Shown: one piece after another, positions 1-64,000 of the stretch
How positions within the stretch are numbered: position 1 is the stretch's first letter
Layout of the letters: each line of letters begins with the position of its first letter
Source of the DNA: Desulfolithobacter dissulfuricans
GTDB taxonomy: Bacteria > Desulfobacterota > Desulfobulbia > Desulfobulbales > Desulfobulbaceae
Assembly (NCBI RefSeq): GCF_025998535.1
Contig: NZ_AP024233.1
Span: 1-64,000 of the forward strand
Reading direction: 5' to 3'
DNA: 64,000 bases
Translations under genes and position numbers: made by a program
The notes under the pieces: generated by a model
Told to the model about the DNA's origin: nothing
The model's database searches: none
The model's input: the letters and a program-made list of their open reading frames with translations, nothing else

Positions 1-100
1 CGTTATGGCCGGGCACGACTTTGCCGTCTGCCCGGACCATGCAGGATTGTTGTTCTATTTTATTGTATTTACAAGAAAGGAGCGCAAGAGGTTGGTTTCA

Positions 101-1420
101 ATGGTGTGGGAAACTGTCAGGGAATCGTTGCAGGACGCACTGCCGGAAAGCGATTTTGGCCTGTGGATCAAGCCACTTTCGTGCAGAAGAGAAGACCAGC
201 AGGTGCTGGAGCTGGTTGGACCGGACCGTTTTTTCTGTGCCTGGGTCCAGGAACGGTACCTCGAGTTGATTAAAGGCCGTCTGCAGGAGTTTGGCGGTCC
301 CTCCGAGGTCAGACTGACGGTGGCCAGCGAGCCCGAGACCCAGCTGGATGCCGGCGCCGGAGGTCAGCTCCGTCTGCCCGGGGTCACAGCCCCGGTCAAC
401 CGGATCCGGTCCCTGCATCCAGGCTACACCTTTGAGCAGTTCATGGTCGGGGAATCCAATATCCTTGCCCGGTCCGCCTGCCAGGCCCTGGCGGATGGCC
501 AGTCCACCTATGGCCACTGTCTGTTCATCAACTCCTCCACCGGTCTTGGCAAGAGTCATCTGACCCAGGCCGTGGTCCACAAGGTGATGCAGACCGCCCC
601 CTCCACCCGGCTCCATTATCTGACCGCCCAGCAGTTCTCCGCCGAGATGGTCCAGGGCATCCGCAGCGGAGCCATGGACAAGTTCTCCAGCAAGTACGTG
701 CAGAACTGCGACATGCTCCTGGTAGAGGACATCCACACCCTGACCGGCAAGAACAAGACCCAGGAAGAGCTGAACACGGTGCTCGATTACCTGATCCGTT
801 CCGGTCGTCGGGTGATCCTGACCTCGGCTGTGGCCCCGCGCAACATTGCCGGGATCGACGAGGATTTCCGTTCGCGGATGACCTCCGGGCTGGTCACCCA
901 TATCGAGGAACCGGAATATGAGACCCGGGCCTCCATCATTCGCCACAAGGCGGCCCAGAATGAGCTGGAACTCGGCGACGAGGTGGTGGATTTTCTCGCC
1001 CGCCATCTGCGGGGCGATATCCGCAGGACCGAGAGCGCCCTGATCGGGATCCGGGCCAAATCCTGCCTGTTGGGAACCCCTCCGGACCTGGCCCTGGTCA
1101 AGGAGGTGCTCAGCGCCATCATCGACCGGCCGGCCGAGCTCTCCGGCGAGACGATCCGTGATTTTGTCGGCTGTGAGTTCAAGGTTTCCATCGAGGAGCT
1201 GACCTCCCGCTCCCGCAAGCGCTCCATCACCTTTCCCCGCCAGGTGGCCATGTACCTGACCCGCAAGTACACCGGGGAATCGCTGGCCGATATCGGTCAG
1301 CTCTACAACCGCGACCACTCCACGGTTCTCCATGCCATCAAGGTGGTGACCCGGGACATGTCCCGCAAGACCTCGGTCCGCCGCCAGGTGGAGATGCTCT
1401 GTGAAAAACTGCAGAAATAG
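101..1420 (+). CDS. dnaA: Chromosomal replication initiator DnaA (divergent)
   Basis: The 439-aa product has the DnaA layout: an N-terminal domain I starting MVWETVRESLQ, a short linker, an AAA+ core and a C-terminal DNA-binding domain. The P-loop is GLGKSHL at about residue 148, preceded by NSST rather than the common GGV. Walker B is LLVEDIH, and SRM fits the arginine-finger region. The domain IV signature DHSTVLHA is near residue 405. DnaA binds DnaA boxes and opens the origin in its ATP form. I chose ATG 101; a TTG at 92 has better spacing from AAAGGAG (76-82) and would add three residues. The next gene is a lipoprotein, not dnaN, and I see no DnaA-box cluster, so this could be the sole dnaA away from oriC or a paralogue. 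Confidence 0.88.
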   Translation: MVWETVRESLQDALPESDFGLWIKPLSCRREDQQVLELVGPDRFFCAWVQERYLELIKGRLQEFGGPSEVRLTVASEPETQLDAGAGGQLRLPGVTAPVNRIRSLHPGYTFEQFMVGESNILARSACQALADGQSTYGHCLFINSSTGLGKSHLTQAVVHKVMQTAPSTRLHYLTAQQFSAEMVQGIRSGAMDKFSSKYVQNCDMLLVEDIHTLTGKNKTQEELNTVLDYLIRSGRRVILTSAVAPRNIAGIDEDFRSRMTSGLVTHIEEPEYETRASIIRHKAAQNELELGDEVVDFLARHLRGDIRRTESALIGIRAKSCLLGTPPDLALVKEVLSAIIDRPAELSGETIRDFVGCEFKVSIEELTSRSRKRSITFPRQVAMYLTRKYTGESLADIGQLYNRDHSTVLHAIKVVTRDMSRKTSVRRQVEMLCEKLQK

Positions 1421-1436
1421 GTCCTGAGCCGCCGCC

Positions 1437-1470
1437 GAACCGGTACCCCGCTCCTGGCGGGTACCGGTTC
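1437..1470. terminator. Inverted repeat after dnaA, possible terminator
   Basis: A near-perfect 13-bp inverted repeat (GAACCGGTACCCCG at 1437-1450 and CGGGTACCGGTTC at 1458-1470, with one bulged C) encloses a 7-nt loop 17 bases after the dnaA stop. No T-tract follows, so intrinsic termination is uncertain. Confidence 0.45.
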
Positions 1471-1781
1471 GGGCCTGTTGCGCACGGTCTGCCATTTATC
1501 TCATGGTCCTCAGCATGACTGTGCTGTCCACGGGGCGGCCAGGTTCACGGCTGCCAGGCCCCACTGCGTAGATTTTCTTCACCTCGCTCCGCTGCTCCCC
1601 AGGAAAAAGTTTCATTCCATTTTGTGACATCCCAAGGTTTAATGGACTCAACTTAGAGGAAAAGTACTTGTCCTGGGTTACGACATGGTTACGATTTGAT
1701 TAATTCCGCAACAGCAGGATGAAAGGAGCCCTCTCTTTTCGGGTCAGGGGAGAATCAAAAAGACATTTGGAGCTCGTATCG
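1471..1781. other. Intergenic region with a tandem GGTTACGA motif
   Basis: No gene is visible in this stretch. Two exact copies of GGTTACGA lie at 1676-1683 and 1687-1694. Their starts are 11 bp apart, about one helical turn, and about 90 bp upstream of the lipoprotein start. They could be an operator or activator site. I see no convincing -35/-10 pair. Confidence 0.3.
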
Positions 1782-2426
1782 ATGCATACCTTACGTTTAC
1801 AACTACTATCCAAGATGTTACTGCCTATCCTGCTGGTGCTGATCCTTGCCGGCTGCAGCAGGTACCCCATGGGCATGAGTGAGGATGAATGGGAACACCT
1901 GTCGCCCGAACAGAAGCTTGAGATGCGAAGGCAACAGGCGGAGTTGAGGGCACGGGAGCAGCAGGAGCGGTTGCGCGCGGAAACGGAGAAAACCCGTATC
2001 GCAGCCGAACTGGAGAAAGCCCGCCTGCAGACCTGGCGGGAGCTTGCTTCCGGGATGGGTTACGGTGAATTCATCCGTGTCAATTTTCTTTCCGGCGAAG
2101 GGGATTTCCACGGATACGGTCCGATCGTGCCAGACAGTTTCCTCCTGCCGATCGGCGGTTTGGAAAAGCTGCGTTTGCGTAACCGCGATGGTGACGAGTT
2201 GGCGCTCTGGGCCGGTTACCAGCCGGGCAAGCTGATCCTGTGCTCCGAATCCTTTGCATCGTACAGCGACTACGACCCACGCCACTGCGCCATACTCCTG
2301 GACAACTGGTGGGAACAGGGCGAGGAGTACCATGTCGAGGTTCCGGGACGCTGGGACCCGGATCAGGCCTTGCTGCGCAAGGCGGTGGTGCGGGTCAAGG
2401 CTCTGAAGGCGAAGAACTGCCGGTGA
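1782..2426 (+). CDS. Coiled-coil lipoprotein of unknown function
   Basis: The 214-aa product starts at ATG 1782, which has GGAG at 1769-1772. An upstream in-frame ATG at 1719 would bury the signal peptide. A hydrophobic segment ends in the lipobox LILAGC, so the mature protein should be a lipoprotein. After a short linker, residues about 35-90 are rich in E, Q, R and A (EMRRQQAELRAREQQERLR) and predict a coiled coil. The rest is a small globular domain with two Cys and many aromatic residues that I do not recognise. It is a single gene facing hemG. Confidence 0.7.
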   Translation: MHTLRLQLLSKMLLPILLVLILAGCSRYPMGMSEDEWEHLSPEQKLEMRRQQAELRAREQQERLRAETEKTRIAAELEKARLQTWRELASGMGYGEFIRVNFLSGEGDFHGYGPIVPDSFLLPIGGLEKLRLRNRDGDELALWAGYQPGKLILCSESFASYSDYDPRHCAILLDNWWEQGEEYHVEVPGRWDPDQALLRKAVVRVKALKAKNCR

Positions 2427-2460
2427 CGGAAGTTTTTTCCCTCTCCCGCCCCGCCGTGTC

Positions 2461-2489
2461 CCTTTCCTGGAACAGTAGTCCAGGAAAGG
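2461..2489. terminator. Perfect 11-bp hairpin after the lipoprotein gene
   Basis: CCTTTCCTGGA (2461-2471) and TCCAGGAAAGG (2479-2489) form a perfect stem with a 7-nt loop, 34 bases after the lipoprotein stop. It is followed by TTTGAAAAAG, a weak T-run. It lies between convergent genes. Confidence 0.55.
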
Positions 2490-2522
2490 TTTGAAAAAGT
2501 CGGTTTTCTTGCCTGGTTATCC

Positions 2523-2563
2523 GAAAACCACCACTACTCTCAGGTAATTGCCGGGTGGTTTTC
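2523..2563 (-). terminator. Terminator hairpin downstream of hemG
   Basis: GAAAACCACC (2523-2532) pairs with GGTGGTTTTC (2554-2563). On the minus strand the stem ends in a short T-run, which fits termination of hemG about 40 bases past its stop. It may also act on the plus strand. Confidence 0.5.
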
Positions 2564-2604
2564 ATGGTCTGTTGTGGCTGACCGGTCTGGTCCAGCCATG
2601 CGGG

Positions 2605-4014
2605 CTAGAAATAGACCCCTTTTACCTCTGCGCCTTCCTCTTTTTCTCCTGTTCCCATCAGGACGCCCTTGGCTGCCCTCCAGGCTTCCTTGGCCATGTC
2701 ATTGATGCCGATGCCGCCCCAGCCAAAACCGCAGACATGCAGGTCCGGCCAGGTCCTGGTGAGCTGGTTGCGCCACGTAAGCAGGGCCGGGTAGCCGCGT
2801 TCCAGCTGCGGGATGCCCGAGGCAGGCCGCAGGACCCGGGCAAAGACCGGGTCGGGCAGGTCGATGAGCTCCTTGAGGTCGGCCAGGGTCTTGTCGATGA
2901 GCTCGGAGTCGTCCAGTTCCAGCCGTTCGGGATGGCGGCGGCCGCCGATGATGGTCTCCAGCAGTACGTGGCCGGTCGGGGCCCGGCCGGGGAACATGTT
3001 GGAGGAGAACAGGGACCCGAGGGCGAATCTCTTTTCCTGCTCCGGGGCCAGGTAGCCGAACCCGGGCGGGATCTTTGCCTGGTCGGTGAACCCCAGGATG
3101 ACTGTGGCCACCCGGGCCTGGGGCAGCTCGGCAAGCGGCGGCGCGGTGATGTCCGGTACGGTGGCCAGGAGCCGCAGGGCCGGGTTGGCTGGCAGGGCCA
3201 GGACCAGCTGGCGGCAGGAAAAGGCGTTGTGCCCGGTCTGCACGGTCCAGCCTTCTTCATTGCGGGCGATACTCTGCACCCCGGTGCGGTACATGATATC
3301 CCGGTTGACCTTCAGGGGCTGGACCAGGCCCAGGATCAACCGTTCCATGCCCGAGGAGAAGGAGGTCATGGCCGGCAGTTCCTTTTTGCCGCCGCCGGAG
3401 CCTTTCTTCTTTTTGTCCCTGAGCATCTGGAACACTCCCTTGAGGACCGAGCCATGCTCCTTTTCCAGCTTCCGGACCCCGGGCATGACCCCGTCGATGC
3501 TGAGCCGGGTGATATCGCCGGCATAGGTGCCGGTGAAGACCGCGTCGGCAAAAGGAACCAGGGCCCGGCCGAACCGGTACTCCACCCAGTCGGCCACCGA
3601 GGGCTCGCCATCGAGCGGTTTTTTCCAGGCATCGGCCAGGACGCGGAGCTTGGCGGACAGCGGTACCAGATCAGCGCGGATGATCTTCATCGGCTGCTGG
3701 GGAATCATCCGCAACCGGCCGCCCAGGCAGATGTAGCGGACAAACTTGCCCAGCGGGGCCTTTTCTACCTCGTCCTCGGCCCCGGCCAGGTGGATCAGGA
3801 CCCGGGACTCCAGGCAGTTGTCGAGAAAACCGTGTGGCCCGTATTCAGCCAGGAAGCCTTCCTCGCTCCTGGTCTGCACTGCGCCACCGGGCCGGTCTGA
3901 TTTTTCCAGGACCAGCAGGGAACATTCCGGCCGCTTGTGGTGCAGGAACCGGGCCACGGCCAGCCCACTGAGTCCGGCCCCGATGATGATGGCGTCATAG
4001 ATTTGTGTGCTCAT
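2605..4014 (-). CDS. hemG: Protoporphyrinogen oxidase, FAD-dependent (HemY type)
   Basis: The 469-aa flavoprotein belongs to the protoporphyrinogen IX / coproporphyrinogen III oxidase family and is expected to oxidise the porphyrinogen late in haem synthesis. The N-terminus has the Rossmann FAD motif IIGAGLSGLAVARFL, then LEKSDRPGGAVQT and a GPHGF segment typical of PPOX. The C-terminus has the FAD-contact pattern CGFGWGGIGINDM. Start ATG 4014 is preceded by GAAGGG on the minus strand and gives a normal family length; an upstream in-frame start would only add a non-homologous leader. It is convergent with the lipoprotein gene and divergent from htpG. Whether the substrate is proto- or coproporphyrinogen cannot be told from sequence alone. 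Confidence 0.88.
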   Translation of the reverse strand: MSTQIYDAIIIGAGLSGLAVARFLHHKRPECSLLVLEKSDRPGGAVQTRSEEGFLAEYGPHGFLDNCLESRVLIHLAGAEDEVEKAPLGKFVRYICLGGRLRMIPQQPMKIIRADLVPLSAKLRVLADAWKKPLDGEPSVADWVEYRFGRALVPFADAVFTGTYAGDITRLSIDGVMPGVRKLEKEHGSVLKGVFQMLRDKKKKGSGGGKKELPAMTSFSSGMERLILGLVQPLKVNRDIMYRTGVQSIARNEEGWTVQTGHNAFSCRQLVLALPANPALRLLATVPDITAPPLAELPQARVATVILGFTDQAKIPPGFGYLAPEQEKRFALGSLFSSNMFPGRAPTGHVLLETIIGGRRHPERLELDDSELIDKTLADLKELIDLPDPVFARVLRPASGIPQLERGYPALLTWRNQLTRTWPDLHVCGFGWGGIGINDMAKEAWRAAKGVLMGTGEKEEGAEVKGVYF

Positions 4015-4242
4015 GTGTAGCCCTTCGAAAATATGGTGGATTCCGGGACAGATTACGGTTTGTCCCCACTCTTGACAGGCCCGCAATCATGCTTACCATG
4101 TTGCCCGAAAGAAGAACCTGCATTGGGCACAGTCCCGGCCAGGGACCATGGGGTAACAGTCCGGGGAGGGGGCAGGTGGACAATGCAGAGGGAAATATAC
4201 CCAAAGAGATGCAACAGAACCAGAAAAAAGGGAGCAGGTACA

Positions 4243-6144
4243 ATGACAGACACCAAAGTCGAAACCAGGCAGTTTCAGGCGGAAACCAGGAAGGTTCTCG
4301 ATATCGTGATCAATTCTCTCTACACCGAGCGTGATATCTTTGTCCGGGAACTGGTCTCCAACGCCGCCGATGCCCTGGAAAAATACCGGCATATCAGCCT
4401 GACGGAAAAGCCGGAATTTGACAAGGACGTACCCCTGGAGATCAATATCGACTGCGATGCCAAGCGCCACCGGCTCACCATCACCGATACCGGTATAGGC
4501 ATGACCAGGGAGGAACTGGAGACCAACCTGGGGACCATCGCCCATTCCGGTTCCGGCAAGTTTCTCGAGGAGCTGGCCGAGGCGGCCAAAAAGGATATCA
4601 ACCTGATCGGCCAGTTCGGGGTCGGTTTCTACTCGGTCTTCATGGTCGCCAAGCGGGTCCGGGTCCAGACCCGGTCCTGGGACGGCAGCGAGGGGCACGA
4701 GTGGGAGTCGGACGGCGCCGGCACCTACACCATCCGCGAGTGCCCGGGGCTGCACCGGGGGACCAAGATCATCATCGAGCTCAAGGATGATGCCGAGGAT
4801 TATGCCAACAAGTTCACCATCGAGCGGATTATCAAGCAGTACTCCAACTTTGTTCCCTTTCCCATCAAGGTGGACGGCAAGACCGTCAACACGGTTCAGG
4901 CCATCTGGACCCGTTCCAGGTCGGAGATCACCGAAGAGGAGTACACCGAGTTCTACAAGTTCATCGCCAACGCGGTGGACGAGCCCATGTACCGGCTTCA
5001 TTTCTCCACCGATGCGCCGCTGGCCATCAATGCCCTGCTTTACGTACCAAAGGAAAACTACGAGCTCATGGGCATGGGTCGGATGCAGCCGGCGGTCAAC
5101 CTGTATTGCCAGAAGGTGCTCATCGATCAGCATTCCGAGCATATCCTGCCGGAGTGGCTGCGCTTTTTGAAAGGCGTGGTCGACTCCGAGGATCTGCCGC
5201 TCAACATCTCCCGCCAGGCCCTGCAGGACAATGCCCTGGTCCACCGGCTGCGCAAGGTGCTGACCAAGCGGTTCCTCAAGTTCCTGGCCGACGAGGCCAA
5301 GAACAATCCGGAAAAATATGCCGAGTTCTGGAAGACCTTCGGCATCTTCCTCAAGGAGGGAGCCACCTCGGATTTCGAGTACCGGGACGAGATCGGCAAG
5401 CTGCTGCGCTTCGAGTCCTCGGCCACCGAGCCGGGCGAGATGACCTCGCTGGACGACTACATCGATCGGATGAAGGAAGGCCAGGACGCCATCTACTATA
5501 TCAACGGTCCCAGCCGCAGCGCGGTGGAGCACGGGCCGTACGTGGAGATGTTCAAGAAGCGCGACATCGAGATCATCTACACCCTGGAGCCCATCGATGA
5601 TTTTGTCCTGAGTCACATGGGCACCTACCGGGACAAGAAACTCGTTTCCGCCGACCGCGCCGATCTGCGTCTGCCCGAGGCGGCCGACAAGGAAGACAAG
5701 GGCGAGACCCCTGCCGAGACCCTGCCCGAGGAGCAGGTCAAGGAGATCTGCTCCTTTATCAAGGAGGTGCTGGGTGACAAGGTCCAGGAGGTCAAGCCCT
5801 CCACCCGTCTGGTGGACAGTCCGGCCATGATCGTCAATGTGGATGGCCTCATGACCTCGTCCATGGAACGGGTTCTGCGGGCCACGGCCCGGGAAGACTC
5901 GATGCTGCCGATTGGCGGCAAGAAGGACATGGAAATCAACCCGGCCAGTCCGCTGATCAGGAAGCTTGGCGCCCTGCGGACCAGCGACGCAGACTTTGCC
6001 CGCGACGTGGTCTGGCAGATCTATGACAACGCCATGATCCAGGCCGGGCTCCTGGTCGATACCCAGGAGATGGTCAGCCGCAATTACCGTATTCTCGAGC
6101 GACTGGCAGGAGATAACACCGCTGATGAACCCGGGGAAAAGTAA
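4243..6144 (+). CDS. htpG: Molecular chaperone HtpG (Hsp90)
   Basis: The 633-aa product is full length for bacterial Hsp90. The N-terminal GHKL ATPase has the ATP-binding signatures ELVSNAADALEK, DTGIGM and GQFGVGFYSVFM. A middle domain follows (SEDLPLNISRQ) and a C-terminal dimerisation domain. Start ATG 4243 has GGGAG about 8 bases upstream and begins the conserved N-terminal region (ETRQFQAETRKVLD). The protein is a cytosolic ATP-dependent chaperone. It is a single gene ending in a strong terminator. Confidence 0.96.
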   Translation: MTDTKVETRQFQAETRKVLDIVINSLYTERDIFVRELVSNAADALEKYRHISLTEKPEFDKDVPLEINIDCDAKRHRLTITDTGIGMTREELETNLGTIAHSGSGKFLEELAEAAKKDINLIGQFGVGFYSVFMVAKRVRVQTRSWDGSEGHEWESDGAGTYTIRECPGLHRGTKIIIELKDDAEDYANKFTIERIIKQYSNFVPFPIKVDGKTVNTVQAIWTRSRSEITEEEYTEFYKFIANAVDEPMYRLHFSTDAPLAINALLYVPKENYELMGMGRMQPAVNLYCQKVLIDQHSEHILPEWLRFLKGVVDSEDLPLNISRQALQDNALVHRLRKVLTKRFLKFLADEAKNNPEKYAEFWKTFGIFLKEGATSDFEYRDEIGKLLRFESSATEPGEMTSLDDYIDRMKEGQDAIYYINGPSRSAVEHGPYVEMFKKRDIEIIYTLEPIDDFVLSHMGTYRDKKLVSADRADLRLPEAADKEDKGETPAETLPEEQVKEICSFIKEVLGDKVQEVKPSTRLVDSPAMIVNVDGLMTSSMERVLRATAREDSMLPIGGKKDMEINPASPLIRKLGALRTSDADFARDVVWQIYDNAMIQAGLLVDTQEMVSRNYRILERLAGDNTADEPGEK

Positions 6145-6175
6145 GGCCCGTCGGCCTCATGACCGGTAAGCCTTG

Positions 6176-6216
6176 AAAAAAGGTTGTGTTCACGATATAG
6201 GAACACAACCTTTTTT
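6176..6216. terminator. Strong bidirectional Rho-independent terminator after htpG
   Basis: GGTTGTGTTC (6182-6191) and GAACACAACC (6201-6210) form a perfect 10-bp stem with a 9-nt loop. It is flanked by A6 on the left and T6 on the right, 31 bases after the htpG stop. Confidence 0.93.
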
Positions 6217-6511
6217 GTATTCCGGGGCAAGGCCGGATGCGAAATTTCCTGTCTCACCATGGAGGAGTCTTCTGTTGGCCTGGTTTTCCGCCCGGTATCC
6301 TTCGTGGGACGGTGCCTGCCGGTACCGGACAGAGTCGGTCTTCCGGGTCTTGCGATCTCCTGTCGCCCGTGGCGGTTCCGCCGCCTGCCGGTGCCGGCTT
6401 CTTCGTTCCTGCACCGGTGCGGTGGACCCGGGACAAACGTTCTTTCATTCCTACCCGTCAATGCTTTAGTGGTGGCGCTGGCCGGATGAACTGTACCTTG
6501 GAGGAAAACTG
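6217..6511. other. Intergenic region before the BamE-like gene
   Basis: About 300 bases lack a credible gene: overlapping short open frames exist in all phases, but none has family-like sequence or a good ribosome site. GGAGG at 6500-6504 serves the next gene. Confidence 0.5.
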
Positions 6512-6886
6512 ATGCGCCGCGTACTCGTTCTCTGTTGTGTGTTACTGCTGCTGGGTGGCTGTTACGGTAAGCCGGTGCGCCACCTGGCCTCCGATGCCAG
6601 CCTGATCAAGCCGGATGTCTCCACCCGGAGCGATGTCCTCCTCTATCTCGGGGAACCCGACGGTCACCGGGTCGTTGCTCCGGGGGTGGAGGAATATGTC
6701 TACTATGAAGATCGCAAGGGGCTGCTGGGCCGGGCGCCGGTGATCGGCTCCTACCTGGACCCGGAGGGCTATGAGATGCTGGTGATCACCCTCAAGGGGG
6801 AAAAGGTGGCCGGCTGTGAATTTCGCGAGTTTGATAAAAAAGACACAAGCTGGATGGACGACTTCACCTGGGAAGAGATCAAGTGA
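6512..6886 (+). CDS. Small lipoprotein, BamE/SmpA-like
   Basis: The 124-aa product has a signal peptide ending in the lipobox LLGGC. The mature part contains a segment like the BamE/OmlA fold: a helix ([18 protein letters not shown]), a YVYYE strand, then a strand around [18 protein letters not shown]. The helix 'S-T-R-x-D-V-L-x-x-L-G-x-P' is the pattern seen in such outer-membrane assembly lipoproteins. GGAGG lies 7 bases before the ATG. It overlaps pcm by 4 nt, so the two are probably co-transcribed. The BamE link is an inference from pattern only. Confidence 0.72.
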
Positions 6887-7536
6887 ACCACGCCACGTCC
6901 TATGACATCAAAAGGGAGCGGATGGTCGAGGAACAGCTGATTCCCCGGGGTATCAACGATCCCCTGGTCCTGGAGGCCATGCGTACGGTTCCGCGGCATC
7001 TCTTTGTCGAGGACGCCATGGCGGCCCGGGCCTATGACGATCATCCCCTGCCCATCGGTGCGGCCCAGACCATCTCCCAGCCCTATATCGTCGCCCTCAT
7101 GACCCAGGCCCTGGGGCTCAAGGGCGGGGAGCGGGTGCTGGAGATCGGCACCGGATCCGGTTACCAGGCCGCGGTGCTGTCGCGGATCTGCGACCGGGTC
7201 TACACCATTGAGCGGATCGATTCGCTCCTGGGCCGGGCCCGGAGGGTCTTTGACAAGCTCCACTACCATAACATCGTTTCCCGGATCGACGACGGGACCA
7301 TCGGCTGGCCGGACGAGGCGCCCTTTGACGGTATCCTGGTGACCGCCGGCGGGCCGAAGATCCCCGAGCCCCTCCTTGCGCAGCTGGCCGATCCGGGCCG
7401 GCTCGTCATCCCGGTGGGCGACCAGGCCGTTCAGGAGCTGCAACTGGTGGAGAAAAAGGATGGGGAGCTCACGGTTCATCCCCTGGAATATGTCCGTTTC
7501 GTCAGCCTGATCGGGACCCATGGCTGGGACAGCTGA
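6883..7536 (+). CDS. pcm: Protein-L-isoaspartate O-methyltransferase
   Basis: The 217-aa product is normal length for PCMT. It transfers a methyl group from AdoMet to damaged isoaspartyl residues so they can be repaired. The SAM motif [17 protein letters not shown] is near residue 85. It is preceded by the PCMT segment [12 protein letters not shown], which contributes to substrate binding. RVYTIERI is the acidic motif. The start is GTG 6883, overlapping the upstream stop (GTGA), a sign of translational coupling. Confidence 0.94.
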
Positions 7537-8146
7537 GATGGAGGCGGGACTGAAGAGACCCTCCCTGGTGCAGCGGGTCTATGACCGGTGCATGGAATGG
7601 ATCCAGACCCCGGCCGGGATCTGGGCCCTGTTTTTCATCGCCGTGGCGGAGTCGTCTTTCTTTCCCATTCCGCCGGACGTCTTTCTGATCGCGCTGTGTA
7701 TCGCCGCTCCGAAAAAGTCTTTTCGCTATGCCGCCATCTGCGCCATTGGTTCGGTGGTGGGCGGGGTGATCGGCTATGGACTGGGGCTCGGTTTCATGGA
7801 TACCCTGGGGATGCGTATTCTCGACTGGTACGGGCTCCAGGAAAAGTATGGTGTGGTCCAGGACCTCTACCGGCGCTACGATGCCTGGGCCGTGGGGGCA
7901 GCCGGCTTTACCCCGTTGCCGTATAAGCTCTTCACCATCACGGCCGGGGCCTTCAAGATCGATTTCGCCACCTTTTTCTTCGTCTCCCTGGTGGCCCGGT
8001 CGGCGCGTTTTTTCCTGGTGGCGGGACTGATTTACCGGTTCGGGGCCCCGGTCCAGTACTTTATCAGGCGGTATTTCAATATCCTTTCCATTGTTTTCCT
8101 GATTCTGCTGATCGGAGGATTCATTCTGGTCAAGACGCTGCTCTGA
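7520..8146 (+). CDS. YqaA/DedA-like inner-membrane protein
   Basis: The 208-aa membrane protein (202 aa if the second ATG at 7538 is used) has about five hydrophobic segments. It contains the SNARE-associated/YqaA pattern [17 protein letters not shown] near the N-terminus and a [15 protein letters not shown] re-entrant-like segment in the middle. Relatives are implicated in membrane homeostasis and lipid flipping; the function of the YqaA branch is not settled. It overlaps the 3' end of pcm by 17 nt when ATG 7520 is used. Confidence 0.85.
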
Positions 8147-8198
8147 GATCGGCAGGATCCCCGGTCTGTTCTCCTGCAAGGGGTCGGACGGACAGGTA

Positions 8199-8738
8199 AT
8201 GCAGAAGATCCCTGGGGTCAATGAGATGAAATCAACTTCCCGCCGCCATCCGGCCCGTTTCCCCGGCTCTCTTCTGGCCGGATTCGGGACCGGGACCTGC
8301 CTCCTTCTCAAGGCGCTGCCCGCCTTCGCTCTCCAGACCCATGCCGCGCCCGAGGGGCTATACGCCCACCAGATCGGGCATGTGCTCTACTTTCTTGCCA
8401 TGGCCGGCCTGGTCTACAAGATACGCAACTCGCAGCTGTGGGGAAGTGCAGCCTGGCGCTGGATCGCCACCGGTGGCTTTCTGCTCGGCCTGTGGAACAC
8501 CTGGGCCTTTGTCGGCCACGTGGTGGAGACCCTGCTGCCCCAGAACCATTTTGTCGGCAGTGTGGAAAGTGGTCACACGGCGCTCAGGATGGTGTCGCTC
8601 CTGGATTACCTTTACTGGTTCCTGCGTATGGATCACCTGATCTGCGTGCCGGCCCTGATCTGTATCTACCTCGGGTTGCACCGGATGCGGCGGGAGCGGG
8701 TCGCCAGCCTGATGACCCCCAGAGAGCAGAGGCCCTGA
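8199..8738 (+). CDS. His-rich small membrane protein coupled to a sensor kinase
   Basis: The 179-aa product has four hydrophobic segments: about residues 24-45, 55-75, 89-110 and 148-165. Histidines sit near membrane faces: HQIGH, FVGHVVE, SGHTALR, MDHL. This could hold a metal or haem or sense a lipophilic ligand, but I recognise no family. A second in-frame ATG at 8226 is possible. Its stop overlaps the start of the histidine kinase by 1 nt (TGATG), which strongly suggests coupled translation and a joint role. The kinase also has a His-containing membrane region (LGHLVRHLLYLVGH). Confidence 0.65.
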   Translation: MQKIPGVNEMKSTSRRHPARFPGSLLAGFGTGTCLLLKALPAFALQTHAAPEGLYAHQIGHVLYFLAMAGLVYKIRNSQLWGSAAWRWIATGGFLLGLWNTWAFVGHVVETLLPQNHFVGSVESGHTALRMVSLLDYLYWFLRMDHLICVPALICIYLGLHRMRRERVASLMTPREQRP

Positions 8739-9838
8739 TGATCTGGTCACTGTATCCGCTCAAGCTGGTGGATATCACCGGCTGCCTCGTCATGCTGGTG
8801 GTGGCCAGCTGCTGCCTGCGCCTGGCCCTGCAGATCTACGACCGTGAGCCGGAAAATGCCCTGACCACCTACCTGAAATGGCTCATTGCGGCCCTGTTTG
8901 CCTTCTGTGTCTCCCGCTCGCTTGGCCACCTGGTCCGGCACCTGCTCTACCTGGTCGGGCATGGCCAGCTCTGGCACCGGCTCTCGCCCCTGAGCGGGTC
9001 CATCAACACCATCAGTTTTGTCGTTATCTTCGCCGTGACCCTGTTTTTCCAGGATACGATGAGGATCATGGCCCGGATGATCAGAGATCGGGAAAACCTG
9101 GAGAAGACCAGCCGCCAGGTCCTGCAGCTCAACCGGGATATCGAGGTCATAGTCGCCGACCGGACCCGGGCCGAGCTGGCTCTGCAGGTGGCCCATGAAA
9201 TACGTAATCCGGTCATGGTGATCGGCGGCCTGATCCGGCGCCTGCTGGGTCGAGGCAGCCGGCAGGATACCAGGCGGGACGAGCAGCTTGGGATGGTCCT
9301 GGAGCAGACCGAGAAACTCGAATCGCTGATCAACCGTTTCGAGGATCTCCAGGCCGGGATCAAGGAGCATTTCGGCGAGGTCGATCTCAACGATCTGGTG
9401 CGCCAGGTCCTCGACGTGGTGAAAAAAGAGGCGGTGGCGGCCGGGATCCGGTTGGAAAGCCATCTGGCGCCGGGCTCCCTGGTCCTCCAGGGTGACAGTC
9501 AGCTTCTCCGGGTGGCGATTCTCCATCTTGTCCGTAACGCCATCGAGGCCTGCGGCCAGGGCAACACCATCACCGTAACCACGGGCCGCGATCAGCGGGG
9601 GATCGTGCTGACCATCAGCGATGACGGTCCCGGGATTCCTGACCAGGTCCTGGAGCATATTTTTGAAGCCTTCCATGAAACCGATGCCGGTCCCACCGGC
9701 CTGGGGCTGCCCTGGGTCCGGCAGATCATCGACGAACACCGGGGTACCATTGACCTCGCCAGCACCTCGGGTCGGGGCACCACGGTGACCATCACCCTGC
9801 CGACCCACCTGGGAGAACTCCAGCACCAGCCCTCGTAA
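8738..9838 (+). CDS. Membrane sensor histidine kinase
   Basis: The 366-aa product has three N-terminal transmembrane segments (about residues 8-30, 45-65 and 85-105) with no large periplasmic domain. A short coiled-coil linker follows (REDLEKTS-like, residues 115-145). The kinase core has the H-box VAHEIRNPVMVIGG (His near residue 152), N-box HLVRNAIEA, G1 DDGPGIP and G2 GLGLPWV. It should autophosphorylate and pass phosphate to a response regulator, but none is encoded nearby. Start ATG 8738 overlaps the upstream stop. It is convergent with the amidohydrolase gene, leaving 14 bases between them. Confidence 0.9.
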   Translation: MIWSLYPLKLVDITGCLVMLVVASCCLRLALQIYDREPENALTTYLKWLIAALFAFCVSRSLGHLVRHLLYLVGHGQLWHRLSPLSGSINTISFVVIFAVTLFFQDTMRIMARMIRDRENLEKTSRQVLQLNRDIEVIVADRTRAELALQVAHEIRNPVMVIGGLIRRLLGRGSRQDTRRDEQLGMVLEQTEKLESLINRFEDLQAGIKEHFGEVDLNDLVRQVLDVVKKEAVAAGIRLESHLAPGSLVLQGDSQLLRVAILHLVRNAIEACGQGNTITVTTGRDQRGIVLTISDDGPGIPDQVLEHIFEAFHETDAGPTGLGLPWVRQIIDEHRGTIDLASTSGRGTTVTITLPTHLGELQHQPS

Positions 9839-9852
9839 GATATATCCACCCC

Positions 9853-11153
9853 TCAGGCCGCCGCCATTTTTCCGGCCAGCTTTGCCACCTGGAGAAGGAT
9901 CTCCTCCAGGTCCATGGTCAGCAGTCTCCTGTTGCGCACCACCAGTTGTCCGTCCACAATCACGTCCCGGACACCACCCCCCGGGCCGCGTACACCAGCA
10001 GGTTCGGGTCGTAGAAGGGGCGCAGGTGCGGCCTGTCCAGGTCCATCAGGATGAGGTCGGCCACCTGGCCCGGTTCGAGCCGTCCACCGGGACCGGATCG
10101 GTGCGACAGCAGGGGAGTGGTGGCCAGTTCCAGGATCCGGGCGGCCGGGATCGCCACCGGGTCGCGGCGACGGATCTTCTGGATCTTGGCCAGGCAGTCC
10201 ATCTCTGCAAACAGGTCGAGGACATTGTTGCTGGCCGCGGAGTCGCTCCCCAGGCCCACCGGGATATCCCGGGTCAGCATGTCTGTGACCGGGGCCAGGC
10301 CCGAGCCCAGCTTCAGGTTGCTCCGCGGACAGGTGACCACCTGGGCCCCGGTGCGGGCGAGGATATCCAGGTCCTCCCTGTCTACCCAGACGCAGTGGAT
10401 ACAGACGGTCATGGCATCGAGTAGACCCAGGGCCTCCAGGTGGCGTACCGGCGAGCTGCCCCGGGGGTCCATGATCTGCTCCTGTTCGCCTGCGGTTTCG
10501 GCCAGGTGGATGAAAAAGGGCGCGTTTCGTTGCCGGGCCAGTTCCCTGGCCCGTATCAGGGTTTCGGGTGAACAGGTGTAGGGCGAGTGGGCGAAGATGG
10601 CCGGGGTGACCAGAGGATGGTTCTGCCACTCATCGAGGAACCGGGCCGCGGCCGAGATGTTGTCGGCCGGGTCCGGCACTCCGGGTGCAGGAAAATCGAT
10701 CACCCCCTGGGCGGCCACCGCCCGGATCCCGCAGCCGGCAAAGGCCCTGGCGGCCTCGTGTTCGTGGAAATAACCGTCGGCCACCGTGGTGATGCCGGCG
10801 AGAAGCATCTCGGCCGCGGCCAGCGTCGTGCACCAGAAGACCATCTCCGGGGTGACGGCCCGGGCCTCGGCCGGGAAGATGTGCTCTGTCAGCCAAGTGG
10901 CCAGGTCCAGGTCATCGGCCAGGCCCCGGAAAAGGGTCATGGCCCCATGGCAGTGGCCGTTGACCAGGCCGGGCATGGCCAGGCAGCCTCTGCCGTCGAT
11001 GATGGTGCGGGCCTCCTGGTCGGTCAGGGCCTCCATGGGCCCGGTCTCCACTATGTGGCTGTCCCTGATCCGGATGAAGCTGTTCGGAAGGAGCGTATCC
11101 TCTCCCGGAGCGGGGAAGAGCAGGGTGTCGGTGATCAGAATGTCGGTTTGCAT
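9853..11153 (-). pseudogene. mtaD: TRZ/ATZ-type amidohydrolase (MTA/SAH deaminase family), frameshifted as read
   Basis: The reading frame from ATG 11153 encodes an amidohydrolase with the metal motif GHCHGAMTLFRG, the HLAET segment, VTCPRSNLKLGSG and GLGSDSAASNN. These are typical of 5'-methylthioadenosine/S-adenosylhomocysteine deaminase and related chlorohydrolase-family enzymes. It runs to LLVYAARG, then hits a stop at 9960. The missing C-terminus (VRDVIVDGQLVVRNRRLL to KLAGKMAAA) is in another frame ending at 9853. Adding one G to the run of six C (9977-9982) restores a 433-aa protein with normal family length. A sequencing error is likely. The substrate within the family is uncertain. 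Confidence 0.8.
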
Positions 11154-11259
11154 AACCTCGGGTATTGCTGTATGGTGGCGGTGCATGGCAAGGGCCTCAG
11201 CCCGGCGGCGGGTTCGCCCCGTCGGCCTATACTGCGCACCCTGTAACCTGTAACGACGG

Positions 11260-11709
11260 ATGAGCAGACAACAGCAGGAATATACCCCATATGCCGGCCG
11301 GGGCAAGACCCATGAGGGTCCGGACCACAGCGCACCCTACCCGGTGAGCCGGCTGGCGCCGGCCATTTCCCTGGTCGATATCGCCTCGGAGATCGAGCGG
11401 GCCGATACACTGCTCGCCAGCCACGCCGAAGGGCGGCTCGAGGTGATCGCCCGCCAGATCCGGGCCCTGCAGGACGAGGCCCGGACCATCCTGGAAAAGG
11501 CCCGACGCGACCAGGAGCTGCACCGGGCGGAAAAATCTTTCCAGGTCCGCCCCGGCCATGTCTACCATCTCTACCGCCGCAGCGACGCCACCCTGGTCTG
11601 GTCCCTGCTCTCGCCGGCGGACTGGAAGGGCAGGCCGCCGCATGCCTATGTCGGCAGCTACCGGCTGGAGGCGGACATGGGCTGGACCGAGGTCGAGACA
11701 GGTATCTGA
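11260..11709 (+). CDS. DUF2452 family protein
   Basis: The 149-aa soluble protein matches the DUF2452 pattern as I recall it: an N-terminal segment with PYPVSRLAPAISLVDIASEIERAD, a helix with RQIRALQDEARTILEKARRDQELH, and a C-terminal YHLYRRSDATLVWSLLSPADW segment. No enzymatic motif is seen and the family function is unknown. It is divergent from the amidohydrolase gene with a 106-bp shared upstream region. It ends just before a hairpin. Confidence 0.78.
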   Translation: MSRQQQEYTPYAGRGKTHEGPDHSAPYPVSRLAPAISLVDIASEIERADTLLASHAEGRLEVIARQIRALQDEARTILEKARRDQELHRAEKSFQVRPGHVYHLYRRSDATLVWSLLSPADWKGRPPHAYVGSYRLEADMGWTEVETGI

Positions 11710-11710
11710 T

Positions 11711-11735
11711 TGCAGGGAGGACCCTGCAGTTTGTT
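11711..11735 (+). terminator. Short hairpin after the DUF2452 gene
   Basis: TGCAGGG (11711-11717) and CCCTGCA (11722-11728) form a 7-bp stem with a 4-nt loop directly after the stop codon. It is followed by GTTTGTT, a weak T-rich tail. Confidence 0.5.
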
Positions 11736-11826
11736 ACCCGAAAATTGCCTTGTGGCTGGACAGTGCCGAAACCCGGAGTCTCCCTTCGGTCGCTTACCTG
11801 GTCCAGCCTTCTGGTTGGTTGAGATG

Positions 11827-12018
11827 ATTAAATTATCTGATTACCATCAATCTTCAGCATTGAAGTCGGTGTCGGTCTCCCGTGTTTCACGGGACGCCAT
11901 AAACCCGTCCCTGGGGGCTTGACTGTGGCCATCCAGGCCACAGACACCCGTGCAACAAGTGAGGCCGACACCTTCATCCAATCGGTGGCTGAATTTCAGT
12001 GGTAATCACATTAAATTA
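11827..12018. mobile_element. MITE-like structured element, copy 1, with 9-bp target duplication
   Basis: The 174-bp element (11836-12009) has ends TCTGATTACCA and TGGTAATCAC, so the terminal inverted repeat is TGATTACCA. It is flanked by the perfect 9-bp direct repeat ATTAAATTA (11827-11835 and 12010-12018). A second, very similar copy is at 19270-19442 with a different flanking 9-mer, which is what transposition would leave. There is no coding frame of note. Internal complementary arms include GGTGTCGGTCTC with GAGGCCGACACC and the hairpin CTGTGGCC-ATCCA-GGCCACAG. It sits 22 bases before the ychF start. Confidence 0.88.
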
Positions 12019-12039
12019 AACGGATAAAGAAGATATATC

Positions 12040-13137
12040 ATGGGATTTCGTTGTGGAATCGTGGGGTTGCCCAACGTGGGCAAGTCCACCATATTTAACG
12101 CCCTCACCGCGGCGGGCATAGACGCGGAAAACTATCCCTTCTGCACCATTGAACCCAACGTGGGCGTGGTGCCGGTGCCGGATCCCCGGCTGGACCGGCT
12201 GGCCGAACTGGTCAAAACCAGGAACAAGGTGGCCACCCAGATGGAGTTTGTCGATATAGCCGGCCTGGTCAAGGGTGCCAGCCAGGGGGAAGGTCTGGGC
12301 AACCAGTTTCTGGGCCACATCCGCCAGGTGGACGCCATTGTCCACGTGATCCGCTGTTTTACGGATGATAACGTGGTCCATGTGGAGGGTTCCATCGATC
12401 CGCTGCGCGACCGGGACGTGATCACCATGGAGCTGGTCCTGGCCGACATGGAGTCGGTGGAGAAGCGGCTGAAAAAGACCCGCAACCAGGCCAAGTCCGG
12501 GGACAAGAAGTGCAAGGCCGAGGTGGCTTTCCTGGAAAAGCTCCAGGAAGTGCTTGACCGGGGCGAACCGGCCCGGGTCCTGGAACCGGAAACAGACCTG
12601 GAGCGCGACCTTGTGCGCGATCTCTGTCTGCTGACCACCAAGCCGGTCCTCTACGTGGCCAATGTCAGCGAGGACGACGCGGCCTCGGGCAACAGTTTTG
12701 TCCGGGAGCTTGAAGAGGCGGCGGCCGGGGAAGGGGCCTCGGTGGTCACCATCGCCGGCGGCATCGAACAGGAGCTCAGCCAGCTGGAAGCGGACGAACA
12801 GCAGGAGTTTCTGGCTGATCTTGGCATGGAGGAGCCGGGGTTGCACCGGCTGATCCGGGCCGGTTATGAACTGCTTGGCCTGATTACCTTTTTCACGGTC
12901 GGCGAAAAGGAAACCAAGGCCTGGACCATCACCAGGGGCACCACCGCCCCGGGCGCGGCGGGCAAGATCCACACTGATTTTGAACGCGGTTTTATCCGGG
13001 CCGAGGTGATCGCCTATGAGGACTATGTCCGCTGCGGTTCCGAGTCTGCAGCCCGGGACAAGGGCCTCATGCGCTCCGAAGGCAAGGAATACGTGGTCCA
13101 GGATGGTGACTGTATTCTGTTCCGTTTCAACGTCTAG
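12040..13137 (+). CDS. ychF: Redox-regulated ATPase YchF (OLA1 family GTPase fold)
   Basis: The 365-aa product is standard length. The G1 P-loop is GLPNVGKSTIFNALT at residues 8-22, switch region NYPFCTIEPNVGVVPVPD, G3 DIAGLVKGASQGEGLGNQFL, and the NxxE motif (ANVSED) that favours ATP over GTP. The C-terminal TGS domain carries FFTVGEKETKAW and RGTTAPGAAGKIHTDFERGFI. YchF binds ribosomes and is linked to translation fidelity and the oxidative stress response. The start has a weak AAGAAG ribosome site lying just after the inserted element. Confidence 0.96.
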   Translation: MGFRCGIVGLPNVGKSTIFNALTAAGIDAENYPFCTIEPNVGVVPVPDPRLDRLAELVKTRNKVATQMEFVDIAGLVKGASQGEGLGNQFLGHIRQVDAIVHVIRCFTDDNVVHVEGSIDPLRDRDVITMELVLADMESVEKRLKKTRNQAKSGDKKCKAEVAFLEKLQEVLDRGEPARVLEPETDLERDLVRDLCLLTTKPVLYVANVSEDDAASGNSFVRELEEAAAGEGASVVTIAGGIEQELSQLEADEQQEFLADLGMEEPGLHRLIRAGYELLGLITFFTVGEKETKAWTITRGTTAPGAAGKIHTDFERGFIRAEVIAYEDYVRCGSESAARDKGLMRSEGKEYVVQDGDCILFRFNV

Positions 13138-13160
13138 GTCGTCCCGTCCGGAGCCAGCTT

Positions 13161-14222
13161 ATGAAGAAGATCTTTATTGACCAGCTCCAGGAAGGCCAGC
13201 AGGTGCACGATGTCTTCCTGGTCAGCCGCAAGACCCTGGCCGAAACCAAGGCCGGCAAACCCTATCTCTCCCTGACCCTGATGGATCGCACCGGCGACAT
13301 CGAGGGCAGGGTGTGGGACAATGCCACCCGCTACGACGCCCAGGCCGAGGTGGGCAGCTTCATTCGGCTGCAGGGCATGGCCAAGTCCTACCAGGGCCGT
13401 CTCCAGCTGGGCATTACCTCTCTGGAACAGGTGAGCGCGGACACGGTGCAGCTGGAGGACTTCATCCCGGCCAGCCCGCGGGACTCCGAAGAGATGCAGG
13501 CCGAGCTGCGCCGGATCATCGCTCTGGTGCAGGACGCCCACCTGCAACCCCTGCTCAGGACGATATTCAGGGGAGAAACCCTGAAACAGTTCGTCCGGGC
13601 ACCGGCGGCCAAGAAGATGCACCATGCCTATATCGGCGGGCTCATGGAGCATACCCTGTCGGTTACCGGCATGGCCATGCGCACGGCAGACCATTATCCG
13701 GCCCTGAACCGGGACCTGCTCATAGCCGGGGCTCTGCTCCACGATATCGCCAAGATACGCGAGTTTGAGTTTTCCTCGGTCCCCTTCGAGTACACCGACT
13801 CCGGCCGGTTGCTGGGCCATCTTGTTCTTGGCGCGGAGATGGTACGGCAGCAGGCGGCCGCCATTGAGGGTTTCCCCGCCGATCTGCTCGATCAGCTTCT
13901 TCACCTCATCCTGAGCCACCATGGCCGGCATGAGTTCGGTGCCCCGGTCCTGCCCATGACCCCGGAGGCCCTCATTCTGCATCATCTCGATGATATGGAT
14001 GCCAAGATGAACTATATCGACGGGTTACGGGCCTCCATGGAGGAAGGGTTGCACTGGTCCGATTACCAGCGGCCCCTGGAGCGTTTTCTCTATCTCCAGG
14101 GTACCGACACACCCCCCGAGCCACCGCGGCCGTCCCTGGAGAGCACCGGCCGTACGGCGGCCCGCTCCAGGCGGGAAAAGAAAAAGCCGGCCCCGGATTT
14201 CAAGCAGCCGACCCTGTTTTGA
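13161..14222 (+). CDS. 3'-5' exoribonuclease YhaM-like (OB fold plus HD domain)
   Basis: The 353-aa product begins with an OB-fold nucleic-acid-binding domain (about residues 15-100: LSLTLMDRTGDIEGRVWDN). It continues with an HD phosphohydrolase domain with MHHAYIGGLMEHTLSV, LLHDIAKIREF and LSHHGRHEFGAP supplying metal-binding His and Asp residues. This order is that of YhaM/CBF1 exonucleases. A basic tail (SRREKKKP) ends the protein. GGAG lies 7 bases before ATG 13161. It is 23 bases after ychF and leads into holB. Confidence 0.87.
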   Translation: MKKIFIDQLQEGQQVHDVFLVSRKTLAETKAGKPYLSLTLMDRTGDIEGRVWDNATRYDAQAEVGSFIRLQGMAKSYQGRLQLGITSLEQVSADTVQLEDFIPASPRDSEEMQAELRRIIALVQDAHLQPLLRTIFRGETLKQFVRAPAAKKMHHAYIGGLMEHTLSVTGMAMRTADHYPALNRDLLIAGALLHDIAKIREFEFSSVPFEYTDSGRLLGHLVLGAEMVRQQAAAIEGFPADLLDQLLHLILSHHGRHEFGAPVLPMTPEALILHHLDDMDAKMNYIDGLRASMEEGLHWSDYQRPLERFLYLQGTDTPPEPPRPSLESTGRTAARSRREKKKPAPDFKQPTLF

Positions 14223-14302
14223 AGGCCGGGATATGGCCGCGCCGGAGTTGAGGCCGGGCGAGCGGATCTCCCCAACACCCGTCCAGGATAGAAAAGAAAA
14301 AG

Positions 14303-15304
14303 ATGCCTTTTCAGGAGATTCTTGGCCAACCCAAGGCGATCAAGCTGCTGACCCGGGCCCTGACCACCGGCCGTCTGGCCCATGCCTACCTGTTCACCGG
14401 GCCGGACGGGGTGGGCAAGGCGGCCACTGCCCGGGCCATGGCCGCCTGGCTGTTCTGCGGTGCAGAGCGCGATCTTGCTCCCTGTGGCCGGTGTCCGGGC
14501 TGTATCAAGTTCGCCTCGGGCAATCATCCTGATTTCTTCCACATCGTCCCGGACGGGATGGCCATCAAGATCGACCAGGTCCGGAGCATGAAGAAACAGC
14601 TCTCCTTTGCGCCGCTGGAGGCCAGGCAGCGGGTGGTTTTGCTGGAGGATGTGCACACCATGCGCCGCGAGGCGGGTAATTCCCTGCTGAAAATCCTCGA
14701 GGAGCCGCCGCCGGACAACCTGCTCATCCTGGTCGGTTCGGACCGGGAACCGATCCTGCCCACCATAATGTCCCGGTGCCAGGTGGTTCCCTTTGCCCCG
14801 CTGACCGTGGACCTGGCCGCTGAAATCCTTGTCCGCTGCGATCCGGATCTTGACCGGAGCCAGGCCCGGGTCCTGGCCACTCTGGCCGACGGCTGTCCCG
14901 GGCTGGCCCGCTCCCTGGAAACGGGCGGAGTACTGGATGTGTACCGGGAGCTGGTCGAGGGGCTCTTTACCGCCCCGGAGGATCCAGGGCCCCGGGTGGA
15001 GTGCGCGCTTAAGCTTGCCGGCCGGGCCGCTGCCGGGAAAGAGGGACTTGATCTCCTTCTTGACCTGCTGGAGATCCTTTTTCAAAAGGCGATGAAGGCC
15101 CACCTGCTCGGTACGCCTGCCGGGAAGCTCGACGACCAGGTGGCCCGGGCCAGAGAACAGTGGAATTTGACGCAACTTTCTGATAAGGTGCAGGCGATGG
15201 GATCTGCCCGACGTGCCCTGGCCAGAAACTGCAACCAGGGCCTGGTCTGCGAAGCCCTGATGCTCGATCTGCTGGAGTGCAGTCCCAGGGTTCTGGGTGG
15301 CTGA
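14303..15304 (+). CDS. holB: DNA polymerase III subunit delta'
   Basis: The 333-aa product is a clamp-loader AAA+ subunit. Residues 1-50 carry MPFQEILGQPKAIKLL and the P-loop-like GPDGVGKAATA. The zinc-binding segment CGRCPGCIKFASGNHPDF follows near residues 61-75. VHTMRREAGNSLLKILEEPP is the SRC-adjacent clamp-loader motif, and MSRCQ is the arginine-finger motif. It acts in loading the beta clamp. The P-loop Lys is followed by Ala instead of Thr/Ser, so ATP hydrolysis by this subunit is doubtful, as in other delta' proteins. Confidence 0.92.
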   Translation: MPFQEILGQPKAIKLLTRALTTGRLAHAYLFTGPDGVGKAATARAMAAWLFCGAERDLAPCGRCPGCIKFASGNHPDFFHIVPDGMAIKIDQVRSMKKQLSFAPLEARQRVVLLEDVHTMRREAGNSLLKILEEPPPDNLLILVGSDREPILPTIMSRCQVVPFAPLTVDLAAEILVRCDPDLDRSQARVLATLADGCPGLARSLETGGVLDVYRELVEGLFTAPEDPGPRVECALKLAGRAAAGKEGLDLLLDLLEILFQKAMKAHLLGTPAGKLDDQVARAREQWNLTQLSDKVQAMGSARRALARNCNQGLVCEALMLDLLECSPRVLGG

Positions 15305-15440
15305 GCCGGCTATCAAGAAATAAGAAAAGGCGATGGGCGGCGAGGTGATCCCTTCCAGGGACAGCATCGCTTAACATGTGCACCTGTCAGCTATTTTTCC
15401 AGATCACGCCAGCCTGGCTGGCGTTACTTATATTGACCTG

Positions 15441-16436
15441 ATGTCAGAATCTCAAAAGCAAGAAAACCGGCCTCAGCCGGGTCCGGGAGAGGCCAAGTTC
15501 CATTTCTACCGCATCCGTTTCCGGCAGGAAGGACAGGAATACACGGTCAAATTCACCGCCGACGACCTCCAGTACGGCGAAGTGGTGATGGTGAAGACCG
15601 ATCACGGGCCGGAGCCGGCCTTTATTGTCGGTCGGGCCGCGGACACCACTGTGCCGGGCATGGAGCGGGGTGTTTCCTTCCTGGTTATCCGGCGGGCCGG
15701 CAAGGATGAAAAGGAAAAATATGCCCGCCTGCCCGATCTGGAACGGGAGGCCTATGGCATCTGCCTTGGCCGGATCCGGGCCCTGGAGCTGCCCATGCAG
15801 CTGGTCCGCGTGGAGCGGTTCTTCAACGGTTCCAAGATCATCTTCTATTTTACCGCCGAGAGCCGGGTGGATTTCCGCGAACTGGTCCGCAACCTGGTCC
15901 AGGAGTTCCGAACCAGGGTGGAGATGCGGCAGATCGGTGTCCGCCATGAAACCCAGATGACCGGCGGTATCGGGGCCTGCGGCCGTGAACTGTGCTGCAG
16001 TTCTTTTCTCAAGAAGTTCGAGTCGGTCTCCATCAAGATGGCCAAGACCCAGGACCTGCCCCTGAACCCATCCAAGATCTCCGGGCTTTGCAACCGGCTG
16101 CTCTGCTGCCTGACCTACGAGTATGATGCCTACAAGGATATCAAGAAAGAGATGCCGAGGATAGGCCGCCAGATCCGCTATGAAGACGAGATTTATCGGG
16201 TGATCCGCATCAGTCCCTTGCTGGGTACGGTGCAGGTGGTTTCCCGCGACGGGACCGAGCTGCTCCTGGAAGAGGAGCAGTGGCGCCGGGCCGAACCGGT
16301 CCAGAAGCAGCAGCCCCGGCAGAAGAAACAGCAGGGGGGCAAATCCAGGTCGAAAAAAGGCCGGGGCGCAGGCCGGAAAAAAGAGAGTCAGAAGGGGAAA
16401 AAACAGAAATCCGGTGACGGAACCGGTGGTTCCTGA
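15441..16436 (+). CDS. ricT: PSP1 domain protein, RicT/YaaT-like
   Basis: The 331-aa product carries a PSP1 domain with the family cysteines CGRELCCSSFLKKF and CNRLLCCLTYEYD. In Bacillus, RicT (YaaT) works with RicA and RicF as an Fe-S complex that aids RNase Y and phosphorelay functions; the role here is inferred. A lysine/glutamine-rich tail (about the last 45 residues) is probably disordered and may bind RNA. A GTG at 15378 would add 21 residues. The placement between holB and metG is the same as in Firmicutes. Confidence 0.86.
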   Translation: MSESQKQENRPQPGPGEAKFHFYRIRFRQEGQEYTVKFTADDLQYGEVVMVKTDHGPEPAFIVGRAADTTVPGMERGVSFLVIRRAGKDEKEKYARLPDLEREAYGICLGRIRALELPMQLVRVERFFNGSKIIFYFTAESRVDFRELVRNLVQEFRTRVEMRQIGVRHETQMTGGIGACGRELCCSSFLKKFESVSIKMAKTQDLPLNPSKISGLCNRLLCCLTYEYDAYKDIKKEMPRIGRQIRYEDEIYRVIRISPLLGTVQVVSRDGTELLLEEEQWRRAEPVQKQQPRQKKQQGGKSRSKKGRGAGRKKESQKGKKQKSGDGTGGS

Positions 16437-16558
16437 GCCTTGAATGTGACCACCGGGCAGGACCCCTGCCGCAGTCGCCGTTCTACAGAATCCGCTGCCC
16501 GCCGGGCACTGGAGCAGTGAAATATAAAAAGTCCAGAAAAACAAGTAATAAGAACATC

Positions 16559-18508
16559 ATGGCCACCTATATTACGACCCCCATATACTATGTCAATGCC
16601 ATGCCCCATCTCGGGCATGCCTATACCACCGTGGTTGCCGACACCTATGCCCGCTTCCGCCGGCTGTGCGGTGATGAGGTCCGGTTTCAGACCGGTACGG
16701 ACGAACACGGGGAGAAGATCGTCGAAGCGGCGGAAAAGGAAGGAGTGTCGCCGCGGGAGTATGTGGACCGGGTCTCCGACGCCTTTCGCCACGCCTGGCC
16801 GGCACTGGCCATCGAGCCGGATCATTTCATCCGCACCACCTATCCCGAGCATGTCCGGACCGTGCAGGCGATCCTGCAGCAGGTTTATGACCAGGGAGAT
16901 ATCTATTTCGACGAATACTCGGGGCTCTACTGTACAGGCTGTGAACGGTTTCTGACGGAAAAGGAGCTGGTGGACGGCAACTGTCCCGATCATCAGAAAC
17001 CGCCCAAAGAGATCACCGAGCAGAACTATTTCTTCCGGATGTCCAAATACCAGGACTGGCTCATCGATCATATCAAGAGTCATCCGGAGTTCATCACCCC
17101 GGAGCGTTACCGCAACGAGGTACTCTCGTTTCTCAGTGAACCGCTTGAAGATCTCTGTATTTCCAGGCCGGTATCCCGTCTGACCTGGGGTATTGAACTG
17201 CCCTTTGACAAGAATTTTGTCACCTACGTCTGGTTTGACGCCCTGATCAACTACCTCACCGGGGTCGGCTGGCCCGACGGACCGGATTTCGAGAAATTCT
17301 GGAGCGTGGCCGAACATGTGATCGCCAAGGATATTCTCAAGCCCCATGCCATCTACTGGCCCACCATGCTCCGGGCCATGGGCGTGGCTCCCTACCGGCG
17401 ACTGCATGTGCACGGCTACTGGAACGTGGATGACACCAAGATGTCCAAGTCCATCGGTAACGTGGTCCGGCCCCATGAGCTGGTGGATGAATACGGGGTG
17501 GACACGGTGCGCTACTTCATGCTCCGGGAGATGAGTTTCGGCCTGGATGCCTCGTTTTCCGGCGAGGCTCTGGTGGCCCGCCAGAACTCGGACCTGGCCA
17601 ATGACCTGGGTAACCTCTTTTCCCGCTCCCTGACCATGGTCAACAAGTATGCCGGCGGCCGGGTGCCCGAGCCGGTGGAGAGCGAAATCACCGCGACCGA
17701 CCGGGAGCTGATCCAGGCGGTGGAGAACATGCTTGCGACTTACCAGCGGGAGATGAACGAGTTTGGCTTTTCCCGGGCCCTGCAGGCGGTGTGGGAGGTT
17801 ATCGGCATGCTCAACCGGTTCATCGTCACCAATGCGCCATGGGAGCTGGCCAAGGAGGAAGGCCGGGAGCAGCGGCTTATGACCGTGCTTTATTTCCTGG
17901 TCGAGTCCCTGCGGATACTTGCCCTGGTCCTGCGGCCGGTGATGCCCGTGGCTGCCGGGAAGATGGCGGCCGCACTTGGCATGGAGCGGGAAATGCAGGA
18001 GGCAACGCTCGAAACCGCGGGCCGGTGGGGACTGATGCGTCCCGGCACCGAAATAGAACGGGGCCCGCAGCTTTTTCCCCGTCTGGACAGGAAAAAGAAT
18101 AAACAAAAGCAGCAGCCAGCAAAACCTGCGAAAAAACAACCAAAGCAACAGAAAGACCAGGCAGGCGACGAGGGATTGATCACCTTTGAGCAGTTCGGCA
18201 AGGTGGAGTTGCGGGTGGCCGAGATCGTGGCCGCGGAAAAGATCAAGAAGGCGGACAAGCTCCTCAAGCTCACGGTCCGGGTTCCCGAGGAGCGGACCAT
18301 TGTCGCTGGAATCGCCAAATTTTACCAGCCCGAGGAGCTGATCGGCAAACAGGTTATCGTGGTCGCCAACCTCAAGCCGGCCAAGCTCATGGGGGTGACC
18401 TCCCAGGGCATGCTGCTGGCGGCCAAGGAAAAGGACGCCGACGGCAACGAGCGCCTGGTTCTGTCCACGGTGTCGGCGCCGGTGGCCCCGGGCAGCAGGG
18501 TTGCCTGA
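16559..18508 (+). CDS. metG: Methionyl-tRNA synthetase with C-terminal tRNA-binding domain
   Basis: The 649-aa product charges tRNA-Met. The HIGH motif appears as PHLGHAYT near residue 16 and the KMSKS loop as TKMSKSIGN near residue 294. A zinc-ribbon-like CTGCERFLTEKEL-(x)-CPDH is present. After the anticodon-binding helices, a low-complexity K/Q/P linker (about residues 505-535) leads to an EMAP-II/Arc1-like OB fold (FGKVELRVAEIV). I chose ATG 16559; GTG 16517 has a GGAG only 2 bases upstream. About 120 non-coding bases separate it from ricT. Confidence 0.96.
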   Translation: MATYITTPIYYVNAMPHLGHAYTTVVADTYARFRRLCGDEVRFQTGTDEHGEKIVEAAEKEGVSPREYVDRVSDAFRHAWPALAIEPDHFIRTTYPEHVRTVQAILQQVYDQGDIYFDEYSGLYCTGCERFLTEKELVDGNCPDHQKPPKEITEQNYFFRMSKYQDWLIDHIKSHPEFITPERYRNEVLSFLSEPLEDLCISRPVSRLTWGIELPFDKNFVTYVWFDALINYLTGVGWPDGPDFEKFWSVAEHVIAKDILKPHAIYWPTMLRAMGVAPYRRLHVHGYWNVDDTKMSKSIGNVVRPHELVDEYGVDTVRYFMLREMSFGLDASFSGEALVARQNSDLANDLGNLFSRSLTMVNKYAGGRVPEPVESEITATDRELIQAVENMLATYQREMNEFGFSRALQAVWEVIGMLNRFIVTNAPWELAKEEGREQRLMTVLYFLVESLRILALVLRPVMPVAAGKMAAALGMEREMQEATLETAGRWGLMRPGTEIERGPQLFPRLDRKKNKQKQQPAKPAKKQPKQQKDQAGDEGLITFEQFGKVELRVAEIVAAEKIKKADKLLKLTVRVPEERTIVAGIAKFYQPEELIGKQVIVVANLKPAKLMGVTSQGMLLAAKEKDADGNERLVLSTVSAPVAPGSRVA

Positions 18509-18666
18509 GTTGGAGATCGTGCTTATTATCTGCTGTGGACGGCGCACGGTGCGCACGTCCAGGTACTCGACCGCCCGACCCGGGTCCGGGGCATGGTGGT
18601 CCGTGTGCGGCAACATCCGGTCCGGCCAGAACGGCGGGCCGGCAACCCGAAGCTTGGAACCTGATT

Positions 18667-18963
18667 ATGTTTATTCTCAGTAATTTTATCATGGCCCTGG
18701 CCAAGCTCATCAGCTTTGCGCTCAGTGCCTACATCTGGATTGTCATCGGCCGGGCCGTTATCTCCTGGGTCAATGCGGATCCCTATAATCCCATTGTCCG
18801 TTTTCTGGTTCAGGCCACCGAGCCGCTGCTCGTCAGGATACGACGGGTCCTGCCGGTCATGGGTGGGATCGACCTGAGCCCCATGATCCTGATCCTGGGG
18901 ATCGTTTTTCTCCAGAGTTTCCTGGTGCCGACCCTGCAGCAGATTGCCATGAGCCTGCGCTGA
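18667..18963 (+). CDS. YggT family membrane protein
   Basis: The 98-aa product has two hydrophobic segments (about residues 5-30 and 70-90) joined by the family motif RAVISWVNADPYNPIVRFL and ATEPLLVRIRRVLP. YggT proteins are inner-membrane proteins often placed beside yggU and proC or division genes; the function is not settled. ATG 18667 is the natural start of the family. It is followed by yggU after 17 bases. Confidence 0.9.
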   Translation: MFILSNFIMALAKLISFALSAYIWIVIGRAVISWVNADPYNPIVRFLVQATEPLLVRIRRVLPVMGGIDLSPMILILGIVFLQSFLVPTLQQIAMSLR

Positions 18964-18980
18964 GCAGGCGCCCGGAAGAC

Positions 18981-19274
18981 ATGCCCGTGAAGACCCTGGC
19001 CGATGGCCGGCTCCTGCTGGCTGTGCGTGTGCAGCCTCGGGCCAGCCGCAACCAGCTGGCCGGCCTGCATGACGGTGCCCTCAAGATCCGTCTGACCACC
19101 CCGCCGGTGGATGGTAAGGCCAACAAGGCCCTGATCGCTTTTCTGGCCAAACTCTTTCACCTCCCCAAGTCCGCCATAACCGTCCAGAGCGGCCACCAGG
19201 CCCGCAGCAAACAGCTCGTCATCGAGGGGATCAGCGAAGAGGACGTCAGGAGAATTGTGCATTGTGAATTCTGA
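18981..19274 (+). CDS. DUF167 / YggU family protein
   Basis: The 97-aa product shows the DUF167 signature: VRVQPRASRNQLAGLHDGALKIRLTTPPVDGKANKALIAFLAKLF. The fold is a small alpha/beta domain of unknown function. GGAAG lies just before ATG 18981. The stop TGA (19272-19274) is supplied by the inserted element: the terminal codons TTC TGA lie at its edge. Removing the element and one 9-bp duplicate would give TCG TGA, so only the last residue changes. Confidence 0.9.
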   Translation: MPVKTLADGRLLLAVRVQPRASRNQLAGLHDGALKIRLTTPPVDGKANKALIAFLAKLFHLPKSAITVQSGHQARSKQLVIEGISEEDVRRIVHCEF

Positions 19275-19451
19275 TTACCATCAATCTTTGGCATTGAAAC
19301 CGGTGTCGACCTCCCTTGTTTCACGGGACGCCATAAACCCGTCCCTGGGGGCTTGACTGTGGCCATCCAGGCCACAGACACCCGTGAAACGGGTGAGGCC
19401 GACACCTTCATCCATCGGTGGCTGAATTTCAGTGGTAATCACATTGTGAAT
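19261..19451. mobile_element. MITE-like structured element, copy 2, with 9-bp target duplication
   Basis: The 173-bp element (19270-19442) has the same ends and internal structure as the copy at 11836-12009. It is flanked by a different perfect 9-bp repeat, ATTGTGAAT (19261-19269 and 19443-19451). The inner long stem pairs CTTGTTTCACGGG with CCCGTGAAACGGG and is better preserved than in copy 1. It lies between yggU and cobJ. Confidence 0.88.
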
Positions 19452-19494
19452 CGTGAAGAGGAAGTTGCGAATTGAAGATGAAGGGGAACAGGGA

Positions 19495-20247
19495 ATGAGT
19501 GGATTGCTGTCTGTGGTGGGAACCGGCCCCGGGGCACGGGACCTTGTTACGCCGCGGGCCCGGAAGGTGCTTGAAGAGGCCGATGTCATTGTCGGCTACC
19601 GGACGTACCTGGACCTGGTACGGGATTTTTTCCGTGCCGACCAGGAAATCGTCAGCTCGCAGATGATGCAGGAGATCGACCGGTGCCGCAGGGCGCTCGA
19701 GATTGGTGACAGCGGCAGACGGGTCGCCCTGGTCTGTGGCGGAGATCCCGGCATCTATGCCATGGCCGGCCTGGTCTTTGAGCTGGCCCGGGAGATGAAA
19801 AGCAGGTGCCGGATCGATATTATCCCCGGCATCGCGGCCCTGAACAGCTGCGCCGCCATCCTCGGGGCCCCGCTCATGCACGATTTCGCCGCCATCAGTC
19901 TCTCTGACCTGATGACCCCCTGGGAGGTGATCGAGCGACGACTGGAGGCGGCCGCGGCCGCGGATTTTGTCGTAGTTCTCTATAATCCGAAATCAAAGAA
20001 GCGCACCACCCAGATCGTTCGGGCCCGGGAGATCCTGCTTGGGCACCGCAGCCCGGAGACTCCGGTTGGGATCGTCACCGGCGCCACCCGGGAGCACGAG
20101 ACCGTGCAGCTCACCACCCTGGCGGGGATGCTTGATTGTGACATCACCATGCAGAGCACGGTCATCATCGGCAACTCCACCACCTATACCTGGCAGGAGA
20201 AGATGATTACGCCGCGGGGCTACCGGGACAAGTACGGACTTGCATGA
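19495..20247 (+). CDS. cobJ: Precorrin-3B C17-methyltransferase (CobJ/CbiH)
   Basis: The 250-aa product is a class III SAM-dependent tetrapyrrole methylase. It methylates C17 of precorrin-3B or cobalt-precorrin-3 with ring contraction in corrin synthesis. Family motifs: VVGTGPGARDLVTPRA at the start, VGYRTYLDLVRDF, VCGGDPGIYAMAG and VVLYNPKSKKRTTQI. Start ATG 19495 has an AGGGGAACAGGGA purine stretch upstream. No other cobalamin gene is nearby. It overlaps surE by 4 nt (ATGA). Confidence 0.93.
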   Translation: MSGLLSVVGTGPGARDLVTPRARKVLEEADVIVGYRTYLDLVRDFFRADQEIVSSQMMQEIDRCRRALEIGDSGRRVALVCGGDPGIYAMAGLVFELAREMKSRCRIDIIPGIAALNSCAAILGAPLMHDFAAISLSDLMTPWEVIERRLEAAAAADFVVVLYNPKSKKRTTQIVRAREILLGHRSPETPVGIVTGATREHETVQLTTLAGMLDCDITMQSTVIIGNSTTYTWQEKMITPRGYRDKYGLA

Positions 20248-21005
20248 AGACAGGGAACAAACCGCTCATCCTGGTGACCAATGATGACGGGGTCTATGCC
20301 CCCGGTATCCGGGCCCTGTACGAATCGGTTCGCTCCCTTGGCCGGGCCGTGATCGTGGCTCCGGAACAGGACAAGAGCGCGGTGAGCCATTCCCTGACCA
20401 TGAGCCGCCCGCTTCGGGTGCGCCGGCTGGAGAGCGATGTCTACACCCTGGACGGTACCCCTACCGACTGCGTGATCATCGGCATGAACAAGATCCTGGA
20501 ACGACGGCCGGATCTCATCGTCTCCGGGATCAATCCCGGGGCCAATCTCGGCGATGATATCAGCTATTCCGGGACAGTATCGGCTGCCATCGAAGGAACC
20601 ATGTACGGGATCCAGTCGCTGGCCTTTTCGCTCGGCGGCGAGGCCCCGTTCGATTTTACGGTCGCCGCCGGGGTTGCCTGGAAGCTGGCCTCCATGGCCC
20701 TGGAGTTCGGCCTGCCGGAGACCACGCTCTTAAACGTCAATGTGCCGGGGCTTCCGGCCGGCGAGATTCAAGGTATTCGCTTCACCCGGCAGGGGCGACG
20801 GATCTATCACGATGCCATCCAGGAAACCTTTGACCCCTGGGGCCGCAAGCATTACTGGATCGGTGGCGGCACGGTGCACTGGTCCGGCGGGGACAATACC
20901 GACGAGCAGGCCCTGCGCGAAGGCTGGATCTCGGTGACCCCCATCCAGCTCGACCTGACTAACCATGCCGGGCTGGACTATCTCAAACGGAACTGGAAGA
21001 TGTAG
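20244..21005 (+). CDS. surE: 5'/3'-nucleotidase SurE
   Basis: The 253-aa product begins with the SurE metal-site motif LVTNDDGVYAPGIRAL. It continues with SAVSHSLTMSRPLRV, VSGINPGANLGDDISYSGTVSAAIEG and a typical C-terminal SVTPIQLDLTNH. SurE hydrolyses nucleoside monophosphates and short polyphosphates. The start codon overlaps the cobJ stop. The next gene nfo starts 2 bases after its stop, so the three look like one operon. Confidence 0.96.
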   Translation: MKTGNKPLILVTNDDGVYAPGIRALYESVRSLGRAVIVAPEQDKSAVSHSLTMSRPLRVRRLESDVYTLDGTPTDCVIIGMNKILERRPDLIVSGINPGANLGDDISYSGTVSAAIEGTMYGIQSLAFSLGGEAPFDFTVAAGVAWKLASMALEFGLPETTLLNVNVPGLPAGEIQGIRFTRQGRRIYHDAIQETFDPWGRKHYWIGGGTVHWSGGDNTDEQALREGWISVTPIQLDLTNHAGLDYLKRNWKM

Positions 21006-21006
21006 G

Positions 21007-21873
21007 ATGGTCTATCTCGGAGCCCATGAATCGGTGGCCGGTGGCCTGCACCTGGCCTTTGAGCGGATTGTACGTGTCGGTGGCGAGGCGTTGCAGATTT
21101 TCACCCGCAATCAGCGGCAGTGGCGGGCTGCACCTTTGACCGAGGAAGAGGTGACCCTTTTCAGGGAGGCCTGGGATGCGGCAGGCGGGATGCCCGTTGC
21201 CTCGCATGCCTCGTACCTGGTCAACCTTGCGGCCGGCAAGAAGGAGACCGCGGTCAAATCCGTGGCCGCCTTCACCGATGAACTTCTGCGCTGCGGTCGT
21301 CTGGGTATCGGCCAGGTGGTGATCCACCCGGGCAGCCACGGCGGCGACGGGGTGGAGGCCGGGCTCGAACGGGTGGCGCGTCATCTCGATGAGGTCCTGG
21401 AACGGGCCGGGGACCCGGCCGCCGGGGTTACGGTCCTGCTGGAGACCACGGCCGGCCAGGGAACGGGCCTGGGGCACCGTTTCCAGGAGCTGGCCACGAT
21501 CATCGGCCTGTCCCGGTATCCCGACAGGCTCGGTATCTGTGTCGATACCTGCCATATTTTTGCCGCCGGCTACGATATCCGCACCTCCGAGGCCTATACC
21601 CGGACTTTTGACGAGTTGGACAGGACCGTGGGCCTGGAGCGGATCGGCCTGTTTCATCTCAATGATTCCAAGAAGGAACTGGGCTCCCGGGTGGACCGGC
21701 ATGAGCATATAGGTCAGGGCTGTATAGGCCTGGAAGGGTTTCGCCACCTGCTCACTGATCCCCGGTTTGGTGACCATGCCATGACCCTGGAAACCCCCAA
21801 GGGTAAGGAACTGCAGGAAGACAGGGACAATCTTCGGGTCCTGCGTTCACTCCTGAACGATTCCGGCTCCTGA
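21007..21873 (+). CDS. nfo: Endonuclease IV (AP endonuclease)
   Basis: The 288-aa product has the AP endonuclease family 2 TIM-barrel signatures: GAHESVAGG, SHASYLVNLAA, VIHPGSHGG, LLETTAGQGTGLG, GICVDTCHIFAAGYDI, HLNDSKKELGSRVDRHEHIGQG and LETPK. These supply the His, Asp and Glu ligands for three zinc ions. It nicks 5' to abasic sites in base-excision repair. ATG 21007 follows the surE stop directly. Confidence 0.95.
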   Translation: MVYLGAHESVAGGLHLAFERIVRVGGEALQIFTRNQRQWRAAPLTEEEVTLFREAWDAAGGMPVASHASYLVNLAAGKKETAVKSVAAFTDELLRCGRLGIGQVVIHPGSHGGDGVEAGLERVARHLDEVLERAGDPAAGVTVLLETTAGQGTGLGHRFQELATIIGLSRYPDRLGICVDTCHIFAAGYDIRTSEAYTRTFDELDRTVGLERIGLFHLNDSKKELGSRVDRHEHIGQGCIGLEGFRHLLTDPRFGDHAMTLETPKGKELQEDRDNLRVLRSLLNDSGS

Positions 21874-21889
21874 ATGGACTTCTTTTTTC

Positions 21890-23926
21890 CTACCTGCAGG
21901 TGATCGAAACGGTTTGTGAACTTTCGCTGCTCAGACCGTTTGCATCCACGGCTGCCACCCGGAAACTGTATTCCCTGCCCGATTCGGGCTCGATCCTGTA
22001 GAGAAAGCGCGGTTCCGTGCTTTCCCCTGTTCTGGCGGCCAGAAATCCCGTGGTGAAAATCTCGTAACGGACGATATCTCCTTCTGTCCCCGGATCCCAG
22101 GAAAGCTGGATACCTTCGGCCGTGCACCGGGCCCGGAGATGGGCGGGTGCGGATGGTGGCGGTTTCGTGGTGGCCTGGACCGGATTGGACATCTGGCCCT
22201 TCAGGCCGTCCCTGTCCACGGCCCGGACCTGGTACCAGTAGGTGCGTCCGTCTTCCAGGTCCTTGTCGATAAAGGTAGTTTGCTCCGATTTGACCGAGCC
22301 GACCTGGTGGGTTACCCGGTCCAGGGTTTCACCCCGGAAGATCTGGTAGGTTATGATATCCGGCTCCGGACCTGGCGACCAGCTCAGGGCGACCCGGCGA
22401 AAGAGGCGACTCTTGGCCTGGAGTCCCGATACCGGTCGCGGCGCCGGCTTGGTGGTAGCGGACACGATCGCCGAATCTTTGGAACGAACGTCGACCACAT
22501 TGATGGACTGGATCTTGTAGAAATACCTGGTGTGATCCTGGAGAGGATTGCCCCAGGTGCCGTCATCGGTGTACTTCTGGCAGTCGCGGCCGCCGACAGA
22601 ATCGATCTGTTTGAACGGCCCGCTGGCTGAGCGGCTGCGAAAGATGGCATAGCCCTTGACATCCGGATCCGTGACCCGGGTCCAGAACAGGGGTACCCGG
22701 CGGGGCTGGCCTTCGATGGCCCGGACCTGGGACGGGGGTGGGGGCGCGCCCTTGGTAACCGCGGAGACAACGGGCGCATCCTTGCTGAGCACCCCGACAA
22801 TGTTACGGGCCCTGATCGTGTAGAAATACTCGGTGCTGTCCTTCAGGGCACCATAGGTACTGAAGGGTGTTCGTTCGCCGTAGTCAGTGTATGTCTGCCG
22901 GTCGCGTCCCTCGATGGTGGCGATTTTTTCAAAGGGGCCTTTTTTCCGTTCGCTGCGGAACAGGACATAGCCGTTGACCCGTGGGTCCTGGGATGGTTCC
23001 CAGAACAGCCGGATGCGGCGCAGGCTGTTGCCGGCGGCGTGAAATCCGTTCACCGGTGGCGGGGTGCCGGCGGTGGTGACAGCAAGCGGGGCGGCCGGTA
23101 CGTTGGCAAGGCCGGTGGTGGTGAGGCCGATAACAGTGTAATAATAAGTGGTTGCATCCTTAAGTCCGGAGTCCTCCAGAATAACCAACCCCTGACTGTT
23201 GGGAACCGGTTCGGTGACGGCGCGAAATATTCCGTCAGGCCGCGGGGCGCGAAGCAACTGATAACCGGTATAGATATGGGGTGGATCCGGCTGGAGGATG
23301 ATCCGGTTGCGTCGCAGGTCGCCCTGGGTGGAGATAACCTGCGGGGTCGGGAGCAGGGGTGAGTAGATATCTCCGGCGGCGACCAGTTTCCGGACCAGGC
23401 TGAGGGTCAGGCCCTCCATGGTTTTTTCCATGGAAAGAGTTTTTTCCCCTTTCCGCCAGGGAAGTTCCGAACGTATTTCCCAGAGTGTCCGGCCGTTCCA
23501 GGCATCGGTCATGCTGATGGTGCAGCGCCTGGCCGGTTCGGAACCGGAGAGTGAATAGTCCCCCCTGAGCCGGCCGGTGATTACGCCGCGGGCATCCAGG
23601 TCCCGTCCCGCCTGCACGGGATCTGTTTTCCGGTGCCTGGCCTGCCAGCCCTGTGCTTTTTCCAGGGCAAGGAGGCGGTACTTGCCCGTTCGCTCCAGGG
23701 CCTCGTGGAACAGTGCGGTGACCTGGCGGGCAAAGTCGGGGCTGTCGCCGGTAAAGGGCAGCAGGACGACCCGGTTCAGGATGTGTTGCCGGGCATCCGG
23801 AGCGATGTGGATGGCCACCTGGTCGCTGGGATGTTCTTCTGCCGGTGCGGCCTGGACGGTCACCGGCCGGACACAGCAGAGAAGAATCGAGGCAAACAGG
23901 AGCAGTACGGCCTTGGCTGGGGACAT
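21890..23926 (-). CDS. Secreted fibronectin type III repeat protein
   Basis: The 678-aa product has a signal peptide ending near VTVQAAPAEE. Residues about 45-190 form an alpha/beta domain (NRVVLLPFTGDSPDFARQVTALFHEAL, ARGVITGRL) that recalls CsgG/LpoB-like or GNA1162-like envelope domains. The rest consists of about five fibronectin-III repeats, recognisable by repeated LFWEPSQDPRVNGYVLFRS / YFYTIRARN / VVSAVTK patterns. It is probably a periplasmic or surface protein. The upstream 243 bp is shared with the divergent GspE gene. Confidence 0.85.
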   Translation of the reverse strand: MSPAKAVLLLFASILLCCVRPVTVQAAPAEEHPSDQVAIHIAPDARQHILNRVVLLPFTGDSPDFARQVTALFHEALERTGKYRLLALEKAQGWQARHRKTDPVQAGRDLDARGVITGRLRGDYSLSGSEPARRCTISMTDAWNGRTLWEIRSELPWRKGEKTLSMEKTMEGLTLSLVRKLVAAGDIYSPLLPTPQVISTQGDLRRNRIILQPDPPHIYTGYQLLRAPRPDGIFRAVTEPVPNSQGLVILEDSGLKDATTYYYTVIGLTTTGLANVPAAPLAVTTAGTPPPVNGFHAAGNSLRRIRLFWEPSQDPRVNGYVLFRSERKKGPFEKIATIEGRDRQTYTDYGERTPFSTYGALKDSTEYFYTIRARNIVGVLSKDAPVVSAVTKGAPPPPSQVRAIEGQPRRVPLFWTRVTDPDVKGYAIFRSRSASGPFKQIDSVGGRDCQKYTDDGTWGNPLQDHTRYFYKIQSINVVDVRSKDSAIVSATTKPAPRPVSGLQAKSRLFRRVALSWSPGPEPDIITYQIFRGETLDRVTHQVGSVKSEQTTFIDKDLEDGRTYWYQVRAVDRDGLKGQMSNPVQATTKPPPSAPAHLRARCTAEGIQLSWDPGTEGDIVRYEIFTTGFLAARTGESTEPRFLYRIEPESGREYSFRVAAVDANGLSSESSQTVSITCR

Positions 23927-24169
23927 GGTGCGGGATCTCTCTTTTCCTGTAACTGGAAGGCTGCGAGCTGTAACAGCTTAAAAAACCAGATATTTATAAG
24001 TATACCAGAATGAATGGTTTTTGGGAACCTTCACCATCTGTCCCGGGGGTGTCGTGGGGAATCACCGGAGAACTGTTGAAAAAAACTTGCTTCCCGATCC
24101 ATTGCGGGAGATGATAGAGGAAGTTGCCACTTTGATCGAATCGGATCGGAAGGGATATTTCGCCAGCAT

Positions 24170-26005
24170 ATGGAAAAAAGTATGGGCCTGTTACAAAGTG
24201 ATGCACTCCTCGACCTGCTCTGTGAGCAGAACCTGCTGACGACAGAGCAGCGGCAGTACATCATTTTGCACAAGGGCAAACAGCGCCAGAAACTCCTCAA
24301 GCAGGCCGGAAACCGGCGGCCGGAGGACAGGCGCCGTCCGGACCGGGGCTATCCGGACCTGGTGGACATCATTGCGTCCCTGCGGCTCGAAATTCCCGGG
24401 CAGAAGGGGGCGCGTCTTGGCGAGGAGGTCATTCTTCGGGCGGTGAGCCGTAAGCTGAAGATTCCGTTCAAGAAGCTCGACCCGCTGGAACTGGACATGG
24501 AGGTGGTGACCCGGACCATTCCCCGCTCCTTTGCCCTTACCCACCTGATTCTGCCGCTGGAGTTGCATGACGGTATCCTGGAGGTGGCGCTCTATGATCC
24601 GGACAAGCAGTCAGTGCTTGAAGATATCGAGCGGGCCAATCAGGTCAAGGTCCGGCCCTTTCTTTCCACCCGCAGCGATATAAAGAAGATCCTGGCCGAG
24701 TTTTTCGGCTTCCAGCGCTCCATAACGGCTGCTGAAACCCAGTTCGGCGCCGGTGTCGGCGGATCGCAGACCGTGGATATCGGCAACCTGGAGCAGTATG
24801 TCCGGCTTTCCTCGGCCCAGGAGCTGACCTCCACGGATCAGCATATCAAGGCCGCGGTCAACCACTTGTTCCACTATGCCCTGGAGCAGCGGGCCAGTGA
24901 TATCCATATCGAGCCCAAGCGCAATATCTGCCTGATCCGCTTCAGGATCGACGGGGTGCTGCACACCATATACAAGCTGCCCAAAGCGGTCCATTCGGCC
25001 ATTGCCTCGCGGATAAAGTCACTGGCACGGCTGGATATTGCCGAAAAAAGGCGGCCCCAGGACGGGCGGATCAAGATCGGCCAGGGGCGGGAGAAGGAGG
25101 CGGAGCTGCGGGTATCGTCGGTACCGGTGGCCTTTGGGGAAAAGATAGTCCTGCGTATCCTGGATCCCAATGTTATCTTTCAGGACCTGCATGAACTTGG
25201 TTTTTCCAGGCGGGATTTCCAGGTCTACGAGAACTTCATGCGGGCTCCGCACGGTATTGTCCTGGTTACCGGGCCCACGGGCAGCGGCAAATCGACCACC
25301 CTCTATTCCACTCTGAAAAAGATTGCCACCCCGGAGAAGAACATCGTCACCGTCGAGGATCCGGTGGAGATGGTGTATGAGGAATTCAACCAGATCGCGG
25401 TTCAGACACAAATTGACGTGACCTTTTCCTCTATTTTACGTAATATCCTGCGCCAGGATCCAGATATTATCATGATCGGTGAGATCCGCGATCTGGAGAC
25501 CGCAACCCATGCGGTCCAGGCGGCCCTGACCGGACACCTGGTCTTTTCCACCCTGCATACCAACGATGCGGTCTCAAGCATTATCCGGCTGGTGGATCTG
25601 GGGCTGGAGCCCTTTCTTGTCGCCTCCACCATGCTCGGGGCCCTGGCCCAGCGGCTGGTCCGGCGGATATGCCCGCATTGTGTGGAGAGCTACCAGGTGA
25701 CCGGCGCGGAACTGGCCCGGCTCGGCTTTCCCGTGGAGGGCGACGGTCCGGTGGAACTCAGGCGAGGCAAGGGGTGCCAGCACTGCCGGGGAACGGGATA
25801 TCTGGGACGGCTGGGGATTTTCGAGATCTTTCCCATGTCGGAGCAGCTCAAGAAACTGGTGGCCGACCGGGCCACCGATGCCCGGCTTCGGCAGGTGGCC
25901 ATCGGTGAGGGTATGACCACCCTGCGTGAGGATGCCTGGCGCAAGGTGCGCCGCGGCGTGACCACCCTGGAAGAGGCCATCCGGGTAACCGGGGAACAGC
26001 AGTGA
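24170..26005 (+). CDS. GspE/PulE/PilB family secretion ATPase
   Basis: The 611-aa product (607 aa from ATG 24182) has an N-terminal MshEN/GspE-N domain (about residues 70-190). The T2SSE ATPase core follows with RASDIHIEPK, the Walker A GPTGSGKSTTLYSTL near residue 365, the Asp box IVTVEDPVEMVYEEFNQI, Walker B DPDIIMIGEIRDLETA and the His box TLHTNDAVSSIIRL. A tetra-Cys zinc motif CPHC-CQHC is near residue 500-545. It powers a type II secretion or type IV pilus machine at the inner membrane. No other pilus or secretion genes are next to it, so its machine cannot be assigned. Confidence 0.93.
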   Translation: MEKSMGLLQSDALLDLLCEQNLLTTEQRQYIILHKGKQRQKLLKQAGNRRPEDRRRPDRGYPDLVDIIASLRLEIPGQKGARLGEEVILRAVSRKLKIPFKKLDPLELDMEVVTRTIPRSFALTHLILPLELHDGILEVALYDPDKQSVLEDIERANQVKVRPFLSTRSDIKKILAEFFGFQRSITAAETQFGAGVGGSQTVDIGNLEQYVRLSSAQELTSTDQHIKAAVNHLFHYALEQRASDIHIEPKRNICLIRFRIDGVLHTIYKLPKAVHSAIASRIKSLARLDIAEKRRPQDGRIKIGQGREKEAELRVSSVPVAFGEKIVLRILDPNVIFQDLHELGFSRRDFQVYENFMRAPHGIVLVTGPTGSGKSTTLYSTLKKIATPEKNIVTVEDPVEMVYEEFNQIAVQTQIDVTFSSILRNILRQDPDIIMIGEIRDLETATHAVQAALTGHLVFSTLHTNDAVSSIIRLVDLGLEPFLVASTMLGALAQRLVRRICPHCVESYQVTGAELARLGFPVEGDGPVELRRGKGCQHCRGTGYLGRLGIFEIFPMSEQLKKLVADRATDARLRQVAIGEGMTTLREDAWRKVRRGVTTLEEAIRVTGEQQ

Positions 26006-26063
26006 ACAGAAGCCTGCCGGACCATTTTCGGACCGGCACAATGGATAGATGACGACGTAACCT

Positions 26064-26521
26064 ATGGGACAGCGAATTGTCTGCAGAAATAAAAAGGCGT
26101 TCCACGATTATCATATCGATGATCGACTGGAGGCCGGCATTGTCCTGACCGGACCGGAGGTGAAATCCCTGCGGGCCGGGCGGGCCAACCTGAAGGACGG
26201 CTATGCCAAGGTGAAGAACGGGGAGGTTTTTCTTTATAATGTCCATATTTCCCCTATTCCTTTGCCACCCATGTATCGCCCGATCCGCTGCGGGTTCGCA
26301 AGCTCCTGCTCCACAAGCGGGAAATCCGCCGACTTACGGGAAAATTAAAAGAAAAAGGCATTGCGCTTATCCCACTTAAGATTTACTTTATAGATAATGG
26401 CAAGGCCAAGGTGGAACTGGGCCTTGCCCGGGGAAAGAAACTCTATGATAAACGCGCCGCACTCAAGAAGAAGCAGAGCGACCGGGATCTGGAACGCGCT
26501 TTGCGGCGGTACAAGGAATAG
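26064..26521 (+). pseudogene. smpB: SsrA-binding protein SmpB, frameshifted as read
   Basis: The first frame from ATG 26064 encodes an SmpB N-terminus ([49 protein letters not shown]) and then derails. The rest of the protein is in the next frame: [51 protein letters not shown] and a basic tail ending RRYKE at 26521. Adding one C to the CCCC run at 26251-26254 joins them into a 152-aa protein of normal length. SmpB carries tmRNA to stalled ribosomes. Its location 31 bases before ssrA supports a working gene and a base-calling error. Confidence 0.88.
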
Positions 26522-26552
26522 GGATCAGCACAAGAACATAGAAAGATTGAAA

Positions 26553-26913
26553 GGGGGCGAAACGGATTCGACGGGGATACATAAGCTCAGGCTGCATGCC
26601 GAGGATTCCGCCAACCTCGTAAAACAGGTGGAACGTAAATATAGTCGCAGACGACTATGCATATGCTGTGGCAGCATAAATAAGCCACTGCTCCCCGGTT
26701 ACTCCTGCGGACCGGGTAAGAGCATCGACTAGCGGGATAGCTTCCGGGGTTCTCCGGTGGCTCCGGCGGCGAAACTCCACAGCGGATAGTGCTGACAGCC
26801 CCTTGTCCTGGAGGGGCCAAGGCACGATAAACAACCCCTTCACAGGACTAAGCATGTAGACGCCTGCAGGGGAGTATCTCCGGACGCGGGTTCGACTCCC
26901 GCCGCCTCCACCA
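26553..26913 (+). ncRNA. ssrA: Transfer-messenger RNA (tmRNA)
   Basis: The 361-nt gene starts GGGGGCG, which pairs with CGCCTCC (26903-26909). The 3' end has an encoded CCA (26911-26913) and a T-arm GCGGGTTCGACTCCCGC. The 5' part has the conserved AAACGGATTCGACGGGGAT. The tag reading frame at 26647-26679 reads ADDYAYAVAA then TAA, ending in the usual hydrophobic AVAA degron. It rescues stalled ribosomes together with SmpB. Confidence 0.96.
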
Positions 26914-26926
26914 TTTGAAAAAAGAC

Positions 26927-26975
26927 AACCCGTCTCTCCGGGGTCATTCTCCGGGGTGACGGGTTTTCTTTTTCC
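26927..26975 (+). terminator. Rho-independent terminator after ssrA
   Basis: AACCCGTC (26927-26934) pairs with GACGGGTT (26958-26965), followed by TTCTTTTT. An inner CTCCGG/CCGGGG arm may extend the hairpin. Confidence 0.85.
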
Positions 26976-27553
26976 CCTTGTTTCTGAAGAGTTTGCGCCC
27001 GTTTCACATCTTTCCAGACCCGTTCTCCTCCCGCCGAATTCTCCCTCTTTTCCCGCCTTTCATTCTCTGTTTGCCCCCAGATTCTCTGTTTTCTCCGGAC
27101 GAAGTCCGAAGCTCGTCCGGAAAGCTACCTCCTTAGAAAATAAATAGATTCCGCTCTGTCGCCCATTCGGGTGGTTGCGGTATGTCATCAGTCGGTGTCC
27201 CGGTGGCATTTTCGTTTCTAACTTCGCACTTCTTGGCCAGCAAGGGAAAGCTATCAACTCGGATTTCTCAGTCCCGGCAAAAGACAAATCCGCAGGACAG
27301 CGGATTTGGACGGCCGACAGGCCGCCAGCAGGGTGAACGCCAGGGATGGTGCGAATCAACAGCCGACCGCTGATGGTCGGCTGTTGGGGCTGCTCTGGTC
27401 CGATGGTCAGTTAGTGGCGAAACCGAATTGTCGGCGCTGCTCCGTCCAGTCCTCGGGAAAACCACTTGTTTTTTCCTTCTTGACTCTTTATTTTAGGATG
27501 TGCGACAAAGATAAAATAAAGGACAGTCTTATTTTAGGTTCGGGGCAGGCAGG
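26976..27553. other. Intergenic region between ssrA and fic with several hairpins
   Basis: No gene is visible in this stretch of about 580 bases. It holds perfect inverted repeats: CCGGACGA / TCGTCCGG near 27098-27123, CAAATCCGC / GCGGATTTG (27285-27293, 27300-27308), CGGCC / GGCCG shortly after, and AACAGCCGACC / GGTCGGCTGTT (27358-27368, 27375-27385). The last three lie within about 100 bp. The region lies inside the suspected inserted segment. Confidence 0.5.
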
Positions 27554-28720
27554 ATGAAGCGAGAACTCCAAGGAAAATACGTGACCATATCGACAGTGGG
27601 TGAGAAGGCCCAGGCCTTCGTGCCCGCGCCGCTGCCTCCGCGTCCGCCCATCGACTGGACACCGGAGCTGCGTAACAAGTTCGACCAGGCGCTACTGGCG
27701 CTGGGTCGGCTGGACAGTGTCTCAACCCTGCTACCGGACACCTCGCTGTTCCTGTACATGTACGTTCGTAAGGAGGCGGTTCTCTCCTCGATGATCGAGG
27801 GAACGCAGTCATCGCTCTCCGATCTCCTGCTTTTCGAATTGGACATGGAGCCCGGTGTGCCGATGGATGATGTCCGGGAAGTGAGCAACTATATGGCAGC
27901 CCTGGACCATGGCCTTGCACGACTGGCCGAGGGGTTCCCGCTGTCACTGCGTCTGATAAAAGAGATGCACTCCATATTGCTTGCCAAGGGGCGGGGCAGC
28001 AACCAGACACCGGGCGAATTCCGCAGGACCCAGAACTGGATCGGCGGCACCCGGCCCGGCAATGCGGCCTTTGTCCCTCCACCGGCCGAGCAGGTGATAG
28101 ATTGCATGGGCAAACTGGAATTATTTCTGCACGACCAGCCGGAACCGACCCCTGCGCTCCTTAAAGCTGCTCTGACCCATGTGCAGTTCGAGACCATCCA
28201 TCCGTTTCTGGATGGTAACGGCCGTCTTGGACGGCTCCTGATCACGCTGCTTCTGTGCGAGCGATCAGTACTCCGTGAGCCCATGCTCTACCTGAGCCTC
28301 TATTTCAAAACACACCGCCGGTATTACTACGAATTGCTCAACAATGTGCGTCTGATCGGTGACTGGGAAGCCTGGCTCGACTTTTTCGCGGAGGCGGTCA
28401 TTGTCACCGCCACCCAGGCGGTGGAAACAGCGCGGCAACTTGTCGATCTGGCAAATAAAGACCGTGATAAGATCAGCAGCCTCGGCCGGGCGGCGCCATC
28501 TGCCCTGCGGATTCATCGGGCCATGATGGAACGTCCCATCACCACTTCCGGGTGGCTGGTGAAAAAAACGGGCATAACTCCGGCGACGGTCAATAAGTGC
28601 CTGGCCCATCTTGAGCGTTTGGGCATTGTCCGGGAATTGACTTCCCGCAAGCGCAACCGGCTTTTCAGCTATACCGGATACGTGGAGATCATGAACCAGG
28701 GGACGGAACTGCCAGGGTAA
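27554..28720 (+). CDS. Fic family protein with intramolecular inhibitory motif
   Basis: The 388-aa product carries the Fic active-site motif HPFLDGNGRLGR at about residues 216-227, which usually AMPylates target proteins. An N-terminal SSMIEG near residue 79 fits the inhibitory (S/T)xxxE(G/N) helix of class II Fic proteins, which keeps the enzyme off until relieved. The C-terminus has a winged-helix-like part (TSGWLVKKTGITPATVNKCLAHLERLGIV) seen in the Fic/DUF4172-like group. It stands alone between ssrA and a repeat of the ssrA 3' end, so it may be cargo of an inserted segment. Confidence 0.92.
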   Translation: MKRELQGKYVTISTVGEKAQAFVPAPLPPRPPIDWTPELRNKFDQALLALGRLDSVSTLLPDTSLFLYMYVRKEAVLSSMIEGTQSSLSDLLLFELDMEPGVPMDDVREVSNYMAALDHGLARLAEGFPLSLRLIKEMHSILLAKGRGSNQTPGEFRRTQNWIGGTRPGNAAFVPPPAEQVIDCMGKLELFLHDQPEPTPALLKAALTHVQFETIHPFLDGNGRLGRLLITLLLCERSVLREPMLYLSLYFKTHRRYYYELLNNVRLIGDWEAWLDFFAEAVIVTATQAVETARQLVDLANKDRDKISSLGRAAPSALRIHRAMMERPITTSGWLVKKTGITPATVNKCLAHLERLGIVRELTSRKRNRLFSYTGYVEIMNQGTELPG

Positions 28721-28927
28721 AGGCGTTCGGACTTTTCATGTCAACACACCAAGAGGAGTGACCAGGGGAATCGAACCCGCATCCATTCTCTGTTTGGGAA
28801 AAACATGAAGAAAGGGATTTCTCCGGGAAGGCGCCGGAAGGAAGTTGTGTTGTGCCGATTTACAATGTGATGGCAACAAGTTACGTCATTTTGGCATATG
28901 AGAGTCATTTGTGAACAAGCCGCGTTC

Positions 28928-28939
28928 CCTCCACCATTT
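28928..28939 (+). repeat. Direct repeat of the ssrA 3' terminus (possible attachment site)
   Basis: The 12-bp CCTCCACCATTT is identical to 26905-26916 at the end of ssrA, 2.0 kb away. Both copies are followed within 20 bases by a hairpin with the same CCCGTC/GACGGG core. tmRNA genes are common integration targets, and this is the footprint expected from insertion. No integrase gene is present. Confidence 0.5.
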
Positions 28940-28948
28940 TAAGACGGA

Positions 28949-28991
28949 AACAGCCCGTCATCCTGAAACACCAGGGTGACGGGCTGTTTTT
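28949..28991 (+). terminator. Rho-independent terminator
   Basis: AACAGCCCGTCA (28949-28960) and TGACGGGCTGTT (28977-28988) form a perfect 12-bp stem with a T-run. It may be the original ssrA terminator separated from the gene by an insertion, or the terminator of fic. Confidence 0.85.
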
Positions 28992-29095
28992 GTTTCATGG
29001 CCTCGTGATGATGGGTCGTTGTCGGTGATTTCGGAGCGAGTGGTATTTTATTGCCCTGTTCCACCATGGGCGGCCACGGGGGGCGCCCCTACGGT

Positions 29096-30013
29096 TTATT
29101 TGTCTTTGTTGAGGATTTCTTCGCCGGTCTTCTGAAACCGGGCGTAAAGTCTTCTCATGAAAGGAATGAAATCGTGTTCGCTGCGCCAGAGGGGCGGGGG
29201 GCCCAGGCGACGGATGAGAGATGCCTCCAGCCGGGGTGGTTTCCGGCGCACGGGGATGGTGTCAAGGGGCAGGTTCCGGGACCAGAAGGTTTCCGGTTCG
29301 TTTAGGGCCAAAGGTGCAGGCTGGCGCCGACGCAGGTCCCTGCCTAGCATTTCCTGCTGGATAGTGGCCAATGGCGGCACCGGCCTGGAAGCGTCGACCT
29401 TCACCTCTTCCCCCTGGATGGCCCGGACCAGGGCGAAAAAATCTTCCGGCTCCAGACCCCGGAAGCGGAAAAGCAGCAGCGGCTCCCGGTCGAACTCTCG
29501 GGCCATGATAAAGGCGACCGCTGCAATGTGTTTACAGGGGTTGGACCAGTCGGGGCAGGAACAGTCGGCCTGCAGCTCACTGTAGGTAGCCGGAAAAAGG
29601 TTGATGTCGGCTTTCCGCAGGTCGTTTTCCAGGTGTTCCGGTAGCTCGCCGTTGAGCAGCCGGGCCAGGTACCTGGGCTGTTCGGCAATGGTGTCCAGCA
29701 CGGTCAGCCACTCTTTCTCTGTCCAGTGGCGGAAACTGATCCTGACCTGGTAGGGTTTGTTTCTGCTGCCCTGGACCACAGCCTCAATCCCTGCCACACT
29801 GGTACGGACATCGACCACCTGGCCCTGCCGGGCATAGCTTTTGCCCCGGCCCAGCCTGGCGCCGATGTTGTAGGAGGCCATGATTTCTTCCCAGCGCCGA
29901 CCCCACCATGATTCAGAGAACCAGCCCCGTTTTGACCGGGCCTTGATCCCTCCGGCAACCGTTTTGGGACGGGTAGCCGGATACCAGCCGGAATATCTCC
30001 TTTTTCTGGCCAT
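29096..30013 (-). CDS. SWIM zinc-finger protein
   Basis: The 305-aa product has the SWIM pattern CSCPDWSNPCKHIAAV near residue 151 (CxC...CxH). The N-terminus is basic (RYSGWYPATRPK) and precedes GWFSESWWGRRW, common in SWIM partners of bacterial SNF2 helicases. A good AGGGAGG precedes ATG 30013. It is encoded 76 bases downstream of the SNF2 gene on the same strand, so they are probably co-transcribed and work on DNA together. The process is not known. Confidence 0.9.
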   Translation of the reverse strand: MARKRRYSGWYPATRPKTVAGGIKARSKRGWFSESWWGRRWEEIMASYNIGARLGRGKSYARQGQVVDVRTSVAGIEAVVQGSRNKPYQVRISFRHWTEKEWLTVLDTIAEQPRYLARLLNGELPEHLENDLRKADINLFPATYSELQADCSCPDWSNPCKHIAAVAFIMAREFDREPLLLFRFRGLEPEDFFALVRAIQGEEVKVDASRPVPPLATIQQEMLGRDLRRRQPAPLALNEPETFWSRNLPLDTIPVRRKPPRLEASLIRRLGPPPLWRSEHDFIPFMRRLYARFQKTGEEILNKDK

Positions 30014-30089
30014 GCCTGTGTCCTCCCTTATTCCTGGCCCCGGATCACCGGTGTGTCATGGGGTGCATGATGCAGGACAGTATCGATTG

Positions 30090-33000
30090 TCATGGTTCCA
30101 CGGCCTCGCTGTCCAGGCGGAACAACTCCTGCAGTTCCCTGGTAGAGAGTTCGGTAAGCCATGCCTCGCCGCTGCCGACAACTTTTTCCGCCAGGTCCTT
30201 TTTTCTTTTCAGCAGGTTATCTATCCGCTCTTCCACGGTTCCCTGGCAGAGAAACTTGTGTACCTGGACGTTTTTCTTCTGCCCGATGCGAAAGGCCCGG
30301 TCGGTGGCCTGTTCCTCCACGGCCGGGTTCCACCAGCGGTCAAAATGAAAGACGTGGCTGGCCCGGGTGAGGTTGAGCCCCGTGCCACCGGCCTTGAGCG
30401 ACAGTACCATGATCGCCGACCCTGCACCTTCCTGGAATTCCCGGACCATCACGTCACGCTTTTTGCGCGAGACGCCGCCATGGAGAAAATAGACCGGCAC
30501 TCCGAGCCTGGTGCGCAGGTACGGGGTCAACAGCTCGCCCATCTCGCGGAACTGGGTAAATACCAGGGCGCTGTCACCCGCGTCGCGCAGGATGTGCATC
30601 ATCTCCAGCAGCCGGTCCAGCTTGCCGCTGCGTCCTTCAAGAGGACGCTTCTGGCCCAGAAAATGGGCCGGGTGGTTGCATATCTGCTTGAGTTTCGTCA
30701 GGGTGGCCAGGATGATACCCCGGCGCTGCATACCAATGGCCTCGGCCAGTTGCTGATTTGCGTCATCCACTGCGGCCTGGTACAGGCTGGCCTGTTCCGG
30801 GGTCAGGGTGACATGGATATCGGTCTCCTGCTTCTCCGGCAGGTCGCGGATGATCTGTTTGTCGGTCTTGAGTCTCCGCAGCAGAAAGGGCCTGGTGATG
30901 CGTTGCAGCCTTTTTGCTGCTTCATCGTCCTGCCGCATCTGGACCGGGCCCAGGTATTTTTTTCGGAACGAGGATTTGGTCCCGAGAAAACCGGGATTGC
31001 AGAAGTCCATGATCGACCAGAGATCCATGATGGAATTTTCCACCGGGGTACCGGTAAGGGCGATCCGGAAACGGGCCGGGATGCTGCGGATGGCTCGGGA
31101 CTGCCTGGTATCGGGGTTTTTGATATTGTGGGCTTCGTCGACGATTATCCCTGCCCAGCTGACCTGGCGCAGGGTGTCGATATCGCGAAGCGCCAGACCG
31201 AAACTGGTGAGTACCAGGTGGTGTCGGGCAGCGCTTTCCTGGAAGGCTTGCTCCCGTGATCTCCCGGGGCCATGATGGAGCAGGACAGCCAGGTCCGGCG
31301 CGAACCGGGTCGCCTCCCGCTGCCAGTTGCCCAGGACCGAGGTGGGGCAGATCAGCAGGACCGGCTCGGTCCGGCCCTGTTCACGGTTTTTGAGGATGAG
31401 TGCCAGGGCCTGGATAGTCTTGCCAAGTCCCATATCATCGGCCAGGCAGCCGCCAAGACCGAAACGGCTGAGAAAATGGAGCCAGGAAAGGCCCCTTTGC
31501 TGGTAGGAGCGAAGCTTGCCGGAGAGAGCTTTCGGCGGCGAAAGAACGGGCAGTTTTTCTCCTGACTTGAGCCCTTTCACAACCTCGGCCAGCCATCCGC
31601 CGGCATCCAGCCCGGTAAAGCGCATGCCGTGGATGGTTCGCTCATCGCCAAGGCCAAGGGCAATGGCCGTACCCACGGTCATCTGCAGCTGGTCCCGTTT
31701 CTTCCAGAACTTGAGGGCCCGGTCTATATCGGCTGGCTCGACTTCGACCCATTGGCCGCGGACCTGCACCAGGGGGGATTTGGCTGCCGCCAGCCGACGA
31801 AGTTCCTCGTAACTGATCGGGGTGTCGCCAAGAGCCATTTGCCAGTCAAAGGAGAGGATGTCACCCAGGCCGGCCGGGGCTTCATTCTCCGCAGTGGCGA
31901 TGGAGGCCCTGGCGGAGATTTTCTGGTGGTGTCCTGTCCACCAGCCTGGCAGCAGAACGCCGAAACCTTCCTCCTCCAGCAACCAGGCACCCTCCCTAAG
32001 GAAGAGGTATGTCTCGTCGGTGGTAAGGAACCATTTGTCTGGCTTGGAAAGCTCAAGGACCGGAGCCAGGGGTTCAAAGAGCTGTGACGCCCGGTCCAGG
32101 GCGGTCAGGAGCAGTACATCGGCCCGCTCCAGCTGGCGGCCGGGAAAAAGTTCCCGGTTGCCTTCCCAGACCGCATCCGCCGGAACGACAAGGCTTGGGT
32201 CGTCGGTTGCCTGGAGGAGAAAACGCAGCGTCCAGGACTTTTCTTTTTTTTTGCCGACGGGCTCTTCAAGGCGCAAGCAGAGTCGCAGACCATCCCAGGC
32301 CTGTGGCTGGAGGCGGTTGTGCCAGGCAGGCAGCTGATCGGCCAAGGCGTCGAGGTCCGGAACGCCGGATGCCATCGACATATCCAGACGCAGCCCCATG
32401 CGTGCCAGCGCGGCCTGGACGCGGTCCAGGCTCGCGGGGCCAAAGCCGGACAGGCGTAGCAGCTCGTGGGCGGAACAACCGGTCAGTTCAGCAGTCGTGT
32501 GGATTCCTGCCCGGTCAAGAGCTTTCCGGGCCAGGGGGGGCAATCCCAGATCATCCAGGGGGGTGTCCATGTTCTGGCGGTTCCCGGGCATGCGGTCGCA
32601 GAGATCTGCCAGCCAGCGGTCGTGGACACTCTGTCCGGGATCAACGGCTGCGGGCTCGGCAGCAGCGGCGCTTCTCCGGCAGAGAGCGTCCACCAGGATA
32701 CAGGTGACATCGTAGAGCAACTCCCCGGCCACGTCACGTAACTTTTCCGGGTCCCGGAAGAGCTCCCGTCCGTGGATGGCCAGGCAGGCCGGGGGCATGA
32801 TCGAGGAAAGGGTGGCAAAAGCGGCCGATTCTTCGGGACGGAACCAGGGACGCCAGCAGCCGCGGATATCTTCTTCCTTCCGGGTGATATCAGGAACCAC
32901 ATCCTGGCGAACCAGGAAGGCGGCCGACCACTCCAGAACAAAGGCCCAGTATTCGAGATCGGGCCCGGGAAAGATGTCAGGATGCCTGGCAGGGTCAACC

Positions 33001-33305
33001 CGCCGGATATGGTGGAGAAAATCCACTGCTGTGTCCGGGGGGAGGGCCGTGGTCGCAATGGTACAGGCCTGGAGGCTGGTCCTGCCGGACGTCGGGGACC
33101 GGTCCAGGAGTGTGGATGAAGGGACCGGGACCCCTTTGCACCCGGGCAGGGTCAGGGCCAGGGGTTCAGGGTCACCGGGTGAAATATCGAAGTCAGCCAG
33201 CACGGAATCCGGAGTGTCGAGAATACCCGTGGAGGACTCGGCCCAGACGCAGAAGGAGGCATCGCTCCAGACGCCGTGCAGGATAACAGGGGTTGGGTAG
33301 GACAT
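30090..33305 (-). CDS. SNF2 family DEAD/DEAH ATP-dependent helicase
   Basis: The 1071-aa product has a long N-terminal region (about residues 1-560) of the type found in bacterial SNF2 proteins with a SWIM partner. It includes a segment around residue 270 (LSGFGPASLDRVQAALARMG) that looks like a helix-hairpin-helix. The Swi2/Snf2 core follows: ADDMGLGKTIQALAL near residue 622, DEAHNIKN near 723, ALTGTPVENS, and the C-terminal helicase part with VFTQFREM, LSLKAGGTGLNLT and RAFRIGQKKNVQVHKF. It is expected to be a DNA translocase that displaces bound proteins. Confidence 0.93.
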   Translation of the reverse strand: MSYPTPVILHGVWSDASFCVWAESSTGILDTPDSVLADFDISPGDPEPLALTLPGCKGVPVPSSTLLDRSPTSGRTSLQACTIATTALPPDTAVDFLHHIRRVDPARHPDIFPGPDLEYWAFVLEWSAAFLVRQDVVPDITRKEEDIRGCWRPWFRPEESAAFATLSSIMPPACLAIHGRELFRDPEKLRDVAGELLYDVTCILVDALCRRSAAAAEPAAVDPGQSVHDRWLADLCDRMPGNRQNMDTPLDDLGLPPLARKALDRAGIHTTAELTGCSAHELLRLSGFGPASLDRVQAALARMGLRLDMSMASGVPDLDALADQLPAWHNRLQPQAWDGLRLCLRLEEPVGKKKEKSWTLRFLLQATDDPSLVVPADAVWEGNRELFPGRQLERADVLLLTALDRASQLFEPLAPVLELSKPDKWFLTTDETYLFLREGAWLLEEEGFGVLLPGWWTGHHQKISARASIATAENEAPAGLGDILSFDWQMALGDTPISYEELRRLAAAKSPLVQVRGQWVEVEPADIDRALKFWKKRDQLQMTVGTAIALGLGDERTIHGMRFTGLDAGGWLAEVVKGLKSGEKLPVLSPPKALSGKLRSYQQRGLSWLHFLSRFGLGGCLADDMGLGKTIQALALILKNREQGRTEPVLLICPTSVLGNWQREATRFAPDLAVLLHHGPGRSREQAFQESAARHHLVLTSFGLALRDIDTLRQVSWAGIIVDEAHNIKNPDTRQSRAIRSIPARFRIALTGTPVENSIMDLWSIMDFCNPGFLGTKSSFRKKYLGPVQMRQDDEAAKRLQRITRPFLLRRLKTDKQIIRDLPEKQETDIHVTLTPEQASLYQAAVDDANQQLAEAIGMQRRGIILATLTKLKQICNHPAHFLGQKRPLEGRSGKLDRLLEMMHILRDAGDSALVFTQFREMGELLTPYLRTRLGVPVYFLHGGVSRKKRDVMVREFQEGAGSAIMVLSLKAGGTGLNLTRASHVFHFDRWWNPAVEEQATDRAFRIGQKKNVQVHKFLCQGTVEERIDNLLKRKKDLAEKVVGSGEAWLTELSTRELQELFRLDSEAVEP

Positions 33306-33335
33306 GAAACCAGCTCGGGAGCTTTCTGTCGCCTG

Positions 33336-33998
33336 CTAAGACATCAGCCGCAACATGGCCTGGACGACCTTGTCTGCGCCCTCGCCGATCTGGTCGACCC
33401 TGGAGGGGAGCATGTAGCAGGGCGTGGTAACGACCCTGTTTTTCTCGTCCACGGCAATCTCGCCCTGCCAGGTGGCGGTGTGTCGGCCGCCCATGGCCGC
33501 GATGTTGCCGGCTGTTCCCTCGTCCTGGCCAATGGTGACGGTGACATCACCAAGCACCCGGACCACGATGACCGGGGCAATGCACAGGGCGCCGATGGGT
33601 TTTTGCCGCTTGTGCATTTCCCTGATCGCCCGGGCCACATCCCCGTTGACAGTGCAGTCGGGGCCGTCGAAGGCATAGGTGCAGAGATTTTTGGCGGCGC
33701 CGAACCCGCCGGGCAGGACCAGGCCGTCGAGCTGATCGGGATCGAGATTTTTGAGGTCCTGGATATCGCCCCTGGCGATGCGGGCCGCTTCGATGAGCAC
33801 GTTTCGGTGCTCGTCCATCTCCTTTCCGGTTATATGGTTGAGCACGTGATACTGGTCGATATCCGGGGCAAAGCACTGGTAATCGGCCCCGTTTTTATGG
33901 ATGGCCCACAGGGTGAGGGTTGCCTCATGAATTTCGGCTCCGTCCTGATGGCCGCAGCCGGACAGGATGACACCAAATGTTTTTTTGCTCTTGCTCAT
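33336..33998 (-). CDS. elbB: ElbB-type glyoxalase, DJ-1/PfpI superfamily
   Basis: The 220-aa product is standard length. The nucleophile elbow GALCIAPVI carries the conserved Cys, and GVILSGCGHQDGAEIHEA and GLVLPGGFGAAKNL are family signatures. ElbB from E. coli has low glyoxalase III activity and affects isoprenoid yield in engineered strains; its normal role is unclear. A strong AGGAGG precedes ATG 33998. It is followed on the same strand by the SNF2 gene after 30 bases. Confidence 0.93.
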   Translation of the reverse strand: MSKSKKTFGVILSGCGHQDGAEIHEATLTLWAIHKNGADYQCFAPDIDQYHVLNHITGKEMDEHRNVLIEAARIARGDIQDLKNLDPDQLDGLVLPGGFGAAKNLCTYAFDGPDCTVNGDVARAIREMHKRQKPIGALCIAPVIVVRVLGDVTVTIGQDEGTAGNIAAMGGRHTATWQGEIAVDEKNRVVTTPCYMLPSRVDQIGEGADKVVQAMLRLMS

Positions 33999-34016
33999 GA
34001 CAGCCTCCTGTACGGG

Positions 34017-34535
34017 TTATGGGGAGAGGGTGTAGATGGCCGGCAGATTGCGGTAGAGCTGGGCATAGTCCAGACCGTAACCGATGAGAAAGCCGCGGTC
34101 GATGTGGAAGGCGGCGTAATCGACCTGAACCCTGGTCTGGCGGCGCTCCTTCTTGTCGATCAGGGCGCAGACCTTGACAGAGCGGACCGCATGGTCCTGG
34201 AAATACCGTTCCAGCCAGGCCATGGTGGTACCGGTATCGATGATGTCTTCCACCAGGAGTATGTCCTTGCCCACAAGCTCCAGCTCCGGTTCCTTGGTCA
34301 ACCGGATGGTGCCGGAGGTGGAGGTTTCATTGCCGTAGCTGGCGACCCGGATGAAGTCCACTTCCAGGTCCAGTTCGATATGTTTTGCCAGGTCGGCAAG
34401 AAACATGAAGGCCCCGTTGAGCACGCCCATGAGGACGAGTTTTTTGCCGGCGTATTCCCTGGTGAGTTGCTGGCCAAGCTCGGCAACCCGTTGCTGGATC
34501 TGTTCGCTTGAGAGAAGGAGTTTGCGTGTTTCCAT
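34017..34535 (-). CDS. hpt: Hypoxanthine phosphoribosyltransferase
   Basis: The 172-aa product carries the PRPP-binding motif LLVEDIIDTGTTM and the N-terminal VLNGAFMFLADL loop. It also has SYGNETSTSG (flexible catalytic loop) and FLIGYGLDYAQLYRNLP, all typical of bacterial HPRT. It salvages hypoxanthine and guanine to IMP and GMP. It leads a probable minus-strand unit with elbB, which starts 18 bases downstream. Confidence 0.95.
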   Translation of the reverse strand: METRKLLLSSEQIQQRVAELGQQLTREYAGKKLVLMGVLNGAFMFLADLAKHIELDLEVDFIRVASYGNETSTSGTIRLTKEPELELVGKDILLVEDIIDTGTTMAWLERYFQDHAVRSVKVCALIDKKERRQTRVQVDYAAFHIDRGFLIGYGLDYAQLYRNLPAIYTLSP

Positions 34536-34724
34536 GGTCAGTTGTGTTTCCCTGGGTTGTATTGTTCGTTCCTGACGGTTGGTGGTCTCTCGCAGGTCCC
34601 GGGAGGGAGAAAAGCGAGTCCCTCCGGGAGGCTGCCAACCATCTACAACAATTTTTCAGGAAAACCAATGAGAATCCAGTCCCTGTTCCTTCAGGCATGG
34701 GCGCTGCAGGGAATACAACGCGGC

Positions 34725-37031
34725 TCAGCCGGTGATTTCTCTCTTCCACTGTTCCAGCAGCTCTTTGGCCTCTTTCACCTCCTTGAAGGGTTTATCGCCG
34801 GCAAGGGCTTCTTTCAGTTCCTTGACAGCCTCTTTCTTTTTTCCCTCTCCGTACAGGGCCAGGGCCAGGTGGTAACGGAACACCGGCCGCTCGGGCTGTT
34901 TTTCCACCGCCTGGCTGAATTCCGACCGGGCAAGACCATAGGCTTTCCGCTTGTAGTGGACCCAGCCCAGGGTATCCATGATATGCGGCTCATCCGGCAG
35001 CTGCTCCTTGGCGATCATGGCCAGCCGCAGGGCCTCGCCCAGGTCGGGCTCGGGCTGCTCGGCAATGAGCCAGGCCAGGTTGTTGGCCGCTGGAGCGAAA
35101 TCGGGCCGGACCTGGAGCGCCTTTCTGTACTGGGCCATGGCGCCGTCGATATCGCCTTTCTGCTCCAGCAGGGTGCCAAGGCCCATGATGGCCTGGACAT
35201 TCTCCGGTGTTTTTTCAAGCAGGGCCCGGTATTCGCCGATGGCCTGGTCCAGTTTCTGCTGCCTGTTGTAGATCGATGCGCTCAGGATATAGGTGCGCGG
35301 GTTTTGTGGATCGAGCTTCTGGGCTTCCTGCAAGACCTGCAAGGCTTCGTCCAGCTGGTTTTCACCCATGAGCAGTGTTGCCAGGAGAATCCGCAGACCG
35401 GTTCCCTGGGGCGCTTTTTTGATCTGCTCCCGGAGCTCCTGCAGCAGGCTGTCCCTGCTCTTGCCCTGGCTGCCCTCGATGCGGAGGATATTGACCATGG
35501 CCAGGGTGTTGGCCGGCTGGACCGCCAGCAGCTGCCGGAAAGCCTCCAGGGCCTGGTCCAGTTTTTTCTGGCCCAGGTAGGCCAGGCCCAGGTTGCCGAG
35601 AATCTCCACGTTGTCGGGCACTTTTTTACGCATCTCCTCCAGCATGGCTGCGGCCCGATCGTAATCCTTGCTGTAGAGGACGCTTTTGGCGAGCAGTAGG
35701 GCGGCCTGAAAGTTTCTCGGGTCGAGCTTGAGGGCAATGGCCGCCTCCTGCCTGGCCTGGTCAAACTCCCTGGCATTAAAGTGGAGATAGGCCAGCAGGG
35801 CCCGATAGCGGGAATTTCTCGGATTATGTTTCAGGGCCTCGAGAACACTGTTCTGGGCCATCTCTGTCTCACCAAGATTCATGTGGGCCAGGGCCTTGGT
35901 GAAGTAGGCGTCGGCCCAGCGGGGATAGTTCTTGACCAGGTTGGCGGTCAGGGTGAGGGCCTCCTGACTTTTTCCCTCCTTGATCAGGAACTTGGCCTTG
36001 ACCAGGTTGGCGCCGCCATGCTTGCTGTTTTCAGCCAGGATCTCGTCCATGAGTTTTCTGGCCTGGTCAAATTTTTTCTGTTCAAAGTAGTAGTCTGCCA
36101 GCTGCGCCTTGATATCCAGGGGGTTATCCGCTTTGTCAATGGCGGTTTCGTAGGTCTGGACCGCCTTGTCGAACTGGCCGGTGTTACGGTAGAAGTCAGC
36201 CAGGATGAGCAGCAGGCGGGTGTCATCGGGGAAGGTCTCGATGGCTTTTTGCAGGGTTTGCTCGGCTTTGCCGTTTTCATTGTTCTGCCTGTAGAGGGAG
36301 GCCAGGAGGATATGGGGCCGGACATTGTCGGGGAATCGGGTCATCATCTCGCGGATGATGGCTTCTGCCCGGGCCGGATCCTTTTGTGACTGGTAAAAGC
36401 TCAGCAGCACCTGGTAGTTGGCTATTTTATCCGGATTCAGTTCAATGGCGCGCTTAAACGCGGCTTCGGCTTGGGTAGATTTATTCTGGGCAGCGTAGAG
36501 CCGTCCCTGGATGGAATAGAGCCGGTCCATTTTCGGGGAGAGCTTGAGCGCCCTGTTGAGCAGCTCCCCGGCCCGGTCAAAGTTTCCTTCGATGATCTCC
36601 AGGTTGGCCATCAGGGCCAGCCCATCCACATTGTCCGGGTGGGCCTTGAGAACGGCCTCCACTATCTCGCGGGCACTTTTCTTGTCCCGGCTGATCAGGT
36701 GGAATTCCGCGGTTTTCAGTCGGGCGTCCACGTTTTCCGGATCCAGGCTGGCGGCCCGCTGCAGCTCCCTGAAGGCACCTTTTATATCCCCTGACTTGAG
36801 ATAGAGCAGCCCGAGCTGGTACCTGGCGTCGGCGAATTTCGGGTCGATCTGGATGGCGTTTTTCAGCTCAATGACCGCAGCCTTGTCCTTGCTTGCCTGC
36901 ACATATTCCATGGCCTTCTGATAATGCTTGACCTTTTTTTCATCTGGATTTGATGAGCAGCCGGGCAGGAGCAGGAGAAGAAAAAAGAGGAGCAGGAATG
37001 AGGAGGTGCAGGTCGCTGGAAACTTTTGCAT
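34725..37031 (-). CDS. prsT: TPR-repeat lipoprotein, PrsT-like (exosortase system)
   Basis: The 768-aa product begins with a signal peptide ending in the lipobox LLLPGC, then more than 15 tetratricopeptide repeats spanning almost the whole protein (repeated A-x-x-x-L-x-x-A-L-x-x-x-P patterns). This matches the long TPR lipoprotein (PrsT) of exosortase/PEP-CTERM loci as I know it, and the divergent gene is an exopolysaccharide export protein of the same system. It probably sits in the periplasm as an assembly scaffold. ATG 37031 has AAAGG 8 bases upstream; an upstream in-frame start at 37205 would lie before the signal peptide. Confidence 0.86.
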   Translation of the reverse strand: MQKFPATCTSSFLLLFFLLLLLPGCSSNPDEKKVKHYQKAMEYVQASKDKAAVIELKNAIQIDPKFADARYQLGLLYLKSGDIKGAFRELQRAASLDPENVDARLKTAEFHLISRDKKSAREIVEAVLKAHPDNVDGLALMANLEIIEGNFDRAGELLNRALKLSPKMDRLYSIQGRLYAAQNKSTQAEAAFKRAIELNPDKIANYQVLLSFYQSQKDPARAEAIIREMMTRFPDNVRPHILLASLYRQNNENGKAEQTLQKAIETFPDDTRLLLILADFYRNTGQFDKAVQTYETAIDKADNPLDIKAQLADYYFEQKKFDQARKLMDEILAENSKHGGANLVKAKFLIKEGKSQEALTLTANLVKNYPRWADAYFTKALAHMNLGETEMAQNSVLEALKHNPRNSRYRALLAYLHFNAREFDQARQEAAIALKLDPRNFQAALLLAKSVLYSKDYDRAAAMLEEMRKKVPDNVEILGNLGLAYLGQKKLDQALEAFRQLLAVQPANTLAMVNILRIEGSQGKSRDSLLQELREQIKKAPQGTGLRILLATLLMGENQLDEALQVLQEAQKLDPQNPRTYILSASIYNRQQKLDQAIGEYRALLEKTPENVQAIMGLGTLLEQKGDIDGAMAQYRKALQVRPDFAPAANNLAWLIAEQPEPDLGEALRLAMIAKEQLPDEPHIMDTLGWVHYKRKAYGLARSEFSQAVEKQPERPVFRYHLALALYGEGKKKEAVKELKEALAGDKPFKEVKEAKELLEQWKREITG

Positions 37032-37203
37032 GACAATACCTTTGGGTAATTTCGATCTGTATGATATGCTTTTGATTACAATTAATATACACGAGAAGTT
37101 GCAGGGATCCATAGAAAAAAATCGTTTTTCTTTTTTGATTATAGTACCTTTAAGTAACTCCTGTGAGCTGTAATTCAGAAATGTATGTCCAAGAGGGTTG
37201 ATC
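37032..37203. promoter_or_regulatory. AT-rich divergent promoter region of the exopolysaccharide locus
   Basis: The 172 bp between prsT and the export gene are far more AT-rich than the flanking genes. ATTATA at 37139-37144 is a possible -10 (TATAAT on the minus strand) for prsT, without a clear -35. I found no sigma-54 type site. Confidence 0.45.
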
Positions 37204-37956
37204 ATGCGTGGGGTCTGTCGGAACTTCGGATATCTTTTTGTTTTAATAGTGTTATTTGTGCTCTGTCAGGCGGGCTTGGCCCGGGCGGCCCAGTCCACCG
37301 CCGATGTGGTGGCGGACAGTGCCATGAAGGAAAAGCTGCGCCAGGAGATTGTCGGCACGGAGCTGCAGTACCCGGGTGAAGAAGAGGAGTATGTCATCGG
37401 CTATGGCGATATCCTCAGCGTCAGTGTCTACGGCGAGGGCGACATGGCGGCCTCGCTGGCCCATGCCGCCGGACGTGGTGAAGGAGAGGGCGCCGGTGGT
37501 GACGCGCTCCGTCGTCCCGGCACAGGAGTGGAGGTGCGGATAGACGGGCGGATCTCGCTGCAGCATATCGGCGACGTCAATGTGGTCGGTATGACCCTGA
37601 CCCAGTTGGCCGATTACCTGAAAAAGCTGTATTCAACTGTCTTTACCGATCCCATCGTCACCGTGACACTGGTCCAGAGTAACAGCCGGCGCTACACGGT
37701 CATGGGGCAGGTTGCCAACCCGGGTATCTTTTTCCTCGATTATCCTATCACGTTGGTCCAGGCCGTGGCCCGCAGTGGAGGTTTCACCGAATGGGCCAAC
37801 CACGAGATCACCGTGGTCCGCCAGGGCGATGGCCTGCACAAGGGCAAGGGTCAGCAGAAGAAAAAACTGGAGTTTGACTACGACGATTTTCTCAAGGGAA
37901 AAGACCTGGAGAAGAACATCTATATTCACTCCGGCGATATCGTGATCGTTCACTGA
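37204..37956 (+). CDS. Polysaccharide export protein (Wza-like), exosortase-associated
   Basis: The 250-aa product has a signal peptide (to about ARAAQS; no lipobox Cys) and then a poly_export domain: EEEYVIGYGDILSVSVYGEGDM. A SLBB domain follows with VNVVGMTLTQLADYLKKLY and YTVMGQVANPGIFFLDYPITLVQAVARSGG. It should form or support the outer-membrane export channel. The glycine-rich insert between the two (GRGEGEGAGGDALRRPGTG) is unusual. ATG 37204 has AGAGGG 6 bases upstream. It is 20 bases before the outer-membrane gene. Confidence 0.9.
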   Translation: MRGVCRNFGYLFVLIVLFVLCQAGLARAAQSTADVVADSAMKEKLRQEIVGTELQYPGEEEEYVIGYGDILSVSVYGEGDMAASLAHAAGRGEGEGAGGDALRRPGTGVEVRIDGRISLQHIGDVNVVGMTLTQLADYLKKLYSTVFTDPIVTVTLVQSNSRRYTVMGQVANPGIFFLDYPITLVQAVARSGGFTEWANHEITVVRQGDGLHKGKGQQKKKLEFDYDDFLKGKDLEKNIYIHSGDIVIVH

Positions 37957-37976
37957 CAGGGGACAGGGAGATGCAT

Positions 37977-39458
37977 ATGAAGCCAGGCAAGTGGGGAGTT
38001 GGTCGGTACGCCATCGTGATGGTCTGCGCGGCAGGGATGTTCCTGGTCGCCCGGGAAGCGCGCGCCAGGAGCAATATTTTTATAGGCGATCTCTCGGTTT
38101 CCTATAACTTCACGGAACGAGACTATGCCGACGGGGCTGTAGTGGCTGAAAACAGCGGCGATCGGCGCGAGTACACGGTTTCGCCCCGCCTGACCTGGTC
38201 GTCCCGGGGCGAGACAGACCTCTTTGAGCTCAGCTATGCGCCGGGATTCATGTACGATGACCTGGGCTACACCACCCGGCTGGACCACTCCTTTATCCTG
38301 CGGGCGGAGAAGCAGATGAGCCGGCGCTGGTCGGTTTCCCTGGATGACACCTTTTTCCTCGGTGATGATCCGGTGCGGGAAGAGGCCCTGGCCACCACGG
38401 AGATAACTGCTCCGGATGCGACCACCGTGGAACCGCCGCCGGAAGATGGCGCCCCGGTCGCGACAGAAGACACCTTTCAGCCCGTTGATGAGCGGGTGGG
38501 CACCAGGGAGTACTGGCGCAACACCGCCTCCCTGCAGACCGGGTACAGCTACGGCCAGGGTCGTCAGTTCACCACCGGATACACCCTTTCCATGCTGCGA
38601 AACAACTCGGACAGCCAGGGCGGATATACCGAGTATGACCGGCACGAGGTGATGGCCCGGGTCGGACACCGGTTCGATGCCCGGTGGAGTACCGATGTCT
38701 CGGGCCAGTACACGGTGGGTCTTTTCAAGGAACCGACGGACGTGACCGCCACCGGCACTGCCGAGCTATCCAATGACCTCAAGGAATATTCCGCCTCTGC
38801 CCGGGTCGGGTACCAGTGGTCCACCCATGCGACCGTCTTCCTGCAGGACAGCAGCGTGCGGACCGATTACGACAGCGACCTGCGCAGTGACAGCTGGGCC
38901 CATAATGTTTCGCTCGGCGTTGATTATGCTTTTGACCGGCATCTGTCCATGAGTGTGGGCGGCGGGGTGTCGCTGTCCCGGCTGGACGGCCAATCCTGGG
39001 ATACAGACTACAATTTTTCAGCCAGTCTCCGGCGCGAACTGCTGCACGCCAGCTGGAGCGTGTACCTGAACAATGCTTATGATGTCCAGAATTTCGATGG
39101 CCAGGGCAGCGGTCTGACCCGGACCTGGGAGGTCGGGGGTGAGTACAGCCACCGGTTCAGCGAAAACCTTTCGCTGAGTCTTTCCGCCGCCTACAGTGAT
39201 GCCAGGCGGATGCAGCGGACCTATGAGGACCTGCTGGCAGCGTACGAGGCCGGTGCCGCCATTGCCGAGGATAGCGACTATCATGAAAAAAATTATTCCG
39301 CCGGGGTGTCGTTGGCCTATTCCTTCCGGCGCTGGTATTCGTTGTCGCTTGGATATCGGTATGCAAAATATGAAACTGACCTGGCTGATACCCCTGATTA
39401 TGACGAGCATCGGGTCTTTGTTCAGTTGACGGCCAGTAAGGATTTTTTCCGCTGGTAG
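37977..39458 (+). CDS. Outer-membrane beta-barrel protein, exosortase system-associated
   Basis: The 493-aa product has a signal peptide (GRYAIVMVCAAGMFLVAREARA) and a mature region of alternating hydrophobic strands with aromatic girdle residues. It ends in a terminal Phe-x-Trp (KDFFRW), like a barrel C-terminus. A negatively charged, proline-rich insert (EPPPEDGAPVATEDT) lies near residue 145. It resembles the barrel protein found beside export genes in exosortase loci. ATG 37977 is favoured by AGGGAG 6 bases upstream; ATG 37971 is also in frame. Confidence 0.82.
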   Translation: MKPGKWGVGRYAIVMVCAAGMFLVAREARARSNIFIGDLSVSYNFTERDYADGAVVAENSGDRREYTVSPRLTWSSRGETDLFELSYAPGFMYDDLGYTTRLDHSFILRAEKQMSRRWSVSLDDTFFLGDDPVREEALATTEITAPDATTVEPPPEDGAPVATEDTFQPVDERVGTREYWRNTASLQTGYSYGQGRQFTTGYTLSMLRNNSDSQGGYTEYDRHEVMARVGHRFDARWSTDVSGQYTVGLFKEPTDVTATGTAELSNDLKEYSASARVGYQWSTHATVFLQDSSVRTDYDSDLRSDSWAHNVSLGVDYAFDRHLSMSVGGGVSLSRLDGQSWDTDYNFSASLRRELLHASWSVYLNNAYDVQNFDGQGSGLTRTWEVGGEYSHRFSENLSLSLSAAYSDARRMQRTYEDLLAAYEAGAAIAEDSDYHEKNYSAGVSLAYSFRRWYSLSLGYRYAKYETDLADTPDYDEHRVFVQLTASKDFFRW

Positions 39459-39474
39459 GGGCTGGCAGCTTCAC

Positions 39475-41469
39475 GTGTGCGGGATAGCAGGGTATTTCAG
39501 GGTCCAGGACAACAAAGCAACATTTGATCTGCGTTCTCTGGAGCGGATGATCTGGTCGCTCCGGCACCGGGGACCGGACGGTTTTGGCTTCTTTCAGGAT
39601 CAGCGGACGGGACTTGCCCATGCCCGGCTCTCCATTATCGATCTCGAGGGTGGCTGGCAGCCGATACATAACGAGGATAAAACACTGTGGGTTGTCTTTA
39701 ACGGGGAGATATTCAACTACCCTGAACTTCGGCAGGACCTTATCGCCAGAGGGCACCGGTTCGCCACCGATTCCGATACTGAAGTCATTGTCCATCTGTA
39801 CGAAGAAAAGGGCCCGGACTGCCTGGAGGACTTGAACGGCCAGTTTGCCATTGCCCTGTATGACCAGAAGGAGCAGGCTCTTTTTCTGGCCCGGGATCGA
39901 ATGGGCATCCGGCCGCTGTTCTATACCCGGCATGACGGGCATATCCTGTTCGGTTCTGAGATCAAGGCTCTGTTTTCTGCCTCTCCTGCCATCCCGCGGC
40001 AACTGGATCCCCAGGTGCTCAGAGAAATCTTCACCTTCTGGAGCCCGGCAGGCAGGGAAACCGTGTTCCAGGGCGTCTTTCAGCTCGAACCGGGCTGCTG
40101 GCTCCGGGTTGACCGGAACGGTGAGACCCGGGAAGAGCAGTACTGGGATATCCCGTTTTCGCCGGCCTCTTGTTCCTTGGCCGGCAAAGAAGAACACAAG
40201 CTGGCCGGACAGCTCCGCGAACTGCTGGTCGACTCGGTTCGTCTGCGTCTCCGGGCCGATGTACCGGTGGGGGCGTATCTCAGCGGCGGGCTCGACTCCT
40301 CGGCCATCACCTCGCTCATCAAACATTATACAGATAATGAGCTGCAGACCTTCTCGGTCACCTTTGCCGACAAGGTCTACGATGAGCAGGCCGAGCAGCA
40401 GCAGATGGCAGAATTTCTCGGCACCCACCATCAGGCCATACGCTGCGACTACCAGACCATTGCCAGGGCCTTTCCCGATGTCATCTGGCATACGGAAACC
40501 CCGATCCTGCGGACCGCCCCGACGCCGCTCTATCTTCTCTCCTCCCTGGTACGGGAAAATAGGTACAAGGTGGTTCTGACCGGTGAGGGGGCCGACGAGA
40601 TCCTTGGCGGCTACGATATCTTCAAGGAGGCAAAGATCCGCGCCTTTATCGGCTCGCAGCCGGATTCATCCTGCCGGCCGTTTCTGCTGCGCCGCCTCTA
40701 TCCCTACCTGGCCCTGTCTCCGGCCAGGTCGGCGGAGTATGCCCGGAAGTTTTTCGACACCGCCGCGCCGGTCGATGACCCGTTCTATGCCCATCGGCCG
40801 CGCTGGAAGACCACCTCGGGTACGCAGCGTTTCTTCAGCCCGGAGCTGCTGGCGGCAGCGGATGTCGATCCGGTGGATAAGCTTGGGGCAAGGTGGGGCA
40901 AGAGGCTGGCAGGGCTGGATTTTTTCACCCGGGCTCAATATCTCGAGAGCAAGATGCTACTGGGGAATTATCTCCTCAGCTCCCAGGGCGATCGCATGGC
41001 CATGGCCCACAGCGTGGAAGGGCGTTTTCCCTTTCTTGATCACCGGGTGGTGGAGCTGGCTGCCACCATGTCGCCGCAGGTGAAGATGAAGGTGCTGAGT
41101 GAGAAGAACATCCTGAAAAAGGCCATGGCGGACATCCTGCCGGAGGCCATTGTTCAGCGCAAGAAGCAGCCCTACATGGCTCCAGATATTATCAGTTTTT
41201 TCGGAGAAGAGTCTCCGGCCTATCTGGATGAATACCTTGAACCGTCCAGGTTACGGGACAGCGGCCTGTTCCAGCCGGCACCGGTGGAAAAACTGGTGGC
41301 CAAGTGCCGCCGGAAAGCAAGGCAGGGGTTCCGGGAAAACATGGCCTTTGTCGGCATCCTGTCCACCATGATCCTGCACCACAGGTTTGTGGAAAATTTT
41401 TCAGCAGATACCCCGGAAACACTCCCCGGTACCAGAATATTGGTTGGCTGTGCTGGTTCATCTAAATAG
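39475..41469 (+). CDS. AsnB-type glutamine amidotransferase, exosortase-associated
   Basis: The 664-aa product starts at GTG 39475, giving the required catalytic Cys2 (MCGIAGYF). The class II glutaminase domain has MIWSLRHRGPDGFG and NGEIFNYPEL. The synthetase domain has the PP-loop YLSGGLDSSAITSLI near residue 270 and ADEILGGYD. It transfers ammonia from glutamine to an acyl-adenylated substrate. In exosortase loci this family is thought to amidate a sugar or acyl precursor rather than aspartate. The next genes are an ACP and an acyl ligase. Confidence 0.9.
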   Translation: MCGIAGYFRVQDNKATFDLRSLERMIWSLRHRGPDGFGFFQDQRTGLAHARLSIIDLEGGWQPIHNEDKTLWVVFNGEIFNYPELRQDLIARGHRFATDSDTEVIVHLYEEKGPDCLEDLNGQFAIALYDQKEQALFLARDRMGIRPLFYTRHDGHILFGSEIKALFSASPAIPRQLDPQVLREIFTFWSPAGRETVFQGVFQLEPGCWLRVDRNGETREEQYWDIPFSPASCSLAGKEEHKLAGQLRELLVDSVRLRLRADVPVGAYLSGGLDSSAITSLIKHYTDNELQTFSVTFADKVYDEQAEQQQMAEFLGTHHQAIRCDYQTIARAFPDVIWHTETPILRTAPTPLYLLSSLVRENRYKVVLTGEGADEILGGYDIFKEAKIRAFIGSQPDSSCRPFLLRRLYPYLALSPARSAEYARKFFDTAAPVDDPFYAHRPRWKTTSGTQRFFSPELLAAADVDPVDKLGARWGKRLAGLDFFTRAQYLESKMLLGNYLLSSQGDRMAMAHSVEGRFPFLDHRVVELAATMSPQVKMKVLSEKNILKKAMADILPEAIVQRKKQPYMAPDIISFFGEESPAYLDEYLEPSRLRDSGLFQPAPVEKLVAKCRRKARQGFRENMAFVGILSTMILHHRFVENFSADTPETLPGTRILVGCAGSSK

Positions 41470-41494
41470 TCAGTTTTGTCGAGGTGAGGTGCTC

Positions 41495-41743
41495 ATGTCT
41501 GATATTGTTCCGAAAATACGCCAGTTTATATTTGATAACTTCCTCTTTGATGCCGGCGAGGAAGATCTGGGTAATGATGACTCATTCCTGGAGCAGGGGG
41601 TGATCGATTCCACCGGCGTCCTGGAACTGGTGGAATGGCTGGAGGAGACCTTTGACATCAAGGTCGAGGATGAGGAGTTGGTGCCGGAAAACCTGGACAG
41701 CGTCAACCTGCTGGCCCGGTTCATTACCGGAAAAACGTCCTGA
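41495..41743 (+). CDS. Acyl carrier protein, exosortase locus
   Basis: The 82-aa acidic product has the phosphopantetheine attachment context GVIDSTGVLELVEWLEETF (Ser of DST). It has the three-helix ACP pattern. GAGGTGAGGTG precedes ATG 41495. It is 25 bases after the amidotransferase and 44 bases before the ligase, so the three probably form one operon that makes or carries an acyl group. Confidence 0.92.
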   Translation: MSDIVPKIRQFIFDNFLFDAGEEDLGNDDSFLEQGVIDSTGVLELVEWLEETFDIKVEDEELVPENLDSVNLLARFITGKTS

Positions 41744-41787
41744 CAACCTGTTTGTCCCTTTACAACCAGGAAAGATTACAGACCATT

Positions 41788-43323
41788 ATGCTCCTGCAGA
41801 ACTATCTCCTACGGGCCGCGCAAAAGTATCCGGATAAGGAGGTCCTTATCCATGGCGATCACCGGGTAACGTATGCAACACTCCGGGCAGCGGCCATGTC
41901 GGTGGCCGGGTGGCTGCTGGCAAAGGAGCTTGAGCCTGGTTTTCGCGGGGCCCTGCTCACCGACGATCCTTTTGAGTACCTGGCCGGATATTTCGGTATC
42001 CTGCTGGCGGGCGGGGTAGTGGTTGGGCTCAATACCCAGACATCTGTCAAGGCGCTTCGATACACCCTGGAGGACAGTGGCGCCGAGGCGCTGCTGGTCA
42101 ATAGAAAATTCAGTCGCTATCTCGAGGCTGGGCTGCCGGCAATACCGTCCGTCCGAGCGCTGGCCATGAGCGGTGCGGCGGATACTTCTAAAAAAGGATC
42201 CCTGCCGCCGTATGACAGTCTTACCGGGATTCTTGACCGGAAGGAGGTCCTTTCAGAACAGGATCTCCCCTTTCGTCAGTCCTGTGATCTGGCGCAGATC
42301 ATCTATACGTCCGGTACCACCGGATCGCCCAAGGGGGTCATGCTGAGGCATGCCAACCTGGCGGCCAATACAAGTTCGATTATCGAGTATCTGCAGTTGT
42401 CTGGTACAGACCGGGTCATGGCGGTGCTGCCGTTTTTCTATTCTTACGGCAATTCGGTCATGCTTACCCATATCGCGGCAGGGGGAAGCCTGGTTGTCAA
42501 CCAGAGTTTTTTGTATCCCAATGTCATCCTGCAGCAGATGGTTGAGCACCGGGTCACCGGTTTTTCCGGGGTGCCTTCGACCTATGCCCTGCTCCTGAAC
42601 CGTTCGGCAATTTCTAAATATTCCTTTCCGGACCTGCGTTACATCACCCAGGCCGGAGCGGCCATGTCGCCTGCCATGGCAAAAAAATTGAAGTCGATTT
42701 TTCCCGGTGTCAAAATATACATCATGTACGGCCAGACCGAGGCCTCGGCCAGGTTGTCGTACCTGGACCCGCAGGAACTTGAAACCAGGCCCGGTTCCAT
42801 CGGCAAGGCCATTCCCGGGGTGACCCTGTCGCTTCGGGACCAGAATGGCCGTTTTGTGCCAGCCGGGCAGACCGGTGAGATTGTGGCCCGGGGTGGCAAC
42901 ATTATGGCCGGTTACTGGCAGCGGCCCGGGGAAACAGCTGCAGTGCTGCGGAAAGAAGGTCTGTGGACCGGTGATCTCGCCCGGCAGGATAAAGACGGTT
43001 TTTTTTATATTGTCAGCCGAAAAAGTGATATAATCAAATCCGGGTCACACCGCATCGGGCCTAAAGAAATAGAAGATACCCTTGCTGTACATCCTGCAGT
43101 ACATGAAGTGGCGGTGGTCGGAGTACCCGATGAAATACTGGATGAACGGATCCGGGCCTGCGTGGTGCTCAAGGAAGATGCCAAGTGCAGTGAGAAAGAA
43201 CTGATCCGGTTGTGCCGGCGTGAGCTGCCGGCATACAAGGTGCCCCAGGAGATCCTGTTCTTTAAAGAACTTCCGAAAACCGCCACTGGTAAGATTAAAA
43301 AAGCTCCATTAAAAAACACCTGA
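41788..43323 (+). CDS. AMP-forming acyl-CoA/acyl-ACP ligase, exosortase-associated
   Basis: The 511-aa ANL-superfamily enzyme has the AMP-binding core IIYTSGTTGSPKGVMLRH. It also has YGQTEASARLSYL, the motif WTGDLARQDKDGFFYIVSRKSDIIKSGSHRI, and a C-terminal lysine motif (KTATGKIKKAPL) for adenylate formation. It likely loads an acid onto the neighbouring ACP. ATG 41788 begins the conserved N-terminus; a TTG at 41752 is in frame. The substrate is unknown. Confidence 0.9.
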   Translation: MLLQNYLLRAAQKYPDKEVLIHGDHRVTYATLRAAAMSVAGWLLAKELEPGFRGALLTDDPFEYLAGYFGILLAGGVVVGLNTQTSVKALRYTLEDSGAEALLVNRKFSRYLEAGLPAIPSVRALAMSGAADTSKKGSLPPYDSLTGILDRKEVLSEQDLPFRQSCDLAQIIYTSGTTGSPKGVMLRHANLAANTSSIIEYLQLSGTDRVMAVLPFFYSYGNSVMLTHIAAGGSLVVNQSFLYPNVILQQMVEHRVTGFSGVPSTYALLLNRSAISKYSFPDLRYITQAGAAMSPAMAKKLKSIFPGVKIYIMYGQTEASARLSYLDPQELETRPGSIGKAIPGVTLSLRDQNGRFVPAGQTGEIVARGGNIMAGYWQRPGETAAVLRKEGLWTGDLARQDKDGFFYIVSRKSDIIKSGSHRIGPKEIEDTLAVHPAVHEVAVVGVPDEILDERIRACVVLKEDAKCSEKELIRLCRRELPAYKVPQEILFFKELPKTATGKIKKAPLKNT

Positions 43324-43336
43324 CCTGATTCAGTGA

Positions 43337-43435
43337 AGCTGGAATTTTGCCGCAGTCGCAAGGAAGAGACCCGTTGATCAGAGTGACGCTCTATCAACAG
43401 GTTGATGACGCAGCGAATGCGGTGAAATTCCAGCT
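43337..43435. repeat. Imperfect 23-bp inverted repeat enclosing a hairpin
   Basis: Arms at 43337-43359 and 43413-43435 begin with AGCTGGAATTT and its complement. They match at 20 of 23 positions, with the whole unit 99 bp long. The interior contains GTTGAT-c-AGAG-tgacg-CTCT-ATCAAC, a second stem. It lies 13 bases after the ligase stop. No target duplication is seen. It could be a transcript-end structure or a small mobile repeat; only one copy is in the window. Confidence 0.7.
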
Positions 43436-43568
43436 CCCGAAGGGCGGATCCGTTACGATGGGTGATTTGGAAAAACATATAGCAATTATCCTTTTTTAAC
43501 GCAATTCAAGGCAAGTAGCATGAAAACAATTATTTTCCCGTCACTGATTCAGGTCTGAGCCATAAGTT

Positions 43569-44576
43569 ATGAGCCAGCAACGCTGTACAAACTGTATACT
43601 GCCAGCCTCATTCCCCGGCATTTCCTTTGATGACAAGGGGGTGTGCAACCATTGCCGCCGTTATCGCGGCCGTGCGGTTACCGAGGACCAGATGGCAAAG
43701 TATGAGCAGAAGTTTGTCCAGTTGCTGGAGAAGGAAAAAAGACCGTCAACCTACGATATCATCGTGGCCTACAGTGGGGGCAAGGATTCCACCTATACCC
43801 TGGATGTGCTGGTCAACCGCTATGGCCTGCGGGTGCTGGCCCTCACCTTTGACAACAGTTTCATCTCACCCCGGGCGGAAGAGAATATACGCAATGTCTG
43901 TGGCGCTCTGGGTGCTGATCTGCTTGTCATCAGGCCTGTTCCGGCAATGCTCAGAAAGATATTTCGGGCCGCAGCCGAGCGGGAACTCTATTCTGCAAAG
44001 ACCCTGGAGCGGGCCTCGACCATCTGTACCTCCTGCATAGGGCTGATCAAGAGCGTGGTCCTGCGCACGGCCCTGGAAAAGGAGATACCCTTTGTCGGCT
44101 TTGGCTGGTCACCGGGCCAGGCGCCAGTTGCTTCCTCGGTGATGAAAACCAATGCCCGCCTCATGCAGTCAACCCAGAAGGCCATCTACAGGCCGCTGCA
44201 TGAAATTGCCGGTGATGCCATCAACCCCTATTTTGTTACAGAAGAGCAATTTGCCCATCCGGAAAAATTTCCCTGGAATATCCATCCCCTTGCCTTTATC
44301 GAATATGATGAGGAAAAGATTCTGGAACGGATCAAGACCTATGGCTGGGAAAAGCCCGATGACACCGACCCCAACTCGTCCAACTGTCTGCTCAATGCCT
44401 ATGCCAACCAGATACACCGTGAGCGGTACCATTTTCACCCCTATGTCTGGGAAATTGCCAACATGGTCCGGGAAGGCGTGCTGACCCGCGAGGAAGGGCT
44501 GGAAAAGATAGAACCGCCCGAGGACCCGCGAATGGTGGCATATTCAAAGGAGCTCCTGGATAAAATTGACTTATGA
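43569..44576 (+). CDS. PP-loop ATP pyrophosphatase, WbpG/PseA-like (N-acetyl sugar amidotransferase)
   Basis: The 335-aa product has an N-terminal Cys cluster CTNCILPASFPGISFDDKG-CNHC (zinc site), then the PP-loop motif AYSGGKDSTYTLDV near residue 67. It has a further CTSC pair near residue 156. This layout matches the WbpG family, which aminates sugar nucleotides in LPS O-antigen synthesis using ammonia from HisH/HisF-like partners. No HisH or HisF homologue is encoded here, so another ammonia source (perhaps one of the AsnB-type proteins) is conceivable. It overlaps the nucleotidyltransferase gene by 4 nt. Confidence 0.8.
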   Translation: MSQQRCTNCILPASFPGISFDDKGVCNHCRRYRGRAVTEDQMAKYEQKFVQLLEKEKRPSTYDIIVAYSGGKDSTYTLDVLVNRYGLRVLALTFDNSFISPRAEENIRNVCGALGADLLVIRPVPAMLRKIFRAAAERELYSAKTLERASTICTSCIGLIKSVVLRTALEKEIPFVGFGWSPGQAPVASSVMKTNARLMQSTQKAIYRPLHEIAGDAINPYFVTEEQFAHPEKFPWNIHPLAFIEYDEEKILERIKTYGWEKPDDTDPNSSNCLLNAYANQIHRERYHFHPYVWEIANMVREGVLTREEGLEKIEPPEDPRMVAYSKELLDKIDL

Positions 44577-44938
44577 GCCAGACAACCTTCCATGCTCTGC
44601 AGAAGAGATGGCAACAGGAACGTGAGAATAGAATCAGACGTTCCAGGAATGCAAGGGAAAGGATTATCCGGGAAGGACCGGAGATTTTCAAGGAATTCAG
44701 GGTGAAGAAGGTTATCCTTTTTGGGTCTGTCCTGGAAAACAATATGCGGCAGAACTCAGATATCGATATCCTGGTCGATTATCTGCCTCCGGAGCGCTTT
44801 TTTACGTTCCAGTGCCGGTTGGAGGAACGGCTGGATATGCCTGTTGATGTGCATACAATGGACGAGGATGAAAAATTTACCAGAAAAGTATTGCAGCGCG
44901 GACAGGTGATATATGAAATACAGCACAGCACTTCTTGA
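44573..44938 (+). CDS. MntA-like nucleotidyltransferase antitoxin (MNT domain)
   Basis: The 121-aa product has the MNT signature VILFGSVLENNMRQNSDIDILVDY (GS...SDxD) and an acidic metal-binding Asp pair. Its partner HEPN gene starts 26 nt before its stop. In HEPN/MNT systems the MNT protein neutralises the HEPN RNase, often by AMPylating it. Its ATG overlaps the upstream stop, so it would be transcribed with the exopolysaccharide operon unless it has its own promoter. Confidence 0.85.
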   Translation: MSQTTFHALQKRWQQERENRIRRSRNARERIIREGPEIFKEFRVKKVILFGSVLENNMRQNSDIDILVDYLPPERFFTFQCRLEERLDMPVDVHTMDEDEKFTRKVLQRGQVIYEIQHSTS

Positions 44939-45395
44939 AGCTGACATCAGAGATGAATTGGAAAAACTTCAATTACTGGCTCGTGAATATGAAAAGCTCA
45001 GGGAGTTGTTGGCGTTGCCTGACAGTGAGGTGTCTTTTTTTGACAAGGCTGCTGTCGGATATTTTCTTCACAGCTTCTATAATGGATGTGAAAATATTTT
45101 TCGTTCGATTGCCAGGTTTTTTGAGAATGATATAGGCAGCGAAAGCTGGCATCGTGATCTTCTGAAAAGGATGAAACTGGAGATTCCCGGTTACCGGCCC
45201 AGACTCATTGACAATGAGACATACGAAGTACTCAATGAATTTAGAGCCTTTCGCCATGTGTTCAGGCACTGCTATTCTTTCGAGTTGGACTGGGCACGGG
45301 AAAAGGCGATTGCAGAAAAATTTCCCCTGGCATGGGAAAGTCTTGCCTCGCAAGTCGATAGTTTTCTGTTAACGATCAGGAACAGTGATCTGTAA
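44913..45395 (+). CDS. HEPN ribonuclease toxin, HepT-like
   Basis: The 160-aa helical product carries the HEPN motif R-x4-H as FRHVFRHCYSF near residue 115. The pair with MntA-like protein upstream makes a toxin-antitoxin module. It overlaps the MNT gene by 26 nt. The sequence is AT-rich compared with the flanking genes. Confidence 0.85.
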   Translation: MKYSTALLEADIRDELEKLQLLAREYEKLRELLALPDSEVSFFDKAAVGYFLHSFYNGCENIFRSIARFFENDIGSESWHRDLLKRMKLEIPGYRPRLIDNETYEVLNEFRAFRHVFRHCYSFELDWAREKAIAEKFPLAWESLASQVDSFLLTIRNSDL

Positions 45396-45409
45396 CAGAT
45401 TGTTGCAAT

Positions 45410-46087
45410 ATGACACAAAGACAAATATCCATGGGCCAGATAGTACGATCTCTGATTATTCTGCTTCTGTTTGCGGCAACCTCTGTTCTTTTGCATGCAA
45501 CGTCATCGGTTACAGCTGTCCCCATAAAAAAAACACTGGCTGAGTTTCCTGCCCGGATTGGGCAGTGGCGGCTCATTGATTCCTATCTGTCTTCATCCGA
45601 TATTCTGGAGATGCTCGGAGTTAAAGATTACATTCAGTATAATTATGCCAATCCGCAGGGTGACCAGGTAAATCTGTATATAGGCTATTACGACGCCGTC
45701 GGAGTAACCGGCTCCTATCATTCCCCGAAAAACTGTCTTCCCGGCGGGGGCTGGGGCATTGCCGAGGTAAAAAAAGTTCCTTTGCAGGGAGATACGAACC
45801 GGGGAAAACCGGTAACTGTTGCGGAAATGCTCATCCAGAATGGTTCAGAATACCAGGTTGTTCTTTACTGGTATCAAAACAGGGGCCGTATAATACATTC
45901 AGAATACTGGGAAAAAGTCTATCTGGTCCTGGATGCGCTGTTCAAGGGCAGGCGGGATGGATCCTTTGTCCGGATCATGATGCACGTGAAGGATGGCGAT
46001 ATACAAGGTACTGAAGAAAAGGCAACACAATTTGCCGAGCAGGTGCAGGTTCTTCTCCAGGACTATCTTCCCGGGGCAACGATATGA
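45410..46087 (+). CDS. epsI: EpsI-like exosortase-associated protein
   Basis: The 225-aa product has an N-terminal membrane anchor (about residues 10-30) followed by the EpsI domain, with VNLYIGYYDAVG and the conserved HSPKNCLPGGGWG motif. EpsI is found beside or fused to exosortases. Here it is encoded separately and just upstream of the exosortase, overlapping it by 4 nt. Its role may be in processing or polymer export. Confidence 0.9.
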   Translation: MTQRQISMGQIVRSLIILLLFAATSVLLHATSSVTAVPIKKTLAEFPARIGQWRLIDSYLSSSDILEMLGVKDYIQYNYANPQGDQVNLYIGYYDAVGVTGSYHSPKNCLPGGGWGIAEVKKVPLQGDTNRGKPVTVAEMLIQNGSEYQVVLYWYQNRGRIIHSEYWEKVYLVLDALFKGRRDGSFVRIMMHVKDGDIQGTEEKATQFAEQVQVLLQDYLPGATI

Positions 46088-46953
46088 ATACCAGAGCCGC
46101 AGAGTGGGACAGGAATACGGCGCTCTCCCTGGGTGTCGTTCTGGCAGGGTTGTTGCTCCTCTATTTCCCGTATCTCAAGACATTGCTGGTGGACTGGGAG
46201 ACCAATGACAATTACTCGCATGGTTATTTTATACCCCTGCTGTCCCTCTACATGGTGTACTCGATCCGTGACAGGTTGAAGAACCTGCCGGTCCAGCCAG
46301 GCTACTGGGGGCTTGTCCTGATCCTTATGGGGCTCGGGCAACTCGTTATCGCCAAGATCGGTGCTGAATTTTTTTTACAGAGAACGTCGTTTATCGTTGT
46401 GTTGCTCGGGGTTATTCTGTTTTTTCTGGGAACAAAATATTTTAAGGCTCTCTTGGTTCCTGTTCTCTACCTTGTGTTCATGATTCCTCTGCCCGCTGTT
46501 GTCTGGAACAAGATAGCCTTCCCCCTGCAGCTCTTTTCTTCTTTTTTGACTGAAAAGGTCGTCTCGCTTCTTGGTATATCTGTTTTTCGCGAAGGGAATA
46601 TTCTCCATCTGGCAGAGACGTCGCTGGAGGTTGTGGATGCCTGTTCCGGGCTGCGTTCGCTGGTAACCATGTTTGCCTTAAGTGCGGCATTCGCCTGGCT
46701 GCAGTCGTTGCCGGTGTGGAAAAAATGGCTCCTGTTTTTCATGGCTGCTCCCATTGCCATCTTTGCAAACATTATTCGCCTGACAGGTACAGCCATCCTT
46801 GCCTCACGCTACGGTGGTGATGTGGCCCAGGGCTTTCTCCATGAGTTTTCCGGAATGGTCACCTTTTTTGTCGGCCTTGGTCTCCTGATCGGCCTGAGCG
46901 TTTTGCTCGGCAGCCCCTTCCGGGACCCCTCAGTAACGATCGGAACCAGATAA
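46084..46953 (+). CDS. Exosortase (EpsH family)
   Basis: The 289-aa product has about eight transmembrane segments. It has the catalytic triad pattern of exosortases: VVDACSGLRSL (Cys near residue 185), NIIRLTGTA (Arg near 232) and FLHEFSG (His near 252). Exosortases cleave or transfer PEP-CTERM-type C-terminal signals and are always linked to exopolysaccharide loci. The subtype cannot be fixed; the separate EpsI and short length differ from the fused XrtA form. Confidence 0.93.
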   Translation: MNTRAAEWDRNTALSLGVVLAGLLLLYFPYLKTLLVDWETNDNYSHGYFIPLLSLYMVYSIRDRLKNLPVQPGYWGLVLILMGLGQLVIAKIGAEFFLQRTSFIVVLLGVILFFLGTKYFKALLVPVLYLVFMIPLPAVVWNKIAFPLQLFSSFLTEKVVSLLGISVFREGNILHLAETSLEVVDACSGLRSLVTMFALSAAFAWLQSLPVWKKWLLFFMAAPIAIFANIIRLTGTAILASRYGGDVAQGFLHEFSGMVTFFVGLGLLIGLSVLLGSPFRDPSVTIGTR

Positions 46954-46968
46954 AAAGAGACGGGATTC

Positions 46969-47817
46969 ATGCCGGGCACCCAGCGATCAAGCATAAAGAA
47001 CTACCTTACCATTGACGTGGAAGACTATTTCCAGGTTGCGGCTTTCGAGGACATTATCAGCCCCTCTGCCTGGGACTCCATGGAACAGCGTGTCGAGCGG
47101 AATACCAGCCGTATACTGGATATCCTTGGCCGTTATGATATCAAGGCAACGTTTTTCGTGGTGGGCTGGACGGCGGAGCGATTTCCGGAACTTGTCAGAA
47201 AAATCAAAGCGGCTGGACATGACATCGGATGCCACAGTTACCTTCACAGAAAGATATATGATCTGACCCCGGATGAATTCCGGCAAGACACGCAACGGGC
47301 AAAAGAAATTCTCGAAGATATAACAGGTGAAGAAATCATCGGCTACCGGGCGCCAAGCTATTCCATCACCAGAAAATCACTCTGGGCCCTGGATATTCTT
47401 GAAGAGCTTGGTTTCAAATACGATTCCAGTATTTTTCCTATACTGCATGATAACTACGGCATCCCTGACGCCCCCCGTTTTGAATACAGGCTGCCCGATC
47501 ATGATATGATGGAATACCCTATCTCCACGGCCCTGTTTCTCGGCCGCAAGATTCCCATTGCCGGAGGAGGGTATTTTCGTCTGTTCCCATACTGGTTTAC
47601 CAGGATGGCGCTGAAAAAAATAAATAAACGGGAAAAGAAACCCTTCATCTTTTACCTGCATCCCTGGGAGGTTGATCCAGCCCAGCCAAGGATGAAGCAC
47701 GCCAGAGCGCTGTCCCGGTTCCGGCATTACAACAACCTGGATAAGACAGAAAAACGCTTTGCAAGGTTGTTGGAAGAATTTGAATTTGGACCAATCTCTA
47801 CCTGTACTAACCAATAA
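46969..47817 (+). CDS. Polysaccharide deacetylase, exosortase-associated
   Basis: The 282-aa NodB-family protein begins TIDVEDYFQVAAFEDIIS, with VEDYF typical of the exosortase-linked deacetylase group. It has GHDIGCHSYLHRKIYDLTPDEF (metal His pair), IGYRAPSYSIT and a C-terminal FYLHPWEVD motif. It likely deacetylates GlcNAc-type residues in the polymer. It has no obvious signal peptide, so export is uncertain. It is 15 bases after the exosortase gene. Confidence 0.92.
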   Translation: MPGTQRSSIKNYLTIDVEDYFQVAAFEDIISPSAWDSMEQRVERNTSRILDILGRYDIKATFFVVGWTAERFPELVRKIKAAGHDIGCHSYLHRKIYDLTPDEFRQDTQRAKEILEDITGEEIIGYRAPSYSITRKSLWALDILEELGFKYDSSIFPILHDNYGIPDAPRFEYRLPDHDMMEYPISTALFLGRKIPIAGGGYFRLFPYWFTRMALKKINKREKKPFIFYLHPWEVDPAQPRMKHARALSRFRHYNNLDKTEKRFARLLEEFEFGPISTCTNQ

Positions 47818-47829
47818 GGCAACAATTCA

Positions 47830-49019
47830 ATGATAAAAATCATGTCAATAGCCGGCGCGCGGCCAAATTTCATGAAGCTCGCGTCCATCGTCAGAGCCAT
47901 AGAAAGCCATAACCAGAGACTTGAGGAGGAGACGCCTGACAAGGATGACACAACAACAGGCCGCAGGCAGTCAATTAAGCATATCATCGTGCATACAGGG
48001 CAGCACTACGATGCCAGGATGTCCCATTCCTTTTTCGAGGATCTCGGCATCCCAAAACCAGACATAAATCTTGAGGTCGGTTCAGGCAGCCATGCGGCAC
48101 AAACCGCGGAAATCATGAAACGGTTTGAGCCGGTGCTGCTGCAGGAGCAGCCGGATGTCCTCCTGGTGGTCGGCGATGTCAACTCCACCATCGCCTGTAC
48201 CCTTGTGGCCTCCAAAATTCAGTACCCGGAATCAAGCAACAACCGCTCCGGGCGTGCGCGACCTCTCATTGTTCATGTTGAGGCCGGACTGCGCTCGTTT
48301 GACAGGGACATGCCCGAGGAGATCAACCGGATCCTGACCGATGCCATCAGTGACCTGCTCTTTGTAACCGAAGAGAGCGGCAGGACCAACCTGCTTCAGG
48401 AAGGGGTGCCGGAGAACAAGATACATTTTGTCGGCAACGTGATGATTGACACCCTGAAGCAGCACCTGGAACGGGCCGATTCATCAGATATCAGAAAGCG
48501 TCTGGATCTTCCCCCTCCTATGTTCTGGTCACGCTGCATCGCCCATCCAATGTTGACCGCAGGGAAACACTGGAACCGCTCATCGGGTGTCTTGAGCAGA
48601 TTGCCGAGCAGAAACATATCGTTTTTCCTGTACATCCGCGGACAAGGAACAGCCTGGAATCATATGGTCTCTATCAGCGTCTCGAAGAAAATAAAAATAT
48701 TACGCTGGCAGAGCCCCTTGGATATCTTGATTTTTTGAACTTGATCAAAAATGCGTCGGCAGTGGTTACTGATTCAGGAGGGATCCAGGAAGAGACAACA
48801 GTGCTCCAGGTGCCGTGCGTAACGCTCAGGGAGAACACGGAACGTCCGGTCACAGTTACTGTTGGCACAAATTATCTCATTGGCACGGATCCGGATCGCA
48901 TTATGGAGACAGTTACTGAAATACTCAGTGGCCAGGGGAAACAGGGGGAAATTCCGCCGCTATGGGATGGCCAGGCTGGCGACCGAATTGTGAGAATCCT
49001 GGCAGATAGCGCAGTGTAA
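47830..49019 (+). pseudogene. wecB: UDP-N-acetylglucosamine 2-epimerase (WecB), frameshifted as read
   Basis: The first frame has the WecB N-terminus (SIAGARPNFMKLASIV, HTGQHYD, VVGDVNST, VHVEAGLRSFDRDMPEEINR) and a middle part up to LDLPP, then derails. The remainder (YVLVTLHRPSNVD, VFPVHPRT, SGGIQEETT, RENTERPVT) is in another frame to 49019. Adding one C to the CCCCC run at 48511-48515 gives an intact 396-aa enzyme. It interconverts UDP-GlcNAc and UDP-ManNAc. The conserved downstream sequence suggests a base-calling error. Confidence 0.86.
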
Positions 49020-49029
49020 TTATAAGTAT

Positions 49030-50085
49030 ATGCGCATGAAGATCAGAATAGCGACCCCTGAAGATAAATCAGCATGGGATGCCTATGTGGACAACCATCC
49101 AAATGCTGCCCCTTATTCACTCTTTGCCTGGAAGAATGCTGTTGAGGAGGCCTATGGCCATGAAAGCTGTTATTTGCTTGCTGAAGAGGACGGTACCCTG
49201 AGAGGCGTTCTGCCGCTCTTTCATTTTCGTATCCCCCTGTGGCAACGGAATCTCGTTTCTCTCCCTTTCTGTGATATGGGCGATATCCTTGCCGATAACG
49301 CTGAAGTCCGCATGGCATTAGCCAACGAAGCCGTGTCACTCGCTCAAAAAAGGAAAGTCAAAAGCCTGGAAATCAGAAGTGGGTCGGAAAACCTCTTTAG
49401 TGATGGCCATGGCTGGAATGTACGTGTCAACACCGGCAAGGTGCGCATGCTGTTGGGTCTGCCAGATACTTCGGAAGAACTCTGGAAAGGTTTTAAATCA
49501 AAATTACGTAGCCAGATTCGTAAGGCAGAGAAAAACGGACTTACTTTCTCCTGGGGTCATACAGAAACTCTGGATGCCTTTTACGATGTATTCAGTCGCA
49601 ACATGCACGATCTCGGCTCTCCTGTGCACAGTAAAAAATGGATTGAGAAAATTATTGAGCATTATGGGAAAAGTGCAAGGATGGGGCTGGTGTACTGTGA
49701 AGATCAGCCAGTTGGTTGTGGTATTATTCTGTTTACCAGGCATACGGTAAGTATCCCATGGGCCTCTACACTTCGGGAGTACAACCGAATGGCACCCAAT
49801 ATGATGCTGTATTGGAACTTTTTGAAATTTGCTGCAGATACCCATAAAAAGACATTTGATTTTGGACGATCAACCCCTGGTGAGGGAACCTATAGGTTTA
49901 AAAAGCAATGGGGTGCTGAAGCAAATTCCCTTTTTTGGTACCAGGTAAGTCGATCGCTGAGTTCGCAAAAGGTAAAGAACAAAAAAACAAGTCAGCGTAA
50001 AATGCTTGCAGGTATTTGGTCAAAACTGCCATTGCCTATTGCTAACTGTGTCGGTCCTAAAGCGAGAAAATATATCAGCCTCTGA
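49030..50085 (+). CDS. FemAB-like GNAT-fold transferase, exosortase-associated
   Basis: The 351-aa product has the FemAB/GNAT pattern with KSKLRSQIRKAEKNGLTFSWG (the family helix) and NMHDLGSPVHSKKWIEKII. The pattern DFGRSTPGEGTYRFKKQWGAE near residue 277 is the C-terminal motif of the exosortase-linked FemAB group. FemAB enzymes add amino acids from aminoacyl-tRNA; here the acceptor may be the polymer. ATG 49030 is used; a second ATG follows at 49036. Confidence 0.88.
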   Translation: MRMKIRIATPEDKSAWDAYVDNHPNAAPYSLFAWKNAVEEAYGHESCYLLAEEDGTLRGVLPLFHFRIPLWQRNLVSLPFCDMGDILADNAEVRMALANEAVSLAQKRKVKSLEIRSGSENLFSDGHGWNVRVNTGKVRMLLGLPDTSEELWKGFKSKLRSQIRKAEKNGLTFSWGHTETLDAFYDVFSRNMHDLGSPVHSKKWIEKIIEHYGKSARMGLVYCEDQPVGCGIILFTRHTVSIPWASTLREYNRMAPNMMLYWNFLKFAADTHKKTFDFGRSTPGEGTYRFKKQWGAEANSLFWYQVSRSLSSQKVKNKKTSQRKMLAGIWSKLPLPIANCVGPKARKYISL

Positions 50086-50087
50086 AG

Positions 50088-52505
50088 ATGGATACATTCT
50101 TAACCATACTGGCAGTTGGCTCCTTGGGGTTACTGGTATATGTCTATATCGGCTATCCTATATTGCTTAGTATGTTGAGTGTATTGTTTCCTGCCCGAAC
50201 TATTAAAAAACGCCCTATACGGCCCTCCGTCAGCTTGTTAATATCCTGTTATAATGAAGAAAACATTCTGGAGGAAAAGCTGGAAAATTGTTTTGCTCTG
50301 GATTATCCGGCAGACAAATTGGAAATATGTGTGGTCTCGGATGGTTCCACAGACCGAACAGACGAAATTGCTAAAAGCTACGCGGACAAGGGGGTCAAGC
50401 TTATCAGGGTTGAAGGGAGGGTCGGAAAAACTGCCTGCCTCAATGTAGCTGTCCCGCAGGCAACGGGAGAGATCATAATTTTCTCTGACGCGAATGCCAT
50501 GTATGCGCCGGATGCCATCAGTCGTCTGGTTGAAAATTTTGCCGATGAACAGGTTGGCTACGTTGTAGGGGAGGCGCAATACGCAGATGCTGATTTGAAT
50601 GCCGCAGCAAAGAGTGAAGACTCTTATTGGCAATATGAAATAATGATAAAGAAGATGGAGAGCCGTCTGCATTCCATGGTAGGAGGAGACGGCGCCATCT
50701 ATGCTATTCGAAGAGAATTTTACTGGGAACTGCAACCATCAGACATTAACGATTTTGTCAATCCGTTGCAGATCATTTCCCACGGCTATCGCGGTATCTA
50801 TGAGCCTGACGCTATATGCTATGAGGATACAACCGGCAGCTTTGCCAAGGAATTTGACCGAAAGGTCAGAATTGTCAATCGAAGTTTTAACGGCTTGCTG
50901 CGCGTTAAATCCGTACTAAATCCTTTCAAGGTAGGGATTTATAGTTTTGAGATTATTTCTCATAAATTGCTGCGTTGGTTTGCCCCCTATTTTCTTCTTC
51001 TTTTTGTCTTGTCCTCGGTAGTTCTCGCATTACGTGGCAATGTGTTCTTTCAGTATGTGACATTTTCCATAGCAGCTTTTATTGTTCTGGCGGATATTGG
51101 TCACTTGCTGTCTTCATATTCTAAAACATGGCCGATCTTTTATCTTCCTTATTATTTTACCAGGGTAAATATTGCAGCATTTATTGGAATAAACCGCAGG
51201 CTGTTGGGTAATACTCAGGTGACATGGACACCTTCAAGAATTGAGGAAAAAGAACTGGAAGGTGTTTCAAGGGTGGATATTGTTACCCAAATAGTTGCAA
51301 TTGGATTGCTGTTTTATGTGTTTTGGTTTGTTAGTCGTGTCGTTCCGGTTGATATAGTGACATCCAGAACTGTTTTCTGGTCATCATTATGTCTTATTTT
51401 TTATGTATATTTTGGCTATCCAATTATATTGGCTGTTTGGTCAAAATGTTGCCCCAAGGATGTGAATCGTGATGAAATATTTCCGGATACAACACTTCTT
51501 GTTTGCGCTTATAACGAAGATGAGGTTATAGAAGAAAAAATATTGAATTCGCTGAAAGTTGATTATCCTGAAGAAAAACTGCGCATAGTCATCGCTTCTG
51601 ATGGTTCCACTGATAATACAAACTCGATTGTCGAAAAGTATGCAGGAAAGCGGCTCACACTGTATGCATATAAAGAGAGGACAGGAAAAGTTGGGGCCAT
51701 TTTGCAGACTGTGCCTCAGTTGACATCGGAAATTATCGTTTTTTCAGATGCAAACACTATGTATGACCCGAGTGCGTTACGCACACTTATGCGAAATTTC
51801 AATGATCCCTCCGTCGGTGGAGTAAGTGCTGATGTTGTACTTCTCAATGATGAAACTAATTTTGGGGAATCAGAATCTGCTTATTACCGCTATGAACGCT
51901 GGATTCAGCAGAAAGAGTCAGAGGTAGGCTCAATTATCGGAGCTGATGGTGGGATGTATGCCATAAGACGCGAGTTGTTTAAACCGCCCGCCCCGAACAT
52001 TATTCTCGATGATTTTGTTATTTCCATGAATGTTGCCCTGCAGGGAAAACGGCTTGTTTATGATGCTGAAGCCAAAGGGTATGAAAAAAGTACAATATCC
52101 CATGTAACAGAATTTCTACGTAAGTCCAGAGTTATTGCAGGTGCTGTGCAGGCCCTGAAACAGGCGGAGGGAATTCCAGGGCCTTCGCATAAGGGCCTGT
52201 TTTTCTCTTTTGTGTCCCATAAAATGCTGCGATGGCTGGTGCCGGCCATGCTCTTGGCCATGCTCTTGTCAAACTTATATATTGTTGTCCATGGTGGGTC
52301 GTTGATTTATCAGCTTTTTTTGGCGTTACAATTAGCATTCTATCTTTTCGCATTTGCTGGACTCGTTCTTGGTGGAGAGAGCAAAACACCGATAATTGGT
52401 ATCCCTTTTTATTTTTGCCTCGTGAATGGGGCTGCGCTCTATGGCCTGTACAAGGGATGTCTGAATAAACAGCCGGTCACCTGGAAGAAGTTTTCCCGGA
52501 AATAA
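50088..52505 (+). CDS. Two-module membrane glycosyltransferase (tandem GT2)
   Basis: The 805-aa product contains two complete GT2 modules. Module 1: a TM helix near residues 8-28, then a GT-A domain with SCYNEENILEEKLEN, SDGSTDRTDEIA, SDANAMYAPDAISR, and membrane helices around 300-370 after KLLRWFAPY. Module 2 (from about residue 415): TM, VCAYNEDEVIEEKILN, SDGSTDNTNSIV, SDANTMYDPSALR, GADGGMYAIRRELF and KMLRWLVPA followed by TM helices. The two halves are clearly related to each other. A single polypeptide carrying two such enzymes is uncommon. It starts 2 bases after the FemAB stop. Confidence 0.9.
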   Translation: MDTFLTILAVGSLGLLVYVYIGYPILLSMLSVLFPARTIKKRPIRPSVSLLISCYNEENILEEKLENCFALDYPADKLEICVVSDGSTDRTDEIAKSYADKGVKLIRVEGRVGKTACLNVAVPQATGEIIIFSDANAMYAPDAISRLVENFADEQVGYVVGEAQYADADLNAAAKSEDSYWQYEIMIKKMESRLHSMVGGDGAIYAIRREFYWELQPSDINDFVNPLQIISHGYRGIYEPDAICYEDTTGSFAKEFDRKVRIVNRSFNGLLRVKSVLNPFKVGIYSFEIISHKLLRWFAPYFLLLFVLSSVVLALRGNVFFQYVTFSIAAFIVLADIGHLLSSYSKTWPIFYLPYYFTRVNIAAFIGINRRLLGNTQVTWTPSRIEEKELEGVSRVDIVTQIVAIGLLFYVFWFVSRVVPVDIVTSRTVFWSSLCLIFYVYFGYPIILAVWSKCCPKDVNRDEIFPDTTLLVCAYNEDEVIEEKILNSLKVDYPEEKLRIVIASDGSTDNTNSIVEKYAGKRLTLYAYKERTGKVGAILQTVPQLTSEIIVFSDANTMYDPSALRTLMRNFNDPSVGGVSADVVLLNDETNFGESESAYYRYERWIQQKESEVGSIIGADGGMYAIRRELFKPPAPNIILDDFVISMNVALQGKRLVYDAEAKGYEKSTISHVTEFLRKSRVIAGAVQALKQAEGIPGPSHKGLFFSFVSHKMLRWLVPAMLLAMLLSNLYIVVHGGSLIYQLFLALQLAFYLFAFAGLVLGGESKTPIIGIPFYFCLVNGAALYGLYKGCLNKQPVTWKKFSRK

Positions 52506-52506
52506 T

Positions 52507-53424
52507 ATGAAAATTGTTTCTATTATAATTCCGGCTAAAAATGAAGGGAGATACCTTAGCGCGTGTCTGGAATCACTTCTGGCATTAAACTTCCCGGATA
52601 ATCGTTACGAAATCATTGTCGCTGACAATGGGTCAACAGACGATACTGTTGCCATAGCTGAATCTTTTTCCGTCAAGGTGGTTCACCTCCCTGAAAAAAC
52701 GACGATATCAGCGGTTAGGAACAGTGGGGCTGCCGTGGCCTCCGGGGATATTCTGGTTTTCCTTGATGCCGACTGCACGGTTACTCCGGACTGGCTGACA
52801 CAGGCCCAACGGTATTTTGACCGCGAAGATGTTGCCTGCTTTGGCTCTTCTCCCGTAATCCCTGAAAATGGAACCTGGGTCGAGCAAACTTGGTTTTTGG
52901 CTCGAAAAAGTCATGAACAGGTTTTTGAAAGGGATTGGCAGGAATCGACCAACATGTTCATTCCAAAAGATATTTTTGACAAATCCGGTGGGTTTAATGA
53001 AGAACTCGTCACCTGTGAGGATGTGGATCTTTCGTACCGTTTACTTCAGTTTGGCAAAATTATCTCAGATAACCGGATAGTTGCAATTCATCACCGGGAT
53101 CCGAAAACGATCAAGGAGTTTTTCCAAAAGGAAAGATGGCGCGGTAAAAGTAATTATTCTGGTTTGTTTCGCCATGGACTGAAAGTTAATGAATTGCCGA
53201 GCCTCGTGCTTCCACTGTATTTCACCGCGTTGTTGCTGTCTTCCCTGGCTGCCCTGCTGTTCGGCGCCTTCAGTCTGGCATTATTTTTCTTCCTGATGGC
53301 TCAGGCCCCTGTAATGTTGCTGGTGTTTCTCAAAACCAGAAAAGATTTCCGTGTTGGTAACTATTTCCGGTTATTGATTCTTTATAATATTTACTTTCTG
53401 GCAAGGGCGTGTGCGATTGTTTAG
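52507..53424 (+). CDS. Family 2 glycosyltransferase
   Basis: The 305-aa product has an N-terminal GT-A domain: IIPAKNEGRYLSACLESL, VADNGSTDDTVAIAE, FLDADCTVTPDWL. GGFNEELVTCEDVDLSYRLLQFG carries the ED-x motif. Two C-terminal hydrophobic segments (about residues 240-285) likely anchor it in the membrane. It follows the tandem GT2 gene after 1 base. Substrate unknown. Confidence 0.9.
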   Translation: MKIVSIIIPAKNEGRYLSACLESLLALNFPDNRYEIIVADNGSTDDTVAIAESFSVKVVHLPEKTTISAVRNSGAAVASGDILVFLDADCTVTPDWLTQAQRYFDREDVACFGSSPVIPENGTWVEQTWFLARKSHEQVFERDWQESTNMFIPKDIFDKSGGFNEELVTCEDVDLSYRLLQFGKIISDNRIVAIHHRDPKTIKEFFQKERWRGKSNYSGLFRHGLKVNELPSLVLPLYFTALLLSSLAALLFGAFSLALFFFLMAQAPVMLLVFLKTRKDFRVGNYFRLLILYNIYFLARACAIV

Positions 53425-53457
53425 TCCTTTTCGTTCAATAAATCCTTATCTCCTGAA

Positions 53458-55359
53458 ATGTGTGGAATAGCTGGCGCAACGCGAAATCTGCTTGGACCAG
53501 GGCCTGAACGCTCTCTCCAGCGCATGAACGAGGTCATGGTACACCGTGGCCCTGATATGGGCGAGGTGGTTGTGGACTCTGATATGGGCCTTTGTCACCG
53601 CCGACTGTCCATCATTGATCTGAGCGAAGACGGTCGACAGCCCATGGTCAGCGGAGATGGAAGATATACCATAGTTTTTAACGGGGAAATTTATAATTTC
53701 CAGGCACTTCGCAACGAGCTGGCCGCGAAAGGTTATGAATTTCGTTCCCGCACCGATACGGAAGTTCTTCTCGCGCTCTATGCGGACCAGGGCGTTGCAT
53801 CTTTGCAAAAGATTCGGGGCATGTATGCTTACGCTATCTGGGATAATAAAAAGAAGGAACTCTTTGCGGCCCGGGATCGTATCGGCAAAAAGCCTTTTTA
53901 CTATTACCACCAGGGTGACCGTTTCGCCTTTGCCTCTGAGCTGAAATCCATCCTTGAGCTGGACGACATCCCCACAGAAATCGATTACACTGCAGTTCTG
54001 GATTACTTTAAATATCTCTATGTGCCACATCCCAAAACGATCTACAAGGGGATCAGCAAACTGGAACCCGGCCATTACCTGCTGTACTCAGATGGTAAAT
54101 TGACCATCAGAGAGTATTGGGATGTGGATTTTTCTTCACCCAGCACCTCTGATTCCCGTGAACTGGGTGAAGAGTTGTTTGCAATCATCAGGGATGCGGT
54201 TGAGTGTCGCCTTATTTCCGATGTGCCCCTTGGTGCTTTTCTCAGTGGTGGCGTTGATTCTTCGGGTATAGTCGCGTTAATGGCGCAGATTTGCCGGGAA
54301 CCGATAACTACCTGTACCATTGGTTTTAATGATAAAAAGCATAACGAGGCTGTTTATGCAAAAGCGTTTGCGCAGAAGCTGAATGCCAAACATCATGAAC
54401 AGTACATCAAAGACGAGCCAGCCCGAATCATTAAAAAGCTTGTGTGGCATTTTGACGAACCATTTGCCGATTCATCCATGGTGCCGACCTATTATGTCTC
54501 TAAGATGGCCAGGCAGCATGTTACCGTTGCTCTGTCCGGTGATGGTGGGGATGAAAGTTTTGCCGGCTATGAAAAGTATACCATCGACAGTTATGAAAAC
54601 CGGGTGCGCGAGCTGGTTCCCGCTGCACTCCTTAAGGGGATCTGTGGCGTTGCCGGCCGTTTTCCGCAATGGAATACACTTAAACGGTTGCATTCCCTGA
54701 GCAGTTCCGCTCTCCTTGATCCGGCACAGGCTTTTTATGTGACCAACTCTTTTATAACGGATCAGCAGGCAGAGCAGATCTTTTCAGATACTTTTCTCCA
54801 GGAAGTCAGGGGATATGATCCCGCAGTACATACGTTGCGATATTATCAGCAGGCAAACGGAACAGATCATTTGTCGAAGATTCTGTACACTGATCTCAAG
54901 CTTTTTCTGCCCGGTGATATTTTAGTCAAAGTTGACAGAATGACCATGGCCAATTCCCTTGAAATGAGGTCCCCGCTCCTGGATCATAAGGTCATAGAGT
55001 TTGCCGCTCGTCTACCGTCGTCATTAAAACTCAGAAACGGTGAAAAGAAATATCTGTTAAAAGAGGTTTTACGACCTTTGGTCGGCGACGAAGTACTGAC
55101 ACGCAAGAAACATGGTTTTACAGTCCCGCTTAACGCATGGTTCCGTGACGAGTTGCGCGATATGGCTGAATCCTCCATTTTCGAGTCGGAAAAGATGCCC
55201 CTGTTCTTCTCCAGGCCCGGGCTCCAGCAGATCTGGGATGAGCACCAGCGGTGCACAATGAATCACGGGACCTTGCTCTGGACAGTTTTTATGTTTTCTC
55301 TCTGGCTTGAAGGGCCTGGTACAGATAGTCTTCAATACGGCGAAGAAAGCAATGCTTGA
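53458..55359 (+). CDS. asnB: Asparagine synthase (glutamine-hydrolysing) AsnB-type
   Basis: The 633-aa product begins with catalytic Cys2 (MCGIAGATR), then MVHRGPDMGEVV, FNGEIYNFQALR and the synthetase motif FLSGGVDSSGIVALM near residue 265. LSGDGGDESFAGYEKY is typical of AsnB. It could make asparagine or, in this setting, amidate a uronic acid of the polysaccharide as WbpS-like proteins do. It is the second AsnB-family gene in the locus, overlapping the acetyltransferase gene by 8 nt. Confidence 0.92.
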   Translation: MCGIAGATRNLLGPGPERSLQRMNEVMVHRGPDMGEVVVDSDMGLCHRRLSIIDLSEDGRQPMVSGDGRYTIVFNGEIYNFQALRNELAAKGYEFRSRTDTEVLLALYADQGVASLQKIRGMYAYAIWDNKKKELFAARDRIGKKPFYYYHQGDRFAFASELKSILELDDIPTEIDYTAVLDYFKYLYVPHPKTIYKGISKLEPGHYLLYSDGKLTIREYWDVDFSSPSTSDSRELGEELFAIIRDAVECRLISDVPLGAFLSGGVDSSGIVALMAQICREPITTCTIGFNDKKHNEAVYAKAFAQKLNAKHHEQYIKDEPARIIKKLVWHFDEPFADSSMVPTYYVSKMARQHVTVALSGDGGDESFAGYEKYTIDSYENRVRELVPAALLKGICGVAGRFPQWNTLKRLHSLSSSALLDPAQAFYVTNSFITDQQAEQIFSDTFLQEVRGYDPAVHTLRYYQQANGTDHLSKILYTDLKLFLPGDILVKVDRMTMANSLEMRSPLLDHKVIEFAARLPSSLKLRNGEKKYLLKEVLRPLVGDEVLTRKKHGFTVPLNAWFRDELRDMAESSIFESEKMPLFFSRPGLQQIWDEHQRCTMNHGTLLWTVFMFSLWLEGPGTDSLQYGEESNA

Positions 55360-55861
55360 AAATATTAAAGAAGATCTCAGGGCCCTTGGCGGCGGCAGCG
55401 CCGGTCTGCGTACATTGGTTCGGGGGCTTCTGTCGCAGGGATTTCAGGCTGTTCTTGTTTATCGTTTATTTAATTTTTTGCACAGAAAAAGGATTCCGGC
55501 GCAGCCTTTCCGGTTTTTTTTTGAAAGGTTCATCGAAATTACAACTGGTATTTCGATACCGGCTGCCTGTACTATAGGAAAAGGATTCAGGATTCATCAT
55601 TTTGGTGGGATAATCCTGCATCCTAGCGTGGTTATCGGTAAAAACTGCACCATGTATCATCACGTTACCGTGGGTGACATTGGTGGAACAGGTGGAGCAG
55701 CCAAGATAGGTGATAATGTCATGATTGGTGCGGGCGCAAAGATTATCGGTGAAATCACAATTGGAGATAACTGCAGAATCGGAGCCAATGCAGTGGTGAA
55801 CCGGGACCTCCCTGATAATAGTGTTGCGGTTGGCAACCCGTGTATTATCAGGGAGTATTGA
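55352..55861 (+). CDS. Hexapeptide-repeat acyltransferase (serine acetyltransferase-like)
   Basis: The 169-aa product has left-handed beta-helix hexapeptides in its second half: GISIPAACTIGKGFRIHHFGGIILHPSVVIGKNCTMYHHVTVG (catalytic His) and AKIGDNVMIGAGAKIIGEITIG. It matches CysE-like acetyltransferases used in capsule and O-antigen loci. ATG 55352 overlaps the asnB stop. It likely acetylates a sugar of the repeat unit. Confidence 0.9.
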   Translation: MLENIKEDLRALGGGSAGLRTLVRGLLSQGFQAVLVYRLFNFLHRKRIPAQPFRFFFERFIEITTGISIPAACTIGKGFRIHHFGGIILHPSVVIGKNCTMYHHVTVGDIGGTGGAAKIGDNVMIGAGAKIIGEITIGDNCRIGANAVVNRDLPDNSVAVGNPCIIREY

Positions 55862-55935
55862 GTCCTGAATCCTGTATTTTACTGCTGCCGTCAACCGGGA
55901 GCAGAATGATGATATTTCCCATACGATAGAAAAGA

Positions 55936-57117
55936 ATGCATCCCGTACGCGTTTTAGATTTTCGAGGAACATACAAAGGAGGGGGAGGACCGGACAAAAC
56001 CATCCTCAACTCGGCTGTTCAGCATGACAGAAGCAGGGTGTATGTTCAGGTTCTGTATCTGCGTAATCCCGCTGATACAGAATATTCCATTGATAAATGG
56101 GCTGCAGACCTGGGTGTGAACTATTGCGATGTCATGGACCGCAAGCTCATTGACCGGCAATGCGTCAGGGATATAAAAAAAGTCATTCAAGAACAGGAAA
56201 TAGAGGTTATCCATTCCCATGACGAGAAAACCCTGCTTTACGGGTGGATGATCAGGCGGGCCATGCCGTATATCCGCATAATGTATACGTGTCATCTGCA
56301 CTCGCCCTATGTCAGGAAAGATTTTGAATCCCTTACGGCTTTTTTGAATTTCAAGCTCCGACGCAAGGTAAATATTCTCCTGATGAAACGGTATCACAAA
56401 CCTCTGCTTGCCGTTTCTCATCATACCAAACAGTGTATGGTTGCCGATGGCCTGCGTGAAGAAGACATAAAAGTACTGCATAACGGAATTGACATTGATG
56501 CCTGGCGGGCCGAATTGGGCCGGGCCGTACTCAGAAATGAGCTTGGAATCAAACCTGATGAATTTCTGGTCGGGACAGTAGCCAGAATAGCGCAGCAGCA
56601 CAAGGATCTGCCAACCTTTTACCGGGTAGCTGCCGAGATCAGCAGGACAATGCCAAAGGTGAAATTTGTCATCGTTGGGGATGGCCATGGTGATGAAATG
56701 GCAAAGGCAAAAAGGCGGGTGGCCGAACTGGGGGTGGAGCATTCTTTTTTCTTTACCGGCCACCGGACCGATTTGCTTGATATTTACACCTCATTTGATG
56801 TCTTCCTGATGACTTCTCTGACAGAAGGGCTGCCCAATACGGTGCTCGAGGCCATGGCTCTCAGAGTACCGGTGGTGTCCACTGCTGTTGCAGGGGTCCC
56901 GGAACTGGTGGACCATGGAGAGACTGGATTTTTATCACCGATTCGTGATGTGAAAAGTCTGAGTGGACAGGTCGTCAGGTTGCTGGAGAATCCAGCCCTG
57001 AGAGAGGAATTCGGGCAAAAGGCAAGGAAACGTATTGAAAAGGATTTCTCCTTTGCCAACCGTGTTCGCAGGATGGAAGACTATTACGAGTATTTTGCGA
57101 ATTATCGGTCCAGATAA
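55936..57117 (+). CDS. Family 4 glycosyltransferase
   Basis: The 393-aa GT-B enzyme has an N-terminal glycine-rich loop (GTYKGGGGPDKT) and the C-terminal donor-binding motif FFFTGHRTDLLDIYTSFDVFL, then SLTEGLPNTVLEAMALRVPVVSTAVAGVPELV with the EX7E pair. It transfers a sugar from a nucleotide donor. The next gene starts 5 bases later. Confidence 0.92.
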   Translation: MHPVRVLDFRGTYKGGGGPDKTILNSAVQHDRSRVYVQVLYLRNPADTEYSIDKWAADLGVNYCDVMDRKLIDRQCVRDIKKVIQEQEIEVIHSHDEKTLLYGWMIRRAMPYIRIMYTCHLHSPYVRKDFESLTAFLNFKLRRKVNILLMKRYHKPLLAVSHHTKQCMVADGLREEDIKVLHNGIDIDAWRAELGRAVLRNELGIKPDEFLVGTVARIAQQHKDLPTFYRVAAEISRTMPKVKFVIVGDGHGDEMAKAKRRVAELGVEHSFFFTGHRTDLLDIYTSFDVFLMTSLTEGLPNTVLEAMALRVPVVSTAVAGVPELVDHGETGFLSPIRDVKSLSGQVVRLLENPALREEFGQKARKRIEKDFSFANRVRRMEDYYEYFANYRSR

Positions 57118-57122
57118 CCCCC

Positions 57123-58262
57123 ATGGCTCTCCGTCAGCGTACAGTTCTGCACCTTGTCCATCGCCTTACCTTTGGCGGCGCTGAACGGGTACTGGTGAAT
57201 TATCTCAATGGCAGTCACAATCACCGTCATGTGATCGGCTCCTTTTTTCCAGCTGATTCTTTTGCCGATGAGATCAACAATCCCGACGTGCAACTTATCA
57301 ACCTCAATAAAAAAACCGGCAATGACCCACGAATCCCGTTCAAGCTGGCCGGCATCTGCAAAAAATTCAAAGTGGATGTTCTCCACTGCCAGGGATGGGG
57401 GACCTATTTGGAGGGACTGCTCTGCGCCAGAATACTGCGGCGTCAGACAAAGTTTGTCTTTGCCTTTCATGGAAAGACAATATCAGATTTAGGGCTTCTG
57501 CCCCGACGGAGGATTTTGACCCAGAGGCTGGGTGCTGTCCTGGGGGATGCTGTGATCACTCCTTCAGAGGAGATGAAGCGGGATTACGCCCAAACAATAG
57601 GCATTGACAGGAAGAAAATTACCGTGATTCATAACGGTGTGGATACAGACCTGTATTCTCCGGGAACAGATGCCGGGATCGTGCGCAGGGAATTTGGCAT
57701 CGATCCGGATGAGATCGTCATCGGTAGTGTTGCCCGGTTGGATCCGGTAAAAAATTTTCCCGGTTTGGTCGGGGCCTTTGCAGCGGCCGTCCAAAAAGGG
57801 CTGGCTGCCAGGCTGTTTATAGTCGGGGACGGTCCCCAGATGGATGAACTCCGCACACTTGCCATTGAGTCGGGCTGCGGAAACTCCGTGCTCTTTGCCG
57901 GCCGCCGAAGCGATGTGCCCCTGTGTCTGCGTGCCATGGATATCTACGTGCAACCTTCATTTTATGAGGGTTTTTCCATGACCATTCTGGAGGCGTTGAG
58001 TACAGGGCTGCCGGTTATCTCTTATGATGTTGGAGGAACGCATGAAATGGTGCGTGACGGGTATAATGGGATGCTGCTGAGCGACAAAGAGGACAAAGCC
58101 CTGGCTGAGGCCATGCTGTATCTGGCTGTAGACGAACAGCAGCGGCTGGAGATGGGAAAAAAAGGCCGTGCATTGATTGAAGGGAATTTTTCACTTGCCG
58201 GCATGATACAAAAATATGACGAACTTTTCAGTTTTTCTCCTGGGGAAGAAAATCTTGCCTGA
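57123..58262 (+). CDS. Family 4 glycosyltransferase
   Basis: The 379-aa GT-B enzyme opens with VLHLVHRLTFGGAERVLVNYLNG, typical of GT4. It has SVARLDPVKNFPGLVGAF and FYEGFSMTILEALSTGLPVISYDVGGTHEMV (EX7E). Start ATG 57123 follows the previous GT4 gene closely, so both probably act in the same repeat-unit pathway. Confidence 0.93.
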   Translation: MALRQRTVLHLVHRLTFGGAERVLVNYLNGSHNHRHVIGSFFPADSFADEINNPDVQLINLNKKTGNDPRIPFKLAGICKKFKVDVLHCQGWGTYLEGLLCARILRRQTKFVFAFHGKTISDLGLLPRRRILTQRLGAVLGDAVITPSEEMKRDYAQTIGIDRKKITVIHNGVDTDLYSPGTDAGIVRREFGIDPDEIVIGSVARLDPVKNFPGLVGAFAAAVQKGLAARLFIVGDGPQMDELRTLAIESGCGNSVLFAGRRSDVPLCLRAMDIYVQPSFYEGFSMTILEALSTGLPVISYDVGGTHEMVRDGYNGMLLSDKEDKALAEAMLYLAVDEQQRLEMGKKGRALIEGNFSLAGMIQKYDELFSFSPGEENLA

Positions 58263-58277
58263 TGGCATTTTGTTCAC

Positions 58278-60902
58278 ATGGAATTCAATGCACCCATAAT
58301 AATTCTGGAACATGGTGGAGTCGCGCGAGGCTGTGAGCCGGTAACTGTAGGGATACCCCTGCCCAGGGGAATGCTGATGGATACGGTTGGTCTGGTTCTG
58401 CTGGATCCGGAGAGGGGACGATTACCACTGCAGAGCCAACCTCTTGCCCGCTGGCAGGACGGCAGCCTCAAGTGGATTCTGCTCGATTTTCAGGCCCGGA
58501 TTCCGGCTAATGCTGCAAAAGAACTGCTGCTGGAAAATAAGGTAACCCGCCAGGAGAATCCGTCGCCACAGTTGATGCTCAATGAGCAGGCAACAGAGCT
58601 GGTCATTGACAGCGGAGCTGCCCGTTTTCATGTCAGTACGGATATTTTAAGACCTTTTTCCCGAGTTGTGGTTGATGGGCGCGAGCTGCTTTCCGGACAG
58701 GGTTCTTCTGTTATCCTGACAGACCAGGATGGCGGGAAAAACCAGGCTACTGTTTCCTCATGGGAGTGGGAAGCCAGGGGACCTTTACGAGCTACCGTGA
58801 AACTGACGGGAATCTTTCTGTCTGAAAAAAAAACAGAACAGCTTTCTTTTATTGCCCGTCTTTCCTTTTTTGCAGGTCTTTCCACCTGCCAGATTGATCT
58901 TACGCTATGGAACCCGCGGGCAGCTGAACATCCGGGCGGGTTGTGGGACCTGGGGGATTCCGGTTCCTTCTTTTTCGATGATTTTTCCTTGCACCTGTTT
59001 CCGCTTGTTTCGAAAATGAAAAACATTGAGTACCTGGTGGAAGGAAAGCACTCCCAGCAGCAGGCTGAGAAGGCGGATCTGCAGATTTACCAGGACAGCA
59101 GCGGCGGTAAAAACTGGCAGAGCAGGAACCACGTCAACCGGAATAACGAAGTAAAAACATCTTTCCGTGGATATCGGGTTACTGTCGCAGGGGACAGGGT
59201 TATAGAGGGGCTGCGGGCTGAACCTTGTATTCGTATTCTAGGGGAAGATACATGTATAAGCGGTGGCGTAAGATATTTCTGGCAGAATTTCCCCAAGGCT
59301 CTTGAGGCTGATCAGAACAGAATTACCGTCCGTTTTTTTCCGGACCGGTTTGCCGATTTGTTCGAGTTGCAGGGTGGAGAGCGCAAGACCCATACCTGCC
59401 TGTTTGATTTTGGCAAAAAGGATCTGGCCGAATTGAGAGGATGGCTCCATGCTCCACTTGAGGTACGATCAACACCTGAATGGTATGCCGGTTCTCAGGC
59501 TATCCCCTACCTTATTCCGGCTGACCGGAATCGGGAAAAAGAACTCCAGAAACTCATTCAACCTGCCATAGAAGGGGGAAAAACTTTTTTTGACCGGCGT
59601 GAAATAATAGATGAATACGGATGGCGAAATTTCGGCGACTGGTATGCCGACCATGAAGCCGTCGGTTATAAAGGCCCCCAGCCTCTCGTTGCCCACTATA
59701 ACAATCAGTATGATGGTATTTTCGGCACGACTTGTCAGTACCTGCAGGGAGGTGATTATCGGTGGTATCTGCTCGGTGATCAGTTATGCCGCCATGTGCG
59801 GGATATAGATATTTACCATACCGACAGGGACAAACCGGAATTCAACAAGGGGCTGTTGTGGCATACCGAGCATTACCTGCCTGCGGAAACCGCTACCCAC
59901 CGCTGTTTTTCCAGAAGACATGCCGAGGCCCGCGATCTGAACTGCTATGGTGGCGGGCCGGCCATGTCTCACAATTATGCCGTTGGCCTGCTGTATCATT
60001 ATTATCTCACAGGTGAGACTGCTTCAAAGGAAGCGGTGCTGGACCTGGCGGAATTTATCCATAATGTAATACGAAGCCGGACAACGCTGACCTATTTTCT
60101 TGTTGAGCTGGCCCGAAAGACAAGAACTGCCCTTAAAGGCTTGCTTAAGGGTCGGGCAATGGTGGATTTTGACAAGGTGTACTCAATGAATGGCCCTGGC
60201 CGCGGTTCCGGGAATTCACTCAGTACCCTGATGACAGCCTATGAGTTGACAGGTGACAAAAAGTATCTTCAGGCAGCGGAAGATGTAATTCAAATTTGTA
60301 TTCATCCGGCAGACGACATTGACAAGATGGATATGCTGGATGTCGAAAACAGGTGGATGTACACGGTGTTCCTGCAGGCCCTGGGTAAATACCTCGATAT
60401 TACAGCGGACGATGGCGCAGTACAGTTGTGGGAGTATGCGCGCGACAGCCTGCTCCATTACGGCCACTGGATGCTGGACAATGAATATCTCTACCTGGAT
60501 ACCCCTGAAAAACTGGAATTTCCCAATGAGACCTGGGCGGCCCAGGAAATACGAAAGTGTAACGTACTTTTATATGCAGCAAAATACAGCGCTCCGAAGG
60601 AACGGCAGCAGTTCTTTGACAAGGCCGTTTTCTTTTACCAGGGCTGCCTGGAGCAGCTACAGTCCTATGAAACAAGGGATCTAACCCGTCCCATAACCCT
60701 GTTGCTGCAGAATTGTCTCATGATACAATTCTTTCGTGAGCACCCAGGTACTGCAGCCGCAACCACCATGGCCCCAAGAGACAAGAAAAGGCCGCTTTTC
60801 TATAATTTAAGGAAAAGCCTGCTTTTCAGGCAGTTTTGGCATGTGATAAGGACTATCTCGCCCCGAGATGAGCTTGAATTTATCCGCTGGCGGATGAAAT
60901 AG
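58278..60902 (+). CDS. Large PcRGLX/YetA-like protein, probable polysaccharide lyase or hydrolase
   Basis: The 874-aa product starts with a RIFT-barrel-like domain of the PcRGLX/YetA type (VTVGIPLPRGML, LARWQDGSLKWILLDFQA). A beta-rich region (to about residue 400) follows. The last part is an alpha-barrel-like region with aromatic-rich stretches (YGWRNFGDWYADHEAVGY, GGPAMSHNYAVGLLYHYYL). PcRGLX enzymes are exo-rhamnogalacturonan lyases (PL26), which suggests cleavage or trimming of the polymer. No signal peptide is visible, so location is unclear. The assignment rests on N-terminal pattern only. Confidence 0.68.
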   Translation: MEFNAPIIILEHGGVARGCEPVTVGIPLPRGMLMDTVGLVLLDPERGRLPLQSQPLARWQDGSLKWILLDFQARIPANAAKELLLENKVTRQENPSPQLMLNEQATELVIDSGAARFHVSTDILRPFSRVVVDGRELLSGQGSSVILTDQDGGKNQATVSSWEWEARGPLRATVKLTGIFLSEKKTEQLSFIARLSFFAGLSTCQIDLTLWNPRAAEHPGGLWDLGDSGSFFFDDFSLHLFPLVSKMKNIEYLVEGKHSQQQAEKADLQIYQDSSGGKNWQSRNHVNRNNEVKTSFRGYRVTVAGDRVIEGLRAEPCIRILGEDTCISGGVRYFWQNFPKALEADQNRITVRFFPDRFADLFELQGGERKTHTCLFDFGKKDLAELRGWLHAPLEVRSTPEWYAGSQAIPYLIPADRNREKELQKLIQPAIEGGKTFFDRREIIDEYGWRNFGDWYADHEAVGYKGPQPLVAHYNNQYDGIFGTTCQYLQGGDYRWYLLGDQLCRHVRDIDIYHTDRDKPEFNKGLLWHTEHYLPAETATHRCFSRRHAEARDLNCYGGGPAMSHNYAVGLLYHYYLTGETASKEAVLDLAEFIHNVIRSRTTLTYFLVELARKTRTALKGLLKGRAMVDFDKVYSMNGPGRGSGNSLSTLMTAYELTGDKKYLQAAEDVIQICIHPADDIDKMDMLDVENRWMYTVFLQALGKYLDITADDGAVQLWEYARDSLLHYGHWMLDNEYLYLDTPEKLEFPNETWAAQEIRKCNVLLYAAKYSAPKERQQFFDKAVFFYQGCLEQLQSYETRDLTRPITLLLQNCLMIQFFREHPGTAAATTMAPRDKKRPLFYNLRKSLLFRQFWHVIRTISPRDELEFIRWRMK

Positions 60903-60910
60903 GACCGGTC

Positions 60911-62224
60911 ATGGGCAAGTTTGCGATTATTTTCCTCCTGACTTTTGGGGGTGGCATTTTTGCAACCCTGGCAATTGACGCCTCCTGGGGGGTATATGCC
61001 TGGATAATCGAGTATTTTTTCAACCCTAAGATCAGGTGGTGGTATCATCAGCTTCCTGAACTCCGTTATTCCTTCCTCATTATTCTCAGCATTCTTGTCT
61101 CCTGGTTCATCAGGAGAAAAAAATATTCGCATAACCGCTTGCTGGACCTTCCCCAGACCAAGTGGATTGCAGCCATGGTGGCCATGTGCGGCCTGATAAA
61201 CTTCTGGGCGGCCTGGCCGGAAATGCACTGGCTCTATTTTACTGCATTTGCCAAGCTGGTGGTTATTATTGCTGTTGTTTATAAGGTGATTGATACACCC
61301 CTCAAGCTGGAACGTATGATTTGGGCTTACATGTTTGGCGCTTTTTACATAGGATGGATTGCCTTTTCCTATGGTCGTACATCAGGGGGGCGGCTTGAAG
61401 GAGTTGGTTTTACCGATGGTATGGATGTCAATGCCGTTGCGGCTGCGATTTCATCCGTCATTCCTCTTGTTGTCTACTATGTGTTTTATGAGGAAAAAAT
61501 CATTTTACGTGTCATCACTGTTGGTTTTCTGGCATTTATGCTGAATGCACTGATCATTGCCAACAGCCGTGGCGGGTTTCTTGGCTTGGTTGTTGCCATG
61601 GCATATTATTTTCTTCGCACCTTTTTTTCCTCAGTGTCTGGCAAAGAGGCTAAGAGATTCCAGTTTATTTTGATGGGCTGCTGTGCTGTCGGGATGTTTT
61701 TTTATCTTGCTGATGCTGCTTTCTGGGAACGGATGTCCACTCTGGGACAGGCGGCCGATCAGGCCAAAACCACTGCCGGCAGGACATATTTCTGGGTTAA
61801 GACTTTTGATCTTGTTCGCGAACATCCCTTTGGAGTCGGTATATGGGGGTACCAGTACCTCAGCCCGGAATTCATTCCCCCTGAAATGTTGACCTATGGC
61901 GAATTTGGTGCTCGCCGGGCCGTCCACTCAACCATTTTTCAGAGTTTTGCGGAATATGGTTATCTCGGTTTACTTTTGTTGGGGGGCCTTGTTGTCTCCA
62001 ATTTCAGGTTTATCTGGAGGGTCCAGAAATGGTTACTGGCAGAGAATCTGCATAAACTGTATTTGAAATCAGTTTCCATTGAAAGTGCATTTGTCGCGTT
62101 CCTTGTTCCGGCTCTTTTTATAGATCGATTGTATGCCCAGTCTCTTTACATCGACATCGCCCTTATAGCATGTTTTGGTAATATCTATATGCTCCAGCTC
62201 CAGAAGAAGGATAATGAACAATAA
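60911..62224 (+). CDS. O-antigen ligase/polymerase-like membrane protein, exosortase-associated
   Basis: The 437-aa product has about ten hydrophobic segments and a large periplasmic loop near residues 270-345 with Arg and His (GRTYFWVKTFDLVREHPFGVGIWGYQYL). This is the Wzy/WaaL pattern, and it resembles the O-glycosylation ligase of exosortase A loci. It likely polymerises or ligates the polysaccharide. The deacetylase gene starts 11 nt before its stop. Confidence 0.87.
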   Translation: MGKFAIIFLLTFGGGIFATLAIDASWGVYAWIIEYFFNPKIRWWYHQLPELRYSFLIILSILVSWFIRRKKYSHNRLLDLPQTKWIAAMVAMCGLINFWAAWPEMHWLYFTAFAKLVVIIAVVYKVIDTPLKLERMIWAYMFGAFYIGWIAFSYGRTSGGRLEGVGFTDGMDVNAVAAAISSVIPLVVYYVFYEEKIILRVITVGFLAFMLNALIIANSRGGFLGLVVAMAYYFLRTFFSSVSGKEAKRFQFILMGCCAVGMFFYLADAAFWERMSTLGQAADQAKTTAGRTYFWVKTFDLVREHPFGVGIWGYQYLSPEFIPPEMLTYGEFGARRAVHSTIFQSFAEYGYLGLLLLGGLVVSNFRFIWRVQKWLLAENLHKLYLKSVSIESAFVAFLVPALFIDRLYAQSLYIDIALIACFGNIYMLQLQKKDNEQ

Positions 62225-62990
62225 TGATGTCGTAAAAGTAATTATCAATGCCGACGACCTCGGCATGGATGCGCGAACCAATGAACTTGTGTTTGAGCTG
62301 ATGGCAAAGAAGAAAATTACCTCTGCCACTATTATGGCCAATGGATCTGCATGCGAAGAGGCCGTGGCCTTGCATGAAAAATTTCCTGCTTGTTCCTTTG
62401 GTGTGCATTTGAACCTGACTTCCGGTATGCCGTTATCTGGCAATTTGGCATCCCTGGCACCTATTACAGATAGTGATGGGAGGTTTACCGGTCTTGACTC
62501 CCTTCTTTATGCTCCAAAAACGAGGATACTCATAAAAGGAGTTTATAATGAATTATCCTTGCAGATAAAGAAGTTACTGTCCTTGGGCTTGGACATAAGT
62601 CATATAGATTCTCATCAGCATATTCATAATATTCCCAGTATTTTTCCTGCGGTAAAGATGTTGCAGAAAAAATATGGTATACGGAGGATCCGGTTATCAA
62701 AAAATCTTTATTTACCTGATGATCATAATGTAATGCGTTACTTGAAGAAAAAAGCATTCAATTTTATTTTGAAAAAAATCGATAATTCTTTATCGACCGA
62801 CCTGTTTACAGGTTTTGATACATTTTACCAGATCGGTAAAAGGGAAATGGTTGGATGTAACAGTGTAGAGGTAATGGTACATCTAAGAGAAGACTTTCAG
62901 CGTTGGTCAGATTATAAGATGTTGCAGAGTTCATGGGAAAGTGATTTGGTTTTTCCAGTTAAATTGATTTCTTACAATCAAATTAACTGA
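62214..62990 (+). CDS. ChbG/HpnK (YdjC) family carbohydrate deacetylase
   Basis: The 258-aa product begins with the family metal motif VIINADDLGMDARTNELV (Asp pair) and has FGVHLNLTSGMP and SHIDSHQHIHNIPSIF (His ligands). YdjC proteins deacetylate chitooligosaccharides or other N-acetyl sugars. It adds a second deacetylase to the locus. Start ATG 62214 overlaps the ligase gene. Confidence 0.9.
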   Translation: MNNNDVVKVIINADDLGMDARTNELVFELMAKKKITSATIMANGSACEEAVALHEKFPACSFGVHLNLTSGMPLSGNLASLAPITDSDGRFTGLDSLLYAPKTRILIKGVYNELSLQIKKLLSLGLDISHIDSHQHIHNIPSIFPAVKMLQKKYGIRRIRLSKNLYLPDDHNVMRYLKKKAFNFILKKIDNSLSTDLFTGFDTFYQIGKREMVGCNSVEVMVHLREDFQRWSDYKMLQSSWESDLVFPVKLISYNQIN

Positions 62991-63002
62991 ATTTGTATTG
63001 TT

Positions 63003-64000
63003 ATGAATCCGACAATCGCTCACTGGTTATTTTTTGTTCCTGTTCGCTTGCTGCGTGGAGAGCCTATCTTGCAGTCGCTTTCTTTTGTGCGAAAATTCAG
63101 GATGATGGAGAGGGCGGAATTGTATCGGGTTCAGTTTGAGCTTTTACAGGCGCAGGTAACGCGTGCATATGATAACGTTCCGTATTTTCGTAATAGATGG
63201 AATTCACTGTTGGGTAATAAAGGCCAGGTTTCAACTTTACAGGACTTTGCCCGTCTTCCGATCATTGAAAAAAAAGATATTAAAGAGAATCGCGGGTTAC
63301 TTGCCAATCCAGAAATAAAAAAATTTGATGTCAGGGGGACCAGTGGTTCTACCGGGACACCTTTGCAGTTCATAAAGGACAGACGGGCAACAGCCTTCAT
63401 GGACGCTGTCATGTATGATGCATATTCCTGGCACGGAATTAACCTTGGAGATCGGCAGGCACGATTCTGGGGAATGCCCCATGATAAAAAAAATGAAACA
63501 ATTGCCAGGTTAAAGGATTTTCTCATGAACAGGAAGCGGTTGTCCGCATTCCAGTTGTCGCAAGTTGAATACCAGAGATTTGCGGACCTTTTGAAAATCT
63601 GGCGTCCTCATTACTGTTATGGCTATCCGAGCCTGTTGTGTGAATTTGCTGGTTTTATTCTGTCGCATGACATCAATTTAGCTTCTCTTCGCATGAAAGC
63701 GGTTATTTGCACGGGAGAAGAACTGAAGGAGCAACAGAAAAAACTTTTAGGGCAAACTTTTCATTGCCCTGTAGTGAATGAGTATGGGTGTACAGAGGTT
63801 GGTGTCATAGGCTTTGAATGTACTGAGGGAAATATGCATGAAATGTCGCCCAATATTTATTTTGAGATTTTGAAGGGTGGGCAGCCGGTGCTTGACCAGG
63901 AAGGCGAGGTAGTTGTCACCGAACTGCATGCACAGACCTCTCCCTTTATTCGCTATAAAACAGGGGATCGTGGCATTCGCAGCAGTTCGACCTGTTCCTG
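63003..64000 (+). CDS. CapK/PaaK-like adenylate-forming ligase, partial (cut at window end)
   Basis: The gene starts at ATG 63003 and stays open to the window end (332 codons). An N-terminal helical segment is followed by RLPIIEKKDIKENRG. The adenylation motif is GTSGSTGTPLQF near residue 113. ICTGEELKEQQKK, NEYGCTEVGVIGFEC and IRYKTGDRG match phenylacetate-CoA-ligase-like CapK proteins of capsule loci. It may activate an acid or amino acid for polymer modification. It lacks a visible stop. Confidence 0.85.
   Translation, partial: MNPTIAHWLFFVPVRLLRGEPILQSLSFVRKFRMMERAELYRVQFELLQAQVTRAYDNVPYFRNRWNSLLGNKGQVSTLQDFARLPIIEKKDIKENRGLLANPEIKKFDVRGTSGSTGTPLQFIKDRRATAFMDAVMYDAYSWHGINLGDRQARFWGMPHDKKNETIARLKDFLMNRKRLSAFQLSQVEYQRFADLLKIWRPHYCYGYPSLLCEFAGFILSHDINLASLRMKAVICTGEELKEQQKKLLGQTFHCPVVNEYGCTEVGVIGFECTEGNMHEMSPNIYFEILKGGQPVLDQEGEVVVTELHAQTSPFIRYKTGDRGIRSSSTCS

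What the first reader, a model, noticed from the sequence alone, without database searches (positions are those of the whole stretch)
11827..12018. MITE-like element flanked by a perfect 9-bp target duplication before ychF
Directly seen: a 174-bp non-coding unit with TGATTACCA inverted ends, flanked by ATTAAATTA on both sides. The homologous copy at 19270-19442 has a different 9-mer, so each insertion appears to have made its own duplication. This is evidence of a mobile, non-autonomous family that I do not recognise.
Basis: seen in the sequence. Interest (0 to 1): 0.75.

Follow-up and report, generated by a model that had tools for sequence, protein, structure and literature searches.

The report
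IS1595-type MITE carrying a structured cap

Summary
The ninth base is a preferred A beside the target (33 of 42 perfect cases). The 3.6-Mb genome holds 64 core-bearing copies and 11 more places with the ends but no core. The ends TNTGATTACCA...TTCAGCC, the 8-bp duplication and the A-N8-T target match IS1595-family elements, including a 1052-bp one with an open transposase frame (L132). No partner with these ends was found in this genome.

Two results go beyond the finding. (1) Nine copies carry a 2026-bp group II intron at one fixed base. Introns without differences sit in MITEs differing at 16 or 6 sites, which points to repeated retrohoming into MITEs already present. (2) The MITE centre is a covarying three-way-junction cap (16 of 22 pairs with double changes), without an Rfam match at gathering score. 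It recurs in MITEs with three other kinds of ends; a near-match occurs 565 times in Methylotuvimicrobium buryatense. Its complement resembles CsrA sites; that function is untested.

The parts
11828..11835 (.). left 8-bp target duplication TTAAATTA of copy 1 (preceded by a preferred A)
11836..12010 (+).
11836..11858 (+). left terminal inverted repeat TCTGATTACCATCAATCTTCAGC
   Evidence: same type of end on IS1595-family elements
11986..12010 (-). right terminal inverted repeat TGTGATTACCACTGAAATTCAGCCA
11868..11879 (+). position homologous to the group II intron target (insertion after base 44 of the MITE); copy 1 reads GGTGTCGGTCTC, unoccupied
11882..11958 (+). structured cap (three-way junction with two RTCC-loop hairpins on this strand; GGA loops on the complement)
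12011..12018 (.). right 8-bp target duplication TTAAATTA of copy 1
19262..19269 (.). left 8-bp target duplication TTGTGAAT of copy 2
19270..19443 (+). MITE copy 2, 174 bp; its third to fifth bases are the TGA stop codon of the 97-codon ORF 18981-19274
19316..19392 (+). structured cap of copy 2
19444..19451 (.). right 8-bp target duplication TTGTGAAT of copy 2

Best explanation
The element is a MITE that spread through the action in trans of an IS1595-family transposase. Shown: many copies, non-coding, 8-bp duplications at A-N8-T targets, and ends and target like those of IS1595-family elements that encode a zinc-ribbon plus DDE transposase. Inferred: the transposase that moved it was of that subgroup and is no longer in this genome. 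After the MITE had dispersed, a group II intron retrohomed repeatedly into a fixed target in its left arm (fixed position and mismatch of histories shown; retrohoming inferred). The centre of the MITE is a conserved structured cap on a long hairpin. The same cap occurs in MITEs with unrelated ends in other bacteria (shown), so it is a module with a history, and probably a function, separate from the transposon ends (inferred). Its most likely mode of action is as folded single-stranded nucleic acid recognised by a protein; CsrA/RsmA binding to the complement strand is my leading but untested candidate.
For: Copies: 64 core, 71 right-end and 69 left-end hits, controls 0, in 73 clusters, two of which hold two cores and 11 no core. 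Duplication and symmetric target. IS1595 link: PF12760 zinc ribbon just inside a TGTGATTACCACTGAATTTCAGCC end in Desulfogranum marinum (broken element). A 1052-bp element (L132) has ends TGTGATTACCACTAATCTTCAGCC / TGTGATTACCAACGAACTTCAGCC, duplication ATTCCATT, and a frame matching PF12762 (9.5e-27) and PF12760 (6.5e-16). In 29 distinct transposase-bearing elements with 8/8 duplications, -1 is A in 25, +1 is T in 22, -2 is C in 16 and +2 is G in 18, the same profile as the MITE. Passages of PMC8101967 give 8-bp duplications as usual for IS1595. Intron: RVT_1 and GIIM, RF00029 at gathering score. Of 12 full-length copies, 9 are in the MITE at the same base and 3 elsewhere. L211, L216 and two non-MITE sites share introns with 0 differences although the L211/L216 MITEs differ at 16 sites; L209/L215 have 0 intron and 6 MITE differences (hypergeometric 1e-18 and 2e-7). 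Cap, 27 chosen rows: 97.0% of cells paired vs 77.5% in shuffles and 31-47% when slid; 117 double changes vs 31.5. Cap, all 70 model matches (66 distinct rows) in the 64 sources: 94.9% vs 77.7%, 252 vs 66.1.
Against: The only IS1595-family transposase found in the genome (3 identical 984-bp copies, ends TATGGCTCTTAAC) has different outer ends, so mobilisation in trans is inferred. No orthologous empty site was shown. The GCC/GGC pairs of the cap hardly vary and say nothing. I did not test overall correlation of intron and MITE distances; the case for retrohoming rests on the pairs named, and gene conversion could contribute. For CsrA there is sequence resemblance only: no csrA-like start motif in 1.264 Mb (about 35%) of the genome, and no significant orientation of copies between co-directional genes (18 vs 9, p 0.12).
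Confidence: 0.88

Rival explanations
1. The MITE was mobilised by the resident IS1595-family element (TATGGCTC ends), not by a lost partner.
For: Both make 8-bp duplications, and TTCAGC lies at the same distance (positions 18-23) from the outer end in both. One resident copy sits directly at a MITE duplication, so the 8-mer AAAATTTA occurs three times.
Against: Most bases between positions 5 and 17 of the ends differ. Elements in other genomes match the MITE ends far better.
Confidence: 0.15
2. A 9-bp-duplicating family (IS1, IS4 or ISLre2 type, recalled) produced the element, as the reader's 9-mers suggest.
For: Both window copies show a 9-mer.
Against: 9 of 42 copies with a perfect 8-mer lack the ninth match, and the target is symmetric about 8 bp. 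Transposase-bearing relatives duplicate 8 bp.
Confidence: 0.03
3. The intron-loaded copies arose by transposition of one loaded MITE, not by repeated retrohoming.
For: All 9 introns are at the same base and orientation, in the left arm only although the right arm carries a like target inverted.
Against: Introns with 0 differences lie in MITEs differing at 16 and 6 sites, and the same intron version is at two non-MITE sites. Gene conversion between introns could mimic part of this.
Confidence: 0.07
4. The cap is only a by-product: a long palindrome needs a loop, and loops were shared by descent among MITEs.
For: In this genome all 20 cap hits in 1.264 Mb fall in MITE copies (coordinates compared by me).
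Against: Near-constant loop letters with compensatory changes in the hairpins, across MITEs with different ends and duplications of 8 or 9 bp, in Thermodesulfobacteriota and Gammaproteobacteria.
Confidence: 0.2

Closest known systems
IS1595 family (zinc-ribbon subgroups)
   Same: 8-bp duplications, ends TNTGATTACC...TTCAGCC, A-N8-T target (family features from passages of PMC8101967)
   Different: The window element has no transposase, is 174-176 bp, and no partner with the same ends was found in its genome
Bacterial MITEs in general
   Same: Short, many copies, inverted repeats, duplications, ends shared with an IS (description in passages of PMC3852290)
   Different: Carries a covarying cap shared with MITEs of other end types; serves as an intron target
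Dispersed group II introns
   Same: RT with GIIM domain, RF00029 domain, several near-identical copies
   Different: Here 9 of 12 copies are in a MITE; the other introns I looked at (17 loci) stand behind terminator-like hairpins or behind another intron (judged by eye)
Thiomargarita dsrA 'MITEtron' (PMC4853749, passages)
   Same: A MITE and a self-splicing intron joined
   Different: There the MITE lies in a group I intron; here a group II intron lies in the MITE and occurs in nine copies of it
CsrA/RsmA binding hairpins, CsrB/RsmZ-type sponges (the latter recalled)
   Same: Complement of hairpin 1 has an ANGGAN hexaloop; many M. buryatense copies read UACANGGAYGUA vs SELEX RUACARGGAUGU (PMC7652899, passages)
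   Different: Embedded in a transposable element, on either strand relative to genes without significant bias; binding untested

Membership tests
MITE | Short non-coding repeat with terminal inverted repeats and target duplications in many copies | tested here: met
MITE of the IS1595 family | Ends shared with elements encoding PF12762 + PF12760 transposase | tested here: met
   best example L132
MITE of the IS1595 family | 8-bp target duplication and same target preference | tested here: met
MITE of the IS1595 family | Autonomous partner with the same ends in the same genome | tested here: not met
   only three copies with TATGGCTC ends (not required for membership, but lowers the claim of current activity)
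MITE of the IS1595 family | Moved in trans by that transposase | not testable with these tools
   needs a transposition assay
Group II intron (2026-bp insert) | RT/maturase ORF and catalytic domain | tested here: met
   RVT_1 2.1e-35, GIIM 4.1e-14; RF00029 46.9 bits, cut-off 40; best solved relative GsI-IIC RT 3.5e-60
Group II intron (2026-bp insert) | Base pairing of EBS1 with the target | tested here: inconclusive
   One GAGGTC, complement of GACCTC, at intron base 210 in the first 600 bases; not verified by structure
Rfam families | Cap matches a curated family | tested here: not met
   window region: best of 3 hits below cut-off, E 0.43; 12 other cap loci: none at gathering score
CsrA/RsmA site | GGA in hexaloop of a short hairpin | tested here: met
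   complement of hairpin 1 loop is ANGGA in 63 of 67 loci (loci were found with patterns that contain this loop, so partly by choice); hairpin 2 loop holds TCC in 61 of 67 (not used to find the loci); hairpin 2 is a fitting ANGGAN hexaloop mainly in gammaproteobacterial rows
CsrA/RsmA site | csrA in the same genome | tested here: inconclusive
   no motif hit in 1.264 Mb of 3.60 Mb
CsrA/RsmA site | RNA of that strand made and bound | not testable with these tools
   needs RNA-seq and binding assay

The most novel reading that the evidence does not exclude
The cap is a portable nucleic-acid module that unrelated MITE families acquired independently in Thermodesulfobacteriota and Gammaproteobacteria, because its transcript (the GGA strand) binds the global regulator CsrA/RsmA. 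MITEs would then scatter tens to hundreds of Csr decoy sites through genomes (565 pattern matches in M. buryatense), reshaping post-transcriptional control, while group II introns use the same elements as a dispersed safe harbour.
Probability: 0.22. Interest if true: 0.87.

Novelty: new variant of a known kind. Interest (0 to 1): 0.6.

Why it matters
As a MITE it is an ordinary, well-supported member of a known kind. What it carries is less ordinary. A covarying structure without an Rfam 15 match sits in the middle of MITEs whose ends belong to different transposons, in two phyla. That raises a testable question: do small mobile elements carry a ready-made binding domain for a host protein? 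The element also gives a natural case of a group II intron spreading through a genome by way of a MITE, with separable histories of host element and intron.

Tried and rejected
A 9-bp duplication: rejected. Plasmid copies of the 174-bp unit: no match at E 1e-5. Cap in plasmids or phages: only weak partial hits, E 0.3 or worse. A 25-nt cap pattern in viral contigs: 0. Rfam: nothing at gathering score for the cap.

The 1868-bp relative with the same kind of ends (L224) looked like a possible autonomous partner; it holds an IS110-type transposase and was rejected. Gene interruption as an internal empty site: 7 of 58 copies seemed to lie inside ORFs, but on reading five of them the halves looked like spurious frames or start codons just beyond the element, so I claim no empty site. 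An orientation bias seen in the first 25 intergenic copies (12 vs 3 in co-directional contexts) faded to 18 vs 9, p 0.12, among 51. csrA: not found by typed motifs; inconclusive. My first cap alignment used 27 of 34 non-redundant rows; the 7 left out (L266, L271, L273, L288, L290, L305, L325) include several that pair poorly, and 12 of 67 rows had been dropped before by a filter that asked for a hairpin-2 loop like RTCC and a close core. I therefore repeated the count on all 70 model matches and tallied the loops in all 67; the result stands, somewhat weaker. I found no paper on an intron in a bacterial MITE of this kind, or on the cap; that rests only on searches, mostly listings, in an open-licence library, so I do not claim priority.

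Full report
Observation. The window holds two copies of a 174-175 bp non-coding element. Its limits are 11836-12010 and 19270-19443, each flanked by an 8-bp duplication. As RNA, copy 1 folds far better than shuffles (-81.2 against a mean of -51.5 kcal/mol, z -6.87). The genome (one 3,596,428-bp contig) has 64 matches to the 25-nt core with up to 3 mismatches, 71 to the right end and 69 to the left end; the reversed-pattern control gave 0 each time. Together these make 73 clusters: 62 contain a core, two of them two cores, and 11 have an end but no core. One of the 11 (2588825, 3 mismatches, left end only) may be chance. BLAST scored only 40 of 102 candidates, so I counted with patterns.

Duplication and target. 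In 57 copies with paired ends and at least 6 of 8 matching flank bases, 42 have 8/8. Among these 42, the base before the 8-mer is A in 33 and T in 9, and the element always ends in A; a true 9-bp duplication would need A in all. The target is symmetric around the 8-mer, roughly C-A-N8-T-G with A/T-rich N8.

Family. The ends recur in relatives on elements with other interiors. An exact end pattern is present in 68 of 249 genomes of the order, the window's own included, with no control hit among the rows shown. In Desulfogranum marinum such an end lies just outside a transposase start matching PF12760; that copy is broken. Searching with this fragment gave 74 of 257 genomes of the order at E 1e-15, own included, and the best 80 of 277 named loci. 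Of 109 loci scanned for inverted ends plus duplication, 32 gave a pair with 8/8 duplication, nearly all with NNTGATTA-type ends, 10 gave 6-7/8 (some spurious) and 67 gave none, some because the contig ended. The scan favours pairs with a duplication, so the ends, not the 8/8, carry the weight. L132 (MAG contig JAHIVT010000116.1) has a 343-codon frame matching PF12762 and PF12760 in a 1052-bp element. The target profile of 29 distinct elements (A at -1 in 25, T at +1 in 22) resembles that of the MITE. In the window genome only a different IS1595-family element was found: three identical 984-bp copies with TATGGCTCTTAAC ends and 8-bp duplications. The MITE is thus an IS1595-type MITE whose own partner appears to be lost.

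Copies with cargo. Nine copies are about 2200 bp long. The insert is 2026 bp (2025 in L212, whose RT frame is split), encodes a reverse transcriptase with RVT_1 and GIIM domains, and scores 46.9 bits for RF00029. In all nine it starts after MITE base 44, GGTGTCGRCCTC (GGTGTTGACCTC in L217). The genome has 12 full-length copies of this intron: 9 in the MITE and 3 elsewhere, one of them after GGTGTCGGCCTC in an unrelated sequence. Introns of L211, L216, L233 and L235 show no differences, yet the L211 and L216 MITEs differ at 16 sites and the other two sites are not MITEs. L209 and L215 introns show no differences while their MITEs differ at 6 sites (p about 1e-18 and 2e-7 if differences fell evenly). 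The simplest account is repeated retrohoming into MITEs that were already dispersed. Other loaded pairs differ in both parts (4-24 intron differences with 4-52 MITE differences among L209, L210 and L212-L214), and I did not test the overall correlation. All nine are in the left arm although the right arm carries a like target inverted; I have no tested reason. A truncated tenth loaded copy is likely at 789 kb. In 249 genomes of the order, 7 hold a close RT relative (E 1e-120; own included); the two nearest (92% and 75% identical) lie at sites that do not look like the MITE target.

The cap. The inner part of the MITE recurs beyond it. With up to 3 mismatches the 29-nt core is in 12 of 249 genomes of the order, own included; G158 has 78 and G143 16. 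Of 18 loci from other genomes first looked at, 9 have TNTGATTA-type ends on both sides, but the hairpin arms around the core differ in sequence. With a test for ends plus duplication, 16 of 23 loci of G158, G143, G127, G144 and G145 show such ends. Loci of genus g40 have GTAACTATTCAG ends (8-bp duplication in L268; 2 of 4 gave a pair). In L263 and L265 I saw only the hairpin. A looser pattern hit 7 of 48 genomes (48 of the 80 loci): 565 matches in Methylotuvimicrobium buryatense 5G and 14 in a gammaproteobacterial MAG, controls 0. There the ends are CAGCAATTCCCAATTTG with 9-bp duplications (2 of 7 loci: L314, L321) and CAATGCCATTAAGTTAAG with 8-bp duplications (4 of 6: L309, L315, L326, and L324 with 7/8); six loci of G267 and G268 gave no ends. 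An alignment of 27 chosen sequences gives a three-way junction of 22 pairs, 16 with changes on both sides; 97.0% of cells pair against 77.5% in shuffles (0 of 500 as high) and 31-47% when the partners are slid. Because I had filtered rows, I repeated it on all 70 model matches in 64 sources: 94.9% against 77.7% in shuffles (0 of 500) and 26-44% when slid, 252 double changes against 66.1, 16 of 22 pairs. That alignment is fitted to the structure. Rows were found through the core letters, so hairpin-1 loop conservation is partly by choice; the arms and hairpin 2 were not. Rfam has no match at gathering score. In 1.264 Mb of the window genome the model finds 20 caps, all in known copies by my comparison of coordinates. 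In the 80 transposase loci it finds one (L200, M. buryatense), and in 29 loci of same-ended elements without core none. So the cap is not part of the transposon ends.

What the cap may do. On the complement, hairpin 1 has an ANGGA loop in 63 of 67 loci, and hairpin 2 has GGA in its loop in 61 of 67. In many M. buryatense copies hairpin 1 reads UACANGGAYGUA. CsrA SELEX gave RUACARGGAUGU, mostly GGA in hexaloops closed by AC/GU, and RsmE binds ANGGAN loops (PMC7652899, passages). This is a resemblance, not a test. Against it: no csrA motif in the third of the genome I could read, no significant orientation, and hairpin 2 in Desulfobulbales is a poorer fit. DNA-level recognition is equally open.

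Context. By rough ORF tiling 51 of 58 placed copies are intergenic. Copy 2 contains the stop codon of the 97-codon ORF 18981-19274. The genome lies in the same family as Desulfogranum (handles G001 and G013 match named contigs; NCBI lineage), but I did not identify the species.

Noticed in passing
L240-L256 (own genome, e.g. C1:2476386, 2478477, 2480568): 33 further full-length group II intron RTs (38-40% identical to the MITE intron's). Of the 17 loci looked at, most stand behind terminator-like hairpins and four directly behind another intron, about 2090 bp apart (by eye).
   Followed up: partly
own genome C1:2135307-2136474 (L054, L077): A resident IS1595-family element is inserted exactly at a MITE duplication, so AAAATTTA occurs three times; the same 8-mer was a target twice.
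   Followed up: partly
own copies: The second base of the two ends differs within a copy in 55 of 57 cases (C/G 30, G/C 17, G/T 4, T/G 2, C/A 2; same letter only in L070 and L075), while several end pairs in relatives are alike.
   Followed up: partly
L210 and L070: The cap is inverted relative to the ends, as if flipped by recombination between the hairpin arms.
   Followed up: no
L224 (C1:3170838-3172705): A related element of 1868 bp carries an IS110-type transposase gene; L225 looks like a shorter relative of about 404 bp.
   Followed up: partly
L091, L092, L093, L097: Elements of 65-66 bp consist of little more than the two ends, with perfect 8-bp duplications.
   Followed up: no
window 19270-19274: The MITE end TCTGA contains the stop codon of the preceding ORF (18981-19274).
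   Followed up: yes
L309, L314, L320, L322 (gammaproteobacterial loci): Hairpin 2 of the cap is enlarged or altered, as if a further hairpin or element had inserted in its loop.
   Followed up: no
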